From positions 868,001-932,000 of the forward strand of contig NZ_PEFL01000001.1 in the NCBI RefSeq assembly GCF_002754475.1: a DNA stretch of 64,000 nucleotides, read 5' to 3'. This stretch comes from Comamonas sp. 26 (GTDB taxonomy: Bacteria > Pseudomonadota > Gammaproteobacteria > Burkholderiales > Burkholderiaceae_C). A program made the translations under genes and the position numbers. Each line of letters begins with the position of its first letter. The first letter of the stretch is position 1. Shown here piece by piece: positions 1 through 64,000 of this stretch. Under the pieces are notes generated by a model. The model made no database searches. It was not told the DNA's origin and saw only the letters and a list, made by a program, of their open reading frames with translations.

Positions 1-264
1 CCTGCCCGCCTGTGCGTTGCCGGGCGTGAAGCTGATGAGCTTGGTCATGACCACCTGCCCATCGGTGGCGGGCATGCAGAAAAGGCAGTTTCCGGGCGCA
101 GTCGGCATGACGATGCGTGGCGGAACCGACACACTGGAGCTGTTTTGCAGCTGACGCAAAAGTGCTTCTACCTCGTCGGCCAGAGCCGTCCACGGCAGCA
201 GTGCCGCAGTGGCCTTGGCATCGAGAAATGCAGAGCGGGGCTGGGAGTGAGTATTCATGGTCAT
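1..264 (-). CDS. Ornithine cyclodeaminase / mu-crystallin family reductase, N-terminal part
   Basis: The gene runs off the left edge, so only about 88 N-terminal residues are visible. Two in-frame ATGs lie six bases apart (264 and 258) and neither has a strong ribosome binding site. The stretch with CMPATDGQVVMTKLISF followed by PGNAQAGR resembles the N-terminal lobe of ornithine cyclodeaminase/mu-crystallin proteins. Within that family it is closest to the Delta1-pyrroline-2-carboxylate and Delta1-piperideine-2-carboxylate reductases of proline and hydroxyproline metabolism. The NAD(P)-binding domain would lie outside the window, so the exact substrate cannot be judged. Family assignment is fairly secure; the reaction is inference. 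Confidence 0.7.
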   Translation of the reverse strand, partial: MTMNTHSQPRSAFLDAKATAALLPWTALADEVEALLRQLQNSSSVSVPPRIVMPTAPGNCLFCMPATDGQVVMTKLISFTPGNAQAGR

Positions 265-425
265 GCGGGCCAGAGGTAAAAGAAGGGAAGGAGGTAGAGG
301 CAGAGCTTACAAAAGTGCAAGCCGGGCCCGGTGTTAGCCGACATGAGATCACTGCATCAACGCTTTGGGAAGGCGTGACCTGCGCGCACAATATCGTCTG
401 TTTTATTGATTGATTTTTTGCACAT

Positions 426-755
426 ATGTTTGGCTCATCTTCTCGAACAGAACAACGCAAAGACCCCTCCTGGACACAGGCGCCTTCGAGCCATGGGCAG
501 TCCGAGCCAGTCTGGCGAGAGGGCGGCGCTGCGCAGGCCTATGAGCCGACCCAGCAGCAGACGGCTGCAGTGCGCAAGTCTTCGTCCGGCAAATTATGGA
601 TTTCTGTCATCCTCGCCATCGTCGGCCTGCTGGCCGTGGCCTATCTGCTGCTGAGCATGGTGAATGTGGTGGAAGAGCAGATGGCGCGCAACCAGCCCGA
701 TGCGGCGCAAAGTCCTTCGGGTATGACGCTGGTTTCAAGCCCAGCCGGGCGTTGA
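426..755 (+). CDS. Small hypothetical membrane protein
   Basis: I do not recognise this 109-residue protein. A polar, Gln/Ser-rich N-terminal half of about 55 residues precedes one clear hydrophobic segment (VILAIVGLLAVAYLLLSMV, about residues 61-79) and a short polar tail ending VSSPAGR. This fits a single-pass inner-membrane protein. No convincing Shine-Dalgarno sequence precedes the ATG, and the upstream DNA is T-rich. The transmembrane segment and absence of a better overlapping frame are the reasons for calling it. It sits alone between the divergent reductase and the zinc metallopeptidase gene. Confidence 0.45.
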   Translation: MFGSSSRTEQRKDPSWTQAPSSHGQSEPVWREGGAAQAYEPTQQQTAAVRKSSSGKLWISVILAIVGLLAVAYLLLSMVNVVEEQMARNQPDAAQSPSGMTLVSSPAGR

Positions 756-896
756 ATAGCGCGCCAAAGGTAAACAATGGTGGGCAAAGTTTTTCCAAGT
801 GACAAAAGCACAGCCTGATACGTCAAATTTGAGCGGGAGCCCTTAATATCGCCACCCGGCGCAGGCCATGTGCAAGACAACAAAGGAGTAAGCACC

Positions 897-1778
897 ATGA
901 AATGGGAAGGCAACCGCGAGTCAGATAACGTTGAAGACCGCCGTGGTGACGGTGGTAGTAGTGGCGGTGGTGGTTTTCCCATTGGAGGCCGAAGCATTGG
1001 CATCGGCACCGTGGTGCTGGCGCTGGTCGGCTGGGGTGTTTTTGGCATCAACCCGCTGACGACGATTGGCATGCTCTCTGGCGGTGGCTCGCCCCAGGTG
1101 CAGCAGCAAGCGCCTGCGCAGCGCCCGGCGGCGGATGATCAGGGCGCCAAGTTTGTCTCTACCGTGCTGGCTTCGACCGAAGATGTATGGAGTCAGATCT
1201 TTCGTGATGGCGGCGCAAAGTATCAGAGCCCAAGACTGGTACTGTTCACCGGTGTGACGCGCACGGCCTGCGGCACAGGCCAGTCTGCCATGGGCCCGTT
1301 TTACTGTCCCGGTGACTTCAAAGTCTACCTGGATATGGACTTTTTCAACACCATGAGTCGCCAGCTGGGCGCTCCTGGCGAATTTGCCCGCGCCTATGTG
1401 ATTGCCCATGAGGTGGGCCACCATGTGCAGAACCTGCTGGGTATCTCTGGCAAGGTCGATGCCATGCGAGGCCGCGTGAGCGAGCGTGAGCAAAACGCCA
1501 TGTCTGTGCGCCTTGAGCTGCAGGCAGACTGCCTGGCGGGCATCTGGGCCAACAAGTCGCAGCAGGCCAAGAGCTGGCTTGAGCAGGGCGATATCGAGTC
1601 GGCCATGAATGCCGCCCAGCAGATTGGCGACGACAAGCTGCAGCGCGAAGCCACTGGCACCGTGCGTCCTGACAGCTTCACCCACGGCTCCAGCGCTCAG
1701 CGTGTACGCTGGTTCACACAGGGCTACAAAACCGGCAGCGTCAAGGCCTGCGACACCTTCGCTGCCCAGTCGCTTTAA
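897..1778 (+). CDS. Neutral zinc metallopeptidase, YpfJ/KPN_02809 family
   Basis: This is a 293-residue membrane-anchored putative metalloprotease. The start at 897 is preceded by AAGGAG with good spacing and gives the N-terminus MKWEGNRESDNVEDRR, typical of the YpfJ family. A Gly/Ser linker is followed by a transmembrane segment (about residues 40-58). The zinc-binding motif HEVGHH is at about residues 171-176, and a downstream ELQADC segment is the usual site of the third ligand. Substrates of this family are not well established. A strong hairpin terminator follows, so it appears to be a single-gene unit. Confidence 0.88.
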   Translation: MKWEGNRESDNVEDRRGDGGSSGGGGFPIGGRSIGIGTVVLALVGWGVFGINPLTTIGMLSGGGSPQVQQQAPAQRPAADDQGAKFVSTVLASTEDVWSQIFRDGGAKYQSPRLVLFTGVTRTACGTGQSAMGPFYCPGDFKVYLDMDFFNTMSRQLGAPGEFARAYVIAHEVGHHVQNLLGISGKVDAMRGRVSEREQNAMSVRLELQADCLAGIWANKSQQAKSWLEQGDIESAMNAAQQIGDDKLQREATGTVRPDSFTHGSSAQRVRWFTQGYKTGSVKACDTFAAQSL

Positions 1779-1796
1779 ACTTTCTGCTTGTCTGAC

Positions 1797-1831
1797 AAAG
1801 GCGTGTGTTGAGTCACACGCCTTTCTTTTTG
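1797..1831 (+). terminator. Rho-independent terminator after the zinc metallopeptidase gene
   Basis: An 11-bp perfect stem (AAAGGCGTGTG with CACACGCCTTT) and a 6-base loop are followed by CTTTTT, 18 bases after the stop codon. Confidence 0.85.
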
Positions 1832-1989
1832 GGGAGTTACCCTGCTGAAATCCGGGTTATCCCGGTAAATTGCACGGGGTATTGAACGGCCTGCGTGTCT
1901 CTGTAAACACAGGGCGCAAAGCTGATCGGACGCCAAAAAATCACAAAGCCAACGCGAAAAACCCACTCGGTGCGACAATAACGCCCTCA

Positions 1990-3411
1990 ATGACAAGCTC
2001 TTTCTCCAATCTTCACTTGGCTGAGCCCCTGGCTCGCGCTGTTGCCGACATGGGCTATGAGTCCATGACTCCGATTCAGGCGCAGGCCATTCCGGTTGTA
2101 CTGACCGGAAAGGACGTCATGGGCGCTGCCCAGACGGGTACAGGCAAGACAGCGGCGTTCTCTCTGCCTTTGCTGCAGCGACTGATGCGCCACGAAAATG
2201 CTTCTGCGTCCCCTGCCCGCCATCCGGTGCGTGCGCTGGTGTTGTTGCCTACGCGTGAGCTGGCCGATCAGGTGGCGCAGCAAATTGCGTTGTATGCCAA
2301 GCACACCAAGCTGCGCAGCACCGTGGTGTTTGGCGGCATGGACATGAAGCCTCAGACCCTCGAGCTCAAAAAGGGCGTCGAAGTGCTGGTGGCAACACCG
2401 GGCCGTTTGCTGGATCACATCGAAGCCAAGAATGTGGTGCTCAATCAGGTGGAATATGTGGTGCTGGATGAAGCTGACCGCATGCTGGACATCGGCTTTC
2501 TGCCCGATCTGCAGCGCATCCTGTCGCATCTACCCAAGACGCGTACCACGCTGCTGTTCTCGGCGACTTTCTCGCCTGAGATCAAGCGCCTAGCCAGTAG
2601 CTACCTGCAAGACCCCGTCACGATTGAAGTTGCTCGCCCCAATGAAACCGCTTCCACTGTGGAGCAGCGTTTTTACAAGGTGACGGACGACGACAAGCGC
2701 TACGCAATTCGCTCCGTACTGAAAGAGCGCGAGATTCGTCAGGCCTTCATCTTCTCCAACAGCAAGCTCGGTTGTGCGCGCCTGACTCGAGCTCTGGAGC
2801 GTGATGGTCTACGCGCCGCTGCCCTGCATGGCGACAAGAGCCAGGACGAACGCCTGAAAGCGCTCGAAGCCTTTAAGGCCGGTGAAGTCGATCTCCTGGT
2901 CTGTACGGATGTGGCGGCTCGCGGTCTGGACATCAAGGATGTGCCAGCGGTCTTTAACTACGACGTGCCTTTCAATGCCGAAGACTATGTGCACCGTATT
3001 GGCCGCACCGGTCGTGCCGGCGCATCGGGTCTGGCGGTAACGCTGGTCACTGACCATGACAGCCGTCAGGTCGCCGAGATTGAAAAGCTCATCAAAAAGA
3101 AGATTCCGGTGGAACCAGCGCCTATGGCTGACTTCCGCCCTGTGCGCCAAAGCCGTAGCGCTGAGGAGTTCCGCCCCCGTCGTGAGCGTGAGTTTGACAG
3201 TGCTCCCCGTACCAGCCATCCTCATCGCCCATCGCGTATGGCACCTCGCGCATCCGCTGATCCGTTCTTCGACAAGCCTTATGAAGCAAGTGCTGCTGCT
3301 GAAGCTGCTGCCTGGGATAGCCGTACGGCCCCGGTCAAGATCGCTGGCATGAAGCCAAAGCGCAAGATTGCGGCCTTGTTCAAGGCTCCGGTGCAAGCAG
3401 CCGTCTCTTAA
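1990..3411 (+). CDS. rhlE: DEAD-box ATP-dependent RNA helicase RhlE
   Basis: This 473-residue RNA helicase unwinds RNA duplexes in ribosome assembly or RNA turnover. Domain 1 has the Q-motif glutamine (residue 30), Walker A AQTGTGKT (47-54), PTRELADQV, TPGRLLDH, DEAD and SAT. Domain 2 has the HRIGRTGRAG arginine-finger region. A basic, low-complexity tail of about 90 residues rich in Arg, Ser and Ala follows and is probably for RNA binding. The ATG at 1990 starts directly at the conserved FSNLHLAEPL region; longer in-frame upstream sequence lacks homologous character. A strong terminator follows. The RhlE rather than generic DEAD-box call rests on the N-terminal style and tail. Confidence 0.92.
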   Translation: MTSSFSNLHLAEPLARAVADMGYESMTPIQAQAIPVVLTGKDVMGAAQTGTGKTAAFSLPLLQRLMRHENASASPARHPVRALVLLPTRELADQVAQQIALYAKHTKLRSTVVFGGMDMKPQTLELKKGVEVLVATPGRLLDHIEAKNVVLNQVEYVVLDEADRMLDIGFLPDLQRILSHLPKTRTTLLFSATFSPEIKRLASSYLQDPVTIEVARPNETASTVEQRFYKVTDDDKRYAIRSVLKEREIRQAFIFSNSKLGCARLTRALERDGLRAAALHGDKSQDERLKALEAFKAGEVDLLVCTDVAARGLDIKDVPAVFNYDVPFNAEDYVHRIGRTGRAGASGLAVTLVTDHDSRQVAEIEKLIKKKIPVEPAPMADFRPVRQSRSAEEFRPRREREFDSAPRTSHPHRPSRMAPRASADPFFDKPYEASAAAEAAAWDSRTAPVKIAGMKPKRKIAALFKAPVQAAVS

Positions 3412-3426
3412 GCAAGAGCTGCATTG

Positions 3427-3456
3427 AAAAACGCCTGCTGATTGCAGGCGTTTTTG
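3427..3456 (+). terminator. Rho-independent terminator after rhlE
   Basis: The stem AACGCCTGC / GCAGGCGTT with a 5- to 6-base loop is followed by a T run. It lies about 16 bases after the helicase stop and may also serve the convergent apaH gene. Confidence 0.85.
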
Positions 3457-3470
3457 TTGGTGGGGGCAGT

Positions 3471-4324
3471 TTAGCCCTTGCCACCCGGCACTTGCGTCTG
3501 AGGGCATTGCAGCTGAATCAGCTCGCGTTCATTCATGTTTTCGCCAATGCGCATCATGCTCAGGCACCCCCCCAGATACAGCCGGTATCCATGGCCATGA
3601 GGTTGGGGCGATTGATATGACCCAGTGTGGACCAGTGACCAAATGCGATGGGCGTGACGGCAGTGAGCCGCCCTGGAACATCAAACCAGGGTGTCAGTCC
3701 CTCAGGGGCCTGATCGGCAGATTCTGAACTTTCAAAGTCCATCACGCCTTCTGCACTGCAAAAACGCAGCCGAGTAAAGGCGTTGACGATGCAGCGCAGG
3801 CGATCATCGCCTTGCAAGTCGGCTGACCAGCGGTCTGGCAGATTGCCGTACATATTCTGCAAAAAGTGCGCAAAGTCAGCGCGTTGCAGAACTGCTTGCA
3901 CCTCTGCATTCAATGCCATGCAGTCCTGCAGACTCCATTGGGGTAGTACACCTGCATGCACCATGAGGAGGTTCTCTCCGCTGGGATTGGTGTGCAGGCG
4001 ACTCAGAGGCTGCTGGCGCAGCCAGCCCAGCAGGGCATCACGGTCAGGTGCATCCAGCACCTGGCCCAGCGTATCGCGCTTGCTCTGGCGACGCAGGCCT
4101 TGGGCGGCGGCAAGCAGGTGCAGGTCATGGTTACCCAGCAGGGCGCGCATGGAGTCTCCGGCCAGCATGCAGCGGCGCAATACTTCGGCTGACTTGGGGC
4201 CGCGATTCACCAGATCACCAAGCACATAAAGCGTATCCCGGCTGGCAGAGAAATCCACGGTTTGCAGCAGTTGCTCGAAGGCGTCGTCGCAGCCCTGAAT
4301 ATCACCGATACAGTAAAGAGCCAT
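3471..4324 (-). CDS. apaH: Symmetrical bis(5'-nucleosyl)-tetraphosphatase ApaH (C-terminus out of frame)
   Basis: ApaH hydrolyses diadenosine tetraphosphate to two ADP. The start at 4324 (MALYCIGDIQG) is preceded by AAGAAAG at good spacing. Metallophosphatase motifs GDIQGC, GDLVNRGP and GNHDLH are all present. As read, the frame stops at 3560 after 254 residues, immediately after DTGCIWGGA. Past a run of seven Gs (3568-3574 on this strand) the next frame continues with a plausible ApaH C-terminus (SMMRIGE, then ERELIQLQCPQTQ) to a stop at 3471. One extra G would give 284 residues, near the family length. Either the gene carries a one-base deletion or the run was under-called. The catalytic core is intact in both cases. 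Confidence 0.85.
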
Positions 4325-4416
4325 GATCTTCTTTCTTATGAACGATCCATGGATTTTCTGCGGATCGCATGGCTTACGCTGCCGAACGGTGTTTTCCGAT
4401 GCTTGGCATGGGCATG

Positions 4417-5435
4417 GGCGTTGTTGCAGAAATCGCCGTGTCGTAAGCGGTAGGCTCAAGGTATGAGCCAGCCCAGCAAGCCCCGCTAGCGCACTACCAA
4501 CTGGAAGCAATACAACGCCTCACTCAAAGCACGGGGTTCATTGACAGTATGGCTGGACAAGCGCATGTGCTGGTTTGCCGCTGCCAGCTGCAAACGCGGG
4601 CGTAGCCCGAAGTTCTCGGATGCTGCTATCTAGTTTTGTTTGACGCTCAAGAATCTGTTTGGCCTGGCCCTGCGGCAGACCACGGGACTGGTGCAGTCTG
4701 TGCTGCAATTGTCGGGGCTTGCTTGGCCAGTCCCTGACTGCAGTACTTTGTGCAGACGCCAATTAGCGGTGAACGTTCAGGTGCCGTACACACGCAGCCA
4801 AGGTGGGCTGCACCTGCTGGTGGATTCGACAGGAATCAAGTTCCTGGGCGAAGGCGAGTGGAAGTGCAAAAAGCATGGGCCTGAACGTCGCCTTCAGTGG
4901 CGCAAGCTGCACATTGGCATTGATGCCCAGACATTGCAGATCAGGGCCATCTGCGTTACTTCCAACAATGTCAGCGATGCTGCTGTGTTGCCTGACTTGC
5001 TGCAGCAGTTACCAGCGCTTGAGAGCCTGGCGGGCGATGGAGCGTATGACACGTAGCCAGCCCATGAGGCCGTGATTGAGTATGGATCTATTCCAATCAT
5101 TCCTCCTCGCAAGAATGCTCGAATACTGCAAAGGCAGTGTCTTTGTTCATCGCAATGCAGCGATTGCCGCATGCAGGCGGTTGGGGCGAAGTATCTGGAA
5201 GTGCTGGAGTGGCTATCACCGGCGCAGCTTGGTGGAAACCGAGATGAACTGCATCAAGCGACTGGGCGAGCGAGTGATGTCTCGCACCTTTGAGCGCCAA
5301 GTGAATGAGCTTCATATCCGTGCAGCGATATTGAATCGATTTACTGAACTGGGCCGTCCTCAGACGGCAGCCGTGGCATAGCCACGGCTAGGGTTTGGGG
5401 CAGCTCGCTTCAAGCAGGATTTATGCAACAGCGCC
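4417..5435 (+). mobile_element. Degenerate IS5-family (IS903-group-like) insertion sequence
   Basis: The element is about 1,019 bp and bounded by imperfect 18-bp inverted repeats, GGCGTTGTTGCAGAAATC on the left and GGCGCTGTTGCATAAATC (reverse complement) on the right, 16 of 18 matching. These are close to the ends of IS903-type elements. No 9-bp target duplication is visible at the flanks (ATGGGCATG and GTTGTGAGG), which fits an old insertion or rearranged flanks. The single transposase frame inside is interrupted several times. It lies just upstream of apaH. Confidence 0.85.
4463..5381 (+). pseudogene. IS5-family transposase, disrupted by stops and a frameshift
   Basis: Reading from the ATG at 4463, the product starts MSQPSKPR, meets a TAG, continues through NWKQYNASLKARGSLTVWLD, meets a second TAG before the FCLT region (about 4632) and a third at about 5055 after DGAYDT. 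A one-base shift near 5120 is needed to reach RRLGRSIWKCWSGYHRRSLV and the end at 5381. Catalytic aspartates (in DSTGIKF and DGAYDT) and a candidate glutamate (in VETEMNCIKR) remain recognisable. An intact IS5-type transposase would be about 300 residues in one frame. It cannot be active as read. Confidence 0.85.
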
Positions 5436-6732
5436 GTTGTGAGGCTCGCCCACTGGTGTAAAACGGTGACAAGAAGGCGTAGGCTAAGCGTAAAAATTTG
5501 GCTCAATTCCTTTGTTTACTTCAACTGGTAATTATCTCGATGGGTCTGCTGAGCGGTATTTTGACTAGGCTGTATAGTTGAATTTTATGAAAATATCTGA
5601 GGAGACCGCTTTTAATTCACTAGCTGCTATGGCTGTGACTGCTATTACATTTATAACGATTAACTTATGAGGCAGGCTTCGATGCGAGTGGGGTAACTCT
5701 ATACGGCGCCGGTTTTCCCCTTTGTTGCGCGACCTATGGCCTTGTTTACATTCACTGCACCTCCTTACTATTTGCAGACAGTTCAATAAATGCCATTTTT
5801 GTCTTGCTAAAAATTAATGAATCAGCGAGCTGCACTGTGGTCGAAGAGGAAATAGTTGCGGGCTTTTAGATAGGTGTAAAGCGTGTTCGATTGAGACCAG
5901 TGAAGACAAGATGCTGCAGAACCTATTACATTTGGACGAAGACCTTAGACACCTTTGGTTGTTCTGTGCTCTGATATGAATTCGCTAGATGTCAAAATGA
6001 CGATAGATTGGGCTTTTTAGGCTCTGTGCTGAAGAGGTGAGATGGGTGGTTATTTTTGGTCTTCCGCCAGCCAGCAAGGGATTGCTGGGTGAGCTTCTGG
6101 GCGTCATCAATGTTTCCGAAATTCTGGTAGCAGACTCAGAATCACAAGAATTTTTCTGAGAGCATGTGCTAGCTTCTTAATTTTTCCCTAAACCTTGAGG
6201 CCATTAAAGTTGCGGGTTCCATTGCGCTCCCAAACAGCTGGAATGGTTTTTATTGTGGATGAGTGCGTTGTCGTTCAGGGTGAGCGATGACATCGCATGA
6301 TTTTTAGGGATTCATGCCGTAGAGCTGCTACCGATGGAAGCAAGCCAAGCCTGAAAGACCCATCTTTTTGATGGTTTCTGGCGGCTTGATACCTGCCTAG
6401 AGTGGAAAGGCTTGTTGGGGTTCTCGCTTTTCAGGGTGAAGAGAACAGGGGGCGATAACACCCTTGCGGGATTATTTCTGGCCGACAGCAGACATTTGCC
6501 TGTTGCCTGTGAGAAGGTCTTTGTTGGGAATCGATATTTTTTCTGATCGATTTTGACGGACTGTGTATCCATAGGATATTGGAAATTTCAGATCAAGATG
6601 TATTAAATTATTAACATGAAGTTACATTTCATGAGCATCTTTAATTGTGGTTATTGCTTACTCGTTAATTCATGCATTTGAGATTCAAGCATTTATAATG
6701 ATTTCACTTTAATCAACTAAGAAGCGCAAATC
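5436..6732. other. A+T-richer gene-free stretch upstream of the H-NS gene
   Basis: About 1.3 kb with no convincing gene on either strand. Open frames are short, lack ribosome binding sites and do not look like proteins. Base composition is visibly richer in A and T than the surrounding genes, especially at 5500-5640, 6110-6190 and 6530-6720. It begins at the right end of the dead insertion sequence and ends at the H-NS-like start. It may be decayed foreign DNA or a long control region; the sequence does not decide. Confidence 0.5.
6694..6699 (+). promoter_or_regulatory. Candidate -10 element for the H-NS-like gene
   Basis: A perfect TATAAT lies 34 bases upstream of the H-NS-like ATG in A+T-rich DNA. 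The correctly spaced -35 region is weak (ATGCAT-like), so the call rests on the -10 hexamer and position. Confidence 0.35.
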
Positions 6733-7023
6733 ATGAGCACTTACAAGGAACTCCTGAAGCAGAGAGAAGACCTGGAGCAGCAAATCAACGAAGCCCGTAC
6801 GCGAGAACTCGCTGACGCGGTGGGCAAGGTTCGTAGCCTGATTGCTGAATACGGTTTGACTGCTGAGGATGTCTTTCCTCCTGCTCGTGCGCGTGCTTCC
6901 GCTAATGCGGGTGCCAAGGTCGCTCCCAAGTACCGTGATCCAGTCACGGGTCAGACTTGGACTGGCCGCGGCAAGCCGCCAAAGTGGATTGCAGACCAGG
7001 ATCGCGAACAGTTCGTTATCTAA
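6733..7023 (+). CDS. H-NS family nucleoid-associated protein
   Basis: This 96-residue protein would bind A+T-rich DNA and silence foreign genes. The N-terminal half (about residues 1-45) is a charged coiled-coil oligomerisation region (KELLKQREDLEQQINEAR). The C-terminal domain carries the betaproteobacterial H-NS signature: KYRDPVTGQTWTGRGKPPKW. The linker is Ala/Arg-rich. It is a single-gene unit with a TATAAT upstream and a strong terminator just downstream. The A+T-rich DNA before it fits autoregulation, which is inference. Confidence 0.92.
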   Translation: MSTYKELLKQREDLEQQINEARTRELADAVGKVRSLIAEYGLTAEDVFPPARARASANAGAKVAPKYRDPVTGQTWTGRGKPPKWIADQDREQFVI

Positions 7024-7043
7024 CCTGTGGATTGCGCACGTTG

Positions 7044-7070
7044 AAAAAGCCCGCCTTGGCGGGCTTTTTT
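7044..7070 (+). terminator. Rho-independent terminator after the H-NS-like gene
   Basis: The stem AAAAAGCCCGCC / GGCGGGCTTTTTT with a very short loop lies 20 bases past the stop. Confidence 0.9.
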
Positions 7071-7145
7071 CATGGTGACTGTTTTGCGCCAGCGCAAATC
7101 AAAGTTCTCCTTCATTACGGTATTGAAGCGGCACAATCAGAGTCC

Positions 7146-8336
7146 ATGAATAAGCAGGTGTTGATTGCGGGGGGCGGTATCGGTGGTCTGGCGGCGGCTA
7201 TTGCGGCGGCACGGGCAGACTGGGATGTGCGCCTTTTTGAGCGAGCCACAGAATTCTCTGAAGTCGGGGCCGGTATTCAGCTCGGCCCGAATGTGGTGCG
7301 CAGGCTTCAGGCCTGGGGCTTGCAGCGGCCTTTGCAGCAGGTGGTGGCTTCGCCTTCCGCCCTGCGTGCCTGTAGCGCTGTAACGGGAAAAGAGTTAGGC
7401 CGTTTGCCGCTGGGTCGCGATATGGTGCAACGTTATGGCGCAAGCTACGCCACCATTCACCGTGCCGATCTGCACGAGATCTTGCTACAGGCTGCGCAAA
7501 ACTTGCCAGAGGTACACCTCAACCTCAATCAGACGGTTAATAGCTACACCGAGCAAGATGGCGTGGTCACCATTCGCACCAGTGCGAACAAGCTGATTGA
7601 AGGTGATGCACTGATTGGCGCAGATGGTGTGCGCAGCGCTGTGCGTGCCCAGATGCTGGGCGATGGTCCGCCGCGCGTAACCGGGCATCTGGCGTATCGC
7701 GCCATGGTGCATCAGGCTCAGTTGCCCAAGCGTCTGCGTACCAGCGAGGTGACGGCTTGGCTGGGTCCGCATCTGCATGCTATTCAATACCCGGTGCGCC
7801 GGGGGGAGCTACAGAATCTGGTGGTGATTGTGCAAGGCCCGCCGCCTGCCGATCTGGATCATTGGGATCATTCCGCTAACCTGCCCGACTTGATGCAGCA
7901 TCTGAAGGGCACTTGCAGCTATCTGCAGGACCTGGTGCAGCATGTGCCGGACTTGGGGGGCGAATGGCGTCTGTGGCCAGTGGCTGACCGGGTGCCTGTG
8001 GCCTCTGAGGCGCAGATGGCACAAGGCATGGTGGCTTTGCTGGGTGATGCGGCCCACCCCATGCGGCCTTATCTGGCCCAAGGGGCGGGTATGGCGATTG
8101 AAGATGCGGCAGAGCTGCAGAGCGCGCTGTCCATGCATGACCTGGACGTCAGCCTGCGGCTGCGCCGCTATGCCTTGAACCGCTGGCAGCGCAATGCGCG
8201 GGTGCAGGAAAGGTCGCTGCGCAATGGACGCATCTTCCACGCTACAGGCTTGGTACGCTGGGGCCGGGATTTGTCGCTGCGCGCGCTGGGCGGGCGCATC
8301 ATGGATGTGCCCTGGCTTTATGAGGGAGCGTTGTAG
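7146..8336 (+). CDS. FAD-dependent aromatic monooxygenase (salicylate / 3-hydroxybenzoate hydroxylase type)
   Basis: This 396-residue flavoprotein monooxygenase hydroxylates a small aromatic ring using NAD(P)H and O2. The N-terminal dinucleotide-binding motif is GGGIGGLAAA (residues 9-18). The second FAD motif, GDAAHPMRPYLAQGAGMAIE, lies near residue 300. Length and motif order match 3-hydroxybenzoate 6-hydroxylase and salicylate 1-hydroxylase. I start at the ATG at 7146 because the upstream in-frame extension runs through the H-NS terminator. It faces an MFS transporter gene and lies near the kynurenine genes, so a kynurenine-derived aromatic acid is possible as substrate. That is only suggested by location. 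Confidence 0.85.
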   Translation: MNKQVLIAGGGIGGLAAAIAAARADWDVRLFERATEFSEVGAGIQLGPNVVRRLQAWGLQRPLQQVVASPSALRACSAVTGKELGRLPLGRDMVQRYGASYATIHRADLHEILLQAAQNLPEVHLNLNQTVNSYTEQDGVVTIRTSANKLIEGDALIGADGVRSAVRAQMLGDGPPRVTGHLAYRAMVHQAQLPKRLRTSEVTAWLGPHLHAIQYPVRRGELQNLVVIVQGPPPADLDHWDHSANLPDLMQHLKGTCSYLQDLVQHVPDLGGEWRLWPVADRVPVASEAQMAQGMVALLGDAAHPMRPYLAQGAGMAIEDAAELQSALSMHDLDVSLRLRRYALNRWQRNARVQERSLRNGRIFHATGLVRWGRDLSLRALGGRIMDVPWLYEGAL

Positions 8337-8363
8337 ACAGCGACTAAGGTCTAGCCACTATCT

Positions 8364-8411
8364 AAAAAATAGCTGCTAGCGCATATGGATATTGCACTAG
8401 AGCCGATTTTT
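8364..8411. repeat. Dispersed AGCTGCTAGCGC repeat, copy 1
   Basis: A T/A-flanked copy of the palindromic repeat (ATAGCTGCTAGCGC then a degenerate return arm GCACTAG and TTTTT). It lies between the convergent monooxygenase and MFS genes and could serve as a terminator. Confidence 0.6.
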
Positions 8412-9603
8412 AATGCATGACCTTCTGCAGCAGCGGCGAGGGTTTGATGACCCTGTAGGCCAGTACACCCATGCCCAGCATGGAGGCCACCATCAGCATC
8501 ACGGCCTGATAAATGTCCGAGCCCTGACGCTCCGCAACGCCTGCAACAACGCCTGACAGCCACTGCATGAGCGCCGCCCCCAGAAACATGGCCATGGTGA
8601 AGATGGACAGAGCGCGACCTGTTGTGGCGGGCGGGTAGGACGAGCGCACATCGGCATAGATCAGCGTGCCGTAGCCCGAGAGCGTGCTCATGACCAGCAG
8701 CAGAACCACGCTCCACACAGGGTGGTGAACCAGAGCCAGACCCACAAAAGTGGCCGCCATGAGGAGCGCAAAGCGTGCAATGCGCTGGCGGCGCAAGGCG
8801 GGACCGGGGTCAAGGCGGCCGAACATGGATGGCACGAACAGCGAAATGATGGAAGACGCCAGCGCCACATTGCCGGTGGTGACCAGCGAGAACTGGTATC
8901 GATCCATCAGCATGGGGCTGAGCCATAGGCCGCGTACCGTCAGAAACGATGCATAGCTGACCATGCCCAGAAGCACAATGCCCCAGGTGTGGGGCAGCAG
9001 CAGCAGGCTGCCAAAGCCTTGCAGCGCTTCGATAAAGCCGGGCTTGGGCTGGGAATCGCTGGCTATCTTGGGCTCATGCACCTTGAAGAAAATCAGCAGC
9101 CAGGACAGCACGCTCAGCACCGCCAGCAGCGCAAACCCTGCGCGCCAGCCCATGTGCTGCACCAGCCATGCCATGGGGGTTCCGGTAAACAGCAGCCCCA
9201 GCCCGCCCAGACCCAGACCAATGCCGGACATATAGGCAAATTTATCTGCCGGGAAGTGGCGTGCAATAAACATGGTGCTGGCCAGAAAGGCGGGCGAGCA
9301 GCCAATGCCAATCAGCAGCTGACCCAGCATCAGCCAGGAATAGCTGGGTGCCATGGCCGACAGCACAGCACCGGCAATTGACAGCGGAAAAGTCATCAGC
9401 ACGGTGCGGCGCAAGCCGTAGATATCCATGCCAATGCCCATGATCAGTTGGGCCACACCGAAGGACAGCGCAAACAGCCCGGCAAACGAGCCCAGAGACT
9501 GGGCAGACAGCCCAAAGTCGCTGCGCAGACCATCGGCAATGATAGAGGTGACTGTGCGAAACGCCTGACTGAGTGCAAAGCCGGTGAGCAGGCAGACCAG
9601 CAT
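8410..9603 (-). CDS. Major facilitator superfamily transporter
   Basis: This is a 397-residue, 12-helix permease. The loop after helix 2 has GMDIYGLRRT, the usual MFS G-x-x-x-D-R/K region. A cytoplasmic loop near the middle (about residues 185-200, KVHEPKIASDSQPK) separates the two six-helix halves. The substrate cannot be read from sequence; proximity to the monooxygenase and kynA suggests an aromatic acid, as inference. As called, the protein starts inside helix 1 with almost no cytoplasmic N-terminus. An ATG at 9674 in another frame would supply a 24-residue leader if one C were added to the six-C run at 9641-9646, so the true start is uncertain. Confidence 0.85.
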   Translation of the reverse strand: MLVCLLTGFALSQAFRTVTSIIADGLRSDFGLSAQSLGSFAGLFALSFGVAQLIMGIGMDIYGLRRTVLMTFPLSIAGAVLSAMAPSYSWLMLGQLLIGIGCSPAFLASTMFIARHFPADKFAYMSGIGLGLGGLGLLFTGTPMAWLVQHMGWRAGFALLAVLSVLSWLLIFFKVHEPKIASDSQPKPGFIEALQGFGSLLLLPHTWGIVLLGMVSYASFLTVRGLWLSPMLMDRYQFSLVTTGNVALASSIISLFVPSMFGRLDPGPALRRQRIARFALLMAATFVGLALVHHPVWSVVLLLVMSTLSGYGTLIYADVRSSYPPATTGRALSIFTMAMFLGAALMQWLSGVVAGVAERQGSDIYQAVMLMVASMLGMGVLAYRVIKPSPLLQKVMH

Positions 9604-9790
9604 GGCCCAGACGGCGGAGGAGGGCGCTTGTTTGCTGGCAGGGGGGCGGGAGAGGCGCTCTGAACGGAAGGCATGGGGGGATTTTGTTGCGATGTTAGGT
9701 TTTTCCCTCAGCCTAAAGAATTCAGGCTGCCCGCGCTGTCACTTAAGAGCAGCAGGGACAGCCTGATTGGCGATGGCGAGGAGGGGCTGT

Positions 9791-10666
9791 TTACAGCTCG
9801 GTGCGCAGGCTCCAGATTTCGGGGAATAGCACCACATCCAGCATCTTCTTCAGATAACTCACGCCGCCGGTGCCGCCGGTGCCGCGCTTGAAGCCGATTA
9901 CGCGCTCCACCGTGGTCAGGTGGCGGAAGCGCCACAGGCGGAAGGCATCCTCAATATCGGCCAGCTTCTCGCCCAGCTGGTACAGATCCCAGTGCTTGTG
10001 CGGGTCGCGGTACACGGTAATCCAGGCCTGCTTCACGCCTTCGCAAGCCTCATACGGCTGCGTCCAGTCGCGCTGCAGCTTGTTGGCGGGAACCTCAATG
10101 CCTTCGCGGGCCAGCAGTTGCAGGGACACGTCATACAAAGAAGGCGACTCGTATGCGGCCTGCACCTGGGCCAGCAGATCGCTGCGATGCTCGTGGGGTT
10201 TGAGCATGGCGGCATTCTTGTTACCCAGCGAAAACTCGATGCTGCGGTACTGGTAGCTTTGAAATCCGCTGGAGTTGGCAAGATAGGGGCGCATGGCCGT
10301 GTACTCGGGCGGCGTCATGGTCGAAAGCACGGTCCAGGCACTGACCAGCTGCTCCATGATGCGGCTCACCCGGGCCAGCATCTTGAAAGCATCGGGGCGG
10401 GTATCGCCCGAGGCATTGGCAATCGCCGCCGTGGCCGCGCGCACCTCGTGCAGCATCAGCTTCATCCACAGCTCGCTGGTCTGGTGCTGGATGATGAACA
10501 GCATTTCGTCATGTGCGGGCGACAGCGGGTGCTGGGCCGTCAGAATCTGGTCCAGATGCAAATAGTCGCCATAGCTCATGTCGCGGCTGAAGTCGAGCTG
10601 GGCCTTCTCGTCGCGGACGATGGATTCGCCGCCATGCATGGGGCAGCCAGAGGATTCGGTGGTCAT
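9791..10666 (-). CDS. kynA: Tryptophan 2,3-dioxygenase KynA
   Basis: This 291-residue haem dioxygenase opens the indole ring of L-tryptophan to give N-formylkynurenine, the first step of the kynurenine pathway. The family segments are clear: [12 protein letters not shown], the [18 protein letters not shown] block containing the distal histidine and substrate contacts, and a C-terminal [13 protein letters not shown] loop. Length is normal. It is separated from kynU and kynB by about 4.3 kb carrying DNA repair and transporter genes, so it is transcribed on its own here. It is divergent from the ada-like gene with a 145-bp gap. Confidence 0.95.
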
Positions 10667-10811
10667 GGTGGAATTTTTCTGAATAGGTCAGTGTCGGCAG
10701 CGTAACCGAATCCAGACGCATAAAGACTGCAAGAACGTGGATGCAAGATGCAAAAGCTTTGCGTAAAGTCATCCCTGCTGTTGACGTCAAACCCTTGCCC
10801 AGATTCAAGCC

Positions 10812-11684
10812 ATGCCCAGCCCTTCGCCTTCCCACTCTGCTGCCGACCTTCAAATAGATGAGCGCATCACGCAATGCTGTCGCTGGCTGGAGGCCGAAGA
10901 GCCCATGCCTGCGCTGGAAGAGCTGGCGCAGCGCCTAGGGCTCAGCCCCTGGCAGCTGCATCGTAGCTTCCAGCGCGCAACGGGGCTCACGCCCAAGGCC
11001 TACGCCAAAGCGAACCGCGGCAAGCATTTGCGTGCGGCGATGACGCCAGAGTCCAGCCAGTCGGTCACGGATGCTGCGTACCTGAGTGGCTATGAGGCCA
11101 GCAGCAGTTTTTATAAAGATGCCCCCGCCATGCTGGGCATGGCACCAAAAACCTATCGTCAGCGCGGGCAGCATCAGACGATACGGTTCGCACTGGCTGA
11201 ATGCTCGCTGGGCAGCCTGCTGGTGGCCAGCACGGCGCAGGGCGTGTGCTGCGTGCTGCTGGGCGATGATCCGCAAATGCTGATTGAGGATTTGCAGCAG
11301 CGCTTCGCGGCGGCAGAGCTGATCGGGGCGGACGACCAGTACGAGCAGACCGTGGCCCAGGTGGTGAGCCTGATCGAGCAGCCCCGGCTGGGGTTGGCCC
11401 TGCCGCTGGATATTCAAGGCACAGCTTTTCAGCAGCGGGTCTGGCAGGCCTTGCAGAGGATTCCGGCGGGTCAGACCCTTAGCTATTCAGAGCTGGCGCG
11501 ACAGATGGGCATGCCGCAGTCCGCCCGCGCCGTCGCCAGTGCCGTGGCGGCCAACCCGATAGCGGTGGCCGTGCCCTGCCACCGCGTGCTGCGCAATGAT
11601 GGAAGCATCAGCGGATACCGCTGGGGCGTGGAGCGCAAGCGTGCATTGCTGCTGCGGGAAGCGCAGCAGTGCAGCCCGGTTTGA
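10812..11684 (+). CDS. Ada-like AraC regulator fused to O6-methylguanine-DNA methyltransferase
   Basis: This 290-residue bifunctional protein has an AraC-type helix-turn-helix domain (about residues 15-115) and a C-terminal alkyltransferase domain (about 125-285). The latter holds the methyl-acceptor motif PCHRV and the GYRWG segment. It repairs O6-alkylguanine and probably activates adjacent repair genes. The N-terminal zinc domain of full Ada, whose cysteine accepts methyl from phosphotriesters and switches the protein on, is absent. It begins with a short Ser/Pro leader. alkA follows 108 bp downstream in the same direction, so the two form an alkylation-damage module. Confidence 0.92.
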   Translation: MPSPSPSHSAADLQIDERITQCCRWLEAEEPMPALEELAQRLGLSPWQLHRSFQRATGLTPKAYAKANRGKHLRAAMTPESSQSVTDAAYLSGYEASSSFYKDAPAMLGMAPKTYRQRGQHQTIRFALAECSLGSLLVASTAQGVCCVLLGDDPQMLIEDLQQRFAAAELIGADDQYEQTVAQVVSLIEQPRLGLALPLDIQGTAFQQRVWQALQRIPAGQTLSYSELARQMGMPQSARAVASAVAANPIAVAVPCHRVLRNDGSISGYRWGVERKRALLLREAQQCSPV

Positions 11685-11694
11685 TCTGAAAAGC

Positions 11695-11773
11695 ATAGCT
11701 GGCGGCGCTTGATAGATATGCATTTCAGAATGATTTAAATGCAATATCTATGAATATCAAGCGCTGGCAGCTC
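11695..11773. repeat. Dispersed AGCTG-GCGCTT inverted repeat, copy 2 (long-loop form)
   Basis: Arms TAGCTGGCGGCGCTTGATA and TATCAAGCGCTGGCAGCT flank an inner inverted repeat (GATATGCATTT / AAATGCAATATC). It lies between the ada-like gene and alkA and could fold into a long hairpin in the transcript. Confidence 0.7.
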
Positions 11774-11792
11774 TCAAAATCATAGGAACTGC

Positions 11793-12767
11793 ATGCAGAT
11801 CGAATGCCAACAAAGCCTGCCTCAGCCCTATCGCTGGCATGAGTTTCTGGCTTTTCACGGACGGGATGTGCAGCAGCGCTCCGAGCTGCTGCAGCCCCAA
11901 TCGCGGCGATTGTTCAAAGCTTTGATCTGGCATGGCCAGCCCGCCTTGCTGGTGCTGCAGTGGGATGAGCGCCAAGTCCAGGCACGGCTGCACTGGCCCG
12001 AAAGTGTGGTGCAAGACACGGATGCGCACAGTCAGCACCAGCACCAGCAATTTCAAGCCCTGTTGCAGCGCATGCTAGGTCTGACCTGGCCGCCCAGCGC
12101 ATTGCTGCAAGCCCATGGTCGTCATGCCGAGCTGGGGCCGCTGCTGGATCGGCAGCGCGGGCTGCATGTGCCAGCATCGCACACACCATTTGAGGCGCTG
12201 AGCTGGGCCATCATGGGTCAGCAGATATCGGTAGCGGTCGCCGTCAGCCTGCGGCGCAAGCTGATCGAAGCAGCGGGCTTGCCGCTGGATGCACTGATTC
12301 AGCAGCAAGTGCCAGAAGCGGCGCATCTGCTGGCGTATCCCGATGCGGAGCAAGTGATACAGCTCAGTATGGATCAGCTGAGGGCCTTGAGCTTTTCCCA
12401 GGCAAAGGCTCAGACGCTGCTAAGCGTGGCGCGGGCGGTACAAGAGGGCTTGCTGCCGCTGGATGACTGGGCGCAGCAAAGCGCGCAGGGGCTGTGGAAT
12501 GGGCAAACCGTAGAGGTCGTGGCCCAGCAGTTACTGGCCATGAAAGGCATTGGCCCGTGGACGGTGAATTACTGCCTGCTGCGTGGCTACGGTTGGCCCG
12601 ACGGCAGCCTGCATGGCGATGTGGCCGTGCGCCGCGCCATCGGGCTGCTGACCTGCACCGACAAGCCCGATGCCCGCGCCGCCAGCGACTGGCTGGAGCA
12701 ATTCAAGCCTTGGCGCGCGCTGGTGGCTGCGCACCTGTGGGCTTCGCTGGCTGACAAATCCTACTGA
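11793..12767 (+). CDS. alkA: DNA-3-methyladenine glycosylase II (AlkA type)
   Basis: This 324-residue base-excision enzyme removes 3-methyladenine and related alkylated bases. The C-terminal half has the helix-hairpin-helix GPD fold: MKGIGPWTVNY followed by LHGDVAVRRA, whose aspartate is the expected catalytic residue. The N-terminal 120 residues are Gln/Leu-rich and correspond to the AlkA N-terminal sheet domain. It lies in the same direction as the ada-like gene, separated by a palindromic repeat, so co-regulation by the methyltransferase-regulator is likely. It is convergent with the XRE-cupin gene, the stops almost touching. Confidence 0.9.
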   Translation: MQIECQQSLPQPYRWHEFLAFHGRDVQQRSELLQPQSRRLFKALIWHGQPALLVLQWDERQVQARLHWPESVVQDTDAHSQHQHQQFQALLQRMLGLTWPPSALLQAHGRHAELGPLLDRQRGLHVPASHTPFEALSWAIMGQQISVAVAVSLRRKLIEAAGLPLDALIQQQVPEAAHLLAYPDAEQVIQLSMDQLRALSFSQAKAQTLLSVARAVQEGLLPLDDWAQQSAQGLWNGQTVEVVAQQLLAMKGIGPWTVNYCLLRGYGWPDGSLHGDVAVRRAIGLLTCTDKPDARAASDWLEQFKPWRALVAAHLWASLADKSY

Positions 12768-13343
12768 TCAGGCCAGGGGCGAAAGCACCAGCAGCAGCAG
12801 GCGCGCGGTAGTGTCGGCGGCATTGGCCAGGCGATGCTCGCTGTCCACCACCAGCGTGGCGGTGTCGCCTGCATGCAGCAGCACCTGCTCTTGCGCGGTA
12901 AAGACCTCGATGCTGCCTTCCAGCACATGAAAGACCTCGCGCGTGCCGGCGCGGTGGGCTGCGAAGTGGCTGGAGACGGCGCGCGGCGGAAAGCGGTAAT
13001 GCACCAGGCTCACGCCTGCACTGGGGCTGGCCAGGGCCAGGCGCTCTACGCCGCTGGCCTCATCGACAAAGCGCAGGTTCTCGCCGGCGCGCGTGATATG
13101 TGCGGTCGGCGTGCTTTGGACCAGCTCGCCCAGCTCGCAGCCCAGACCGCGCGCAATGGCCATGGCATTTCGCAAGCTGGTGGCCAGCAGGCCCCGTTCC
13201 ACGCGTGAAAGGGCTCCCGGTGAGACACCGCAGGCCTGTGCCAGCTGGTCCAGCGTGATGCCCAGCTGCGCGCGGCGCGCGCGTACGGCGGCGCCGAAAA
13301 GCGCATCCTGCTCCGATGCTTCCGATGCGGTGGTGGAGTTCAA
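12768..13343 (-). CDS. XRE-family transcriptional regulator with cupin domain
   Basis: This 191-residue regulator has an N-terminal XRE helix-turn-helix (about residues 18-72, LDQLAQACGVSPGALSRVER) and a C-terminal cupin barrel (about 95-185, FHVLEGSIEVFTAQEQVLLH). The cupin is expected to bind a small effector. It is divergent from an LctP-type permease gene. The 99-bp gap contains a 9-bp inverted repeat pair and is the obvious operator. It probably controls itself and the permease; the ligand is unknown. Confidence 0.9.
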   Translation of the reverse strand: MNSTTASEASEQDALFGAAVRARRAQLGITLDQLAQACGVSPGALSRVERGLLATSLRNAMAIARGLGCELGELVQSTPTAHITRAGENLRFVDEASGVERLALASPSAGVSLVHYRFPPRAVSSHFAAHRAGTREVFHVLEGSIEVFTAQEQVLLHAGDTATLVVDSEHRLANAADTTARLLLLVLSPLA

Positions 13344-13394
13344 GCCTCGCTCCTTGTCTTGGGTCAGTGGGTACGTTTACGATTGCGTCAATAA

Positions 13395-13430
13395 ATTTCC
13401 TATGAGAAAATAATTTTGCGTATAGGAAAT
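13395..13430. promoter_or_regulatory. Paired inverted operator between XRE-cupin and LctP-type genes
   Basis: ATTTCCTAT at 13395-13403 and its exact reverse complement ATAGGAAAT at 13422-13430 are separated by 18 bp, a 27-bp repeat distance. Each arm belongs to a longer match (TTTCCTATGAGAAAA on one strand, TTTCCTATACGCAAAA on the other). It lies just upstream of the permease start at 13443. Binding by the adjacent XRE-cupin protein is inferred from location. Confidence 0.65.
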
Positions 13431-13442
13431 TATTTTTCAAGG

Positions 13443-14852
13443 ATGAATGCAATGTACATGCTTCTGAGCGCCTTGCCCGTGGTCAGCGTCATTGCCGCGC
13501 TGCTGGCGGGATGGCGATCGCTTTATGCCGCCCTGGTGGGTGTGGCGGCAGCGCTTCTGGCCATTACCATGGCATTTGCACAGCCTGCATCGACCTGGGT
13601 GGCGGCTGCCATTCACTGGTCACCGGTGTTGCTGGAGGTGGTGCTGATTGTGGGCGGCGGCTTGCTGCTGTCCGAGGTGCTGCGCCAGTCGGGCGCACAA
13701 AAGGCCTTGGCCGACTGGCTGCTACTGCGCGCGGGCAGCGGCACAGGGGCCGTGCTGCTGGTGGTGCATGGCATCACGCCGTTTGCCGAGTCGGTCACCG
13801 GCTTTGGCGTGGGCGTGACCATCGGCATTCCGCTGCTGGCGCACTTCGGCCTGCCGGCACGCAAGGTGGCTCTCATCGGCCTGCTGGGCCTGTGCGCCGT
13901 GCCCTGGGGATCAATGGGGCCGGGCACTCTGGTGGCGGCCACCATGGCCGATCTGTCGTTCAAGGATCTGGGTCAAGCCTCGGCGCTGGTCAGCATGATT
14001 CCGTTTGTCATCACTGGCATGGTGGCCTCCGGGCTGGCCAGTGCACCCGGTCGCCTGAGCCTTGCATTGCTGCAGGGCCTGCTGTCCGGCCTGTTGCTGA
14101 CGGCGGCGGTGGCGCTGATGAATGCCGTGGCCGGTACGGCACCTGCGGGTGCGTTGGGGGCCTTGGTTGTGGTGGGCTTTCATTTGCTGCGCATGCGCCG
14201 GCCTCAGCAGGCTCAGCCCTTGCATCCCTTGGGGCGACGTGCGCTGGCGGCCTATGTGTTGCTTCTGGGTGGGGTGCTGGTGGCCGGGGTGCTGGTGCGA
14301 GCCTTGGGTTTGCCCGGCCTCTGGCATGGACTGGCTTCACCGGGCTTGTGGCTGCTGCTGGCCGCTGGCTTTTTCGCACGGGGTTTGCCGGAGCGCGAAT
14401 CGCTGCAGCGCGTCTGGCGTTCCTGGGCTCAGGTCGCACCGGTGACGGCGCTGTTCATCACATTGGGGGTGTTGATGGCGGTCTCGGGCATGGCCGCACA
14501 GCTGGCGCATGCGCTGGCTCAGAGCGGACCTCTGTACCTGCTGGCCGCCCCTTTTGTCGGGGCGCTGGGCGGTTTTGTGACCGGCTCCAACACCGGTGCC
14601 AATGCCATGTTTGCCGCTACCCAGGCTGAGATCGCCCGTGCGCTGAATGCACCGCTGTTGCCCTTTATGGCCGTGCATAACGTCAGCGCTTCGCTATTGC
14701 TCATGGCTTCGCCCGGCAAGGTGGAGATGGCGGTGCAACTGGTGCCCGAGGGCACTGCCCAGCGGCGCTGGGTGCAGCAAAGCGTGCTGGCCGTGGATCT
14801 GGTCGCTGTGGCGCTGATGGGGCTGCTCAACCTGGTCTGGGCCAGGGTTTGA
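13443..14852 (+). CDS. L-lactate permease (LctP/LldP) family transporter
   Basis: This 469-residue inner-membrane permease has about 12 hydrophobic segments. Family signatures include HGITPFAESVTGFGVGVTIG in the first half and FVTGSNTGANAMFAATQ in the second. I start at 13443 because AAGGA lies nearby; alternative in-frame ATGs follow at 13452 and 13458. LctP proteins import lactate or glycolate, but a XRE-cupin partner is unusual for lactate control, so another hydroxy- or keto-acid is possible. It overlaps nothing and is convergent with kynU. Confidence 0.85.
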   Translation: MNAMYMLLSALPVVSVIAALLAGWRSLYAALVGVAAALLAITMAFAQPASTWVAAAIHWSPVLLEVVLIVGGGLLLSEVLRQSGAQKALADWLLLRAGSGTGAVLLVVHGITPFAESVTGFGVGVTIGIPLLAHFGLPARKVALIGLLGLCAVPWGSMGPGTLVAATMADLSFKDLGQASALVSMIPFVITGMVASGLASAPGRLSLALLQGLLSGLLLTAAVALMNAVAGTAPAGALGALVVVGFHLLRMRRPQQAQPLHPLGRRALAAYVLLLGGVLVAGVLVRALGLPGLWHGLASPGLWLLLAAGFFARGLPERESLQRVWRSWAQVAPVTALFITLGVLMAVSGMAAQLAHALAQSGPLYLLAAPFVGALGGFVTGSNTGANAMFAATQAEIARALNAPLLPFMAVHNVSASLLLMASPGKVEMAVQLVPEGTAQRRWVQQSVLAVDLVAVALMGLLNLVWARV

Positions 14853-14922
14853 GGCAGCAAGTGAGGTAGCGCAGCATTGGCCGCCGTCCTTGTCAAAAGG
14901 CGGCGGCGTGGCAGCGAGAGGG

Positions 14923-16230
14923 TCAGGTCACCGCATTGATGGTGTTGAACTCGGCCTTCTTCCACTCGCCCGATTCCAGCACCTGGCGCAGATGCTCGAC
15001 GGCGTGCCAGACATCTTCAAAGCCCACGTATAGCGGCGTGAAGCCGAAACGAAGAATGTCTTTGTGCTTGCCGGTACCGCCGTCTCCCTTGCGGAAGTCG
15101 CCAATCACGCCACGGGCAATCAAGGCCTGAACAATGGCGTAAGCGCCGCTGCCCTGGCCATCTACACCCAGACCTTCGTCGCGTGTCAGGCAGACCTGCG
15201 AGCCGCGCTGTGCATGGTCGCGCGGGGTGGCTAAACCTAGACCGTAGCCTTGGCAGCGTTCTTCAACCAGCTTGATGAACAGATCGGTCAGGGCCAGAGA
15301 CTTGGCGCGCAGCGCTGCCATGCCACCGAACTGTTCGGCTTCGGTGTAAATGTCGATTCCGCACTGCAGCACGCTCATGCTGATCATGGGCTGCGTGCCG
15401 CACAGGTAGCGCTGAATGCCTTGGGCCGGGTGGTAGTCGGGCACAAACTTGAAGGGGTCGGCATGGCCGAACCAGCCCGACAGCGGCTGCCAGAAACGGT
15501 TGATGAGGCGGGGGTGCGCCCAGACAAAGGCGGGCGAGCCGGGGCCGCCGTTCAGGTATTTGTAGCTGCAGCCGACAGCAAAGTCGGCGTCTGCACCCTT
15601 GAGGTCGATTGGCACGGCACCTGCGCTGTGGCACAGGTCCCAGACACAGAGAATGCCCTTGGCATGCGCGTCAGCTGTGACGCCAGCCATGTCATGCATG
15701 GCACCGGTGCGGTAGTTGACATGGGTGAGCATGGAAATCGCCACATCGGTTTGCAGCGCAGCGGCGATTTCTTCGGGCTCCAGCAGCACCAGCTCCAGCC
15801 CATATTCCTGGCAGATGGATTGGGCGATGTAGAGGTCGGTGGGGAAGTTGCTGCGCTCGCTAATGAGTTTTTTGCGGTCAGGCGCATCTTCGCGGGCAAT
15901 GCGCGCTGCAGCGCTGAGCACTTTGTAGAGGTTGATGGAGGTGGTGTCGGTAAACACCAGCTCACCTTCGCCCACGCCCAGCCAAGGGGCGAACTGGTTG
16001 CCCAGTCTCTCGGGCAGGGTGATCCAGCCGGCCTTGTTCCAGGAGGTGATGAGGTCCTGGCCCCATTGCTGCATCACCACTTCTGCAGCGCGGGCGGCAG
16101 CGCTCTTGGGCTGGGCGCCCAGAGAGTTACCGTCCAGATAAATCACACCCTCGGGCAGGGCAAAGCGCTCGCGCAGCGGGCGCAGTGTGTCCTGGGTGTC
16201 CAGCGCCTGGCAGTCTTGCAAAGTAGTCAT
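14923..16230 (-). CDS. kynU: Kynureninase KynU
   Basis: This 435-residue PLP enzyme cleaves L-kynurenine to anthranilate and L-alanine. The Schiff-base lysine is in GCSYKYLNGGPGSPAF (about residue 224), with WDLCHSAG upstream providing the PLP-nitrogen aspartate. Two ATGs six bases apart are possible (16236 and 16230). AAGG has the better spacing to 16230, which I chose. kynB lies 71 bp upstream in the same direction with a palindromic repeat between them, and the permease gene precedes kynB. Anthranilate would be the end product of the visible pathway. Confidence 0.95.
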   Translation of the reverse strand: MTTLQDCQALDTQDTLRPLRERFALPEGVIYLDGNSLGAQPKSAAARAAEVVMQQWGQDLITSWNKAGWITLPERLGNQFAPWLGVGEGELVFTDTTSINLYKVLSAAARIAREDAPDRKKLISERSNFPTDLYIAQSICQEYGLELVLLEPEEIAAALQTDVAISMLTHVNYRTGAMHDMAGVTADAHAKGILCVWDLCHSAGAVPIDLKGADADFAVGCSYKYLNGGPGSPAFVWAHPRLINRFWQPLSGWFGHADPFKFVPDYHPAQGIQRYLCGTQPMISMSVLQCGIDIYTEAEQFGGMAALRAKSLALTDLFIKLVEERCQGYGLGLATPRDHAQRGSQVCLTRDEGLGVDGQGSGAYAIVQALIARGVIGDFRKGDGGTGKHKDILRFGFTPLYVGFEDVWHAVEHLRQVLESGEWKKAEFNTINAVT

Positions 16231-16243
16231 TGTCATCCTTGTG

Positions 16244-16293
16244 TTTTTAATAGCTGCAAGCGCTTATTCTGATTGGGCTTGCGGGCAGTTTTT
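16244..16293. repeat. Dispersed AGCTGCAAGCGC repeat, copy 3
   Basis: TAGCTGCAAGCGCTTATT and a return arm GGGCTTGCGGGCAG are bracketed by T5 runs. It occupies the kynB-kynU gap. Confidence 0.6.
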
Positions 16294-16301
16294 ATGCAAA
16301 T

Positions 16302-16934
16302 TCACGCCAAGGCCCGCAAAATGGCTCTCACCGGCGATGCATCGGCTTCGGTGAGTTTGAGGGGCAGGGCGATCAGCTCGTAGTCGCCTTCGGCCACATC
16401 GTCGAGCACCAGATTTTCGAGAACGCGCAGATTGCGCTGGCGGATGACCATGTGGCTGTCCAGCGTCTTGCTGCTGGCCGGGTCGATGCTGGCGGTGTCG
16501 ATGCCGATGAGCTGGACGCCCAGGTCGGCTAGCTTTTGCACGGTCTCAGGTGCATAGGCGGCCAGATCAGGGTCCCAGCCAGTGGGGGCCTGCTGATAGG
16601 TGCGTACCAGCACGCGCTGGGGCAGGCTGGCGTTGATGGCATGTTCAATATGCTGCCACTCGATCAGCGGCCCGCAGCCCATGGCATGAATGACGCGGCA
16701 GGGGCCGAGAAAGGCATCCAGATCCACCATGCCAATGGCGGTGCCCTGTGGGTCGTAATGCAGCGGTGCATCGGCATGCGCACCCACATGGGGCGAGAGG
16801 TGAATGGCGCTGACATTGACTGGGCAACCCGGGCCAATGCTGGCGACCCATTCCTGGCTATAAGGCGTATCACCCGGAAAGACCGGCGCGGCAGGGTGAA
16901 TGGCGGGGGAAATGTCCCAGAGTTGGCGTGTCAT
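16302..16934 (-). CDS. kynB: Kynurenine formamidase KynB
   Basis: This 210-residue metal-dependent arylformamidase hydrolyses N-formylkynurenine to kynurenine and formate. It belongs to the cyclase family, and the metal-binding segment SPHVGAHADAP is present (about residues 52-62). I use the start at 16934 (MTRQLWDIS), where family members begin; an in-frame ATG 15 bases upstream lacks support. It sits between the permease gene and kynU, all in one direction, which indicates a kynurenine uptake and breakdown operon. Confidence 0.93.
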   Translation of the reverse strand: MTRQLWDISPAIHPAAPVFPGDTPYSQEWVASIGPGCPVNVSAIHLSPHVGAHADAPLHYDPQGTAIGMVDLDAFLGPCRVIHAMGCGPLIEWQHIEHAINASLPQRVLVRTYQQAPTGWDPDLAAYAPETVQKLADLGVQLIGIDTASIDPASSKTLDSHMVIRQRNLRVLENLVLDDVAEGDYELIALPLKLTEADASPVRAILRALA

Positions 16935-17012
16935 GGTGAAGGCTAGCACTTTGAATAGTTACGACAGGCTGGCAAGTGGCGTGGCTTTAGCCAGAGACAC
17001 CCAGCAAGGGCC

Positions 17013-18392
17013 TCAGGGGCTAACTTTCTTCTTTCTGTACCACAAAGCATAGATGAGGATGAGGACGATGAGGAACGGCACACCCACCAGCGTTGTCGTA
17101 TGGAACTCCTTGGTAAACAGCGTGGTGACGATCACGCCCGCCATCAGAAGCGCGCCGATCAGCGTCAGCACCGGAAAGCCCCACATGCGGAATTCGAGCT
17201 TCTGGCCTGGGTGCTCGCGCTGCCAGCGAGGACGGAAGAACAGGTGCGTCACAAACACCATGAACCACGCAAACATGGCACCGAACATGGCAATGGACAT
17301 CATCAGCTCCAGCGACTCCTTTGGCTTGAAGACATTGAGCACCATGGCCACGGCCATGCCAAGGCAAGACACGGCAATCGCGCCCAGTGGCACGCCGCTT
17401 TTGCTGAGCCGGCTCAAGCGCTTGGGCGCATAGCCGCCACGAGAGAGGCTGAACATCATGCGCGAGGTGACATAGAGCTGGCTGTTCATGGCCGAAAGAG
17501 AGGCCAGCAGCACTACAAAGTTGAGAGCAGCCGCCGCGCCGGGGATCTGCAGAATCTCCATCACCTTCACGAACGGGCTCTTGTCTGTGCTGGCGTGGCT
17601 CCAGGGCACGATGGCCAGCATGAGCGCCAGCGACAGCAGATAGAACAGCACCAGACGCAGGACCGTGCTGCGGAAGGCACGGGTGACGGCTTGCTTGGGG
17701 TTCTGGGCTTCACCCGCTGCAATGGCGATGGACTCCAGACTCAGGTAGCTGAAGATGGCCACGATCACACCCACCCAGGTGCCCCACCAGCCATTGGGGA
17801 AGAAGCCGCCGTCGACAAAGTAGTTGTCAAAGCCCACGCCTGCGGGCCGCGTGCCAAACACCACATAGGCGGCGATCAGGATAAAGGCCACGATGGCAAT
17901 GACCTTGACCATGGAGAACCAGTACTCCACCTGACCAAAGGCCTTGACGCTGGTGGCGTTGACGGCGGCCAGCAGTACGGAGAACAGCAGCACCCACACC
18001 CATTGATCGACGGCAGGGAACCAGTAGGCCATGTACTTGCCCACGGCCGTGACCTCCATGCCCACGGCCAGCACCACGGCGCCCCAGTAGGCGTAGCGCA
18101 CCACAAAGCCGGCCAGGGGGCTGATGTAGTGTTCGGCATAGGCACCGAAGGAACCGGAAGTAGGGTGGGCTACCGTCATCTCGGCTAGGCAGCCCATGAG
18201 CAGCAGGCCGATGAAGGCGCCGATGGCGTAGCTGATGAGCACGCTGGGGCCGGCAAAGCCAATGGCAAAGGCACTGCCCATGAAGAGGCCGGTGCCAATG
18301 GCACCACCAATGGCAATCATGGTCATCTGGGCCGAGTTCAGGTGCGGCTGCAACCCGGTCTCGCGTTGCTGAATACTGTCAAAGTTGGCCAT
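17013..18392 (-). CDS. APC-superfamily amino acid permease
   Basis: This 459-residue, 12-helix permease is of the AAT (amino acid transporter) type. The first helix has the diagnostic IAIGGAIGTGLFMGSA motif for substrate binding. A conserved cytoplasmic EAQNPKQAVTRAFRST region follows helix 6. The tail is basic (YRKKKV). Upstream of kynB and kynU in the same direction, it probably imports tryptophan or kynurenine, inferred from context. The start MANFDSIQQRETGL is typical. Confidence 0.9.
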   Translation of the reverse strand: MANFDSIQQRETGLQPHLNSAQMTMIAIGGAIGTGLFMGSAFAIGFAGPSVLISYAIGAFIGLLLMGCLAEMTVAHPTSGSFGAYAEHYISPLAGFVVRYAYWGAVVLAVGMEVTAVGKYMAYWFPAVDQWVWVLLFSVLLAAVNATSVKAFGQVEYWFSMVKVIAIVAFILIAAYVVFGTRPAGVGFDNYFVDGGFFPNGWWGTWVGVIVAIFSYLSLESIAIAAGEAQNPKQAVTRAFRSTVLRLVLFYLLSLALMLAIVPWSHASTDKSPFVKVMEILQIPGAAAALNFVVLLASLSAMNSQLYVTSRMMFSLSRGGYAPKRLSRLSKSGVPLGAIAVSCLGMAVAMVLNVFKPKESLELMMSIAMFGAMFAWFMVFVTHLFFRPRWQREHPGQKLEFRMWGFPVLTLIGALLMAGVIVTTLFTKEFHTTTLVGVPFLIVLILIYALWYRKKKVSP

Positions 18393-18491
18393 TGCTTACT
18401 TGCGGGCTCTGAAAATGGGAGGAGCAAGTATCCCGCGAATACTCAGGCCAGGTGATGCTTGGCCGAATGCCCCGGAGCCTGTTCTGGCTGA

Positions 18492-19283
18492 TCAGCGCAT
18501 TGCCTGCGCGTAATTACCGGGCGTCAGTGCGTGGTGGGCTTTGAAGGTGCGTTGCATATGGGACTGGTCGGCAAAGCCCATCTGGTGGGCGACCGCTGCC
18601 AATGGCTGGCCCTGAGCCAGCAGGTGGCGTGCCGCATTCAGTCGCAGGTTGAGCCGGTAGGCCCCCGGCGTGACGCCGGTGATGGCCGTGAAGCGGCGAA
18701 TAAATCGGCTGGGGCTCATGCCGCAGCGCAGCGCTAGGGCCTGCACGCTGGTTTCATCTTCGGGGTTGCTGTGTAGATGCTGTAGTACAGACAGCATGGC
18801 ATGGGGCGGGTCGGTACGCGGCTGGTCGGTGCTGCCCAGCAGGCGCAGAAATTCTGTCAATGACTGCGTATGGCTTTGCATGTCTGAGGCTGTGCTGTCG
18901 CTGGCAAGCGGGCGGCAGAGCTGGTCGGCCCAGCGTGAAATCTCGGGCTGATCAAGAGCGTGCTTCGCAAAGTGCAGGGCGCTGACGCCGAGCTGCTCAT
19001 GCACCCAGTCGGCCTGCACAAACAGCATGCGGTATGACCAGGGCTGCGAGGTCTCGGGGTTGCAAGCGTGCCAGTGGCCGGGTTCGATCAAAACCACGTT
19101 GCCGGCTTTCAGCGCTTCGGGGCCCTGGTCATGGAGAAACAGGGTCTCGCCTTCATCCACGATTCCTATGGAGTACTGGGCGTGGGCATGCAGCCGGTAG
19201 CTGTAGCAGGACTGATGGCTGATGCGCAGCTCAGCCCAGGGCGTGGCTGGGTGGCGGTGGAATTGATGGCTGGGAGCTGGCAT
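18492..19283 (-). CDS. AraC-family transcriptional regulator
   Basis: This 263-residue regulator has an N-terminal cupin-like sensing domain (about residues 20-110, with HAHAQYSIGIVDEGET) and a C-terminal double helix-turn-helix (about 165-260, MSPSRFIRRFTAITGVTPGA and LAAVAHQMGFADQSHMQRTF). It lies just downstream of a LysE-type exporter gene on the same strand, a pairing common in amino-acid efflux. It may control that exporter or the permease-kynBU genes next door. Confidence 0.9.
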   Translation of the reverse strand: MPAPSHQFHRHPATPWAELRISHQSCYSYRLHAHAQYSIGIVDEGETLFLHDQGPEALKAGNVVLIEPGHWHACNPETSQPWSYRMLFVQADWVHEQLGVSALHFAKHALDQPEISRWADQLCRPLASDSTASDMQSHTQSLTEFLRLLGSTDQPRTDPPHAMLSVLQHLHSNPEDETSVQALALRCGMSPSRFIRRFTAITGVTPGAYRLNLRLNAARHLLAQGQPLAAVAHQMGFADQSHMQRTFKAHHALTPGNYAQAMR

Positions 19284-19292
19284 GGCGCTTCA

Positions 19293-19916
19293 TCATGCCA
19301 GCATGCTGACCACGCTAATCAGTAGCAGCAGGGCCAGTGTTTGATTCAGGCGTTGCTGGCGTTTGGGAGTGCTTAGCCATTGGGTAAGAGTGCGGCCCAG
19401 CGCGGCCCAGAAGCCGATTCCCAGCAAGCACGCCAGCAAAGAGATGGTGCAGAACATCAGCAGCGCGGTTTCCAGTGGCATATGAGGGCTCGCGAGTGGC
19501 GCGACAAAAATGCCCACACCGGACAGCGCTACCAGCCATGCCTTGGGGTTGAGGCTCTGAATCGCCACACCTTGCACAAATGCTCTGGCTAAACCCATTG
19601 GCAAAGTTGCAGAGGTATTGGCTTCAGCTGAAGAGCCGACTGGGCTATATGCCAGCTGCCATGCCAGCCATAGCAAATAGGCGGCGCAAATACGCGGAGC
19701 CCATCGCAGCACTTCAGGCTGCTTGAGCAACCAATGGCCACTCTGTCCCATCAGCCAGACAATGGCTGCATAACCGAGGCTGGCACCGAGCACATAAACA
19801 AAAGCGGTGATCCGGCAGCGGCCGCCACCGTGGCGCAGGGCAATCAGGTTCACGGGGCCGGGTGTAATGGCTCCCGCCAGTGCAAATCCGGCCATGGCCA
19901 AGAATGAAGAAAACAT
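19293..19916 (-). CDS. LysE/RhtB-family amino acid exporter
   Basis: This 207-residue membrane protein has six hydrophobic segments. The family signature GAITPGPVNLIALRHG is in the first loop region (about residues 15-30). A second-half SLNPKAWLVAL segment is also typical. I start at MFSSFLAMAGF (19916), since the longer frame adds a non-family N-terminus. The AraC regulator follows with a gap of 9 bp, so the two are probably one transcript. The exported substrate is unknown. Confidence 0.88.
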   Translation of the reverse strand: MFSSFLAMAGFALAGAITPGPVNLIALRHGGGRCRITAFVYVLGASLGYAAIVWLMGQSGHWLLKQPEVLRWAPRICAAYLLWLAWQLAYSPVGSSAEANTSATLPMGLARAFVQGVAIQSLNPKAWLVALSGVGIFVAPLASPHMPLETALLMFCTISLLACLLGIGFWAALGRTLTQWLSTPKRQQRLNQTLALLLLISVVSMLA

Positions 19917-20096
19917 GAGAAAGCCCGAAGTACAAGGCTGGCAAGTCTGGACTATCTGTACTGCGAGGTATTGAACAAAATTGCGCCTTTGACCCGTGAA
20001 CAACTGCAAAACGGCGTCTTTTCAGATAAGCCATCACGGCAACTTGCGTTACGCTTGGATTCTTTTTTGCCCATCTGCTTACCATCTCCGTCTTCC

Positions 20097-20879
20097 ATGT
20101 CTCCCGCTCAAGCTTCTCCTCCTCCCCGTGTCTGGCCAGCGGTGCGCATGGTTGCGTGTGCCGATATGGGTATGAAGCGCCATAACAATGAAGACGCGGT
20201 CGGCATCCAGCCCCTGGCTGAGCCTTGGCCTGTAGCCGTGCTGGCTGATGGCATGGGGGGCTATAACGCGGGCGAGGTGGCCAGCGCCATGGCGGTTGAC
20301 CTGATTACGGCTGCGGTGCGCAATGAAGCCTGGGCGGACAGCTCTGCCAAGGTAGCGCAATGCGAGCTGACCGATGCCTTTCACATGGCAAACCTAGCCA
20401 TCTTCGGGGCCGCGCAATCTGCGCCTGAATGCCGCGGCATGGGCACCACCGTTGTTGCTGCCCTGGTGCTGGAGGATGAACTCCTGGTGGCTCACCTGGG
20501 CGATTCCCGTGCCTACGCCTGGCGCGAGGGACAGTTGCAGTGCCTGACGCGCGACCATTCTCTGGTGCAGCAAGAGATTGATGCCGGCCTGATCACGGCC
20601 GAAGAAGCTTTGCATTCCCGCTACAGCCACTTGGTCACCCGCGCTCTGGGGGTCACGTCGCTGGTCGAGCCAGAACTCACGCACTGGCCACTGCACCATG
20701 GCGACCGCATCATGCTCTGCTCAGACGGGTTGACCGATATGCTGCCCGATGCCTGCCTGCAATCCTTGTTTGAGGAAAACCTGCCGCTGCAGGAGTTGCT
20801 GCTCTCGCTGATCGCAGCAGCGAATGCGGCGGGCGGCAAGGACAATATCGGCGTGGTGCTGATCGAGGAAGATGCCTAA
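20097..20879 (+). CDS. PP2C-family serine/threonine protein phosphatase
   Basis: This 260-residue Stp1-type phosphatase contains the metal-binding motifs in order: ADMGMKRHNNEDA (about 22-34), ADGMGGYNAGEVAS (about 48-61), HLGDSRAY, LCSDGLTDML and GGKDNIGVVLIE near the C-terminus. It removes phosphate from Ser/Thr residues using Mn2+ or Mg2+. No kinase or FHA gene is visible beside it. The start at 20097 is the last ATG before the conserved domain; upstream in-frame sequence is long but looks non-coding. Confidence 0.92.
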   Translation: MSPAQASPPPRVWPAVRMVACADMGMKRHNNEDAVGIQPLAEPWPVAVLADGMGGYNAGEVASAMAVDLITAAVRNEAWADSSAKVAQCELTDAFHMANLAIFGAAQSAPECRGMGTTVVAALVLEDELLVAHLGDSRAYAWREGQLQCLTRDHSLVQQEIDAGLITAEEALHSRYSHLVTRALGVTSLVEPELTHWPLHHGDRIMLCSDGLTDMLPDACLQSLFEENLPLQELLLSLIAAANAAGGKDNIGVVLIEEDA

Positions 20880-20910
20880 GCCTTCATCTAATTAGAGCGC
20901 GTAGAGTGGT

Positions 20911-21231
20911 CTAAAGCAGTCCGCTTTCCAGTGCCGTCATGCCATTGCGGCGGCGCACGCGGTTGCAGGCGTCCGAGCCTGCAGCAAACTCGCGACAGGG
21001 CGAGGGCCGCCATTCATAAATGCCGCAACTGGCTTTTTCTCCCACTTTGCCGATCAAGGCCGCGCAACGCGGCTTGGCCCAGTCCGTTCCGCGCATGCGG
21101 CAGGTGTAGTCGGTGACTTCTTCGGACAGCCCCGAAGGAACACTGCCCCCTTGTTCCTGGGATTCATGGACGGAAAAGTCCACGCGAAATGATGCGCAGC
21201 AGGCACCGCAGGTCAGGCAGGGATGGGTCAT
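20911..21231 (-). CDS. YkgJ-family cysteine cluster protein
   Basis: This 106-residue protein has CLTCGACC at residues 5-12 and further cysteines in CRMRGTD, CAALIGK, CGIYEWRPSPC and DACN. The pattern matches the zinc/iron-chelating YkgJ (UPF0153) family, whose function is not settled. The ATG at 21231 places the first cysteine pair at its usual N-terminal position. It is divergent from feoA, and a related protein is encoded on the other side of the feo operon. Confidence 0.88.
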   Translation of the reverse strand: MTHPCLTCGACCASFRVDFSVHESQEQGGSVPSGLSEEVTDYTCRMRGTDWAKPRCAALIGKVGEKASCGIYEWRPSPCREFAAGSDACNRVRRRNGMTALESGLL

Positions 21232-21438
21232 GGCTGGGCCAGAAAAAGAGCTGGGGCGGAATTTTCTCTGCTGAATGACGCACGGCAAGGCGTCGTTTTG
21301 AAAATCCGACTGTGCTGCAGGGAAACAAAGCTCTCAAGGCTTAGAGGTAGAGCAAGTGCAGACTAATGTTCCTCTTTAGGGCTGAAAGCCACATGCCTGC
21401 GGCACTGCGGCGCACTGGGACTCTGAAGACGCCTGAAC

Positions 21439-21457
21439 CATAATGAGAATTAAACTC
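21439..21457 (+). promoter_or_regulatory. Candidate Fur box upstream of feoA
   Basis: CATAATGAGAATTAAACTC matches 13 of 19 positions of the Fur consensus and lies 15 bases before the chosen feoA start. Iron-dependent repression of feoAB is well known in related bacteria. Confidence 0.6.
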
Positions 21458-21472
21458 AATAAAATAGCGCCC

Positions 21473-21808
21473 ATGAGTATCTTGCAGTCCTTGGCCTCGG
21501 ATAGCGCGGCCCCCGTTTTTGCGTCGGATGACGCACCAGTGACCGCGCAGGCTGCGATCAGCCTCGACACGCTGGCTGTCAACACCTCTGCCCGCGTGGT
21601 GGATCTGGTCAGCGCCAGCAATGCGGAGGAGCAAGAGCTGATGCTGCGCCTCATGGAAATCGGTTTCCTGCCTGGCGAGCATGTACGCATTGTGGCCACC
21701 GGCTTTCCCGGCCCCGACCCACTTGCCGTGCGCGTCGGTGCGGCCACTTTTGCACTGCGCCGCTATGAAGCGTCGCGGGTCATGGTGGCGGTGGAGGCAA
21801 AGCCATGA
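21473..21808 (+). CDS. feoA: Ferrous iron transport protein A
   Basis: FeoA is a 111-residue SH3-like cytoplasmic partner of FeoB. The core segment runs from about residue 35 (ARVVDLVSAS) through LMLRLMEIGFLPGEHVRIV to VRVGAATFALRRYEASRV. The N-terminal 30 residues are an Ala/Ser-rich extension. I start at 21473; an in-frame ATG at 21443 lies inside the Fur box and is unlikely. It overlaps feoB by four bases (ATGA), so the two are translationally coupled. Confidence 0.9.
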   Translation: MSILQSLASDSAAPVFASDDAPVTAQAAISLDTLAVNTSARVVDLVSASNAEEQELMLRLMEIGFLPGEHVRIVATGFPGPDPLAVRVGAATFALRRYEASRVMVAVEAKP

Positions 21809-23781
21809 ACGCGCGTGACAACCCGAAAACAGAGCAGCTCGTGCAAAACATCTCTCTTCAGAATCTGAATGCCGGCTCTGCCACTGCTGCAGACCCGAAT
21901 GCGCCACTGCGCGCCGCCTTGCTGGGCAATCCCAACTGTGGCAAGACTGCGCTGTTCAACCTGTTGACTGGCGCACGCCAGAAGGTTGCCAACTACGCAG
22001 GCGTGACGGTAGAGCGCAAAGAAGGCTGGCTGAGCACGCCGGGCAAGCGCCGCGTGCGCCTGCTGGATCTGCCAGGCACCTACAGCTTGCATGCGCACAG
22101 CGATGATGAGCGCATCACCCGCGACATTGTCAGTGGCCTGCATGGGCGCGAAGCACCGCCCGAGCTGCTGATCTGCGTGACCGATGCCACGCACCTGCGT
22201 CTGAATCTGCGTCTTGTACTGGAAGCCCGTGCCTTGGGCCTGCCCATGCTGCTGGTGCTCAATATGAGCGATATGGCGCGCCGCCAGGGCATCGTGGTGG
22301 ACAAGGCCAAGCTCAGCCAGGCACTGGGCATGCCCGTGATCGAGAGCGTGGGGGTGCGACTGGACGGCGGCAAAGAGCTGCTGAACTGGCTGGACAGCGA
22401 GCAGGCCCGCTCGCTCAAGGCACCGTCCATGGAAGGGCGCTGGAAGCCCAAGGCCGGGCTGGGAGCCAAGGAGCAATTGCTGAGCCTGCACCAGCAGGTG
22501 GCAGACATGATGCGCGAAGCCGTGCAGGAGCCACAGGTGGACAACCAGCGCGCAGACCGCATTGATGCGGTGGTGCTGCATCCCGTCTGGGGCACGCTGC
22601 TGCTGCTGGTGACGTTGTTTCTGATTTTTCAGGCGGTGTTCAGCTGGGCCGAGCCATTGATGGAAGGCATTGAAGGCGGGGTTGCCAGCTTTGGTCAGTG
22701 GGTTGGCAATGTCATGCCAGACGGCGTGCTGCGCAGCCTGCTGGTGGACGGCGTGATTGCCGGAACCGGCGCGGTGCTGGTGTTTTTGCCGCAGATTCTG
22801 ATTCTGTTCTTCTTCATTCTGGTGCTGGAAGATTCGGGCTATCTGCCGCGTGCGGCTTTTCTGCTGGACCGCATCATGGGCACTGTGGGTCTGTCGGGGC
22901 GCTCTTTCATTCCGCTGCTTTCCAGCTTTGCCTGCGCCGTGCCCGGCATCATGGCCACGCGCTCCATCAGCAGCTGGCGTGACCGGCTGCTGACCATCAT
23001 GATTGCGCCGCTGATGACTTGTTCGGCGCGCCTGCCCGTGTACGCGCTGCTGATCGGTGCCTTCATCCCCGAGCAAACCGTGGGTGGCTTGTTCAATCTG
23101 CAAGGTCTGGTGCTGTTTGCGTTGTATGTGGGCGGTATCGTCAGCGCCATGGCGGTGGCCTGGGTGGCCAAACTGTTCAGAACCAACAAGGCGCGTACAC
23201 CGCTGATGATGGAGCTGCCAGCCTACCGCTGGCCCAGCATCCGCAGTCTGGCCCTGGGCCTGTATGAGCGCGCCATCATCTTCCTGCGCCGCGTGGGCGG
23301 CATCATCTTGACGGTGAGCATCGTGCTGTGGTTCCTGGCCAGCTACCCGGGTGCACCGGAAGGCGTGACAGAAGGCGCGATCCGCTACAGCTTTGCCGGC
23401 CAGATCGGCCGCTGGCTGGAAGTGGTGCTGGCACCGATTGGCTTTAACTGGCAGATCGCCATTGCACTCGTGCCCGGCATGGCCGCGCGTGAGGTGGCTG
23501 TGGGTGCATTGGGTACGGTATACGCACTGTCGGCCTCCAGCGATGACGCCATGGCCCAGCAACTGGGCCCGCTGATTGCGCACAGCTGGTCGCTGGCAAC
23601 GGCCTTGTCGCTGCTGGTGTGGTTTGTGTTTGCGCCCCAGTGCATCTCCACGCTGGCCATCGTCAAGCGTGAGACCAATGGCTGGCGCTACCCGCTGATC
23701 ATGACCGGCTATATGTTTGGTCTGGCCTATTTGTGCAGCTTTATCACCTACCGTGTGGCCGTGGCCTTCGGTGCGGGCTAA
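21805..23781 (+). CDS. feoB: Ferrous iron transporter FeoB
   Basis: FeoB is a 658-residue inner-membrane iron(II) transporter with a GTPase domain. The G domain has GNPNCGKT (G1, about 42-49), a conserved threonine region ANYAGVTVE (G2), DLPGTYS (G3) and NMSD (G4). The membrane part carries two gate regions, including GRSFIPLLSSFACAVPGI and the later VPGMAAREVAVGALGT. Length is shorter than E. coli FeoB but usual for this group. It is followed by a small Cys-rich membrane protein gene. Confidence 0.96.
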   Translation: MNARDNPKTEQLVQNISLQNLNAGSATAADPNAPLRAALLGNPNCGKTALFNLLTGARQKVANYAGVTVERKEGWLSTPGKRRVRLLDLPGTYSLHAHSDDERITRDIVSGLHGREAPPELLICVTDATHLRLNLRLVLEARALGLPMLLVLNMSDMARRQGIVVDKAKLSQALGMPVIESVGVRLDGGKELLNWLDSEQARSLKAPSMEGRWKPKAGLGAKEQLLSLHQQVADMMREAVQEPQVDNQRADRIDAVVLHPVWGTLLLLVTLFLIFQAVFSWAEPLMEGIEGGVASFGQWVGNVMPDGVLRSLLVDGVIAGTGAVLVFLPQILILFFFILVLEDSGYLPRAAFLLDRIMGTVGLSGRSFIPLLSSFACAVPGIMATRSISSWRDRLLTIMIAPLMTCSARLPVYALLIGAFIPEQTVGGLFNLQGLVLFALYVGGIVSAMAVAWVAKLFRTNKARTPLMMELPAYRWPSIRSLALGLYERAIIFLRRVGGIILTVSIVLWFLASYPGAPEGVTEGAIRYSFAGQIGRWLEVVLAPIGFNWQIAIALVPGMAAREVAVGALGTVYALSASSDDAMAQQLGPLIAHSWSLATALSLLVWFVFAPQCISTLAIVKRETNGWRYPLIMTGYMFGLAYLCSFITYRVAVAFGAG

Positions 23782-23808
23782 GCCTAGCCTGAAGAAAGGA
23801 AACAGCAA

Positions 23809-24003
23809 ATGCAGGAAATCATTGTGGGACTGATTGTGGCGCTGGCTGCCGTGGCTTTGGTTTGGCGGCTCATGCCTTCGGCCCTGAAGCGAAAGCTGGC
23901 ACAGTCGCACCCCGCGCTGGCGGGTATCAACAAGGACAGCGGCTGCGGCGGCTGCAGCGCTTGCGGGGGTGATAGCTGCGCGCCCAGTGCTAAAAAGCCC
24001 TGA
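23809..24003 (+). CDS. Small Cys-rich membrane protein downstream of FeoB
   Basis: This 64-residue protein has one transmembrane helix (IIVGLIVALAAVALVWRLM, residues 4-22), a basic segment and a cysteine cluster (CGGCSACGGDSC, about residues 47-58). GAAAGGA lies at good spacing before the ATG, 27 bases after feoB. It occupies the position of FeoC but has no winged helix. It resembles the short FeoB-associated proteins annotated as DUF6587, as far as I recall. A role in iron delivery or Fe-S binding at the transporter is inference. Confidence 0.8.
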   Translation: MQEIIVGLIVALAAVALVWRLMPSALKRKLAQSHPALAGINKDSGCGGCSACGGDSCAPSAKKP

Positions 24004-24040
24004 GGCTTGAGAGCCGCCAAGGCAGGCGGGGTAGTCAGAT

Positions 24041-24078
24041 AAGGCTTGAGGCGCTTTGCGGTGCCTCAGGCCTTTTTA
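24041..24078 (+). terminator. Terminator of the feo operon
   Basis: The 12-bp stem AAGGCTTGAGGC / GCCTCAGGCCTT (one G-U pair) is followed by TTTAT. It overlaps the last codons of the convergent reductase-like gene. Confidence 0.8.
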
Positions 24079-24629
24079 TTTCCTGGCGCGTTCTCCAGCG
24101 CGTAGTGGCTTTGCACCAGGTCAAAGTCCCAGCTGCGCGTGACTAGGTGGCGCAGCTGCACCGCGGTTTGCCCGGGGCCCAGCGGGCCAAACAGCGGCAA
24201 GCCCTCGCCCAGCAACACGGGGATGCGGGTAATGGTGATTTCATCGAGCAAGCCCGCAGCAATAAAAGACTGCAGGGTCAGGCCTCCATCCACATACAGG
24301 CGCGGCTGACCCTGTGCCGCGGCATGAGCGACGAGTTCTGCAGGAGTGCCTTTGAAGAGATGCACGCCAGCAGGCGCGTCGGGCAATTCCTTTAAGCTGC
24401 GGCTCAGCACATAGACCGGCTTGTCATACGGCCAGGGCGTGAAACCACGTACTTTTTCATAGGTGTTGCGACCCATGACCAAGGCATCAATGCCTTGCAT
24501 GAATTCGGCATAGCCGCAGTCTTCGGGCGGGGTAATGCGGGCCTGGGCGGCGTCAAGCCAGTCGAGTCCACCATCGGGGCGGGCGATAAAACCGTCAAGG
24601 CTGGTGGCGATATAGGCGTAGCAGGGCAT
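24066..24629 (-). CDS. Dihydrofolate reductase / RibD C-terminal domain family protein
   Basis: This 187-residue protein has the DHFR-like fold seen in RibD C-terminal domains. The start is YAYIATSLDGFIARPDGGLDW, the middle has ALVMGRNTYEKV, and a LYVDGGLTLQSFIAAGLLDE segment precedes the TRIPVLLGEGLPLF strand. It is likely an NADPH-dependent reductase of unknown substrate; it is not the folate or riboflavin enzyme itself. It is encoded alone. Confidence 0.85.
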   Translation of the reverse strand: MPCYAYIATSLDGFIARPDGGLDWLDAAQARITPPEDCGYAEFMQGIDALVMGRNTYEKVRGFTPWPYDKPVYVLSRSLKELPDAPAGVHLFKGTPAELVAHAAAQGQPRLYVDGGLTLQSFIAAGLLDEITITRIPVLLGEGLPLFGPLGPGQTAVQLRHLVTRSWDFDLVQSHYALENAPGNKKA

Positions 24630-24656
24630 TGTGTGATTCCATTCAAACAGGAGCTG

Positions 24657-24734
24657 ATGGCGCTTGTTTATAGATAGTTTCAGCCCTCAATGGCGCTATA
24701 ACCATTGATAAGCAAGCGCAAGCAGCTATCAAAA
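24657..24734. repeat. Dispersed AGCTGC / GCGCTT repeat, copy 4
   Basis: GGCGCTTGTTTATAGATAG and the return arm AAGCGCAAGCAGCTATC lie around a second short arm. It lies in the gap between two convergently spaced minus-strand genes. Confidence 0.55.
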
Positions 24735-24776
24735 TACGGGAGCCGGCCCTTGAGTGTTATAGCTGTCTCGAACGGC

Positions 24777-25142
24777 TTACGCCGTTTCCTGCCACTGCTC
24801 CACTTCTCGCTCTAGCAGCACGGGCAGGCCAAATTTCTCGCGGGTATCGTGGCAACCGTAGGATGCAAACGGAAAGTCGCGGCAGGGCTTGGAGCGCTGC
24901 TCGTAAATGCCGCAGCCCATGCAGCCTTCGCCCACCTCAGGCAACTCGCGCAGGGCTACGCAGCGCACGGGGTGGCGTTCCGTGCCATTCATGCGGGCAC
25001 GGTTGCCCTTGCCGGGGACTTCATGGGCCAGCTCGTCAGGCACGGTGCCGCCCATGGATTGCAGCTCGTAAATAGAGAATTCAACGCGGTAGTTCTGGCA
25101 GCAAACGCCGCAGGTCAGACAGGGGTGAACAGATTCGGTCAT
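24777..25142 (-). CDS. YkgJ-family cysteine cluster protein (second copy)
   Basis: This 121-residue protein opens with HPCLTCGVCCQNYRVEFSIYE and carries cysteines in RCVALRE, GCMGCGIYEQRSKPC and YGCHD. It is clearly related to the protein encoded at 20911-21231 (same CLTCG-CC start, same CGIYE--PSPC/SKPC block), but with an inserted loop. The two flank the feo operon on the same strand. Metal binding is expected from the cysteines, and the function is unknown. Confidence 0.88.
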   Translation of the reverse strand: MTESVHPCLTCGVCCQNYRVEFSIYELQSMGGTVPDELAHEVPGKGNRARMNGTERHPVRCVALRELPEVGEGCMGCGIYEQRSKPCRDFPFASYGCHDTREKFGLPVLLEREVEQWQETA

Positions 25143-25558
25143 CGGGTTTCTTCGATTTTTCAGGCATCAGCAACGACAGCCCTTGCTCTCCTTGAGGAAA
25201 GGGGCTGTGCTCGGTCAGGGATGAGGAGGGGGTCTGCGCAAGCGCAAAACCTGGTGCCTGAGCCACTAGGTGTGGCCCTGAAGAAACTTCAGATAGAAGG
25301 TATGTATGCGCACATAAAGCGCGCGCACCCGGGCCGCAAAGCGTTTGCGCGGTCCGTAGCAGCAGGGCACGCTCCAGTGGCGTGCCACGTGGGGCTGGCG
25401 CAGGGCGCTGGCCCCAAAGCTGTGCCTGAACCCCGAGGCTGCGCGGTGCACAAACGCAAACACCGCCTGCGGGTGCGGTACCAGCAGGCGGTGTTTGAAT
25501 GGGGTATGGCTCAGGTGCATGGGTGTGTAGGTATGCAGATGAGCCAGGGCGTGGGGGA
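25143..25558. other. Gene-free gap containing a 12-bp hairpin
   Basis: About 416 bases between the YkgJ gene and argF (both minus). No frame here has a ribosome binding site plus recognisable protein character; the longest minus-strand frame reads through the hairpin described separately. The stretch at 25310-25450 is rich in GCGC and GCAGG runs. Confidence 0.5.
25458..25496 (-). terminator. Candidate terminator downstream of argF
   Basis: The perfect 12-bp inverted repeat AAACACCGCCTG / CAGGCGGTGTTT has a 15-base loop and lies 63 bases past the argF stop. The following T run is interrupted (GTTTGCGTTTG), so efficiency is unclear. Confidence 0.55.
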
Positions 25559-26482
25559 TCAGCCTGGCTGGCGACCCAGCAGCAGATATTCCATCAGTGC
25601 TTTTTGCACATGCATGCGGTTCTCAGCCTCGTCCCAGACCACAGATTGCGGGCCGTCGATGACGTCGGCTTCCACTTCCTCGCCGCGGTGGGCGGGCAGG
25701 CAGTGCATAAACAAGGCGTTGCCTTGGGCGGCGGCCATCATTTCGGCATCTACGCACCAGTCGGCAAAGGCCTTCTTGCGTGCTTCGTTCTCGGCCTCGT
25801 AGCCCATGCTGGTCCACACGTCGGTGGTGACCAGATCAGCGCCCTTACAGGCTTCGAGCGGGTCTTTGAAGACCTTGTAGCAGCCGGGATTGACGGGCTT
25901 GCCGTTGAAGGCCAGTTGCTCATCCACCTCGTAGCCGCCGGGTGTGCTGACGTGGACGGTAAAGCCCAGCAGATCGGCGGCCTGCAGCCAGGTGTTGGCC
26001 ATGTTGTTGCCGTCGCCCACCCAGGCGACGACCTTGCCCTTGATCGAGCCGCGGTGCTCGATGAAGGTGAAGATGTCGGCCAGAATCTGGCAGGGGTGGA
26101 ACTCGTTTGTCAGGCCGTTGATGACGGGCACGCGCGAGAACTCGGCAAAGCGCTCGATCTTGTCCTGGCCGAAGGTGCGGATCATCACCAGATCGGTCAT
26201 GCGGCTGATGACGCGCGCGCTGTCCTCGATCGGCTCGGCGCGGCCCAACTGGCTGTCGCCCGTGGTCAGGTGAACCACGGAGCCGCCCAGCTGGTACATG
26301 CCGGCTTCAAAGCTGACGCGCGTGCGCGTGCTAGCCTTCTCGAAGATCATGGCCATGGTGCGGTCGGACAGCGTGTGGTGCTTCTCGTAAGCCTTGAACT
26401 TTTTCTTGATCAGGGCAGCGCGTTCCAGCAGGTAGTCGTATTCATCTGCCGTGAAGTCGCTAAATTGCAGGTAGTGCTTCAT
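25559..26482 (-). CDS. argF: Ornithine carbamoyltransferase ArgF
   Basis: This 307-residue enzyme joins carbamoyl phosphate and ornithine to citrulline in arginine synthesis. The carbamoyl-phosphate motif STRTRVSFE is at about residue 47, FHPCQ at about 128 and the ornithine loop HCLPAHRGEEV at about 263. argD lies 18 bp upstream in the same direction, so the two genes form an operon. Length and motifs are normal. Confidence 0.96.
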   Translation of the reverse strand: MKHYLQFSDFTADEYDYLLERAALIKKKFKAYEKHHTLSDRTMAMIFEKASTRTRVSFEAGMYQLGGSVVHLTTGDSQLGRAEPIEDSARVISRMTDLVMIRTFGQDKIERFAEFSRVPVINGLTNEFHPCQILADIFTFIEHRGSIKGKVVAWVGDGNNMANTWLQAADLLGFTVHVSTPGGYEVDEQLAFNGKPVNPGCYKVFKDPLEACKGADLVTTDVWTSMGYEAENEARKKAFADWCVDAEMMAAAQGNALFMHCLPAHRGEEVEADVIDGPQSVVWDEAENRMHVQKALMEYLLLGRQPG

Positions 26483-26500
26483 GCGGAATTCCTTGGAATA

Positions 26501-27697
26501 TCAGGCAGCCAGTACGGCTTGAACCAATGGCTTGAGCTTAGCGACGATTTCATCAGCTTCGGCCTTGCTCAGGATCAGTGGGGGCACCAGACGGATCACG
26601 GTGTCGGCGGTCACGCTCAGCAGCAGGCCGGCTTCGGCCGCCTGGCCAATCAGCTGACCGCAGGGCTTGGTCAGCTCTACGCCAATCATCAGGCCTTGGC
26701 CGCGCACTTCTACATAGCCGTCAAGGCTGCTCAGAGCTGCATGGAGCTGAGCCTTCAGGTACTCGCCCACTTCCGTGGTGTGAGCCAGCAGGCCGTCTTC
26801 TTCCATGATACGGATGGTTTCAACACCAGCGCGCATGGACAGGGGGTTGCCACCAAAGGTGGAGCCGTGGTTGCCGGCAGTCAGTACCTTGGCGGCTGCA
26901 TTGTGCGCCACGACGGCGCCCACGGGCACGCCAGAGCCCAGACCCTTGGCGAGTGTCATCACGTCGGGCGTAATGCCTGCCCACTGGTGGGCAAACCACT
27001 TGCCGGTGCGGCCCATGCCGGCCTGCACTTCGTCCATCATCAGCAGCCAGCCCTTGGCATCGCACAACTCGCGCACCTTCTTCAGGTAGTCGGCGCGCAT
27101 TGGGTGCAGGCCGCCTTCGCCCTGAATAGGTTCCATCAGGATGGCGACGATGTTGGGGTTGCCTTCGGTGGCTTCGATCAGGGCTTCGTAATCGTTGGGG
27201 GCAATGCGGGTGAAGCCGTCGAGCAGATCGCCAAAGCCGTTGCGAACCTTGGGGTTGGCGGTGGCGCTCATGGTAGCGATGGAGCGGCCATGGAAGGCGT
27301 GGTCATATACCACGATTTCGGGCTTGGCAATGCCCTTGTCCACGCCGTACTTGCGAGCGATCTTGATAGCAGCCTCATTGGCTTCAAGACCCGTGTTGCA
27401 GAAGAACACATTGGTCATGCCCGAGCGCTCGGTCAGCAGCTTGGCCAGCGTTTCCTGGCCGGGGATATGGTAGTAGTTGCTGGTGTGGATCAGCTTGGCC
27501 ACCTGATCTTGCAGGGCGGGCACCAGCTTTGGGTGGTTATGGCCCAGCGTGTTGACGGCAATGCCGCCCAGCGCGTCCAGATATTCCTTGCCGTTTACAT
27601 CCCATACGCGGCAGCCCTGGCCTCGCTCCAGCGCGATAGGAACGCGGCCGTAGGTGGGCATAACGTGGGGCGAAGCTGCCTCGATGAAAGCGGTCAT
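26501..27697 (-). CDS. argD: Acetylornithine/succinyldiaminopimelate aminotransferase ArgD
   Basis: This 398-residue class III PLP aminotransferase serves arginine and probably lysine synthesis. Visible motifs are NTLGHNHPKLV, FCNTGLEANEAAIK, MMDEVQAGMGRTG and the PLP lysine in TLAKGLGSGVPVGA. I use the start at 27697 (MTAFIEAASPHVMPTYGR), which has AGGAG at good spacing. A longer in-frame ATG at 27814 has none. It is the first gene of an argD-argF unit, divergent from the DUF3579 gene. Confidence 0.94.
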   Translation of the reverse strand: MTAFIEAASPHVMPTYGRVPIALERGQGCRVWDVNGKEYLDALGGIAVNTLGHNHPKLVPALQDQVAKLIHTSNYYHIPGQETLAKLLTERSGMTNVFFCNTGLEANEAAIKIARKYGVDKGIAKPEIVVYDHAFHGRSIATMSATANPKVRNGFGDLLDGFTRIAPNDYEALIEATEGNPNIVAILMEPIQGEGGLHPMRADYLKKVRELCDAKGWLLMMDEVQAGMGRTGKWFAHQWAGITPDVMTLAKGLGSGVPVGAVVAHNAAAKVLTAGNHGSTFGGNPLSMRAGVETIRIMEEDGLLAHTTEVGEYLKAQLHAALSSLDGYVEVRGQGLMIGVELTKPCGQLIGQAAEAGLLLSVTADTVIRLVPPLILSKAEADEIVAKLKPLVQAVLAA

Positions 27698-27935
27698 TGC
27701 AAGAATCTCCTGGAAAAGGAAGGTCAATGGTGCGCATTGGCACCTTAAAAATGCGAGGCTTGATTTTAGGGTGCCCTGATAACCCCAACATTGCGGATTA
27801 CGCATCGTTGCCATGCAATGAGCCTAGGTCATTGTGGGGTTGACAGCACGTCTCTTATACAAGAGTTAGAATGGTTCTTTGGGTATGTTGGCGGAGATCC
27901 TGCCCGGTTGCCCGGTTTTATTTAGCGAATATTTG

Positions 27936-28262
27936 ATGGTTACCCCTTCCAGCAAAGAACTGTTCATCATGGGTATGACCCATGCCGGCAAAACTTTTCG
28001 ACCCAGCGACTGGGCCGAGCGTCTGGCTGGGGTCATGAGTCAGTTCCGCCCCGGCGGAGCCTGCGCAGGCAGTCATCTGAGCTATTCACCCTGGTGCGTG
28101 CCCACAGTGATGAACGGCACCAAATGCGTGGTGATTAACCGAGACCTGCGCGACTATGAGCCCATGGCCTGGGACTTCTGTCTGAACTTCGCCAAGGACA
28201 ACGATCTGCAAGTCGCTGAAGCCTGTCTGTTGCCAGACAAGGCGCAAGCCGACAAGGGGTGA
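27936..28262 (+). CDS. DUF3579 family protein
   Basis: This 108-residue protein contains the family blocks FIMGMTHAGKTFRPSDWAER, YSPWCVPTVMNGTKCVVI and MAWDFCLNFAKDNDLQV. It is found in betaproteobacteria beside argD-argF, as here, but its function is unknown. I use the ATG at 27936 just before the conserved part. An in-frame ATG at 27879 would add 19 residues. A TTGACA at 27840-27845 lies upstream, but no -10 at normal spacing is clear. Confidence 0.88.
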   Translation: MVTPSSKELFIMGMTHAGKTFRPSDWAERLAGVMSQFRPGGACAGSHLSYSPWCVPTVMNGTKCVVINRDLRDYEPMAWDFCLNFAKDNDLQVAEACLLPDKAQADKG

Positions 28263-28348
28263 ATTCTTTCTGGTGCCCAGAGGTGCCGCGCAAACGACAA
28301 AGGCTTCCATGAGAAGCTTTTTTTGTATCTGCCTGATGGTGACAGGGG

Positions 28349-29725
28349 TCAATGGGAGGCGGTGGCTGCGTCCAGCATTCGAGCCTGGCGCCACGATCCC
28401 CAGCGGTAATAGGCCAGGGACAGCAGCATGGATGCCAGGGCGCTGAGCGGAAAGCTCCACCATAGCGCATCAATCCCCAAAAGGGGTTGCAGCGCCCAGG
28501 CCAAGGGCAGGCGCACACACCACAGCGCTGCAACCATGATGGCCAAAGGTACCAGCACTGCACCTGTGGAGCGCACGACTCCGGCCAGCACGTTGCTCAC
28601 GCCCAGCAGCATGAACGAGCCCAGCACAATGCGGTTGATGTGACGTGCGGGCTCCAAGGCCGCGCTACCTTCGGGTAGGAACAGGGCCAGCACCGGACGC
28701 TCGAAGGCCAGGATCAGGGCTGCGCAGACCCCGGTCAACAACAACTGGAAGGCCACGCCGGCACGCGCCGTGCGTGCTACGCGCGACCAGTGGCCTGCCC
28801 CCAGGTTCTGAGCGGCGATGGTGGAGCAGGCCGAGGCCACGGCAATGGCCGGCATCTGCACATAGGCCCACAGCTGCAGGGCTGCGCTGTAGGCGGCGGA
28901 AGTCTGGGCGTCATGGGCGTTGACTAGGCTCAACATCAGCACCAGGGAGAGTGAGACCACCAGCATCTGCAGACCCATGGGCAGTCCCTTGACAAGCAGG
29001 CAGCGCAGCAGGGCCGGTACGGGCCAAAGGTGGCGGCGCTGGTGCCAGCCTATCCACAGCGGCATTTTCTGCCTGCGTAGCCAGGCCAGCAGGCCCAGCA
29101 GGCCCACACTGTTTGCTACAAGGGTGGCAAGAGCCGAGCCAGCCATGCCCATGCCGGGCAGGGGGCCTGTGCCGAAGATAAACAGTGGGTTGAGTGCAGC
29201 ATCGCCCAGAGCGACGGCCAGCAGGACTAAAAAAGGCGTGCGGCTGTCGCCGGTGCCACGCAGCACGGCAGCCACGAAGATCAGCAGCAGCATGGGCGGC
29301 AGTGCCAGAAACAACACACGAAGATAGTCCACGGCCAGGGCTGCGGTGGCGGGTTCAGCCCCCAGGATGTGAAGCAGGGGTGTAGCCAGAGGCCAGCCAA
29401 GGGTTGCCATGATCAGGGAGGCTCCCAGAAACAGGCTGGCGCTGGTGCCTGTGATGCGGCGCGCCAGTGACCAACGGTTTGCACCCACGGCGCGGGCCAC
29501 CAGTAAATTGGTAGCCTGGCTGATGCCGAAGACCAGAGCGATCAACACAAACAGCAGGTTGTTGGCATGCACGGCCGCAGACAAGGCGGCTTCGCCCAGG
29601 TGGTGCCCGATCCAGAACGCATTGACCGAGGTGTTGAGCGATTGCAGCACGTACCCGCCCCACAAGGGCAGGGAAAAGTGCAGCAATGTGCGGCCAATGG
29701 GGGCGTGGGTCAGAGGGCGGATCAT
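28349..29725 (-). CDS. MATE-family multidrug efflux transporter
   Basis: This 458-residue protein has 12 hydrophobic segments arranged as two repeats of six. The first half has FSLPLWGGYVLQSLNTSVNA and IGHHLGEAALSAAV, the second KGLPMGLQMLVVSLSLVLML, typical of NorM/DinF-like antiporters. It would export cationic drugs or metabolites in exchange for Na+ or H+. The substrate is not predictable. It is encoded downstream of mqo with a terminator between. Confidence 0.9.
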   Translation of the reverse strand: MIRPLTHAPIGRTLLHFSLPLWGGYVLQSLNTSVNAFWIGHHLGEAALSAAVHANNLLFVLIALVFGISQATNLLVARAVGANRWSLARRITGTSASLFLGASLIMATLGWPLATPLLHILGAEPATAALAVDYLRVLFLALPPMLLLIFVAAVLRGTGDSRTPFLVLLAVALGDAALNPLFIFGTGPLPGMGMAGSALATLVANSVGLLGLLAWLRRQKMPLWIGWHQRRHLWPVPALLRCLLVKGLPMGLQMLVVSLSLVLMLSLVNAHDAQTSAAYSAALQLWAYVQMPAIAVASACSTIAAQNLGAGHWSRVARTARAGVAFQLLLTGVCAALILAFERPVLALFLPEGSAALEPARHINRIVLGSFMLLGVSNVLAGVVRSTGAVLVPLAIMVAALWCVRLPLAWALQPLLGIDALWWSFPLSALASMLLSLAYYRWGSWRQARMLDAATASH

Positions 29726-29773
29726 GAGGGCGGGAAGGCCGATTTGGCCAAGGGGCGGAGGCTATGCCCCAAG

Positions 29774-29806
29774 AAAAAACCCCGCACGGCACGGGCCGGC
29801 GGGGTT
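29774..29806 (-). terminator. Terminator of mqo
   Basis: On the minus strand, AACCCCGC pairs with GCGGGG and runs into TTTTTTC, 35 bases past the mqo stop. Confidence 0.8.
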
Positions 29807-29840
29807 GGCACCGGCGGGGCCGGTGCGGTAGGAGCAGGGC

Positions 29841-31541
29841 TTAGAGCGCCTGCATTTCCTTGTTCAGCTGTGTGGGGTTCTGGGGGGCAGCGGCAGGGGC
29901 GGGAGCGGTAGCCGCTTCGGCCTTCTTGCCCAGATCGGCAGGCACGTCCACATAAGGCAGCTTCAGGGCCGAGCTGGTCATGCGGCGGATCTCGTTGGTG
30001 TAAGTCGCGTCTTCATTGATCTTGCGGCCATACGAGGGGACGATCTGCTGGATGTGGCTCTTCCAGTCGGCGCTGGCCATCTGCTCGGGGAAGGACTTCT
30101 TGAGCAGGTTCAGCATGATGTGGGGAGCGGTCGACGCACCGGGCGAGGCACCCAGCAAGGCGGCGATGCTGCCGTCTTCGGAGCCCACGATTTCGGTGCC
30201 GAACTGCAGCACGGCACCCTTTTCGGAATCGCGCTTGATGATCTGCACGCGTTGACCAGCGGTGACCAGCTTCCAGTCCTCGCGCTTGGCATGGGGGAAG
30301 TACTGGGCCAGCACGGCCTGGCGGTCTTCGTCGGTCAGCTCGGCCTGTTGCATCAGGTATTGGACCAGGTCCAGGTTGTGGATGCCCACGCGCAGCATGC
30401 CCATCAGGTTGTCATGATTGACCGAGGAGAACAGATCCCACCAGGAGCCGTTCTTGAGGAACTTGGTCGTTGCGAGTGCAAACGGGCCAAACAGCACCAC
30501 GGGCTTGCCGTCGAGCTTGCGGGCATCCAGGTGAGGCACCGACATGGGAGGGGAGCCGGTAGAGGCGATGCCGTAGGCTTTCACGTCATGGCGGGCTGCC
30601 AGCTCGGGGTTCTCGATGGCCAGGAACTGGCCGCCCACGGGGAAACCGGCGTAGTTTTTGGATTCGGGGATGCCCGAGGCCTGCAGCAACTTGAGTGCGG
30701 CACCGCCGGCGCCCACGAACACAAACTTGGTCTTGACGGTCTTTTCCTTGCGGCCGTTGGCCAGATCGGCCACGGTCACGTTCCATGTCTTGTCTGCATT
30801 CTGGCGCAGGGCCGTGACTTCGCTTTGCAGGTGCAGGCTGAAGTTAGGGCTCTTCTGCAGCGAGGCCATGAGCTGCTCGGTCCAGACGCCGTGGTTCACG
30901 TCGGTGCCCAGAGGCATGTAGGTGGCGGCGATTTTTTGGCTTGGGTCGCGCCCTTCGATCATCAGTGGGGCCCACTTCTTGATCTGTGTTTGGTCCTCGG
31001 AATACTGCATTCCGTAGAACAAGGGGTTCTGGATCAGGGCCTGCTGGCGCTTCTTCAGGAAGGCGATATTGTCGTCACCCCAGACGAAGCTCATGTGCGG
31101 CGTGGCATTCACGAAGGTCTCGGGTGATTGCAGGAAGCCGCGGCCGACCTGGTGAGCCCAGAACTGACGCGTTACTTCAAACTGCTCGGCAATGCCCACT
31201 GCGCGCTTGGTTTCCACGCTGCCGTCGGGTAGCTGGGGGGTGTAGTTCAGTTCGGCAAAGCCCGAGTGACCCGTGCCAGCGTTGTTCCAGCCATTGGAAC
31301 TTTCCAGGGCCACACCGTCCAGGCGCTCGAAGACCTCGATTTTCCAGTCGGGCTGCAGCTCCTGCAGGTATGTGGCCAGCGTAGTGCTCATCACGCCGGC
31401 ACCAACCATCACCACATCCACGGGTTGCTCGTTCTCGGCCTTGGGGACCGAGCGGGGGAACAGTGGCCAAAATAAAAATAATAGCGTGACCAGAACCAGG
31501 GCCGCGACGGCACCTAGTCCTGCTTTGATCGATTTTTTCAT
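29841..31541 (-). CDS. mqo: Malate:quinone oxidoreductase Mqo, membrane-anchored form
   Basis: This FAD enzyme oxidises malate to oxaloacetate and passes electrons to the quinone pool. At 566 residues it is longer than the usual 490-550. An N-terminal hydrophobic segment (about residues 8-28, [14 protein letters not shown]) precedes the FAD motif [18 protein letters not shown]-terminal Ala/Pro-rich tail ([15 protein letters not shown]) is present. Core blocks such as [19 protein letters not shown] and [16 protein letters not shown] are clear. The anchor suggests stable membrane attachment. It is downstream of rpsT, separated by the rpsT terminator. Confidence 0.93.
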
Positions 31542-31862
31542 GACTTCTTCTAGGCTTGACTACAGAAAAAGCCTGCGGGCAGGCAGCAGACTTTTTGCGG
31601 CGGTGTGGAGAGCAATTCCTGTAGAAGACATAAGACTCTCCGAGCTAGGGATTGTCCTAGGGAAGTCGAAAATTGACGCTAATCAATTGGTATTAGAGGC
31701 GTCAGCCAGGGGCGGAGAAGAGAGTGATGACTGCGTCTGAAAAGCAGAAAAATTGCGGGCAACAAAAAAACCGCCCGAAGGCGGTTTTGATGTTTTTGCT
31801 GACAGCGCACCCATTACAAACGGCAGATGACCGAAGTCATCCGTGCTTGGGGGAGGCTGGTA
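31542..31862. other. Gap between rpsT and mqo
   Basis: About 320 bases containing the rpsT terminator and presumably the mqo promoter. A small GCCTGC/GCAGGC hairpin followed by T5 lies at 31570-31596. No gene is supported here. Confidence 0.6.
31765..31789 (-). terminator. Terminator of rpsT
   Basis: On the minus strand, AAAACCGCC TTCG GGCGGTTTTTTT forms a tetraloop hairpin with a T run, about 75 bases after the rpsT stop. Confidence 0.9.
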
Positions 31863-32156
31863 TTAAGCAGCCAGAGCCAGGGTCTTGACCTTGGCGGACA
31901 GGCGGCTCTTATCGCGAGCTGCCTTGTTCTTGTGGAAGATGCCCTTGTCGGCGATCAGGTCGATCACGGACTGAGCCTTGGCAAACAGTTCAGCTGCCTT
32001 GGTCTTGTCGCCGGCCACAACAGCCTTTTCGACATTCTTGACAGCAGTACGGTACTTGGAACGCAGCGAAGTGTTCGCAGCGTTCAGCTTGACTGTCTGG
32101 CGGGCGCGCTTGCGGCCAGAAGCCAGGCGGGGGTTCTTTTTGGCTTTAGTTGCCAT
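31863..32156 (-). CDS. rpsT: 30S ribosomal protein S20
   Basis: This 97-residue basic protein binds 16S rRNA in early 30S assembly. The N-terminus [20 protein letters not shown] and the [20 protein letters not shown] block are diagnostic. AAGGAAA precedes the start. It is divergent from murJ, an arrangement common in this group. Expression is probably high given the strong terminator. Confidence 0.97.
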
Positions 32157-32217
32157 GATTTATTTCCTTGTGTCTGAGGATGATGTCAGCAAAGCCATGG
32201 ATTGTATCACTCCCTGT

Positions 32218-32258
32218 GCCGCTTCGCGGCTTCTTCCCCTCCTGCTTCGCGGGAGGGG
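32218..32258. repeat. Double-hairpin intergenic repeat (GCCGC-GCGGC, CCCCTCC-GGAGGGG)
   Basis: GCCGCTTCGCGGC is followed directly by CCCCTCC / GGAGGGG around CTGCTTCGC. It lies in the rpsT-murJ gap. A similar tandem-hairpin repeat is at 55138-55211. Confidence 0.65.
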
Positions 32259-32418
32259 CAATGTCATCGTTACGAGGCGGCCCTTGCTTGGCATCACTGG
32301 TTTGCGGCATGTCTGACTGGCGAGATGTCGTCTGCTTCGGATCTGCATGTTTGCTACAGAGTGAAAAGCACCACAAATCGGCCTGCAGTCGCTGGCGTGA
32401 ACGCATACACTTCGCTGC

Positions 32419-33984
32419 GTGTCACTGTTCAAAGCCGCCTCCACCGTATCCCTGATGACGCTGGCCTCCCGTATTTCGGGGCTGGTGCGTGATCTGCTCA
32501 TGGCCTCCATGTTCGGAGCCAATGCGCTCACAGACGCGTTCAATGTCGCCTTCAGAATTCCCAATCTATTCCGGCGTCTGTTCGCCGAAGGTGCTTTCAG
32601 TCAGGCCTTTGTGCCTGTGCTGGCCGCCAGCAAGACCAAAAATGGCGAGGAGGCTACGCGCCAGCTGATCGGGCATGTGGCCACGATATTGTTCTGGTCG
32701 CTGCTCGTCGTCTGCGTGCTTGGCGTGGTGGGTGCTCCACTGCTGGTGTGGCTGCTGGCCAGCGGCATGCGTCAGTCCCCTGATGGTTATCACGCTGCCG
32801 TGGTGATGACGCGCTGGATGTTCCCCTATATCGGCTTCATGTCACTGGTGGCGCTTTCGGCGGGCATTCTCAATACGTGGAAGAAATTTGCCGTGCCAGC
32901 GGCTACGCCTGTGTTGCTGAATCTGAGCATGATTGCGGCAGCGCTGATTGGTGCGCCCTGGTTGCAAAAGCAGGGCATTGAGCCGATTTATGCCATGGCT
33001 GGCGGTGTGATGCTGGGCGGTGTGCTGCAACTGGCGGTGCAAATTCCTGCGCTGCGCGCCATGTCGCTCATGCCGCGCATTGGTTTTGCGCCTGCGGCTA
33101 TTCGCGCCGCATGGGATGAAGCCGGTGTGCGCCGCATTCTGTCGCTGATGGGACCGGCCTTGCTGGGTGTGGGCGTGGCGCAGATTTCGCTGATGATCAA
33201 CACCCAGATTGCCTCTTATATGGCACCGGGCAGCGTGACCTGGCTGTTCTACGCGGACCGCTTGATGGAATTTCCCACGGCCTTGCTGGGCGTGGCGCTG
33301 GGCGTGGTGCTGACGCCGCAGCTGGCTTCTGCCAAGGCTGCGGGCGATGACGAGCGTTACTCCAATATGTTGGACTGGGGTCTACGTCTGGTCGTGTTGC
33401 TGGCCGTGCCTTGCGCAGTGGGCTTGCTCACGTTTGCAACGCCGCTGGTGGCCACGCTGTTCCATCGCGGTGCGCTGCATGACAGCGATGTGGGGCAGAT
33501 TGCGCTGGCCTTGATGGGCTATGGAGCTGGTTTACTGGGTCTGGTCGCCATCAAGGTACTGGCGCCAGGTTATTACGCCAGTCAGGATATTCGCACCCCC
33601 GTGAAGATTGCGGTGGTGGTGCTGATCATCACCCAGCTGCTGAATCTGGCGCTGGTGCCCTGGCTCAAGCACACGGGATTGGCCTTGTCCATTGGCCTTG
33701 CGGCATTGATCAATGCCACCTGGCTGCTGATCGGCCTGCTGCACCGCGGCACCTACAAGCCAAAGCCCGGCTGGCTGAAGTTTATTGCACAGGTGATTGC
33801 TGCCAGCGTGCTGCTGGCTGTGCTGCTGCTTTGGGGCAGCCAGCATTTTGACTGGGTGGGTCTGCGCAGCAATGGCTTGCTGCGTGCTGGCCTGCTGGCC
33901 GCCCTGATGGCTGGAGCTGCCGTGCTGTACTTTGGCGTGCTGATGCTGTCGGGGCTGAATCTGCGCCAGTTGCTGCGCCGTTAA
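32419..33984 (+). CDS. murJ: Lipid II flippase MurJ
   Basis: This 521-residue, about 14-helix MOP-superfamily protein flips lipid II across the inner membrane for peptidoglycan synthesis. The signature LASRISGLVRDLLMASMFGA and DAFNVAFRIPNLFRRLFAEGAFSQAFVPV region at the N-terminus are diagnostic, and the latter contains conserved arginines. The start is a GTG at 32419; no ATG fits before the conserved N-terminus. No strong Shine-Dalgarno is visible. Confidence 0.94.
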   Translation: MSLFKAASTVSLMTLASRISGLVRDLLMASMFGANALTDAFNVAFRIPNLFRRLFAEGAFSQAFVPVLAASKTKNGEEATRQLIGHVATILFWSLLVVCVLGVVGAPLLVWLLASGMRQSPDGYHAAVVMTRWMFPYIGFMSLVALSAGILNTWKKFAVPAATPVLLNLSMIAAALIGAPWLQKQGIEPIYAMAGGVMLGGVLQLAVQIPALRAMSLMPRIGFAPAAIRAAWDEAGVRRILSLMGPALLGVGVAQISLMINTQIASYMAPGSVTWLFYADRLMEFPTALLGVALGVVLTPQLASAKAAGDDERYSNMLDWGLRLVVLLAVPCAVGLLTFATPLVATLFHRGALHDSDVGQIALALMGYGAGLLGLVAIKVLAPGYYASQDIRTPVKIAVVVLIITQLLNLALVPWLKHTGLALSIGLAALINATWLLIGLLHRGTYKPKPGWLKFIAQVIAASVLLAVLLLWGSQHFDWVGLRSNGLLRAGLLAALMAGAAVLYFGVLMLSGLNLRQLLRR

Positions 33985-34061
33985 AGGTTCAGCTGTCCAT
34001 GAAAATGTGAGCGGCTTGCGCACGGTTTATCGGCGTATCAAGGGAATTTCGCTTGCAACTC

Positions 34062-34094
34062 GCTCATAAGCGGCTTACAAAGCCGCTTATGAGC
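34062..34094 (+). promoter_or_regulatory. 14-bp hairpin overlapping the SirB1-type start codon
   Basis: GCTCATAAGCGGCT (34062-34075) pairs perfectly with AGCCGCTTATGAGC (34081-34094) around a 5-base loop. The ATG at 34089-34091 lies inside the 3' arm, so it would be buried in the mRNA. A TTG at 34053 with AAGGGA seven bases upstream is an alternative start ahead of the hairpin. Confidence 0.6.
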
Positions 34095-34937
34095 TGGACG
34101 ATTGACGAGTACCCCACTGCCCTGAATTATTTTGCGTCTCTGGTGCAAAGCGACGATAACTTTGCATTGATGGAGGCGGCCATCAGCATTGCGCAAGATG
34201 CCGAGCCTGACCTGGATCTGCAATCCGCGCAGGCCGAGCTAGACCGCCTGCAGGTGCGGCTGGTGCAGCGTCTGGCTGGCGAGGATGATGGCTTGCGCAA
34301 GCTCAGTGCACTCAACAAATTCTTTTATGGTGAGCTGGGCTTTGCGGGCAACCTCAATAACTATTACGACCCCGCCAACAGCTATATCCACCATGTGTTG
34401 CAAACGCGGCGCGGCATTCCCATCAGTGTGGCGCTGATCTGGCTGGAGCTGGCGAACAGCATTGATTTACCGGTAGAAGGCATCAGCTTTCCCGGTCACT
34501 TTCTGGTCAAGGTGCGTTTGCCGCAGGGGCAGGTGGTGCAAGACCCTCTGACGGGCGACTCTTATTCAGCCAATGCGCTGGCAGAGCGGCTGCAGCCCTT
34601 TCTCGATCAAACAGGCATTACGCCTGAAGATGCGCCGCCGCTAGGTCTGTACCTACAGGCTGCCCACCCGCGCGATGTGATGGGGCGCATGTTGCGCAAT
34701 TTGCAGGAAATTCACCATGCCCAAAAAGACTGGGCCATGTTGGTGGCTGTGCTCAATCGCCTGATCTTGCTGCAGCCTGAGCGCGATGAGCTGTACCGAG
34801 ACCGGGGTATGGCGTATGCCCAATGGGGAGTGCCTGCAAGAGCGCTATTGGATCTGGAGCGCTATGCGCTTGTTGCGCATGGGCTGGAGGCTGATTTGAT
34901 CGCCAAGGCTATTGCCAGACTGCGTCAAGCGGGTTGA
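34089..34937 (+). CDS. SirB1-family transglutaminase-like protein with tetratricopeptide tail
   Basis: This 282-residue protein has a transglutaminase-like N-terminal domain (about residues 60-150). Key segments are LNNYYDPANSYIHHVLQTRRGIP, then ISFPGHFLVKV, as in SirB1/YchA proteins. The C-terminal part (about 205-275) is helical and TPR-like (MLVAVLNRLILLQPERDELY). Function is unknown; SirB1 homologues are widespread and not known to be active transglutaminases. The start is ambiguous: ATG at 34089 lies in a strong hairpin, while an in-frame TTG at 34053 has a good ribosome binding site and would add 12 residues. Confidence 0.88.
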   Translation: MSWTIDEYPTALNYFASLVQSDDNFALMEAAISIAQDAEPDLDLQSAQAELDRLQVRLVQRLAGEDDGLRKLSALNKFFYGELGFAGNLNNYYDPANSYIHHVLQTRRGIPISVALIWLELANSIDLPVEGISFPGHFLVKVRLPQGQVVQDPLTGDSYSANALAERLQPFLDQTGITPEDAPPLGLYLQAAHPRDVMGRMLRNLQEIHHAQKDWAMLVAVLNRLILLQPERDELYRDRGMAYAQWGVPARALLDLERYALVAHGLEADLIAKAIARLRQAG

Positions 34938-34941
34938 TGGC

Positions 34942-36000
34942 TCATACCAGCTGCGCAGCTTCCAGCTCTTTCTTGAGGTAGGCGTAGAACAGCGGGGCAG
35001 CCACCAGCCCAGCGGGGCCAAAAACGGATTCAGCCACAAACATCACGGCCAGCAGCTCCCATACGCCCATATGGGTGCGAGTGCCTACTACTTTGGCGTT
35101 GATGACATATTCGGCCTTGTGAATCAGGATCAGAAAGCCCAGGCATGCTGCAGCAGCAACGGGCGAGACCGACAAGCCCACCAGCGTCAGCACGGCGTTG
35201 CACAGCAGGTTGCCGACGATGGGAATCAGTCCGGCTACAAACGTCAGGGTGATCAGGGCCGGGGTGTAGGGCAGTTGCAGCTTCCAGATCGGCAGGATGA
35301 CCAGCAGAAAGATGGAGGTAAGCAAAGTGTTGAAGGCCGCAATCCAGAACTGGGCCGCCACGATTTGCTTGAAGGCCAGCGCAAAGTGGCCTATGCGCTG
35401 CTGCAGCGCGCAGACCAGTGGGGGGCGGCGCGCGGTAATGGGGCGTACGGCGGCTAGCGCGCCAATGATCAGGCCCACATAGGCGTAGAGCAGGCCGGTG
35501 AGCCAGGCGCGGCCCGCATTGGCCAGCACGCCGGCTTTGGCGGCCAGGTAAGTGGCCAGCTTGCGCTGAATGTCTTGGGCGCCGTCAGGCAGTTGATCAG
35601 CAATGTCTGAAGGCAGCTTTTCGCGCAGCTCAAGCACCGTGGTTGCCAGGTAGTCCAGTAGTTCCTTGTACTGGGCTGGCGCTTCGGTGATGTAGGTGCG
35701 GGTGTGTGACAGGGCGCCGCTAAGCAAGGCCAGCGGCGCCAGAATCACGATGGTGGTTGCGACCACCTGGGTCCAGCGAGGGAGCTGGTTGCTGTGAAAG
35801 GCGCGAGGATTGGCCCGAGACAGCAGGCGAGACAGTGCGCGGGTAAGCATGAAGCCCACGCACACGCACAGCAGGCCGGGGAGTATCCCCTGATGCATGA
35901 CGAGCAGCAGTGCCGCTCCCATCAACAAGTAACTGGCCAATATGACCTTGGGCGAAGGACCCGGTTGCGTCGTGATGGGGGCTGGCAAATGCTGCGTCAT
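34942..36000 (-). CDS. AI-2E family (PerM/YdiK-type) transporter
   Basis: This 352-residue membrane protein has about eight hydrophobic segments. A soluble loop of about 70 residues lies between the third and fourth (TYITEAPAQYKELLDYLATT). Conserved second-half blocks include FVAGLIPIVGNLLCNAVLTL and the C-terminal FGPAGLVAAPLFYAYLKKEL. The family was named for proposed autoinducer-2 export, but substrates vary, including Na+/H+ exchange. It lies downstream of purM in the same direction, 37 bases apart. Confidence 0.88.
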   Translation of the reverse strand: MTQHLPAPITTQPGPSPKVILASYLLMGAALLLVMHQGILPGLLCVCVGFMLTRALSRLLSRANPRAFHSNQLPRWTQVVATTIVILAPLALLSGALSHTRTYITEAPAQYKELLDYLATTVLELREKLPSDIADQLPDGAQDIQRKLATYLAAKAGVLANAGRAWLTGLLYAYVGLIIGALAAVRPITARRPPLVCALQQRIGHFALAFKQIVAAQFWIAAFNTLLTSIFLLVILPIWKLQLPYTPALITLTFVAGLIPIVGNLLCNAVLTLVGLSVSPVAAAACLGFLILIHKAEYVINAKVVGTRTHMGVWELLAVMFVAESVFGPAGLVAAPLFYAYLKKELEAAQLV

Positions 36001-36037
36001 TCAAGCTCGGGGTAGAGGGGCTGTATTGAAGATGTGC

Positions 36038-37090
36038 TTAGCGTACTTCAACCGGCTTGCCTGCACCAATTTCTGCGATGGCGCCGATGGTGTAGACCTT
36101 CTCGCCCAGCTCGGCCAGAGTGGCTGCTGTAGCGGCTGCGTCTTCTGCGGCCACCACAACCACCATGCCGATACCATTGTTGAACGTGCGGTTCATTTCG
36201 ATATCGTCAATGCCAGCTGTCTTTTGCAGCCAGGCAAACAGCTCAGTCTGGGGCCAGCTACCGGCTGTCAGGTGAGCGGCAGTGCCTTCGGGCAGCACGC
36301 GGGGAATGTTTTCCAGCAGACCGCCGCCGGTGATGTGGGCCAGCGCCTTGATGGGGTGCTTGTCCAGCGCCGCCAGCACGTTCTTTACGTACAGGCGGGT
36401 GGGTTCCATGATGGCGGCCTTGAAAGACTTGCCGTCCAGAGTCTCGGGCACGGAGCCTTGGGCTTCAGCGCGCTCGATGCACTTGCGCACCAGCGAGAAA
36501 CCGTTGGAGTGCACGCCGTGCGAGGCCAGGCCCAGCACCACGTCGCCAGGCTTGACGTTCTGACCGGTCAGGATCTTGGACTTTTCGACAGCGCCAACCG
36601 CAAAACCTGCCAGGTCGTATTCGCCGTCGGGGTACATGCCGGGCATTTCAGCGGTTTCGCCGCCGATCAGTGCGCAGCCAGACAGCTCGCAGCCCTTGGC
36701 GATACCGCCAACCACGGCAGCAGCCGTATCCACATTCAGCTTGCCGCAGGCAAAGTAGTCGAGGAAGAACAGGGGCTCGGCGCCTTGCACCAACACGTCG
36801 TTCACGCTCATGGCCACCAAGTCGATGCCCACGGTGTCGTGCATATTCCACTCGAAGGCCAGCTTGAGCTTGGTGCCCACGCCGTCGGTGCCGGAGACCA
36901 GCACGGGTTCCTTGTAGCGCTTGGGCACTTCAAACAGCGCGCCGAAGCCGCCGATGCCAGCCATCACGCCATCGCGCATGGTTTTCTTGGCCAGAGGCTT
37001 GATGCGCTCAATCAGTGCGTCGCCAGCGTCGATATCAACGCCTGCGTCTTTGTAGGAAATGGGGGTAGAGGAGGATGCTGAAGAGCTCAT
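36038..37090 (-). CDS. purM: Phosphoribosylformylglycinamidine cyclo-ligase PurM
   Basis: This 350-residue enzyme forms the imidazole ring of aminoimidazole ribonucleotide, the fifth step of purine synthesis, using ATP. The N-terminal [17 protein letters not shown] and [17 protein letters not shown] segments are diagnostic, as are [14 protein letters not shown] and [17 protein letters not shown]. It is divergent from hda, an arrangement also known elsewhere in proteobacteria. The Ser-rich start ([11 protein letters not shown]) precedes the conserved domain. Confidence 0.97.
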
Positions 37091-37441
37091 CGATGGGTCC
37101 GGTGCGGGGAGCGCCCTGCATGGGCGGGAAACCCCGGGATTCTACGGCGCTTACCTTGTTCTCGGGTGCGGGCCGACATGCGCCAAAGGGTTTTGCTGGA
37201 GCATTCATAGCCTGACTACAACAACGGCAGTAGGCAAAATCAGCCTGAACTGGCTCAGGGGCTGCCAGTGCAGACTAAAATTAGTGCTTTTGTTACCGCG
37301 CGATCGGGCCAGTGCATTTTTGCGGGGCTTGATTGGAGTGCATATCCAGGCCACCGTCTCCTTCACATTGATGCTGATAAATCTCCTGCCAGATTTCGCC
37401 GCATGGGCTGTTGAATGCCCAGGAAAGGGGGCGCTGCGCGT

Positions 37442-38149
37442 ATGCCGCAGATGAAGCAACTGGCTCTGGATATCAGCACGGCTCCCGGCCCGACCTTGTC
37501 GCGTTTTTTTGTGGGCCCCAACGCTGCCCTGATTGACCATCTGCGTCACTGGGTGGGCGATGGTCAGCTTCAAAAAACAAGAACGCCAGTACCCACTTAC
37601 CTCTGGGGTGAGGCGGGGTCAGGAAAAAGTCATTTGCTCAAGGCTGTGCGTGAAGCGCTGCGCGAGCAGGGCGCCATGGTGGGCTGGATGGATGCCTCCA
37701 CTCCATTTCCTCCAGCGTTTGATGAGCGCTGGATTGCCGTGCTCATGGATGATGTGGACATCTACACCCCTTTTCAGCAGGCGCGGGCCTTCAACTGGTT
37801 TGTGAATGCCACAAGCCCTGCGACCGGCTTGCCGCGCTGGGTGCTGGGTGCCGGACAATTGCCAGTGGCTGACCTCAAACTGCGTGAAGACCTGCGCACC
37901 CGCCTTGGCTGGGGCCATGTCTATCAGCTGCATTTGCTCGATGAACCCGCACGCCGCGCCGTGCTGCGACAGGAAGCCGATGCCCGCGGTGTGTTTCTGA
38001 GTGACGACGTGATGGATTACATGCTCAGGCGCTTCTCACGCGATCTGGGATCTTTGATGCAACTGCTGGACATGTTGGACGGCTTTGCATTGCGCAGCAA
38101 ACGCGCCATCACCATCCCGCTGCTCAAAACCATGCTGGAAACTGAGTGA
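37442..38149 (+). CDS. hda: DnaA regulatory inactivator Hda
   Basis: This 235-residue AAA+ protein, with the sliding clamp, stimulates ATP hydrolysis by DnaA and so limits replication initiation. The N-terminal QLALDIS matches the clamp-binding motif of Hda proteins. Walker A is GEAGSGKSHLL (about 51-61), and VLMDDVDIYTP provides the Walker B region. DnaA-box-binding helices are absent, as expected. Starts at 37442 (MPQMKQ) and 37451 (MKQ) are both possible; the upstream AGGAAAGGGG favours the first. Confidence 0.92.
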   Translation: MPQMKQLALDISTAPGPTLSRFFVGPNAALIDHLRHWVGDGQLQKTRTPVPTYLWGEAGSGKSHLLKAVREALREQGAMVGWMDASTPFPPAFDERWIAVLMDDVDIYTPFQQARAFNWFVNATSPATGLPRWVLGAGQLPVADLKLREDLRTRLGWGHVYQLHLLDEPARRAVLRQEADARGVFLSDDVMDYMLRRFSRDLGSLMQLLDMLDGFALRSKRAITIPLLKTMLETE

Positions 38150-38206
38150 AGCCGAGTGCCTTGCTCCCCGCTTTGGCCATGCCACAGCCCTTTTTGTTGG
38201 ATTTGC

Positions 38207-38911
38207 ATGTCGACTGCTTCTGAATTGCCGAACAAGCCAAAGCTGGCCCTTTTTGATCTGGACCACACCTTGCTGCCGCTGGATTCTGACCACGGCTGGG
38301 GCGAGTTCTCCATCGCTATTGGCTGGTGCGATCAGGAGGCCTTTGGTCGCCAGAACGATGCTTTTTTTGAAGACTATCAGGCTGGGCAGCTCAATATTCC
38401 CGACTATGTGCGCTTTGCCACGGCTGCCGTGGTCGAGCATGGCGAAGCGGAATCGACTGCCGCTCATCAGCGTTTTATGGACGAAGTGATCCGTCCAGCC
38501 ATGAAGCCTGCTGCCATTGAACTGGTGCAAAAACACCTGAATGCGGGCGATACCGTGGTCATTACCTCGGCCACCAATGAGTTTGTGACTGGCCCGATTG
38601 CCAAGGCTTTTGGCGTGCAGCACCTGCTTGCCACCGAGCTGGTGCGCGATGCCAAGGGCTGGTTTACGGGCGAAATTGCCGGCATTCCAAATATGCGCGA
38701 AGGCAAGGTTGTGCGCATGACCGAATGGCTGGCAGAGCGAAACCTGCGCTGGGAAGACGTGGAAGCGACTTTCTACAGCGACTCCATGAACGATGTGCCC
38801 CTGCTTGAAAAAGTGGATCACCCTGTGGCCACCAACCCCGATGCGCGCTTGCGTTCCCTGGCCGAGGAACGCGGCTGGCGCATCGTGGACCTATTTAGCG
38901 AAGCACCATGA
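38207..38911 (+). CDS. HAD-superfamily IB hydrolase (phosphoserine phosphatase-like)
   Basis: This 234-residue phosphatase has HAD motif I LFDLDHTLLPLDSD (about residues 14-27), motif II VVITSATNEF and motif III/IV YSDSMNDVPLL. The pattern fits the subfamily IB enzymes related to SerB and histidinol phosphatases, but the substrate is unknown. It overlaps pcnB by four bases (ATGA), and folK follows, so the three form one operon. The start at 38207 is chosen over an upstream GTG because the added residues look non-coding. Confidence 0.9.
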   Translation: MSTASELPNKPKLALFDLDHTLLPLDSDHGWGEFSIAIGWCDQEAFGRQNDAFFEDYQAGQLNIPDYVRFATAAVVEHGEAESTAAHQRFMDEVIRPAMKPAAIELVQKHLNAGDTVVITSATNEFVTGPIAKAFGVQHLLATELVRDAKGWFTGEIAGIPNMREGKVVRMTEWLAERNLRWEDVEATFYSDSMNDVPLLEKVDHPVATNPDARLRSLAEERGWRIVDLFSEAP

Positions 38912-40476
38912 TCAAGACCATTATTGACAAGCTCCTGGGCAAAGCCCCGGCGGCCCCCCGTTCGCGCAAGCCCAAGTTTGGCAAACGTGATGAAGTGCCG
39001 GTGCAAGTGCACGGCATCGACCCTAACCTGGTGGATCGCCGCGCCGTAGATGTCGTGCAGACCCTCAAACATGCAGGTTTTGAAGCCTATGTGGTGGGCG
39101 GTGCCGTGCGCGATCTGTTGCTGGGCTTGCGTCCCAAGGATTTTGACGTGGCGACCAACGCCACGCCCGAGCAGGTCAAAAACCTGTTTCGCCGAGCCTT
39201 CATCATCGGCAAGCGTTTCCGCATCGTGCACGTAGTCTATGGCCGTGGTCGTGAAAACGAGGTTATCGAAGTCTCGACCTTCCGCGCCTTTCTGGATAAC
39301 AGCGCGGCCGAGCAAGTCAGCGGCAATGAACGTACCAGCAAGAACGAGCTGGCGGGCATGAAGCATGCCGTGGACGCCAGCGGCCGCGTGCTGCGCGACA
39401 ACGTCTGGGGTCCGCAGGACCAGGACGCCACGCGCCGTGACTTCACCATCAACGCCATGTATTACGACCCCGAGACACAAATCGTGGTCGACTATCACGG
39501 CGGTATTGCAGACGCCAAGAAGAAGGTGTTGCGCATGATTGGCGACCCGGCTACGCGTTACCGCGAAGATCCGGTGCGCATCATCCGCGCGGTGCGTTTT
39601 GCCGCAAAGCTGAGCAGCAAGGACTTCAAGCTTGAAGCCAAGACCGCCAAGCCGCTGGTTGAATGCGAGCCGCTGCTGCAGGAAGTGCCGCAAAGCCGCT
39701 TGTTCGACGAAATGCTCAAGCTGCTGCAAACTGGCCACGCCATTGCATCGGTGGAGCAGCTCAAGGCGCTGGGCCTGTCGCGCGGCATCTATCCGCTGCT
39801 GGATGTGGTGATGGAGCGTGCCGACCACCCGTTTGTGCAAGCCGCGCTGATGGATACCGACCGCCGTGTCGCCGAAGGCAAGCCGGTGGCCCCCAGCTTC
39901 TTGCTGGCCTGCGTGCTGTGGCAAGACGTCAAGCAAGGCTGGGAAAAGCGACTGGGTAAGGGCTATCACCCCTTCCCCGCGCTGCAGGAGTCGATTGACG
40001 AAGTGTTTGACCAGCGCATTGGCGATGTGTCGGGCCGCGGCAAGCTGGCTGCGGACATGCGCGAAATCTGGGTCATGCAGCCCCGCTTTGACAAGCGCAC
40101 AGGTGCAACGCCTAACTCCATGGTGGCGCAGCCGCGCTTTCGCGCTGGTTTTGACTTTATGCGCTTGCGTGCCGACATTGGTGAGGTGGAAGAGAGCCTG
40201 GCCAGCTGGTGGCAGGAATTCCAGCACGCCGATGATGCCCGCCGCGCTGACTTGATTGCTCAGGCCCGCGATGAGCAGCGTGCCCGCCAGCGTACCCAGC
40301 AGCAGGCAGCGCCCAAGGTGCACCGAGTGGCGAAGAAAAAAGCCGAAGGCGAGGCCGCGAGCAGTCCGCTGGAAGAAGTCGCGAGTGAAGTCAATGAGGG
40401 CGATGCGCCTAAAAAGCGCCGCCGTCGCCGCCGCAAGCCCGCAGCAGGCAGCGCAACCACCGGTGGTGATGAATAA
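38908..40476 (+). CDS. pcnB: Poly(A) polymerase PcnB
   Basis: This 522-residue enzyme adds 3' poly(A) tails that promote RNA decay. The nucleotidyltransferase head has YVVGGAVRDLLLGLRPKDFD (about 52-71) with the catalytic DFD, and an RRDFTINAMYY block separates it from tRNA CCA-adding enzymes only in detail. The C-terminal tail is very basic (KKRRRRRRKPA), typical of the betaproteobacterial enzyme. It overlaps the HAD gene by four bases and folK by eight. Confidence 0.95.
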   Translation: MIKTIIDKLLGKAPAAPRSRKPKFGKRDEVPVQVHGIDPNLVDRRAVDVVQTLKHAGFEAYVVGGAVRDLLLGLRPKDFDVATNATPEQVKNLFRRAFIIGKRFRIVHVVYGRGRENEVIEVSTFRAFLDNSAAEQVSGNERTSKNELAGMKHAVDASGRVLRDNVWGPQDQDATRRDFTINAMYYDPETQIVVDYHGGIADAKKKVLRMIGDPATRYREDPVRIIRAVRFAAKLSSKDFKLEAKTAKPLVECEPLLQEVPQSRLFDEMLKLLQTGHAIASVEQLKALGLSRGIYPLLDVVMERADHPFVQAALMDTDRRVAEGKPVAPSFLLACVLWQDVKQGWEKRLGKGYHPFPALQESIDEVFDQRIGDVSGRGKLAADMREIWVMQPRFDKRTGATPNSMVAQPRFRAGFDFMRLRADIGEVEESLASWWQEFQHADDARRADLIAQARDEQRARQRTQQQAAPKVHRVAKKKAEGEAASSPLEEVASEVNEGDAPKKRRRRRRKPAAGSATTGGDE

Positions 40477-40984
40477 GCCTGACTCCGCTTTGGCTGCCTT
40501 GGCAGCTGATACGGTGGCCATTGGTCTGGGGGCCAATCTGGGGGATGCGCAGCAAACGCTGAGTTGGGCCGTGCAAGCCCTGGCCCAACTGGCGCAGACG
40601 CAGTTGCTGGCCGTTTCTTCGCTCTACAGCACCAAGCCCATTGATTCGTCAGGGCCGGATTATCTGAACGCTGTGGCGCTGGTGCGTACCCAGCAGGCAC
40701 CACTGGCGTTTTTGCAAGCGCTGCAAGCACTTGAGTTGCAGGCCGGACGCGAGCGTCCCTACCGCAACGCGCCACGCACGCTGGATCTGGATATCGAGCT
40801 TTGGGGCGAATGGCGCTCGGAGGATCCGGTGCTGATCGTGCCCCACCCCTGCATGTGGGAGCGCGCTTTTGTGTTGGTGCCGCTGGCTGAAATTGCACCT
40901 CAGTGTGTGAGCGCCGAGCAGCTACAGGCCGTGGCCGATCAGGGTATTGAACGCAGCCAGTCGCAAGGCTGGTGGCAAAAATAA
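40469..40984 (+). CDS. folK: 6-hydroxymethyl-7,8-dihydropterin pyrophosphokinase FolK
   Basis: This 171-residue folate-synthesis enzyme transfers pyrophosphate from ATP to the pterin. IGLGANLGDAQQTL is at the N-terminus (about 17-30), and the signature RNAPRTLDLDIELWG holds the two Mg-binding aspartates. HPCMWERAFVLVPLAEIAP follows. Its start overlaps the pcnB stop, so expression is coupled. A palindromic repeat and a terminator follow. Confidence 0.95.
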   Translation: MNKPDSALAALAADTVAIGLGANLGDAQQTLSWAVQALAQLAQTQLLAVSSLYSTKPIDSSGPDYLNAVALVRTQQAPLAFLQALQALELQAGRERPYRNAPRTLDLDIELWGEWRSEDPVLIVPHPCMWERAFVLVPLAEIAPQCVSAEQLQAVADQGIERSQSQGWWQK

Positions 40985-40994
40985 ACTACTGTTT

Positions 40995-41031
40995 TGATAG
41001 CTGCTAGCGCTTATTTATTAAGCGCTAGAGG
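40995..41031. repeat. Dispersed AGCTGCTAGCGC repeat, copy 5 (clearest palindrome)
   Basis: GATAGCTGCTAGCGCTTAT is followed by ATTAAGCGCTAGAG; the inner AGCGCTTA / TAAGCGCT arms pair. It lies between folK and its terminator. Confidence 0.7.
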
Positions 41032-41042
41032 TCTGAAACATT

Positions 41043-41077
41043 AAAACCCCGGAGCATCGCTGCTGCCGGGGCTTTTT
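41043..41077 (+). terminator. Terminator of the HAD-pcnB-folK operon
   Basis: ACCCCGG / CCGGGG stem with a 12-base loop is followed by CTTTTT, between folK and the convergent Bug gene. Confidence 0.8.
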
Positions 41078-41101
41078 GTATCAACGTATCGCTAGATTGA
41101 C

Positions 41102-42070
41102 TCAGTCAACCTTGGCGCCAGAGGCCTTGACGATGGGCTGATACTTGGCGCGCTCTGCGGCCATGAACTTGTCGAACTCGGCTGGCGTGGAGCCCACGGG
41201 TTCAGCCATGAGTGTGCTGAAGCGCGTCTTGGTCTCTGGGGCTTGCAGGGCGTCGTTGAAGGCCTTGCTCAGCTTGTCCAGTACGGGCTTGGGTGTGCCT
41301 GCGGGTGCCACCAGACCCCACCAGGTGTCAATCGCAAAACCGGGGTAGGTCTTGGACAGAGCGGGTACGCCGGGCAGCAGGGGCGAGGTGTTGAGCGATG
41401 TTACGGCCAGCGCTACCAGCTTGCCGCTCTTGATATTGGGGGCGGCGGCAGCCAGGTTGTCGATATTGAAGTCCACCTCACCCGACAGCAAGGCCAGCTG
41501 GGCAGGGTTGGCACCGCGATAAGGCACGTGCAGGGCGAAAATGCCTGCCTTTTGCTTGAGCATTTCACCGGCCAGATGGCCTGCAGAGCCATTGCCGCCG
41601 CTGCCGTAGTTCAGCTTGCCAGGGTGGCTCTTGGCGTAGCTGATGAGGTCAGCCATGTTGTGAATGTTGAGCTGGGTAGCCTTGGCGGCATTCATCACCA
41701 GCACATTGGGCACGCGCACCATCTGGGTGATGCCGGCAAAGTCCTTGCCTGCGTCGTAGGGCATCTTGGCATAGAGCCAGGGGTTGACGGCATGGGTGGC
41801 GGTTGCTGCCAGACCGATGGTCAGGCCATCAGGCAGGGCCTTGGCAATCGCGTCGGCACCGATGTTGCCGCCCGCGCCAGCCTTGTTGTCGATGACGACA
41901 ACGCCCAGCGAATCACGCACGCGCTCCGCCAGTGCGCGAGAGGTGATGTCCAGCGGACCACCGGGCGCATAAGGCACGATCAGACGAATGGTTTCTTGGG
42001 CCTGGGAGAGGGGGGAGGTCATGGCAGCAACAGCCGCCATGACCGAGAGAAGGCTGTTTCTACGGTTCAT
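41102..42070 (-). CDS. Bug/TctC-family tripartite tricarboxylate transporter binding protein
   Basis: This 322-residue periplasmic solute-binding protein has a signal peptide (MNRRNSLLSVMAAVAAMTSP, cleavage near SQA-QE). The fold's hallmark IRLIVPYAPGGPLDITSRAL and GAGGNIGADAIAKALPDG blocks are present. No TctA or TctB membrane genes are nearby, so it is one of the many orphan Bug proteins of this family. The ligand, usually a carboxylate, cannot be told. Confidence 0.9.
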   Translation of the reverse strand: MNRRNSLLSVMAAVAAMTSPLSQAQETIRLIVPYAPGGPLDITSRALAERVRDSLGVVVIDNKAGAGGNIGADAIAKALPDGLTIGLAATATHAVNPWLYAKMPYDAGKDFAGITQMVRVPNVLVMNAAKATQLNIHNMADLISYAKSHPGKLNYGSGGNGSAGHLAGEMLKQKAGIFALHVPYRGANPAQLALLSGEVDFNIDNLAAAAPNIKSGKLVALAVTSLNTSPLLPGVPALSKTYPGFAIDTWWGLVAPAGTPKPVLDKLSKAFNDALQAPETKTRFSTLMAEPVGSTPAEFDKFMAAERAKYQPIVKASGAKVD

Positions 42071-42141
42071 AGCTCACTATTGTGCAAAAAATTGCAACCC
42101 TGTCAGACAAGGTAGTTATTCAAACAGGAATTTTGCGCGTA

Positions 42142-42173
42142 AACCCCGATGAAAGATGGAAAGCATCGGGGTT
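42142..42173 (-). terminator. Hairpin downstream of the ferredoxin reductase gene
   Basis: AACCCCGATG pairs with CATCGGGGTT around 12 bases, directly after the minus-strand gene at 42191. The T run after it is short. Confidence 0.55.
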
Positions 42174-42190
42174 CGCGCTATTAAAGGTAC

Positions 42191-43237
42191 TTACTTGTCG
42201 GCTTCGGAGGTGAATGCATCCGCATAGAACTCTTCGGCAGGCAGGGCGCGTTCGCTGGTATAAGCGGCGCGGGCCGAATTCACCACGATAGGAGCGCCAC
42301 AGGCGTAGACCTGATGACCGGACAGATCGGCAAAGTCGGCCATTACAGCCTGATGCACAAAGCCGGTGCGGCCCGTCCAGGCGTCTTCAGGCAGAGCGTC
42401 CGAGATCACGGGTTCGTACTTGAACTGCGACATGGCGGCAGTGTGCTCGGCAATCCAGCTGGCGTCATACAGGTCAGCAGGGCGGCGACCACCCCAGTAC
42501 AGCGTGGTGGGGCGATTGATGCCCTTGTGGCGCATGTGCTCGATCAGTGCCTTGATGGGGGCAAAGCCGGTGCCAGAGGCAAGCAAGATGATGGGCTTGT
42601 CTGAATCCTCCCGCAGGAAGAAGCTGCCGAACGGGCCTTCCACGCGCAGAATTTCTTTTTCCTTCATGCCGCTAAAGACATGGTCGGTGAACTTACCGCC
42701 TTCCATGTGGCGAATGTGTAGTTCAAGGCCGGGCGTGGTTTCCTGCACATGAGGGGCGGTGGCCATGGAATAGGCACGGCGGGCACCGTCGCGCAAAATG
42801 AATTCGACGTACTGACCGGCGTGGTACTGGAATTTTTCGCTGGCGGGCAGTTGCAGGCGAACCTGCATCACGTCGTGCGATTTTTTCTCCAGCGCGGCCA
42901 CGCGCACGGGCATTTTCTTGATGGGGAAAGAGCTGGCATCGGTCACCTGGCGCGACTCCAGCACCACATCGCTGTGGGGCGTGGCGCAGCAGGTCAGCAC
43001 ATAGCCGCTGGCTTCTTCATCGGCGCTCAGGGCCTTGTCAGAATGCGTGCCGTGGCTTACATCGCCGCTGATCTTCTTGCATTTGCAGGAGCCGCAGGCA
43101 CCATCTTTACAGCCGTAGGGCAGGCCGACGCCGGTGCGGATCGCTGCGGCCAGAATGGTTTCAGCGCCTTGAGTGGCAAAAGAGCGTCCGCTGGGCTGGA
43201 CGGTAATTTCAAACGAAGCGTTGGCAATCTCGGTCAT
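42191..43237 (-). CDS. 2Fe-2S ferredoxin / NAD(P)H-flavin reductase (AscD/CDP-6-deoxyglucoseen reductase-like)
   Basis: This 348-residue electron-transfer protein has an N-terminal plant-type ferredoxin domain with cysteines in CKDGACGSCKCK and LTCCATP. An FAD-binding domain (about 105-200, RRAYSMATAP) and an NAD-binding domain (about 210-340, LLASGTGFAPIKALIEHM) follow. The order matches reductases of the CDP-6-deoxy-delta-3,4-glucoseen type, often annotated so in this family without proven sugar role. Encoded alone; partner oxygenase unknown. Confidence 0.9.
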   Translation of the reverse strand: MTEIANASFEITVQPSGRSFATQGAETILAAAIRTGVGLPYGCKDGACGSCKCKKISGDVSHGTHSDKALSADEEASGYVLTCCATPHSDVVLESRQVTDASSFPIKKMPVRVAALEKKSHDVMQVRLQLPASEKFQYHAGQYVEFILRDGARRAYSMATAPHVQETTPGLELHIRHMEGGKFTDHVFSGMKEKEILRVEGPFGSFFLREDSDKPIILLASGTGFAPIKALIEHMRHKGINRPTTLYWGGRRPADLYDASWIAEHTAAMSQFKYEPVISDALPEDAWTGRTGFVHQAVMADFADLSGHQVYACGAPIVVNSARAAYTSERALPAEEFYADAFTSEADK

Positions 43238-43310
43238 GGCGTTTTATAGGTATCCTTGAAGGCGTAACTGGCAGTCATTGCCCAGCGTTGCTGCATTCGC
43301 AGCAGCGTGG

Positions 43311-44282
43311 ATGACCCTCTATTCGTGTACGCAGCAGGCCCCGATTTTGCCCTCAAACCAAAGCCCATTGGGTGCGCTACCAGCGCGCTTTCGTCGTGAA
43401 CGTGTATTGATCGCTGGCTATGGCGATGTCGGCCAGCGGGCGGCCCGGCTGCTCGGCAGCAGAGTCAAGGTGCTGGCGTTGAGCCGCAATCCAGAGCGTG
43501 CCGCTCAGTTGCGGGCGCAGTGCGTCTTGCCGCTGTGGGGTGATCTGGATGACATGAGTAGCTTGCGCCGGCTGGCTGGCATCGCCACGCGGGTGCTGCA
43601 TCTGGCTCCTCCGCCTGCGCTGTCGGAGGCTGAGGAGGGCTGGTGGCTAGATGCGCGCACCACGGCACTGATGCAGGCCCTGCGCTTGCGCAGCCTGCCG
43701 CGCAGTCTGGTCTATGCATCGACCTCCGGTGTGTATGGTGACTGTCAGGGGCAATGGGTGGCTGAGACTAGGGCCGTTGCACCCACCACAGGCCGGGCGC
43801 AGCGCCGCGTGAATGCTGAGCGGGCTGTGCGCTTTGCCGGGCGCTCAGGCCTGCGGGCCAGCATCTTGCGTATTCCCGGCATCTACGCGCCTGACCGCGA
43901 AGGTGGCACGCCGCGCTCGCGCCTGCAGCGGGGCACGCCGGTGTTGCTGGCAGCCGATGATGTCTATACCAACCACATTCATGCCGATGATCTGGCCCGT
44001 GCCTGCCTGCGGGCGCTGTGGCGCGGAAAGCCGCAGCGCATCTATCACGCCAGTGACGACACGCAGCTGAAGATGGGTGATTACTTTGATCTGGCCGCCG
44101 ATCTGTACTGCATGGCCAGGCCATCGCGTATTTCGCGTGAACTGGCGCAGACCGAGCTGCCAGCCAGCTTGTTGAGCTTTATGAGCGAGTCACGGCGGCT
44201 GTCGAATCAGCGACTCAAGAAAGAGCTGGGGCTCAGGTTGCGCTACCCCACAGTGCTGCAAGGCTTGCTTGAGAACGCATAG
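43311..44282 (+). CDS. NAD-dependent epimerase/dehydratase-like protein (YeeZ type)
   Basis: This 323-residue extended short-chain dehydrogenase has the motif VLIAGYGDVGQRAARLLGS (about 33-51), with the atypical GxGxxG of the YeeZ group. YASTSGVYGDCQGQW carries the Thr-Ser and Tyr region. The catalytic YxxxK is not clearly conserved (GRAQRRVNAER), so it may be a non-classical member. The start at 43311 is the first ATG. A TTG at 43278 would add 11 residues. Confidence 0.85.
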   Translation: MTLYSCTQQAPILPSNQSPLGALPARFRRERVLIAGYGDVGQRAARLLGSRVKVLALSRNPERAAQLRAQCVLPLWGDLDDMSSLRRLAGIATRVLHLAPPPALSEAEEGWWLDARTTALMQALRLRSLPRSLVYASTSGVYGDCQGQWVAETRAVAPTTGRAQRRVNAERAVRFAGRSGLRASILRIPGIYAPDREGGTPRSRLQRGTPVLLAADDVYTNHIHADDLARACLRALWRGKPQRIYHASDDTQLKMGDYFDLAADLYCMARPSRISRELAQTELPASLLSFMSESRRLSNQRLKKELGLRLRYPTVLQGLLENA

Positions 44283-44345
44283 CGGTTCGGCAATTGGTTC
44301 GCGCAAACGCTGAGGCACCTTCAAAGTGCTGTCGCTCAGGGGGAA

Positions 44346-44999
44346 TCACGGTATCGGATGAACACCGCCGCGGTTGTCGTAGCAGCGGAAGACATTGCAG
44401 TTGACGATCTTGGCCGGCGGCTGCGATGGAGTCGGGCGCACCGGCGGATATCCATGGGGTGGCCGGCCATAACCCCATTGTGGGCGGTTGATGGCATTGG
44501 GCTGCAGCGCCCGGGTTTGCTGCAGTTGCTGATAGGCGGCAGCGCCTAGGCAGCTCATTTCCATCTGGGCCTGGGCGGCCTGACTGCGCTCTCCCCAAGT
44601 GGCAGGGTCGGGATTGGCTTCGGCCAGGATGGCGTTGTAGCGTTCACGGGCCTGGCGGCAGGCGGGGGAGTTTTCTAGGTTGCCACCAGCCCGGGCCTGC
44701 GCTCTCTCCCCGGCTTCGCGTTCCTTGCGCTCCTGCTCTTCACGCTGGCGGCGCTGTGCCTCAGCACGGGCTATCTCGGCTTTGCTGCGCTCTCGGGCCT
44801 TGAGGGCGCGGGCTCGTTCGGCTTCAATTTCTTCGGCGCTTTGTGGGGCTTGAATTTGCGTGCTCATCTCGCCCGAGATGCAGCGGCCGTTGGTATAGGT
44901 CACCTCGCCGGTCTTGGCGTCCACGCAGCGCAGGACCTGGGCCTGGGCGTTCAGAGTTGCTCCGAGCATGAAAACAAATAGCAATCCAACGCTTTTCAT
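44346..44999 (-). CDS. DUF4124-domain secreted protein with charged coiled coil
   Basis: This 217-residue protein has a signal peptide (MKSVGLLFVFMLGATLNAQA) and then a short DUF4124-like segment (VLRCVDAKTGEVTYTNGRC, about 22-40). A long charged helix rich in Ala, Arg and Glu (about 55-110) follows, then a Pro/Gln-rich C-terminus ending with two cysteines (NCNVFRCYD). It is likely periplasmic; function unknown. The start at 44999 is chosen because the signal peptide begins there. Confidence 0.82.
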   Translation of the reverse strand: MKSVGLLFVFMLGATLNAQAQVLRCVDAKTGEVTYTNGRCISGEMSTQIQAPQSAEEIEAERARALKARERSKAEIARAEAQRRQREEQERKEREAGERAQARAGGNLENSPACRQARERYNAILAEANPDPATWGERSQAAQAQMEMSCLGAAAYQQLQQTRALQPNAINRPQWGYGRPPHGYPPVRPTPSQPPAKIVNCNVFRCYDNRGGVHPIP

Positions 45000-45168
45000 G
45001 GTGAAACGAGGATGGAAATAATGAAGGTTGGTGGTGTCGCCAGATAGCCGTGACATATATGACTCCTCACTTGACATCAAGAAAGAGGTAGAGATCAGTC
45101 ACCGGAGATTACAGGCAACTGATTGCTCTTGGCTATCTCTGCTGCTGGATGCTGTGCTCCAGTCTTTG

Positions 45169-45744
45169 TTAATCCCCATCCGCCTGTTTATGGGGAGATA
45201 CATGCCATTGCCGCTGCCATGCCCTGTTCGGGGTGGATTGTTCCTGATCACGCGGTCTGTTTTGCTGCTGTATCTGCTGCTGTTGCTCGCGGCGCATCCG
45301 GTCCTGATCGCGATTGTTCTGGGATTGCTGGCGCTCCCAGTCGCGGCGCTGCTGCTCTTGCTGGCGTTGTTGATCGCGTTGCTGCTGGGTGCGATCACGC
45401 TCCTGCTGACGCTGCCATTGCTCGCGATCACGCATATTCTGGGTGCGTTCACGCTCAATGTCGCGCTGGCGCTCCCAATCGCGGCGTTCGCGCTCGCGAA
45501 GCATCCAGTCGTTGCGGTTCTGGCCTTGATATACCGGATAGGCGGGGTAGGCCGGCTGGCTGTTGTAGATGGTGGTGGCGCCGTAGCTGCCGCCATAGCC
45601 TCCGCCGTAACCACCGCCGTAACCACCGCCATAGCCCGAGTCAAACTCGCCGGGCACCGCGCAGGCCGTGCACAGCGCAGCCATGGCGGCCATGGTGGCC
45701 CAGCGTGTGGAGGTGGACATCAATGCCTGCAGAGACGGTTTCAT
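45169..45744 (-). CDS. Putative lipoprotein with GYGG repeats and Gln/Arg-rich tail
   Basis: This 191-residue protein has a signal sequence ending in LCTAC, a fair lipobox (cysteine at about residue 28). Four tandem GYGG units (about 37-52) are followed by a Tyr/Pro-rich segment. About 110 residues dominated by Arg, Gln, Glu and Asp then follow (RERERRDWERQRDIERER). This composition predicts a long charged helix or disordered region. I know no named family. It lies upstream of the DUF4124 gene in the same direction, with a 169-bp gap. The opposite strand gives a Leu-rich shadow frame. Confidence 0.75.
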   Translation of the reverse strand: MKPSLQALMSTSTRWATMAAMAALCTACAVPGEFDSGYGGGYGGGYGGGYGGSYGATTIYNSQPAYPAYPVYQGQNRNDWMLRERERRDWERQRDIERERTQNMRDREQWQRQQERDRTQQQRDQQRQQEQQRRDWERQQSQNNRDQDRMRREQQQQIQQQNRPRDQEQSTPNRAWQRQWHVSPHKQADGD

Positions 45745-45849
45745 GATTGGCCTTGTGAAGTGGTCGTCAACGCGAAAGCGATGACGGGGTCTTGCTGTGT
45801 TTAACGTGTGGCTGCCAGCCGAGGTTGACTTACGGGTCGCGTACTTCAA

Positions 45850-45898
45850 TTTGATAGCTGCTAGCGGTTTATTTGTATGCGCTTCAAGCCATTTTTTC
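45850..45898. repeat. Dispersed AGCTGCTAGCG repeat, copy 6
   Basis: TTTGATAGCTGCTAGCGGTTTAT and TGCGCTTCAAGCC precede a T6 run, upstream of the riboswitch. Confidence 0.55.
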
Positions 45899-46001
45899 TT
45901 GATTTCTGGAAGTGACGCAATAGTGACCCTTTTGCCAAAAGCTGCACCAAAGCGTCGCTAGAATGACTTTGCCTTGTGGTGAAACCATTCACCGCAAAGC
46001 A

Positions 46002-46170
46002 GCGTTCTCAGGGCGGGGTGTAATTCCCCACCGGCGGTATCTGCAGCCAGACCTATGGTCCGGACTGCAGCAGCCCGCGAGCGCCTTTGGTCTCGTCAGA
46101 GTCCACAGGGTCAGCAGATCTGGTGAGATACCAGAGCCGACGGTCATAGTCCGGATGAAAGAGATCGCGC
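46002..46170 (+). promoter_or_regulatory. FMN riboswitch (RFN element)
   Basis: The conserved segments occur in the expected order: TCTCAGGGCGGGGTG, AATTCCCCACCGGCGGT, the CAGCCCGCGAGCG junction, CAGCAGATCTGGTGAGA and AGAGCCGACGGTCATAGTCC, ending GGATGAAAGAGA. These are diagnostic of the FMN aptamer. It lies about 90 bases upstream of ribH, with an expression platform in between, and should lower expression when FMN is abundant. Confidence 0.95.
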
Positions 46171-46259
46171 AGCATTTGCTTTTGTTGCAGCCATCGCTGC
46201 CGCATGGGTGGGTGTCTTTGCGCACGCCCTGATTCATTGGAAATTTTGGAAATACCACC

Positions 46260-46802
46260 ATGAATCAGACCCCTAGCACCATGAACTTTGAAACCCACGC
46301 CACTTCCGCAGGTACCCCCTGGAAGGCTACGGCGGGCCGCAGCCGCATTGCCATCATCAGCGCCAGCTGGCACACCGAAGTGGTGTACCAGGCCCGCGAT
46401 GCAGCGCAGGCTGAACTGCAGGCGCAAGGCGTGCAGGCCGGCAACATCCAGCACTTCAGCGTCCCCGGTGCTTTTGAAATCCCTCTCATGGCCAAGAAGC
46501 TGGTGCAAAGCGGCCGCTTTGATGCAGTGATTGCCTGTGCGCTCATCGTCAACGGTGGCATCTACCGTCACGAGTTTGTGACAACGGCTGTGATCGACGG
46601 CCTGATGCGTGTGCAGATGGATTCTGAAGTGCCTGTGTTCTCTGCCGTGCTGACACCGCGTGACTTCCACGAGCATGGCGACCATGTGGAATTCTTCCGC
46701 CAGCACTTTGTGAAAAAGGGCGCAGAAGTGGCCCACGCCTGCCTGAACACGCTGGACCAGCACGCCAAGCTGGATGCCTTGCTGCAGGCCAAAGCCGCCT
46801 GA
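46260..46802 (+). CDS. ribH: 6,7-dimethyl-8-ribityllumazine synthase, RibH2 type
   Basis: This 180-residue enzyme joins a ribityl uracil and dihydroxybutanone phosphate in riboflavin synthesis. Typical segments are FSVPGAFEIPLMAKKL and a HEFVTTAVIDGLMRVQ block. IVNGGIYRHEFV replaces the RGxTxHF region of the classical enzyme, matching the RibH2 group (decameric in Brucella). It lies under an FMN riboswitch and is followed by a hairpin at 46823-46847. It may be an additional, regulated lumazine synthase rather than the main one. Confidence 0.93.
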   Translation: MNQTPSTMNFETHATSAGTPWKATAGRSRIAIISASWHTEVVYQARDAAQAELQAQGVQAGNIQHFSVPGAFEIPLMAKKLVQSGRFDAVIACALIVNGGIYRHEFVTTAVIDGLMRVQMDSEVPVFSAVLTPRDFHEHGDHVEFFRQHFVKKGAEVAHACLNTLDQHAKLDALLQAKAA

Positions 46803-46822
46803 TCTGCACTGAGATAGTGCGA

Positions 46823-46847
46823 GCCATGCCCAGCGGCGGGGCATGGC
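46823..46847 (+). terminator. Hairpin downstream of ribH
   Basis: GCCATGCCC pairs with GGGCATGGC around a 7-base loop, 20 bases after the stop. No T run follows, so it may protect the 3' end rather than terminate. Confidence 0.5.
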
Positions 46848-47044
46848 GTTGGCAGGAAGTGCCCCCACTTCCTGCATCCGTTTTCTTACAGTTTTTAAAG
46901 CACAGCTGGGCGGCCTTGCCGATCCCTGAAAACACTGATTGTTGTACCGGTGTAGCACTCCTTGCACCTATGTGATTGCCTCATTGCCAACTGCCTGTAA
47001 CGAGGCATAAGGTAGCGCCTTGTCTCAACCGAGTGGAGTGCGCA

Positions 47045-48181
47045 ATGAAGAATTTTGGCAAGTTGTGTATCGCGGCAGCAGTAACAGCAATGGCGGGGGG
47101 CGCCATGGCCCAGGAGCAGGTCATCAAGATCGGCCATATTGGCCCGACCTCTGGCCCTCAGGCGCACTTCGGCAAGGATGATGAAAATGGCGTGCGCATG
47201 GCCATTGAAGACCTGAACGCGAAGGGAATGGAAATTGCCGGCAAGAAGGTCAAGTTCGTACTGGTGGCAGAAGACGATGTGGCTGACCCTAAGCAGGGCA
47301 CGGCGGCTTCGCAGAAACTGTGCGATGACAAGGTGGCGGGCGCTGTGGCGTTTGTGAACTCCGGTGTGGCGATCCCCTCGTCCAAGGTGTTCAATGACTG
47401 CGGTATTCCCATGATTACCGGCGCGGCGACCAACCCTGATCTGACCAAGCCTGGCTGGAACACCACCTACCGCGTGATCGCCAACGACAACGCTCTGGGC
47501 GCGGCGCTGGCCACTTATGCGGCCAAGACCCTGAAGCTCAAAAACATTGCCGTCATCGACGACCGCACGGCCTATGGTCAGGGGCTGGCCAACGTGTTCA
47601 AGAAGGATGCGGAAAAGCAGGGCATCAAGATCGTTGCCAACGAGTTCACCAACGACAAGGCCACGGACTTCATGGCCATCCTGACCTCCATCAAGGCCAA
47701 GAAGCCCGATGCCATCTTCTACGGTGGCATGTACGGACAGGCTGGTCCCATGCTGCGTCAGATGGCTCAGCTGGGTATGAATGACGTCAAGATGTTTGGC
47801 GGCGATGGCATCTGCGTGACCGAGCTGGCCAAGGTGGCCGCAGGCGCCAAGCCGCTGGACAACGTGGTCTGCGCCGACGGTGGTGCATCGCTGGCCAAGA
47901 TGCCTGGCGGAACCGAGTGGAAGAAGCGCTACGACGCCAAGTACCCCGGCCAGTTCCAGGTCTACAGCCCGTACTTCTATGACGGCACCATGCTGCTGGC
48001 CGACGCCATGAAGCGCGCCAATTCCTGGGACCCCAAGGTCTATATCCCCTTCCTGCAGAAGTCGGAGTTCTCGGGTGTGACCTCCAAGATCGCTTTCGAG
48101 AAGAACGGCGAAATGAAGAACCCCAGCTACACACTGAGCCGATACGTAGCTGGCAACAAGACGCCTATCGAGCTGAAGTGA
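47045..48181 (+). CDS. Branched-chain amino acid ABC transporter substrate-binding protein (LivK-like)
   Basis: This 378-residue periplasmic binding protein has a signal peptide (LCIAAAVTAMAGGAMAQ, cleaved near residue 22). VIKIGHIGPTSGPQAHFGKD and VAVFVNSGVAIPSSK type blocks mark the type I periplasmic fold of Leu/Ile/Val-binding proteins. The membrane and ATPase subunits are not in the window. A terminator follows, so it is expressed alone. The ligand may be a branched-chain or other amino acid. Confidence 0.92.
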   Translation: MKNFGKLCIAAAVTAMAGGAMAQEQVIKIGHIGPTSGPQAHFGKDDENGVRMAIEDLNAKGMEIAGKKVKFVLVAEDDVADPKQGTAASQKLCDDKVAGAVAFVNSGVAIPSSKVFNDCGIPMITGAATNPDLTKPGWNTTYRVIANDNALGAALATYAAKTLKLKNIAVIDDRTAYGQGLANVFKKDAEKQGIKIVANEFTNDKATDFMAILTSIKAKKPDAIFYGGMYGQAGPMLRQMAQLGMNDVKMFGGDGICVTELAKVAAGAKPLDNVVCADGGASLAKMPGGTEWKKRYDAKYPGQFQVYSPYFYDGTMLLADAMKRANSWDPKVYIPFLQKSEFSGVTSKIAFEKNGEMKNPSYTLSRYVAGNKTPIELK

Positions 48182-48236
48182 CCTGAACGTTTGAGTGCAT
48201 CCGGATTGGTTGCCTGATTGGGTAGTCCGGAATTTC

Positions 48237-48274
48237 AAAGCCTGCTGGTGCGATTGCATTGGCAGGCTTTTTTC
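48237..48274 (+). terminator. Terminator after the LivK-like gene
   Basis: AAAGCCTGC pairs with GCAGGCTTT around 16 bases and is followed by TTTC. Confidence 0.8.
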
Positions 48275-48336
48275 TTGAGTGAAAACAGTTTCTTGCGCTT
48301 GTCTATACAGCGCATACAGCTATGGAATTGATAGTT

Positions 48337-49263
48337 TTATGTCAGAGCCGCCGTGCTCTGCACCCCATCAAGCTGGGCAAAGTATTGGCGCAGCACGTTA
48401 ATGGCTTCACGTACTTTGGCGGGCAGCGTGTCGCGGCTGGCGGTGACGGCCCAGATGTCCAGTATGCCCATGTCCCAGTCGGGCAGCAGGCGCACCAGCG
48501 TGCCGTTTTTCAGGCTGGCAGCCACGTCATGGGCAGAGAGCAGGGCGATGCCCAGACCGGCTTCGCAAAACTGCTGAACAGCGCTTCTGTGGTTGCTGAC
48601 CATCTTCGGAAGCACCTGCAGCCGGTACTCCTGCCCAGTGCTGTGGTGGTGCAACAGAAAGTCGGTCTGCACTTCCTCATTGCGGCTTAGCTCCAGCCAG
48701 GGCAACTGCGCCAGCTCTGCGGGGTGTTGTGGTGTGCTGCTGTGCTCTTGTAGCCATTGGGGTGATGCGCAGAGCACGGTGGCGCTGCGGCCCAGGTGGC
48801 GGGCTACCCAGTTGGAGTCTTGCAGATTGCCAAAGCGCAGTGCCAAGTCCACCCGGGCCTGAATCAGATCAATCGGCGTGTCATCCATCAGCAGGCGCAG
48901 TCGCAGTGAGGGGTGTGCGGCTAGCCATTGGCCCAGCGCAGGCGCGGCATGCTGGGTAAAGCCAGCGGGGGCGGCCAAGCGCAGCTCGCCACTGGGCAAT
49001 TGCAGCTCGGCAGCCAGTTCGGCCCGCGCGCGACTGGCGGCTTCACACATGGCGGCGCACTGGGCGTAAAAGCGCTGGCCGGCGTCGGTCAGCGTTAGCT
49101 GCCGGGTCGATCGATGTAGCAGCGTTACGCCCGCATCCTGCTCCAGTTGGCGAATGTGTTGGCTGACGGCCGAGGGCGACATATCGAGCTGGCGCGCAGC
49201 TGCGCTCATGCTGTTGCGCTCGACCACGGTCGCAAAAATCGCCATACGTTTGAAATCGTCCAT
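48337..49263 (-). CDS. LysR-family transcriptional regulator
   Basis: This 308-residue regulator has the N-terminal winged helix-turn-helix NSMSAAARQLDMSPSAVSQH (about 17-36) and a substrate-binding domain from about residue 90. It is of the CrgA/DsdC-like style (single-gene regulators of NAD(P)H proteins). It is divergent from the NAD(P)-binding protein gene at 49372, which it probably controls. Confidence 0.92.
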   Translation of the reverse strand: MDDFKRMAIFATVVERNSMSAAARQLDMSPSAVSQHIRQLEQDAGVTLLHRSTRQLTLTDAGQRFYAQCAAMCEAASRARAELAAELQLPSGELRLAAPAGFTQHAAPALGQWLAAHPSLRLRLLMDDTPIDLIQARVDLALRFGNLQDSNWVARHLGRSATVLCASPQWLQEHSSTPQHPAELAQLPWLELSRNEEVQTDFLLHHHSTGQEYRLQVLPKMVSNHRSAVQQFCEAGLGIALLSAHDVAASLKNGTLVRLLPDWDMGILDIWAVTASRDTLPAKVREAINVLRQYFAQLDGVQSTAALT

Positions 49264-49371
49264 GCCTCTATTTTGAAGCTGTGCTTCAGGGTCATGGTGG
49301 CTGAAGGTGGTTTTTCTGCGGATTAATGCCGATTAATCTTCAGTCCTGTTGAACACACAAGGAGTTGAAAA

Positions 49372-50031
49372 ATGAAAGTTGCATTGATTGGCGCTACGGG
49401 TTTTGTGGGTGCAGGCGTGCTGGAAGAGCTGCTGCACCGTGGTCACGAGGTGTTAGTACTGGCGCGCAAGCCCGAGGCGTTTGCCACTCGTGAACATGTG
49501 CAGGTCGTTCAGGCCGATGTACTGAACGCCGACGAGGTTCAGCGCGCTGTGGCGGGCTGCGATGCCGTACTCAGTGCCTACAACGCGGGCTGGACCAACC
49601 CCAATATCTACGACGACTTCATGAAAGGTTCGCGCGCCATTGTTCAGGGTGTGAAGGCCGCAGGCATCAAGCGCTATCTGGTGGTGGGCGGCGCGGGCAG
49701 CCTGTATGTGAATGGCCAGCAACTGGTGGATTCGCCCGACTTCCCGGCCTTCATCAAGCCCGGTGCATCGGCAGCGCGCGACATGTTGACGGAGTTGGAG
49801 AAAGAAACCGATCTGGACTGGACGCTGCTGAGCCCTGCCGTTGGCTTTCACGGTGGCTCTGCTGCTCAGCCCAAGGGCCGCACCGGCCAGTACCGCACTG
49901 GCAAGGATGAGCCCCTGATGCAGGCCGATGGCCAGCCCGGCGATATCTCGGTGCAGGACCTGGCCGTGGCTTTGGTGGATGCTCTGGACAAGAACGAGCA
50001 TATCCGAGCCCGCTTTACCGTGGCGTATTGA
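49372..50031 (+). CDS. NAD(P)H-binding Rossmann protein (YwnB/NmrA-like)
   Basis: This 219-residue protein has the motif ALIGATGFVGAGVLEELLHRG (residues 4-24) and an AGCDAVLSAYNAG segment. A GAGSLYVNGQQL block resembles the atypical SDR5/NmrA proteins that sense or use NAD(P)H. AAGGAG lies eight bases before the ATG. Divergent from a LysR gene; the pair is a common regulator-plus-redox-sensor arrangement. Substrate unknown. Confidence 0.88.
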   Translation: MKVALIGATGFVGAGVLEELLHRGHEVLVLARKPEAFATREHVQVVQADVLNADEVQRAVAGCDAVLSAYNAGWTNPNIYDDFMKGSRAIVQGVKAAGIKRYLVVGGAGSLYVNGQQLVDSPDFPAFIKPGASAARDMLTELEKETDLDWTLLSPAVGFHGGSAAQPKGRTGQYRTGKDEPLMQADGQPGDISVQDLAVALVDALDKNEHIRARFTVAY

Positions 50032-50153
50032 GTAGCTGACTAGCGTATCCAACCCCGGCGTTTGCCGGGGAAAGGTCCTGCTGTCTGCGTACTGTCTTGG
50101 TGCACGCGCACAATTCTGGGTTTTGCGGCGCAGGCGCCGGCACGCTTTTTGGC

Positions 50154-51374
50154 ATGACAGAACCTTCTACAGACCCCATTGCTTTGGCATCAACCTCAAC
50201 CCGAACCCCGACCCAGGCCTGGCTCAGCGTGATTGCTCTGGCGCTGGGCGCTTTTGTTTTTAACACCAGCGAGTTTGTGCCTGTGGGCCTGCTCAGCAGC
50301 ATTGGTGCCAGCTTTGACCTGCGTGTCGAGCAAGTGGGGCTGATGCTGACCATCTACGCGTGGGTGGTGGCGCTGGCGTCGCTGCCCTTCATGCTGCTGA
50401 CGCGCAATGTCGAGCGGCGCAAGCTGCTCATGGGCGTGTTTGCGGTGTTTGTGGTCAGCCATCTGCTGTCGGGTGTGGCGTGGAGCTATGCCTCGCTGGT
50501 CATTAGCCGCATCGGCATTGCGCTGTCACATGCCATCTTCTGGGCCATCACTGCCTCACTGGCCGTGCGTGTGGCCCCCCCCGGTCGCAAGGCGCTGGCG
50601 CTGAGCCTGCTGGCCACAGGCACATCGATGGCCATGGTGCTGGGCATTCCTCTGGGTCGCATTGTGGGTGAATGGCTGGGCTGGCGCATGACGTTTCTGG
50701 CCATTGGCGGCGTGGCTGCCGTGGTGATGGTGACGCTGGGCAAGTTGCTGCCGCTGCTGCCCAGCGAGAACGCCGGTTCGCTCAAAAGCGTGCCCATGCT
50801 GTTCAAGCGCCCGGCGCTGGTAGGCATTTATGTGCTGCTGGTGCTGGTGATTGCCGGCCAGTTCACGGCTTATAGCTATATCGAGCCCTTTGTGCAGAAC
50901 ATTGCCGGTCACGCCGCAGATGTGACCACGGCCGTGTTGTTGCTGTACGGCGGCATGGGCATTGTGGGCAGTGTGCTGTTTAGCTGGCTGGGCCTGCGCT
51001 TCCCGCGTGGCTTTTTGCTGGCGGCCATTGTCGTGCTGGCGTTGAGCCTGCTGCTGCTGGCAACGAGCAGCGCACATGAGTGGAGCCTGTACCTGCAAAG
51101 CTCTATCTGGGGCATTGCCATGATCTGCTTTGCGCTGACCATGCAGTCCAAGGTGCTGAACCTGGCCCCTGATGCGACGGATGTGGCCATGTCCATGTTC
51201 TCGGGCATTTTCAACATCGGCATTGGTGGTGGCGCGCTGCTGGGCAGCATTGTCAGCCAGCAATGGGGCATGGGGTATATCGGGTTGGCGGGCGGCCTGT
51301 TGATTGGCGCGGGTGGTGCGCTGTGGTTGTTCATGATGCTGAAGCTGGCCGACAGCTTCCGACGCAAGTCTTAG
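50154..51374 (+). CDS. MFS sugar efflux transporter, SotB type
   Basis: This 406-residue, 12-helix exporter has the N-terminal [15 protein letters not shown] signature of SotB/YdeA-type arabinose efflux proteins. The helix 2-3 loop is [11 protein letters not shown]. The DHA1 drug/sugar-efflux family is clear. An upstream in-frame GTG is less likely than the ATG at 50154. It is encoded alone, with no terminator of note before the porin gene. Confidence 0.85.
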
Positions 51375-51445
51375 CTTTGTATACAAAACTGGCCTGACTT
51401 TTGCATGGGTGGTTTGTCTCAAATTTTTAAGAGAGGAAACCATCC

Positions 51446-52495
51446 ATGAAAGCATTTGCCGCAACCTTTACCACTATTGCCTTGGCAGCAGCCAGTCTGT
51501 CGGCCCAGGCTCAAAGCTCGGTGCAGCTCACCGGTACTGTCGATACCTACGTGGGTTCCATGAAGATGGCCGGGCAGGAGCGCGTGGCTTCGGTCGGCTC
51601 CGGTGGTCTGACCACCTCGTGGTGGGGCGTGAAGGGTGTGGAAGATCTGGGCGGCGGGCTCAAGGCCGACTTCAATATCACCAGCTTTTTCCGTGCTGAT
51701 ACGGGCACTCCCGGCCGCTTTGATGCCGACCCCTTTTTCTCGCGCGATGCCAATGTGGGTCTGGCTGGCAGCTTCGGTCGTGTGAGCCTGGGCCGTGGTC
51801 TGGCACCGAACTTTCTGCCCACTGTGCTGACCAACCCGTTTGGCGACTCCTTCACGCTCTCCCCTCTGGTTCTGCATGCCAATATGACGACAGCGGCATG
51901 GGGCAATGACAGCCTGACCACGGCATCCAACACGGGCTGGAGCAATCAGGTTCTGTACACCACACCCAGCTTTGGCGGTCTCAAGGCCAATGTGCATTAC
52001 CAGTTCGGTGAGCAGACCAGCAGCGGCAACAAGGGCAAGAAGAATGTGGGCCTGAACCTGATGTACTTCGGCGGCCCGCTGAGTCTGACCGCTTTTTACG
52101 AGCGTGCGCAGATCAGCAATCCGGTCTCTCTGGCCGTAATGCCGACCAAGAGCAACTGGATGGTCGGCGGCAGCTATGACTTCAGCGTGGCCAAGCTCTA
52201 TGCCACCTACGGTCAGGCCAAGATCAATGCGCAGAACCGTGAAAACACCACGTACTCGCTGGGTCTGGATGTACCCGTTAGCGGCACGGCAGGCACCATC
52301 AAGGCTGCTGCTGCACGCACCAAGTCAGAAGTGGGCAGTGTCAGCGGCACAAGAACCACCGTCAGCCTGGGCTATGACCATTTCTTGTCCAAGCGCACCG
52401 ATGTCTACGCCGTGGCCATGTATGACCGCGTGAGCATGGACATTCCCAACAAATCCGGCACCAGCGCGGTGGTGGGTATTCGCCATCGTTTCTAA
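51446..52495 (+). CDS. Gram-negative general porin (Burkholderiales type)
   Basis: This 349-residue outer-membrane beta-barrel starts with a signal peptide (FTTIALAAASLSAQA, cleaved near residue 22). VQLTGTVDTYVG is a typical first strand, with WGVKGVEDLGGGLKADF and GFGRVSLGRG-type segments. It ends in the outer-membrane signal phenylalanine (GIRHRF). AGAGAGG precedes the ATG. It should form a trimeric channel, like Omp32 of Delftia. Confidence 0.93.
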   Translation: MKAFAATFTTIALAAASLSAQAQSSVQLTGTVDTYVGSMKMAGQERVASVGSGGLTTSWWGVKGVEDLGGGLKADFNITSFFRADTGTPGRFDADPFFSRDANVGLAGSFGRVSLGRGLAPNFLPTVLTNPFGDSFTLSPLVLHANMTTAAWGNDSLTTASNTGWSNQVLYTTPSFGGLKANVHYQFGEQTSSGNKGKKNVGLNLMYFGGPLSLTAFYERAQISNPVSLAVMPTKSNWMVGGSYDFSVAKLYATYGQAKINAQNRENTTYSLGLDVPVSGTAGTIKAAAARTKSEVGSVSGTRTTVSLGYDHFLSKRTDVYAVAMYDRVSMDIPNKSGTSAVVGIRHRF

Positions 52496-52547
52496 GCTGC
52501 ACCAGTTTCATGCACCAGCACCTTGCTTGTGCATGAGCGGTACAAAG

Positions 52548-52590
52548 AAAAAAGTCCTCGCAGGCATTCACACCTGCGAGGACTTTTTTT
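52548..52590. terminator. Bidirectional terminator between porin and Bug genes
   Basis: A 17-bp stem, AAAAAAGTCCTCGCAGG / CCTGCGAGGACTTTTTT, has an 8-base loop and T runs on both strands. It serves the convergent porin and Bug genes. Confidence 0.92.
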
Positions 52591-52603
52591 GGGATGAAGA
52601 CGC

Positions 52604-53572
52604 TTAGTCTTCCATCTTCAGGTTCTGCTTTTGCACCACGTTCTTGTAGACGACCAGCTCTTCGGCCATTTGCTTGGCAAAGGCGTCAGGCGTGTCGGCC
52701 ATGATGATAGAGCCGCTTTCTTCAATGCGCTTTTTCACCGCAGGATCTTGCACGGCCTTGCGCACGGCGGCGTTGATCTTGTCCACCACTTCCTTGGGCA
52801 GGTTCTTGGGGCCAACGATGCCGTAGTACGCCATGCGGTTGACCTGGGGCAGACCCATTTCCTTGAAGGTGGGCACATCAGGCAGTGCAGCCAGACGCTG
52901 GGGAGCGGCGACGACGAGGGCCGTCAGGCGCTTTTCCTTGACGAAGGGCAGGGTGGATGGCAGGTTGTCAAAAATCAGCGGCACCTGGCCGGCAACCGCG
53001 TCGTTCAGCGCAGGGCCTGATCCACGGTAGGGCACGTGGGCTATGTCGGTCTTGGTTTCCAGCTTGAACATTTCCATCATCAGATGGGTGATAGAGCCTT
53101 GACCGGGCGATGCGTAAGAGTACTTGCCGGGGTTGCTCTTGACCTCAGCCAGGAAGCTCTTGTAATCCTTGCCTGCAAACTTGGGGTTGGCGGCAATGAT
53201 GTTGGGCGTGGCTGCGATGTTCACGATAGGCGTGAAATCGGTGGCGACGTTGTAGGTGATCTTGGGGTTGATGGCCGGGTTGGTGGCTGTGGTGGACACG
53301 GTGGCAATGCCCAGGTTGTAGCCATCGGGCTTGGCGCGTGCCGTTTCAGCTGCGCCAATGGTGCCGCCGCCGCCGCCCTTGTTTTCCACCACAACGGACT
53401 GGCCCAGCTCACGGCTCAGAGGTTCTGCGATGACGCGGGCAATCAGGTCCGTCGTGCCGCCAGCCGCAAAAGGCACCAGCAGGCGGATTGGTTTGTTGGG
53501 GTAGGCACCTTGAGCCTGTGCTGCGCCGCAGAGCGCGAGGGTCGCCAGAACGGTGGCGGTGATTTTGAACAT
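52604..53572 (-). CDS. Bug/TctC-family periplasmic binding protein
   Basis: This 322-residue secreted protein has a signal peptide (ITATVLATLALCGAAQA) and IRLLVPFAAGGTTDLIARVI. A GGGGGTIGAAETARAKPDGY segment forms the ligand loop. Downstream of a CaiB/BaiF CoA-transferase and glutaryl-CoA dehydrogenase on the same strand, it probably captures glutarate or a related dicarboxylate; this is inference from neighbours. Confidence 0.9.
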   Translation of the reverse strand: MFKITATVLATLALCGAAQAQGAYPNKPIRLLVPFAAGGTTDLIARVIAEPLSRELGQSVVVENKGGGGGTIGAAETARAKPDGYNLGIATVSTTATNPAINPKITYNVATDFTPIVNIAATPNIIAANPKFAGKDYKSFLAEVKSNPGKYSYASPGQGSITHLMMEMFKLETKTDIAHVPYRGSGPALNDAVAGQVPLIFDNLPSTLPFVKEKRLTALVVAAPQRLAALPDVPTFKEMGLPQVNRMAYYGIVGPKNLPKEVVDKINAAVRKAVQDPAVKKRIEESGSIIMADTPDAFAKQMAEELVVYKNVVQKQNLKMED

Positions 53573-53699
53573 ATCTGTCTCCTTGGAAGTGTGATGTGCA
53601 GTGCGCTTCTTTTGAAAGCTGGCTGCAGTTTTTTGGGGCTTTTGCCCTCTGTTTTTTGCTGGGTGGATCGTTCAGATCGGCAGGCTTTCAAGCCATGGC

Positions 53700-54950
53700 T
53701 TAAACCACGTTTTGTGCATGCAGATCAGCGATGGTTTGCTCATCCAGCCCGAACTCACGCAGCACCTCATCAGTGTGCTGGCCCAGGGCGGGTGGTGCGA
53801 GGCGGTAGGTAACCGGTGTGGCCGACAGGCGCATGGGGCTGGCAACGGTGGCAATGTGGCCAATGCCGTCGCCTGCATTGCGCGGCAAGCTTTGCTGAAT
53901 GCCGCGCGCTTTGACCTGTGGATCTTCAAACGCTTCGGCAATGGTGTTGATGGGGCCGCAGGGCACGGCCTTGTCTTCCAGCAGTGCAATCCAGTCTGTG
54001 GTGCTGCGTGTCAGCATCACGGGCTTCATCAGCGCCAGCAGCTCAGTGCGGTTTTGCACGCGGGCGGTGTTGGTGGCAAAGCGCTCGTCCTGTGCCCAGT
54101 CGGCATGCTCGATGGCGGTGCAGAAGCGGGCGAACTGCCCGTCGTTGCCAATGGCCAAGAGCACATTGCCGTCCAGCGTTGGAAAGTCCTGATAGGGCGC
54201 GAGGCTGGGGTGAATATTGCCGGCGCGGCCCGGCACCTGGCCGGTACTCAGAAAGCCGGCGGCCTGATTGGCCAGCACGGCCATGCCCACATCCAGCAGC
54301 GCCATGTCGATGTACTGGCCTTCGCCCGTAGCGTGGCGCGCATTGAGCGCTGCCAGAATTGCGTTGCTGGCATACAGGCCGGTGAACACGTCGATGACCG
54401 CCACGCCCACCTTCAGCGGGCCGCCGCCGGGCTCGCCATCGGCATGGCCGGTAATGCTCATCAGACCGGTCATGGCCTGCACCATCAGGTCGTAACCGGC
54501 GCGCTCGGCATAAGGGCCGTCCTGGCCAAAGCCGGTGATGGAGCAGTAGACCAGGCGCGGGTTCAGTGCCTTCAGGCTGGCATAGTCCAGCCCGTATTGC
54601 TTGAGACCGCCGGTCTTGAAGTTCTCCACCACCACATCGGCCTCCTGCGCCATGCGCAGCAGCAGGGCGCGGCCTTCAGGGTGGCCCATGTCTACGGTGA
54701 TTGAGCGTTTGTTGCGGTTGCAGGCCGTGAAGTAACTGGCCTCGCGCGTGTCGTTGCCCGCATCGTCCTTGAGGAAGGGAGGGCCCCAGTGTCGCGTATC
54801 GTCGCCCGCCACAGGGCGCTCAACCTTGACCACATCGGCACCCAGGTCGGCCAGCATCTGTGTGGCCCAGGGTCCTGCCAGCACGCGCGACAGATCGAGC
54901 ACCTTGATGCCCGCCAGTGCGCCGGTGGGGGTGGAGGAGGTTGTGTTCAT
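53700..54950 (-). CDS. CaiB/BaiF family CoA-transferase
   Basis: This 416-residue class III CoA-transferase moves CoA between carboxylates. KVLDLSRVLAGPWATQMLAD is the family start and LNPRLVYCSITGFGQDGPYA is a conserved block. The nucleophilic aspartate follows in a GYDLMVQAMTGLM segment. In this cluster it is the likely succinyl-CoA:glutarate CoA-transferase feeding glutaryl-CoA dehydrogenase. The start at 54950 (MNTTSSTPTG) is preferred to an upstream ATG at 55034. Confidence 0.92.
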   Translation of the reverse strand: MNTTSSTPTGALAGIKVLDLSRVLAGPWATQMLADLGADVVKVERPVAGDDTRHWGPPFLKDDAGNDTREASYFTACNRNKRSITVDMGHPEGRALLLRMAQEADVVVENFKTGGLKQYGLDYASLKALNPRLVYCSITGFGQDGPYAERAGYDLMVQAMTGLMSITGHADGEPGGGPLKVGVAVIDVFTGLYASNAILAALNARHATGEGQYIDMALLDVGMAVLANQAAGFLSTGQVPGRAGNIHPSLAPYQDFPTLDGNVLLAIGNDGQFARFCTAIEHADWAQDERFATNTARVQNRTELLALMKPVMLTRSTTDWIALLEDKAVPCGPINTIAEAFEDPQVKARGIQQSLPRNAGDGIGHIATVASPMRLSATPVTYRLAPPALGQHTDEVLREFGLDEQTIADLHAQNVV

Positions 54951-54980
54951 GCCGAGTAGCCCGATCAAGCGAAACAATGA

Positions 54981-55065
54981 AATAAATAGCTGCTTGCGCT
55001 TTATTTGTCTGGGCTCTGGGCTGAAAGCATTCAAAACCCAGACAAATCAAGCGGTACCAGCTCAT
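54981..55065. repeat. Dispersed AGCTGC repeat, copy 7, with TTTGTCTGGG inverted repeat
   Basis: ATAGCTGCTTGCGCTTTA is followed by TTTGTCTGGG and CCCAGACAAA around 23 bases. It lies in the gap between the CoA-transferase and dehydrogenase genes. Confidence 0.55.
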
Positions 55066-55137
55066 TAATAGATAGTGAGCAGAAAGTGCTGGTGGCGGCA
55101 ATCTTTGTCATTGCCCCGAGGTGAGGGCAGCAAGCAA

Positions 55138-55211
55138 GAGCCGCCTCGCGGCGAAGCTGCCGTCCCCCTCCCGAAGAGAGAGGGGGAAGCCGCAAAGCGG
55201 CTCAGGGGGAG
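55138..55211. repeat. Triple-hairpin intergenic repeat
   Basis: GCCGCctcGCGGC, CCCCCTC / GAGGGGG and AGCCGCaaaGCGGCT follow one another directly. The motif set also occurs at 32218-32258. It lies just downstream of the dehydrogenase gene. Confidence 0.65.
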
Positions 55212-55214
55212 CTA

Positions 55215-56408
55215 TCAGTTCGCAAACGCTGCGATGCCGGTCTGGGCGCGACCCAGAATCAGCGCATGCACATCGTGCGTGCCTTCGTAGGTGTTGACCA
55301 CTTCCAGGTTCACCAGATGGCGGGCCACGCCGAACTCGTCGGAGATGCCGTTGCCGCCCAGCATGTCGCGGGCCATGCGGGCAATGTCCAGCGACTTGCC
55401 GCAGTTGTTGCGCTTGACCAGGGACGTGATCTCGATCACGTTCTGGTGCTCGTCCTTCATGCGGCCCACGCGCAGCACGGCTTGCAGGCCCAGCGTGATT
55501 TCGGTCTGCATGTCGGCCAGCTTTTTCTGAATCAGCTGGTTGGCGGCCAGAGGGCGGCCAAACTGCTTGCGGTCCAGCGTGTACTGGCGGGCGGTGTGCC
55601 AGCAGTCTTCCGCCGCACCCAGAGCGCCCCAGGCAATGCCGAAGCGGGCGCTGTTCAGGCAGGTGAACGGGCCCTTCAGGCCGCGCACATCGGGGAAGGC
55701 GTTTTCTTCAGGGCAGAACACGTCTTCCATCACGATTTCGCCGGTGACGGAGGCACGCAGACCCACCTTGCCATGGATGGCGGGGGCGGACAGGCCCTTC
55801 ATTCCCTTGTCCAGAATGAAGCCGCGGATCTGGCCCACGGTGCCGTCTTCGGCCACTTCCTTGGCCCAGACCACAAACACATCCGCCACGGGGCTGTTGG
55901 TGATCCACATCTTGTTGCCCTTGAGCTTGTAGCCACCGTCAACCTTGTAGGCGCGGGTGGACATGCTGCCGGGGTCGGAGCCGTGGTCGGGTTCGGTCAG
56001 GCCAAAGCAGCCGATGAACTCGCCCGATGCCAGCTTGGGCAGGTACTTCATCTTCTGCGCTTCGGTGCCGAATTCGTTGATGGGAACCATCACCAGCGAG
56101 GACTGGACGGAAGCCATTGAGCGATAGCCGGAGTCCACGCGTTCAATTTCGCGGGCCACCAAGCCGTAGCTCACATAGTTCAGGCCGGCGCCGCCGTACT
56201 GGGTGGGGATGGTGGGGCCCAGCAGGCCCAGCTCGCCCATCTCGCGGAAGATGGATAGATCGACCGACTCATTGCGGAACATGGCTTGCACGCGGGGCTT
56301 GAGCTTGTCCTGGCAGTAGTCGCGTGCCGCGTCGCGGATCATGCGTTCGTCTTCTGTCAGCTGTTGATCGAGCTGGAGGCAATCGTCCCACTGGTAGCCA
56401 TGTGCCAT
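55215..56408 (-). CDS. gcdH: Glutaryl-CoA dehydrogenase GcdH
   Basis: This 397-residue FAD acyl-CoA dehydrogenase oxidises and decarboxylates glutaryl-CoA to crotonyl-Co[16 protein letters not shown] is the flavin-site block, and an [13 protein letters not shown] segment carries the C-terminal catalytic region with Glu. [15 protein letters not shown] is also typical. AGGAG sits six bases before the ATG at 56408, favoured over the ATG six bases upstream. Divergent from its LysR regulator. Confidence 0.94.
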
Positions 56409-56507
56409 GTTCATCTCCTGAATACAAAGTGTTGGTTTGCAGGCCGTCGCCTGAGTGCTTGCATACATATTAGGTTTGTGAAACAGGGCGAGGCAAACGA
56501 TGAATAA

Positions 56508-56521
56508 TCATCAATTGATGA
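56508..56521. promoter_or_regulatory. 14-bp palindrome in the gcdH-LysR gap
   Basis: TCATCAATTGATGA is a perfect palindrome in the A+T-rich 193-bp intergenic region. Position between the divergent genes makes it a candidate LysR-type operator. Confidence 0.5.
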
Positions 56522-56601
56522 GTAAATTGCATGTATAAAATCATTCGTCAGGGTTTCTACTTTGTTTTGATTTTTATTGATGCGCTGAAAGCATAAAACC
56601 T

Positions 56602-57546
56602 ATGCGAAGAGTTCTTCCCTCCACCCAGGCGCTGACCTGCTTTGAATCGGCGGCCCGCCATATCAGCTATACCAAGGCGGCACAGGAGTTGTCGCTGACG
56701 CAAAGCGCTGTCTCGCGCCAGATCATTGCGCTGGAAGAGTTTGTGGGCGTGGCCCTGTTCAAGCGCACCCGCCACGGCGTGCTGCTGACCGATGCCGGCC
56801 AGCACTACGCCACGCAGGTCAGCCGCTGGCTGCAGGGGCTGGAACGCGACACCTTGGATCTGATGAGTCATCAGGGCGAGGGCGGCCCCATCAATCTGGC
56901 GGCCGTGCCCACGTTCGCCACGCGCTGGCTGTTGCCACGTCTGCCGCAGCTGGCCAGAGAGCACCCGGACATTACCGTGCACATCGATGTGCAGACCCGC
57001 CCGTTTCTGTTTGCCGACACCGTCTTCGATGCCGCTTTATTTGCCGGCACGCCCGAGCAGGTGTCGCGCTGGCCCGGCGTGCAGGCGCAGTGGCTGATGG
57101 ATGAAGAGGTTGTGCCCGTGTGCAGCCCGCAACTGCTGGCCACGGCCCAGCAGCGTGACCCGGGTCGTGCCTGGCTGCCCGTGGGGGCCGAGATGATTGC
57201 CAAAATGCCATTGCTGCAGCAAAGCACGCGAGCCCACGGCTGGCGGCAATGGTTTGAAGCCATGAACGTCGATGCACCGAGGGCGCTGGATGGCATGCGG
57301 CTGGAGCTTTTTTCCATGCTGGCCGTGGCCGCCCGTGAAGGGCTGGGCGTGGCACTCATCCCGCCCATGCTCATCGAACAGGAAATTGCCCGTGGCGACC
57401 TCATCATTGCCTGCCCCCAGCCGCTGCGCGGCAACCGTGCTTACTATCTGGTCACGCCTGAGCTGGCGGCCGATGCCCAGCAAACCCCGGCTATGAGGGC
57501 GTTCAGTCAATGGTTGCAGGGCAGGGCCAAGGAAGTGCGCACCTGA
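56602..57546 (+). CDS. LysR-family regulator, GcdR-like
   Basis: This 314-residue activator has an N-terminal winged helix-turn-helix (ISYTKAAQELSLTQSAVSRQ, about residues 21-40) and a C-terminal effector domain (from about 93). The style with TFATRWLLPRLPQLAREHPD is the GcvA subgroup. It is divergent from gcdH, so it probably activates that operon with glutarate or glutaryl-CoA; the effector is inferred. Confidence 0.9.
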   Translation: MRRVLPSTQALTCFESAARHISYTKAAQELSLTQSAVSRQIIALEEFVGVALFKRTRHGVLLTDAGQHYATQVSRWLQGLERDTLDLMSHQGEGGPINLAAVPTFATRWLLPRLPQLAREHPDITVHIDVQTRPFLFADTVFDAALFAGTPEQVSRWPGVQAQWLMDEEVVPVCSPQLLATAQQRDPGRAWLPVGAEMIAKMPLLQQSTRAHGWRQWFEAMNVDAPRALDGMRLELFSMLAVAAREGLGVALIPPMLIEQEIARGDLIIACPQPLRGNRAYYLVTPELAADAQQTPAMRAFSQWLQGRAKEVRT

Positions 57547-57658
57547 GCGGGGTGCTTGCCGGGTTTGGGTTGAAAGTGAATGCTGCGTAGGGGCCTGTAA
57601 GTTGCGGCAAACTAGGCTCGGCCATGTTTCATGGAAGCCCAACCCAAGGAGTACCCGG

Positions 57659-58039
57659 ATGAAGAAAATTTTTGCCGCGTTGGCATTGATTGCACCGTTG
57701 GCTGTATTTGCCAACTCCAATTGCGACAAGCCAGTCAATGATTTTGATGGCCTGTACTGCCTCAACAAGGTGTACTCGGAAGCCGACAAGGAGTTGAACC
57801 AGCGCTATTCCGAACTGGCCTCCAAGCTCGATGCACCGGGCAAGTCTGCGCTCAAGCAAGGCCAACTGGCCTGGATGAAGCAGCGCAACAATCAGTGCTC
57901 CAAAAGGGATGACACCGGCTTTTATGTAAACCTGCGCTGCGCCACCGAGACCACCATTGCCCGCGTGGACTTTTTGCAAGGCCGTGTACGCGAGTGCAAA
58001 AGTGCGGGCTGCCAAAACAGCAAGCTGCTCGAGCCGTGA
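57659..58039 (+). CDS. LprI-like lysozyme-inhibitor domain protein (DUF1311)
   Basis: This 126-residue secreted protein has a signal peptide (IFAALALIAPLAVFA, cleaved near residue 19) and the LprI domain: YCLNKVYSEADKELNQRYSE, then KQGQLAWMKQRNNQC. It carries seven cysteines after the signal, likely in disulfides. Members are thought to inhibit lysozyme or act in envelope stress. AAGGAG lies six bases upstream of the ATG at 57659. Confidence 0.88.
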   Translation: MKKIFAALALIAPLAVFANSNCDKPVNDFDGLYCLNKVYSEADKELNQRYSELASKLDAPGKSALKQGQLAWMKQRNNQCSKRDDTGFYVNLRCATETTIARVDFLQGRVRECKSAGCQNSKLLEP

Positions 58040-58209
58040 CCTCCTATTAATAGCTTGCAGGCAGGCCCATCAAGCGCCGCCGCTGCCCACCCGCATGACA
58101 AGCGCAAATGCCAGCTGTTGGGTTGGCGTTTGCTGTTGAGCGGCCCTGTTCAGACCTGGGCCTTTGGAAAACCATGCCTCCTTGAAAAGGAGGTTCAGAG
58201 AAGGTGTTT

Positions 58210-58881
58210 ATGTCGTTTAGTCAAAGCCTGTGGAGCGCCAATCAAGCCTTGTACCAGAGCACGCTGGACTTGCCCTTTAACAAGGAACTGGCGGCAGGCA
58301 CGCTCAGCATGGAGCGCTTTCGCCATTACATGATTCAGGATGCGCACTATCTGGTGGCCTACGGCCGTGCGCTGGCCGTGACGGCTGCCAAGTCCGACAA
58401 CGCCGAAGGCGTGGTGCAGTTTGCCAATGCCGCCAATGAAGCCGTGGTGGTGGAGCGTGCCCTGCATGGCGGCTTTATGCGTGACTTTGGTGTCAGCGCT
58501 GAGCAGTTCGCTGCCACGCCGCTCACGCCTGCCTGCCACCACTACACCAGCTTTCTGGTCTCTACCGCCTGGAGCGCGCCATATCCCGTGGCCGTGGCCG
58601 CACTGCTGCCATGCTTCTGGATTTACGCCGAAGTGGGGCGCGACATTCATGCGCGCTCGGCATCTGACAACCCGTATCAGGCTTGGGTCGATACCTATGC
58701 CAGCAAAGAATTCCACGCTGCCGTACGCGGTGTCTGCGCCACGGTGGATCGCCTGGCGGAAGATGCCACGGAATCCACCCGCGCCGCCATGCACGCGGCT
58801 TATCGTGATGCTGCAAGGCTGGAGTGGATGTTCTGGGACAGTGCTTATCAGCTGGCCGACTGGCCCAAGCCGCTGCGTTAA
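58210..58881 (+). CDS. tenA: TenA-family aminopyrimidine aminohydrolase / thiaminase II
   Basis: This 223-residue protein belongs to the TenA family, which hydrolyses aminopyrimidines in thiamin salvage. Motifs include YMIQDAHYLVAYGRAL, FANAANEAVVVERALH and the LLPCFWIYAEVG segment with the active-site cysteine. AAGG precedes the ATG by five bases; an in-frame GTG six bases upstream is less likely. No thiamin genes are adjacent. A terminator-like hairpin follows. Confidence 0.92.
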   Translation: MSFSQSLWSANQALYQSTLDLPFNKELAAGTLSMERFRHYMIQDAHYLVAYGRALAVTAAKSDNAEGVVQFANAANEAVVVERALHGGFMRDFGVSAEQFAATPLTPACHHYTSFLVSTAWSAPYPVAVAALLPCFWIYAEVGRDIHARSASDNPYQAWVDTYASKEFHAAVRGVCATVDRLAEDATESTRAAMHAAYRDAARLEWMFWDSAYQLADWPKPLR

Positions 58882-58908
58882 GCGCTTTTCTGCCTGAAAT
58901 TCAGTCTG

Positions 58909-58949
58909 AAGAGAGGGTTGCTTAAAAAATAAGCAGCATCCTCTTTTTT
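58909..58949 (+). terminator. Terminator of tenA, containing the first array hairpin
   Basis: AAGAGAGGGTTGCTTA pairs imperfectly with TAAGCAGCATCCTCTT and is followed by TTTTT. The inner GCTTA / TAAGC stem is also motif 1 of the repeat array. Confidence 0.7.
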
Positions 58950-59085
58950 GTTGTATGACAAAGAGTTAGCTGGCTTGTTCAGCAGCTTGCTGGAGTTTGT
59001 CCACAAGCTTGTAGCGATTTTTTGGGGAGAACTCGCCTCAAGCCCAAGTCCATAGCGCGCTAGCTGCTATGAATTGCGGAGTTTT
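58920..59085 (+). repeat. Repeat array unit 1 of an unassigned structured repeat
   Basis: Motifs in order: hairpin GCTTAAAAAATAAGC (58920-58934), core TTTGTCCACAAGCTTGTAG (58996-59014), GGGGAGAACT (59024-59033), then AGCCCAAGTC and GCTATGAATTGCGGAGTTT. Start-to-start offsets from the core are 76 (hairpin), 28, 45 and 84. It aligns without gaps to unit 2 over about 165 bases. Confidence 0.8.
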
Positions 59086-59193
59086 TGCCGTAATTCTGGG
59101 TGGTCAGTGGTTGCGCACTGTGGGTGTATTCAAGGCGTTCTCTGGTGTTTTGCCTTCTCTGTGCAGCTGGAGCATTGCCTCAGAGGTGTTTTT

Positions 59194-59359
59194 GATTAAA
59201 AAATAATCAGCTCTTGCTTTGTTGTTTTATGACAAGGACTTAGCTTGCTTATCAAAGGTCTTGGCGGGGTTTGTCCACAAGCTTGTAGTGATTCTGTGGG
59301 GAGAACTGCCCGCCAGCCCATGTCTAGAGTGCGCTGGTTGCTATGAATTGCGTAGTTTG
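59194..59359 (+). repeat. Repeat array unit 2
   Basis: Hairpin GATTAAAAAATAATC (59194-59208), core at 59270-59288, GGGGAGAACT at 59298-59307, AGCCCATGTC at 59315 and GCTATGAATTGCGTAGTTT. All offsets equal those of unit 1. The hairpin keeps pairing through a C-G to A-T exchange. Confidence 0.8.
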
Positions 59360-59388
59360 AGGGCTGGCAGACCTGTATGGAGTGGTTT

Positions 59389-59503
59389 GCTTAAAAATTA
59401 AGCAGCCATGAAGAAGTCATTTGATAACAATGGCTTGAGTCGCTTATCCAGCTACCCCGTGTGCTTTGTCCACAAGCTTGTAGAGGTTTGACGGGGAGAA
59501 CTC
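59389..59503 (+). repeat. Repeat array unit 3 (3' part lost or replaced)
   Basis: Hairpin GCTTAAAAATTAAGC (59389-59403), core TTTGTCCACAAGCTTGTAG (59465-59483) and GGGGAGAACT (59493-59502), again 76 and 28 bases apart. Similarity to the other units stops shortly after, where the 113-bp terminal-repeat element begins. Confidence 0.78.
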
Positions 59504-59522
59504 GTTGTGAGTGCTTAAGAAG

Positions 59523-59635
59523 CGCTAGCACCACCCAGCAAATCGCAGATTTGCGGTTGAGACGAGGCATGAAGCCGCAGGCAGTACAAGCGTACGACAA
59601 GGCGAAATAACGACGTATCAAGGCTGGTGCTAGCG
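59523..59635. repeat. 113-bp element with 11-bp terminal inverted repeats (MITE-like)
   Basis: CGCTAGCACCA at 59523-59533 is the exact reverse complement of TGGTGCTAGCG at 59625-59635. The interior has no open frame and includes a short inner hairpin (AAATCGCAGATTT). No target duplication is obvious. It ends four bases before the stop of a LysR gene. Confidence 0.55.
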
Positions 59636-59638
59636 ACT

Positions 59639-60595
59639 CTAAGTGTGCTTTCCTGCCTCGATCAGGTGATCAATAAGCGCCCTGACCTTGAGAGGTAGAT
59701 GGCGTGATGGTGCATAGACGGCATAGGCGGTGCGGGGAGCGTAGTTGCCGGTAAGGCTCCATTGGGGCAGTACTTGAACCAGTGCACCGCTTTGTAGCGC
59801 GGCGCGGGCGGCAAAGTCGGCGACCAGGCCAATGCCCTGGTGCTGCAGCGCCAGATGAATGATGCCGGTGCTGCTGCCAATATAGATGGGGGTGTGAATG
59901 GCGACTTCCACCGCATCGGTGGCTGCGGGTTTTGTGGCCGCGCCAGGGCCGCGTACCCATTGCAGCTGCTTTTGAAATTCGCCATACCCCAGCGTGATGC
60001 ATTCCACGCCCTGCGATGGGGCTAGATCCGCAGGGTGATCGGGTTGCTTGCGCAGGCCTTGCAGATAGGCGGGTGAGGCCACGGCGATATAGCGCACCGT
60101 ACACAGCTCGCGGGCCACCATATTGGGTGCAAGCTGGTGGGCGCGGGTCAGTCGGATGGCCAGGTCCAGCCCCTGTTGGGCCAGGTCTTGCATCTGATCG
60201 CTAAGGCTGATGGCAATCTCCAGTTCAGGCCACTGGCGTCGTAGAGCGGGTAGCTGGGCAGTCAGCCAGATTTCACCAAACACCGTGGGCGCAGTCAGTC
60301 TCACCGTGCCGCGCGGCACGCCGCTGTAGTGGCCGGCAATGGCGTGGATGTCGCTGGCGGTCTGACTCAGTTGGCTGCAGGCGGCGTAGACCTCGGCGCC
60401 TAGCTCCGTGAGCGACAGCGACCGGGTAGTGCGGTGCAGCAACTGCACGCCCCAGTGCGCCTCCAACCTGCCCACGCTGCGGCTGACGGCCGAGGTGGTC
60501 AGCTCCAGCTGCCTTGCGGCGGCGGCAAAGCTGCGCAGCTCTACCACCTTGGCAAAAACCAGCATTTCGGGAACCAGTCGGGGCTCTTTGCTCAT
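59639..60595 (-). CDS. LysR-family transcriptional regulator
   Basis: This 318-residue regulator has the helix-turn-helix RSFAAAARQLELTTSAVSRS (about residues 21-40) and an effector domain from about 92. It is of the CrgA type (HRTTRSLSLTELG, PRGTVRLTAPTVFGE). It is divergent from an EamA-type exporter gene, its probable target. The stop lies next to the MITE-like element. Confidence 0.92.
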   Translation of the reverse strand: MSKEPRLVPEMLVFAKVVELRSFAAAARQLELTTSAVSRSVGRLEAHWGVQLLHRTTRSLSLTELGAEVYAACSQLSQTASDIHAIAGHYSGVPRGTVRLTAPTVFGEIWLTAQLPALRRQWPELEIAISLSDQMQDLAQQGLDLAIRLTRAHQLAPNMVARELCTVRYIAVASPAYLQGLRKQPDHPADLAPSQGVECITLGYGEFQKQLQWVRGPGAATKPAATDAVEVAIHTPIYIGSSTGIIHLALQHQGIGLVADFAARAALQSGALVQVLPQWSLTGNYAPRTAYAVYAPSRHLPLKVRALIDHLIEAGKHT

Positions 60596-60670
60596 GGATC
60601 AATCCCTTGGCTAATGTTGATTTAAAAACAATAGTAAGTGGAATTGGTACGCATTGATGAATCAGATTCA

Positions 60671-61621
60671 ATGAATAAAGATCAAAGCATGACTCTCAAT
60701 GCTTCTTCCTCATCCCCGGGCGCTGTGCCTGAAGTGCCTCATCCGTCCTTAGCCACCGCTACGCCCGGCGGCGGCACCTGGCGCATGGTGCTGGCCATGG
60801 CCTTGTCCGGCACGATTGGCCTGCTGGTGGTTGAAAGCGAGCTACCCGCACTGTGGGTGGTCTGGCTGCGCTGCATTCTGGGTGGACTGGGGCTGGCGGC
60901 GTGGGTGGCGGTTTCACGCCAGTGGCGAACGCCGACGCGCAGTGAGTTGAGGTGGTTGCTGCTGGGCGGGCTGGCGCTGATCGTCAACTGGCTGTGCCTG
61001 TTTTGCGCTTATCGCTACAGCGGCATTGCAATTGCCACGGTGGTCTATCACGTGCAGCCGTTTTTATTGCTGCTGCTGGCAGCCTTGTTGCAGGGCGAGG
61101 TTTTGCCGCTGCGGCGCATGCCGTGGCTCCTGTTGGCGCTGGTTGGCGTGCTGCTCAGCAGCGGCTTGCTGGGAGCTGATGGTGCTCATCAGGCATCGTG
61201 GCAAGGGATTGGCCTGGCTCTGCTGGCCGCCAGCCTGTATGCCGTGGCCACGTTGAACACCCAGCGTCTCAAGCGCATCGCCCCAGCGCAGATTGCCATG
61301 CTGCAAATGGGAGTCGGGGCTTTGGCTTTGCTGCCGTTTGTGTGGGAGTTGCGTGCCGATGTTGTCTTCAGCCCCAAGGCGTTGGCTGCCGTGCTGGTAC
61401 TGGGGCTGGTGCACACGGCCTGGATGTATACGCTGATGTACACGGCGTTCCAGCGGCTCAAGGCGCAGGCCATTGCAGGCCTGTCTTATATCTACCCCGT
61501 CATGGCCTTGCTGGTGGATTTGCTGTGGTTCGGCGCCAAGCCCCAACCCGCACAGTGGCTGGGCATGGTGCTGATTCTGGGCGCCGTCTGGGCCTACCGG
61601 CGCGGCGATCAAAAAACTTAG
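60671..61621 (+). CDS. EamA/DMT-family transporter
   Basis: This 316-residue, ten-helix permease consists of two EamA repeats. Helix regions such as LIVNWLCLFCAYRYSGIAIA and AIAGLSYIYPVMALLVDLL are typical of the drug/metabolite transporter superfamily. The N-terminal 40 residues are Ser/Pro-rich. An upstream GTG at 60638 and ATG at 60689 are alternatives. Divergent from a LysR gene. Confidence 0.88.
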   Translation: MNKDQSMTLNASSSSPGAVPEVPHPSLATATPGGGTWRMVLAMALSGTIGLLVVESELPALWVVWLRCILGGLGLAAWVAVSRQWRTPTRSELRWLLLGGLALIVNWLCLFCAYRYSGIAIATVVYHVQPFLLLLLAALLQGEVLPLRRMPWLLLALVGVLLSSGLLGADGAHQASWQGIGLALLAASLYAVATLNTQRLKRIAPAQIAMLQMGVGALALLPFVWELRADVVFSPKALAAVLVLGLVHTAWMYTLMYTAFQRLKAQAIAGLSYIYPVMALLVDLLWFGAKPQPAQWLGMVLILGAVWAYRRGDQKT

Positions 61622-61624
61622 CCA

Positions 61625-61667
61625 AAACTGCTGCTGCGCTTATAGATAAAGCGCAAGCAGCTATCTT
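61625..61667. repeat. Dispersed AGCTGC / GCGCTT repeat, copy 8
   Basis: CTGCTGCGCTTATAGA and TAAAGCGCAAGCAGCTAT form near-complementary arms followed by T5. It sits between the convergent EamA and LrgB-type genes and could terminate both. Confidence 0.7.
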
Positions 61668-61668
61668 T

Positions 61669-62409
61669 TTAAATCCAAGGGGTGATAGCCAGAACTAGCG
61701 GCATCAGCACCGCCGTAGCGACACCGTTCAGCCCCATGGCCAGCGCCGAGAACGCGCCCGCCGTAGGATTGAGCTGAATGGCTCGCGCCGTGCCAATGGC
61801 GTGGGCGGTCAGACCAATGGCAAAGCCTTCAACGGCCGGGTCTTTGAGGCGCAGAAAGCGGCACAGCAGTGGTGCCATCATGGTGCCGCTGATACCGGTG
61901 ATAGCCACGGCCACAGCCGCCAGAGAAGGCTTGCCGCCAAAACGCTCTGCCATGGGCAGGGCGATGGGGATGGTGGCTGATTTGGGTGCCACGGCAATCA
62001 GCGTTGCTTCAGAGCCGCCAAACAACCAGGCAATGCCCAGTGCAGAAAACAGGGCCACCAGGCAACCCACAAATAGTGCCACGCTGATGGGTAGCCACAG
62101 TTCCTTAATGCGTTCACGCTGGGCGTAGAGCGGAATCGCCAGTGCCACCGTGGCCGGGCCAATCATCAGCCCCAGGAGCGATACGCCGCTGCGATAAGTC
62201 TCATACGGCGTGCCCGTCACCATCAGAATGCCGACGATGACCACCACACCGGTAAACACGGGAATCAGCGTGGGCCGGTTGCCGCTTTTTTTGTAGATCG
62301 CCATTGCCGCAAGGTAGACGATCAGCGTCAACACCAGCCAAGGCAGGGGCGAGCCTTGGGCAAGGCTCAGCCAGGTGGTGTGCAGGCGATCAAGCAAAGG
62401 CGTGCTCAT
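61669..62409 (-). CDS. lrgB: LrgB-family membrane protein
   Basis: This 246-residue, multi-span protein works with an LrgA/CidA partner and is linked to murein hydrolase control or glycolate/pyruvate transport. LIGPATVALAIPLYAQRERI and the APKSATIPIALPMAERFGG and GLTAHAIGTARAIQLNPTAG blocks are diagnostic. It overlaps lrgA by four bases, showing translational coupling. Confidence 0.92.
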   Translation of the reverse strand: MSTPLLDRLHTTWLSLAQGSPLPWLVLTLIVYLAAMAIYKKSGNRPTLIPVFTGVVVIVGILMVTGTPYETYRSGVSLLGLMIGPATVALAIPLYAQRERIKELWLPISVALFVGCLVALFSALGIAWLFGGSEATLIAVAPKSATIPIALPMAERFGGKPSLAAVAVAITGISGTMMAPLLCRFLRLKDPAVEGFAIGLTAHAIGTARAIQLNPTAGAFSALAMGLNGVATAVLMPLVLAITPWI

Positions 62410-62807
62410 GCGGCCTGCTCCTGCTCTGCAGTGCGTTCATCGTTGTCTTCATTGCTGCTCTGAAGAGTGCGCTGGCGCTGCAGAAAAAAGCGGAAAGTGA
62501 GGGCGGTGGCCGTAAACGTGATCGCAGCACCTAGCACGCAGGCCAGTACAAACGGCAGCCATTCGCGGCGCAAGTGGCCGAACTCCAGCATCACGCCCGC
62601 GATGACGGGGATAAAAAGCAGCATCATGTTCTGCAGCAGCACCTGCGCGGTGTCTTCCAGCGGCTTGGGCAGGCGTTTGTAAAACAGCAGTCCAACCAGT
62701 AGCAGCAAAGTCCCAACGAGTGCTCCGGGCAGTGGCAGGCCGCTGATGCGCGCCAGAAACTCGCCCAGCAACTGAAAGGCGAAAAGAACAGCAATCGCAT
62801 ACAACAT
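62406..62807 (-). CDS. lrgA: LrgA/CidA-family membrane protein
   Basis: This 133-residue holin-like protein has four transmembrane segments. LARISGLPLPGALVGTLLL and LLFIPVIAGVMLEFG are the family blocks. The C-terminal tail is Glu/Gln-rich. It is the first gene of the pair with lrgB. No regulator is adjacent. Confidence 0.9.
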   Translation of the reverse strand: MLYAIAVLFAFQLLGEFLARISGLPLPGALVGTLLLLVGLLFYKRLPKPLEDTAQVLLQNMMLLFIPVIAGVMLEFGHLRREWLPFVLACVLGAAITFTATALTFRFFLQRQRTLQSSNEDNDERTAEQEQAA

Positions 62808-63004
62808 GTGGGTAGCTAGCTCCTGAAATAAGAGTGGCGGACTGGCGCTGGGTGGTGGGGCTGAGTGGTGTTTGAGGGCTTGGTGAATTTAGGTAAAGCC
62901 GTCAATCAGCTATTGCGCGTGGCAAATGAGAGGTTTATCTTGGGTTTCAGGCGCTTCGGGGCCGGAGCGACCAGTCTACTCAGACGAGCTTAGGAGAAAT
63001 CACC

Positions 63005-63223
63005 ATGCAAACAGCAGTCTATCGTGCACCTGTGTATGAACCTACGGTCGATGAATTGGAAACGCTCAAAAAGCTGGAGCTGGGTGAAGATGTATCGCTC
63101 GGAGCGGCCGTCAAGGAATACCTGTCCAGGCGCCTGCTGGAGCGTGGCTTTGTCGTGCAGGACGAAGAAAAGCATTGGCACATCACCGATACCGGCCGCC
63201 TGCTGATCCGGCGCACCCTCTGA
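63005..63223 (+). CDS. Small protein of unknown function with winged-helix-like pattern
   Basis: This 72-residue protein has a strong ribosome binding site (AGGAG, 8 bases before ATG). The first half holds an acidic helix (VDELETLKKLELGEDVSLG), the second a basic helix (AVKEYLSRRLLERGFVV) and HITDTGRLLIRR, which resembles the wing of a winged-helix domain. I know no name for it. It stands alone; a hairpin terminator lies about 140 bases downstream. Confidence 0.75.
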   Translation: MQTAVYRAPVYEPTVDELETLKKLELGEDVSLGAAVKEYLSRRLLERGFVVQDEEKHWHITDTGRLLIRRTL

Positions 63224-63763
63224 AAGATTAGGGGTTAACCCTTTATTGGGCATCTGCCTGATTTGAAGGCAACCAACCGGCAAGGACGTCAATACAAGGG
63301 AGAGGATGCCTGTATCGATGGAATTCCACTGGATATCCACGGAATTATCAACAGGATCTGTGGAAAAAAGCGCCGTGAAAATCGGCGCTTTTTTCGTGGC
63401 TGAAACGGAAACAGGGTTGCTCTGATTGACAGCAGCCGCTAGTTTCGAAAATACGCTCGCTTTGACCCTACAGAGAAATTTTTCAGAGGAGGACGCTGTG
63501 CAATCGCACGCCTACGCGGCTTTTCTTGGGTGAATGGCTTGTTGGCCTTAGAGGCGCAGAAGTGCGGCTTTGAAGCAAAAAACGGCACATTCCTATGTGC
63601 TCGAAAGGGCCTGATTGCAAAAAGTTATTCACAGTTGCTGCACCATCTCTGAAAAGTGAGCAGATAAGGCAGATCCTGCCTAAGCCCGGCAGCGGGAAGA
63701 CTTGGATAAAGGGATGGGGCGATGTACCCGATTCGCCGTTTTCTTTGGAGTCAGACAATAGAA
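63224..63763. other. Gene-free region with DnaA-box-like sites
   Basis: No supported gene in about 540 bases. It contains a terminator hairpin (63364-63394), TTATCAACA (63345), the reverse complement of TTTTCCACA (63359-63367) and TTATTCACA (63625-63633). The last two match the DnaA box consensus TTWTNCACA. Confidence 0.45.
63364..63394. terminator. Rho-independent terminator, possibly bidirectional
   Basis: AAAAAAGCGCCG pairs with CGGCGCTTTTTT around a 7-base loop, with T runs on both strands. Confidence 0.85.
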
Positions 63764-63794
63764 AAGCCGAGAAGTGAATTCACTTTCTCGGCTT
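63762..63794 (-). terminator. Terminator downstream of the tRNA-like fragment
   Basis: On the minus strand, AAGCCGAGA and TCTCGGCTT pair closely around GTGAATTCAC and are followed by TTCTATT. It lies directly after the tRNA-Leu-like 3' fragment, as expected for a tRNA transcription unit. Confidence 0.75.
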
Positions 63795-63801
63795 GGGTAT
63801 C

Positions 63802-63850
63802 TGGTGCCGGAATCGAACCGGCACACCTTTCGGTGGGGGATTTTGAGTCT
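63802..63850 (-). pseudogene. tRNA-Leu 3' fragment (anticodon loop to CCA)
   Basis: On the minus strand the sequence reads anticodon loop CTCAAAA (anticodon CAA), a variable arm ACCGAAAGGT and a T arm GCCGGTTCGATTCCGGC, then ACCA. The 5' half of a tRNA (acceptor strand, D arm, 5' anticodon strand) is absent, and the acceptor 3' strand seems deleted. It resembles the tRNA 3' remnants left at attachment sites of integrative elements. No integrase gene is visible in the window. Confidence 0.6.
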
Positions 63851-63892
63851 GACCGCATACCCTTGAGGGACGTGGATTGTAGCTCGTTTTTG

Positions 63893-63940
63893 GGCGCAAA
63901 GAGGATCACGGGCTATCGACACGAAAACACTCTTTGCGCC
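63893..63940. repeat. 11-bp inverted repeat at the right edge
   Basis: GGCGCAAAGAG (63893-63903) and CTCTTTGCGCC (63930-63940) are exact reverse complements, 26 bases apart, just upstream of the tRNA-like fragment on its strand. Confidence 0.55.
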
Positions 63941-64000
63941 AACAGTTTTTGTCTGTTCTCGTTTTACTGGAAAACGATTTCTTTCAGGGCAAGCTCCTCT

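Follow-up and report, generated by a model that had tools for sequence, protein, structure and literature searches.

The window analyzed here is a 64,000-nucleotide stretch of contig NZ_PEFL01000001.1 (C1) of Comamonas sp. 26. Downstream of tenA, it contains three units, at 58918-59033, 59192-59307, and 59387-59502, that share a rigid 116-bp layout. Within each unit, a candidate Fis site (the "hairpin" of the original prediction) is followed by 21 bp, an IHF-like site, 28 bp, and then DnaA-box positions at 0, +12, and +26 (reversed). In the list below, DnaA boxes are scored over the 8 informative positions of the Escherichia coli consensus TTWTNCACA, and R1 and R2 are the profiles described in later sections. 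The 15-bp Fis consensus, GnnYAnnnnnTRnnC, was taken from PMC4245941, and the binding-site consensus sequences are those printed in the available text of PMC4245941 and PMC8682772.

37415-38149, plus strand: hda, DnaA regulatory inactivator, 21 kb from the array (TIGR03420, 200.2 bits; cutoff, 194.8)
58204-58881, plus strand: tenA (thiaminase II), upstream of the array (TIGR04306, 138.5 bits; cutoff, 130; PF03070)
58911-58950, plus strand: probable tenA intrinsic terminator in unit 1, a stem extended around the Fis palindrome and then a T-run (MFE, -18.7)
58918-59033, plus strand: unit 1, 116 bp (R1, 85.7 bits; R2, 31.4 bits)
58920-58934, no strand: candidate Fis-like site GCTTAAAAAATAAGC of unit 1, fits GnnYAnnnnnTRnnC
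58956-58968, plus strand: candidate IHF-like site TGACAAAGAGTTA of unit 1, 7/9 consensus positions
58997-59005, plus strand: predicted DnaA box TTGTCCACA of unit 1 (DARS box III position), 7/8 to TTWTNCACA
59009-59017, plus strand: degenerate box TTGTAGCGA of unit 1 (DARS box II position), 4/8
59023-59031, minus strand: reversed weak box TTCTCCCCA of unit 1 (DARS box I position), 6/8
59192-59307, plus strand: unit 2, 116 bp (R1, 88.5 bits; R2, 30.6 bits over 59192-59286)
59194-59208, no strand: candidate Fis-like site GATTAAAAAATAATC of unit 2, fits GnnYAnnnnnTRnnC
59230-59242, plus strand: candidate IHF-like site TGACAAGGACTTA of unit 2, 7/9
59271-59279, plus strand: predicted DnaA box TTGTCCACA of unit 2, 7/8
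59283-59291, plus strand: degenerate box TTGTAGTGA of unit 2, 4/8
59297-59305, minus strand: reversed weak box TTCTCCCCA of unit 2, 6/8
59387-59502, plus strand: unit 3, 116 bp (R1, 85.1 bits; R2, 39.0 bits)
59389-59403, no strand: candidate Fis-like site GCTTAAAAATTAAGC of unit 3, fits GnnYAnnnnnTRnnC
59425-59437, plus strand: candidate IHF-like site TAACAATGGCTTG of unit 3, 8/9
59466-59474, plus strand: predicted DnaA box TTGTCCACA of unit 3, 7/8
59478-59486, plus strand: degenerate box TTGTAGAGG of unit 3, 4/8
59492-59500, minus strand: reversed weak box TTCTCCCCG of unit 3, 5/8
59639-60595, minus strand: LysR-type regulator gene, downstream of the array (PF00126, PF03466)

Recomputation of the hairpin, core, and GGGGAGAACT positions reproduced the arrangement originally described. 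The hairpins start at 58920, 59194, and 59389; the core TTTGTCCACAAGCTTGTAG, which is identical in all three units, starts at 58996, 59270, and 59465; and GGGGAGAACT starts at 59024, 59298, and 59493. The start offsets of 76 and 28 are thus constant in every unit, and the pitch from one unit to the next is 274 and then 195. Over 167 nt, unit 1 shares 78% identity with unit 2. When up to 3 mismatches were allowed, the 19-mer core was found 3 times in the 4.7-Mb genome, every time in the array. All 3 exact occurrences of TTRTCCACA in the 64-kb window are inside units, as are 3 of the 4 occurrences there of the Fis 15-mer with an A/T center. Because these sequences concentrate in the units, the repeat array is not due to chance.

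A protein-coding reading was rejected, since the sole plus-strand open reading frame of at least 60 amino acids that overlaps the units is 60 amino acids long; the opposite strand carries one frame of 76 amino acids across the units. A mobile or phage/plasmid repeat was also rejected, since searches of a plasmid collection and a phage collection with the array gave no match. Other features of the window include an FMN riboswitch at 46000-46170 (RF00050, 104.8 bits) and, just after unit 3, an imperfect inverted repeat at 59518-59640 with 19-nt arms that are 84% complementary and 85 nt apart. The stretch 59057-59083, which separates unit 1 from unit 2, may represent a short dispersed repeat, since a second place in another genome (G003, L027) matches it at 93% over 27 bases.

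Conservation of the array in the genus and at other loci

A DNA search detected the array in 13 of 61 genomes (that of the window included), every one in the same genus, where "genus" in all counts is the grouping of the genome collection used. The 28 units from these 13 genomes align without gaps over 116 columns. Eleven genomes have two-unit arrays; the pitch is exactly 195 in 8 of them and 204, 206, and 226 in the other 3. Three-unit arrays are found in the window's genome and in G034, with pitches of 274 or 273 and then 195. The motif AGCTTGT beside the strong DnaA box (58996-59014 and homologues) is invariant in 28/28 tenA-locus units, in which box II has otherwise decayed.

The sequence-only profile R1 combines the 28 tenA-locus units with 12 others, 3 from the same genus (G006 and G022) and 9 from other genera of the family. 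R1 matched 51 of 53 genus genomes, 15 of which had supplied units to it, and all 46 of good quality. In the window's own genome, R1 and R2 located units at three loci (3 + 2 + 1). The second locus, C1:1140520-1140765, has two units (R1) between the ferredoxin/ribBA side and an esterase gene. The third, C1:1432385-1432484, is a single weaker unit (R2, 22.4 bits) upstream of a 3'-5' exonuclease gene and lies on the strand opposite to the arrays; a similar unit is found beside the same kind of gene in G002. In G001, G018, G021, G022, G027, and G029, single R2 units share the strand of the tenA-type array and lie 1.5 to 5 kb away from it.

These loci bear on the idea that the array serves to regulate tenA or the LysR gene through some other DNA-binding factor, its likeness to the E. 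coli DnaA-control elements DARS1 and DARS2 (DARS, DnaA-reactivating sequence) being partly incidental. The invariant AGCTTGT beside the box would fit such a region, as would the tenA-lysR context seen in most of the genus, tenA adjoining the array in 11 of 13 genomes. However, the unit stands beside different genes at the two further loci described above, the array is kept in two genomes (G001 and G009) in which no tenA was found alongside, and related units are spread over the order. This explanation is therefore very unlikely.

The array does not behave as an RNA family

The original prediction took the rigid spacing as a sign of selection on a small RNA or a multi-part protein-binding site. 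Of this proposal, the binding-site half held up, since the motifs correspond to candidate sites for Fis, IHF, and DnaA whose spacing is conserved; the core includes the predicted DnaA box TTGTCCACA, and GGGGAGAACT includes the reversed weak box. The RNA half did not hold up. RNAalifold predicted 0 conserved pairs on the 28 units, where a conserved structure with covariation had been envisaged, and an Rfam scan gave no match to the array at gathering score. The hairpin change from GCTTA/TAAGC to GATTA/TAATC is present in the sequence, but it had been read as compensatory and is expected in any case because the Fis site is dyad symmetric.

A small RNA family or RNA-structured repeat could account for tandem intergenic copies with a hairpin, and the hairpins of first units do fold well. 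The palindrome stems average -18.8 kcal/mol in first units (n = 13) and -8.3 kcal/mol in later units (n = 15), and folding of the unit body relative to shuffles gave mean z values of -1.87 (n = 13) and -0.60 (n = 15), respectively. Most first-unit palindromes extend into strong stems, but that of L016 does not. That the first-unit stems are strong and the later ones are not fits a tenA terminator overlapping the Fis site, which is likely what the first-unit palindrome extends into. Perfect palindromes of 17 bp and 18 bp form the stem in L007 (G013) and L012 (G002), respectively. Promoter-like sites were sought in 58000-60700, and none was found. Given the lack of conserved pairs, the weak folding of later units, the absence of a promoter-like site in that interval or of an Rfam match, and motifs already accounted for as DNA sites, the RNA family was rejected as highly improbable.

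Related units are widespread in Burkholderiales and match E. coli DARS1 and DARS2

Because R1 performed poorly beyond the family, matching 46 of 399 genomes in the order Burkholderiales, a second profile, R2, was built from R1 hits, using 49 units of 14 genomes outside the genus. The 49-unit consensus is TTGTnCACA nnC TTGTCCACA nAAnn TGTGnAnAA. R2 matched 346 of the 399 genomes, and with the 14 training genomes set aside the count is 332 of 385. The full set of matches covers 305 of 346 good-quality genomes and 143 of 158 genera. R2 carries the ascertainment of the R1 hits, which is eased by the 332/385 held-out genomes and by the E. coli match described below. Since this survey scored nine candidates per genome, its copy numbers are minimum values. 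Arrays of six units occur in G620, G650, G679, and G708, and seven units lie within 1.6 kb in G693. In G689 and G745, 14 and 12 R2 matches, respectively, are mostly single and scattered round the chromosome, unlike the compact arrays elsewhere.

In a sample of the class, 272 of 369 genomes were matched, many of the matches covering the core only. A core-pattern scan of an 84,980-species collection returned 62 stretches, all with proteobacterial titles, and R2 matched each of the 25 that were run against it. Named records with R2 matches include Herbaspirillum autotrophicum (6), Delftia acidovorans (3), and Dechloromonas agitata (2).

R2 was also run on 263,704 bases of the 4.64-Mb E. coli genome, comprising DARS1, DARS2, datA, oriC, and five arbitrary 50-kb controls. 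The DARS1 core ranked first (19.2 bits; E = 1.9e-4), followed by the DARS2 core (17.6 bits; E = 5.6e-4), both in register over all three boxes. Below them came a match in a control (12.1 bits) and, within the DARS2 region, another cluster of boxes (11.8 bits). With default filters, datA and oriC were not matched; their scores were 7.4 bits (filters off) and 7.2 bits, respectively.

Box geometry and spacing

Individual sites and the gaps between them were scored in 83 further units, 70 from other genera and 13 from other places in the genus. A scan of box geometry covered 1,200 three-box arrangements, with the IHF site as the only anchor and the E. coli consensus TTWTNCACA as the box. For 70 units outside the genus, the geometry +12 on the same strand and +26 on the opposite strand ranked first of 1,200 with a mean of 17.84, compared with 11.87 for the highest score of any geometry in 100 shuffles; the runner-up (11, 37 reversed) is consistent with an additional box lying 11 bp upstream. 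Among 16 genus units, the same geometry tied for first (17.0) with (13 reversed, 26 reversed). Because the units had been found with R1, whose profile contains the box region, this test is not wholly independent. Read on the other strand, the winning geometry places box I at 0, box II at +14, and box III at +26, which is the layout of DARS1 and DARS2 in MG1655. A review (PMC5742627) states, in its available text, that box spacing is equal in DARS1 and DARS2 and that box I is opposite to boxes II and III.

Individual sites were often better in these 83 units than in the window. The IHF site is perfect (9/9) in 34 of the 83, compared with 7/9 or 8/9 in the window's units, and DnaA boxes are often better as well. 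The window's units score 7/8 at box III, 4/8 at box II, and 5/8 or 6/8 at box I against the E. coli consensus, and many units of other genera have a better box II. A Fis-like site is present in most of the 83 units, those of L152 being without a clear one, and the Fis-IHF gap is 20 or 21 bp in 69. The gap between the IHF site and the core was taken up to the best-scoring box triple in DARS geometry and is hence not independent of that geometry; it is 16 or 17 bp in 51 units and 27 or 28 bp in 25 (76 of 83 together). The difference between the two gap classes is close to one helical turn and likewise close to one box pitch.

Comparison with DARS1, DARS2, datA, and oriC

The array units have the three-box geometry of DARS2, counted from box III as 0, +12, and +26 (reverse), and agree with its start-to-start box spacing of 14 and 12 bp and with a box I opposite to boxes II and III. 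The order of core, IHF site, and Fis site, with the IHF site on the box III side, is also that of DARS2; predicted sites in all three of the window's units place IHF between the core and Fis, with Fis beyond IHF. The DARS2 IHF site IBS1 is on the same strand as the IHF-like site of the units, and both elements lie at noncoding loci. The spacing differs, however. In E. coli DARS2, the core and IBS1 are 58 bp apart (offset, -71) and IBS1 and the Fis site are 41 bp apart (offset, -125), whereas the corresponding gaps are 28 bp and 21 bp in the window and the core-IHF gap is 16 to 17 bp in most other families tested. Box II is degenerate in the window's units, unlike that of DARS2. DARS2 is single in E. 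coli, whereas the units here are in tandem (2 or 3 units; 7 in G693) and at three loci in one genome, and the genes flanking DARS2 and DARS1 differ from those flanking the arrays. DARS1 shares the three-box core, but upstream of its box III it has neither a Fis site of the tested consensus nor an IHF-like site above 6/9.

Like the arrays, datA combines DnaA boxes and IHF at a noncoding locus away from oriC, and the units could in principle form a datA-like or titration locus that binds DnaA with IHF and thereby lowers free or ATP-bound DnaA. Such a site would be expected to have a strong DnaA box in tandem copies, just one of the three boxes is strong in the window's units, and some genomes (G689 and G745) have many dispersed units; IHF serves datA too, according to the available text of PMC5742627. 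However, the same text gives the essential datA boxes as all in one direction, together with a single IHF site, whereas the third box is reversed in the array units, the DARS geometry ranks first, R2 did not match datA under default filters, and most units have a Fis-like site, as does DARS2. We consider titration or a datA-like role unlikely.

Since oriC is also built of DnaA boxes and of IHF and Fis sites, the array might alternatively be a second replication origin, an origin-like element, or a crtS-like site, crtS being a site that triggers another replicon. The box TTGTCCACAAGCTTGT indeed occurs about 420 bp after dnaA in G218, where R1 gives 15.6 bits over the box positions. However, oriC adjoins dnaA, whereas the array is on C1 and the dnaA gene of this genome is on contig C3, with DnaA boxes of its own beside it. 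Arrays at a separate locus recur in single-contig relatives such as G002, and E. coli oriC has the low R2 score given above. An origin or replicon-triggering site is thus hardly credible. Identity of the array with oriC or datA was rejected, as neither the geometry nor the profile scores fit.

Partner proteins and chromosomal position

The window's genome encodes DnaA, a Fis homologue (41% identity), IHF-alpha (ihfA), and Hda, the latter two above cutoff. Weak DnaA-family matches, in frames of 244 to 720 amino acids, were observed 18 to 30 kb from the matching array in eight genus genomes (G001, G002, G018, G020, G021, G022, G027, and G029). With hda 21 kb from the array and these matches near the array in eight genomes, the array and hda, two loci of the DnaA cycle, look linked; Hda was confirmed for the window's copy only.

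Chromosomal position was analyzed in a hand-picked set made up of a selection of single units plus the tandem arrays found in 18 genomes, with the terminus taken as opposite dnaA and seven chromosome sizes rounded. The set contains no elements from the window's genome (G000), where dnaA is on another contig, or from G689, G745, and G811, and it omits several single units present in G043, G249, G620, G646, and G693. Of 27 tandem arrays, 20 lie at 0.237 to 0.382 of the chromosome from dnaA, within a full range of 0.094 to 0.492 (sizes partly rounded). The tenA-linked array is at 0.237 to 0.308 in G002, G018, G020, G027, and G029 and at 0.094 in G021, and the G001 array, beside which tenA was not found, is at 0.492. 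A position midway from oriC to the terminus as proof of DARS2 was abandoned, since positions vary.

All but one of the 27 tandem arrays point with the replication fork, the exception being the second array of G001. Among the listed single units, 8/8 that are far from arrays point against the fork and the 14 others point with it. The count outside the genus is 5/5, and there are few independent direction events, because most are related loci of one genus. From element coordinates and a terminus position that we assume, E. coli DARS1 points against its fork and DARS2 points with it.

DISCUSSION

What was observed directly is the anatomy of the units, their occurrence across Burkholderiales, and the R2 matches to the cores of DARS1 and DARS2 in E. 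coli. Judged by analogy with the E. coli elements, the array is probably a tandem set of DARS2-type DnaA-control elements. Its units appear from their sequence to be DNA sites for DnaA, IHF, and Fis. Since the parts and their order are those of DARS2, the same action can be argued for them, and the direction of effect would be reactivation rather than inactivation or titration. The main reason for doubting reactivation by the window's units is the degenerate box II. Also against the DARS2 reading, DnaA alone does not account for the AGCTTGT next to the strong box, and the IHF-like sites of the window's units have 1 or 2 mismatches.

According to the available text of PMC8682772 and PMC4245941, ADP-DnaA molecules on boxes I and II of the E. 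coli element meet head-to-head and ADP is released, and DARS2 action needs IHF with Fis. By analogy, IHF and Fis would bend and shape the unit, and ADP-DnaA bound head-to-head on the core would release ADP. DnaA would be freed as apo-DnaA and then reload ATP, and ATP-DnaA would be raised for the next initiation at oriC. For the order as a whole, we give roughly even chances to a model in which replication in Burkholderiales is controlled by tandem DARS2-type arrays, often at several loci and mostly oriented with the fork, which would serve as a multicopy, dose-dependent reactivation timer passed stepwise by the fork.

This kind of element is known. Kasho et al. (2014) describe, in the available text, the DARS2 core and Fis as conserved in gammaproteobacteria and call the core gamma specific, and a 2017 review (PMC5742627) that cites Kasho et al. 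refers to DARS2 conservation in "beta- or gamma-proteobacterial species." The tandem, order-wide variant appears to be undescribed in the literature searched, since the titles and abstract openings of papers on DARS and on Burkholderiales DnaA boxes gave no account of such arrays; the DARS literature found there concerns E. coli and its near relatives.

If the arrays act on DnaA, reactivation of ADP-DnaA would be a widespread system in another large order. The differences in copy number, spacing, and box strength that occur in nature would then be usable for testing how IHF and Fis activate DARS, and it could show why the position and dose of DARS matter. The R1 and R2 profiles supply the coordinates for such testing. 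The arrays may help to time chromosome copying in Burkholderiales.
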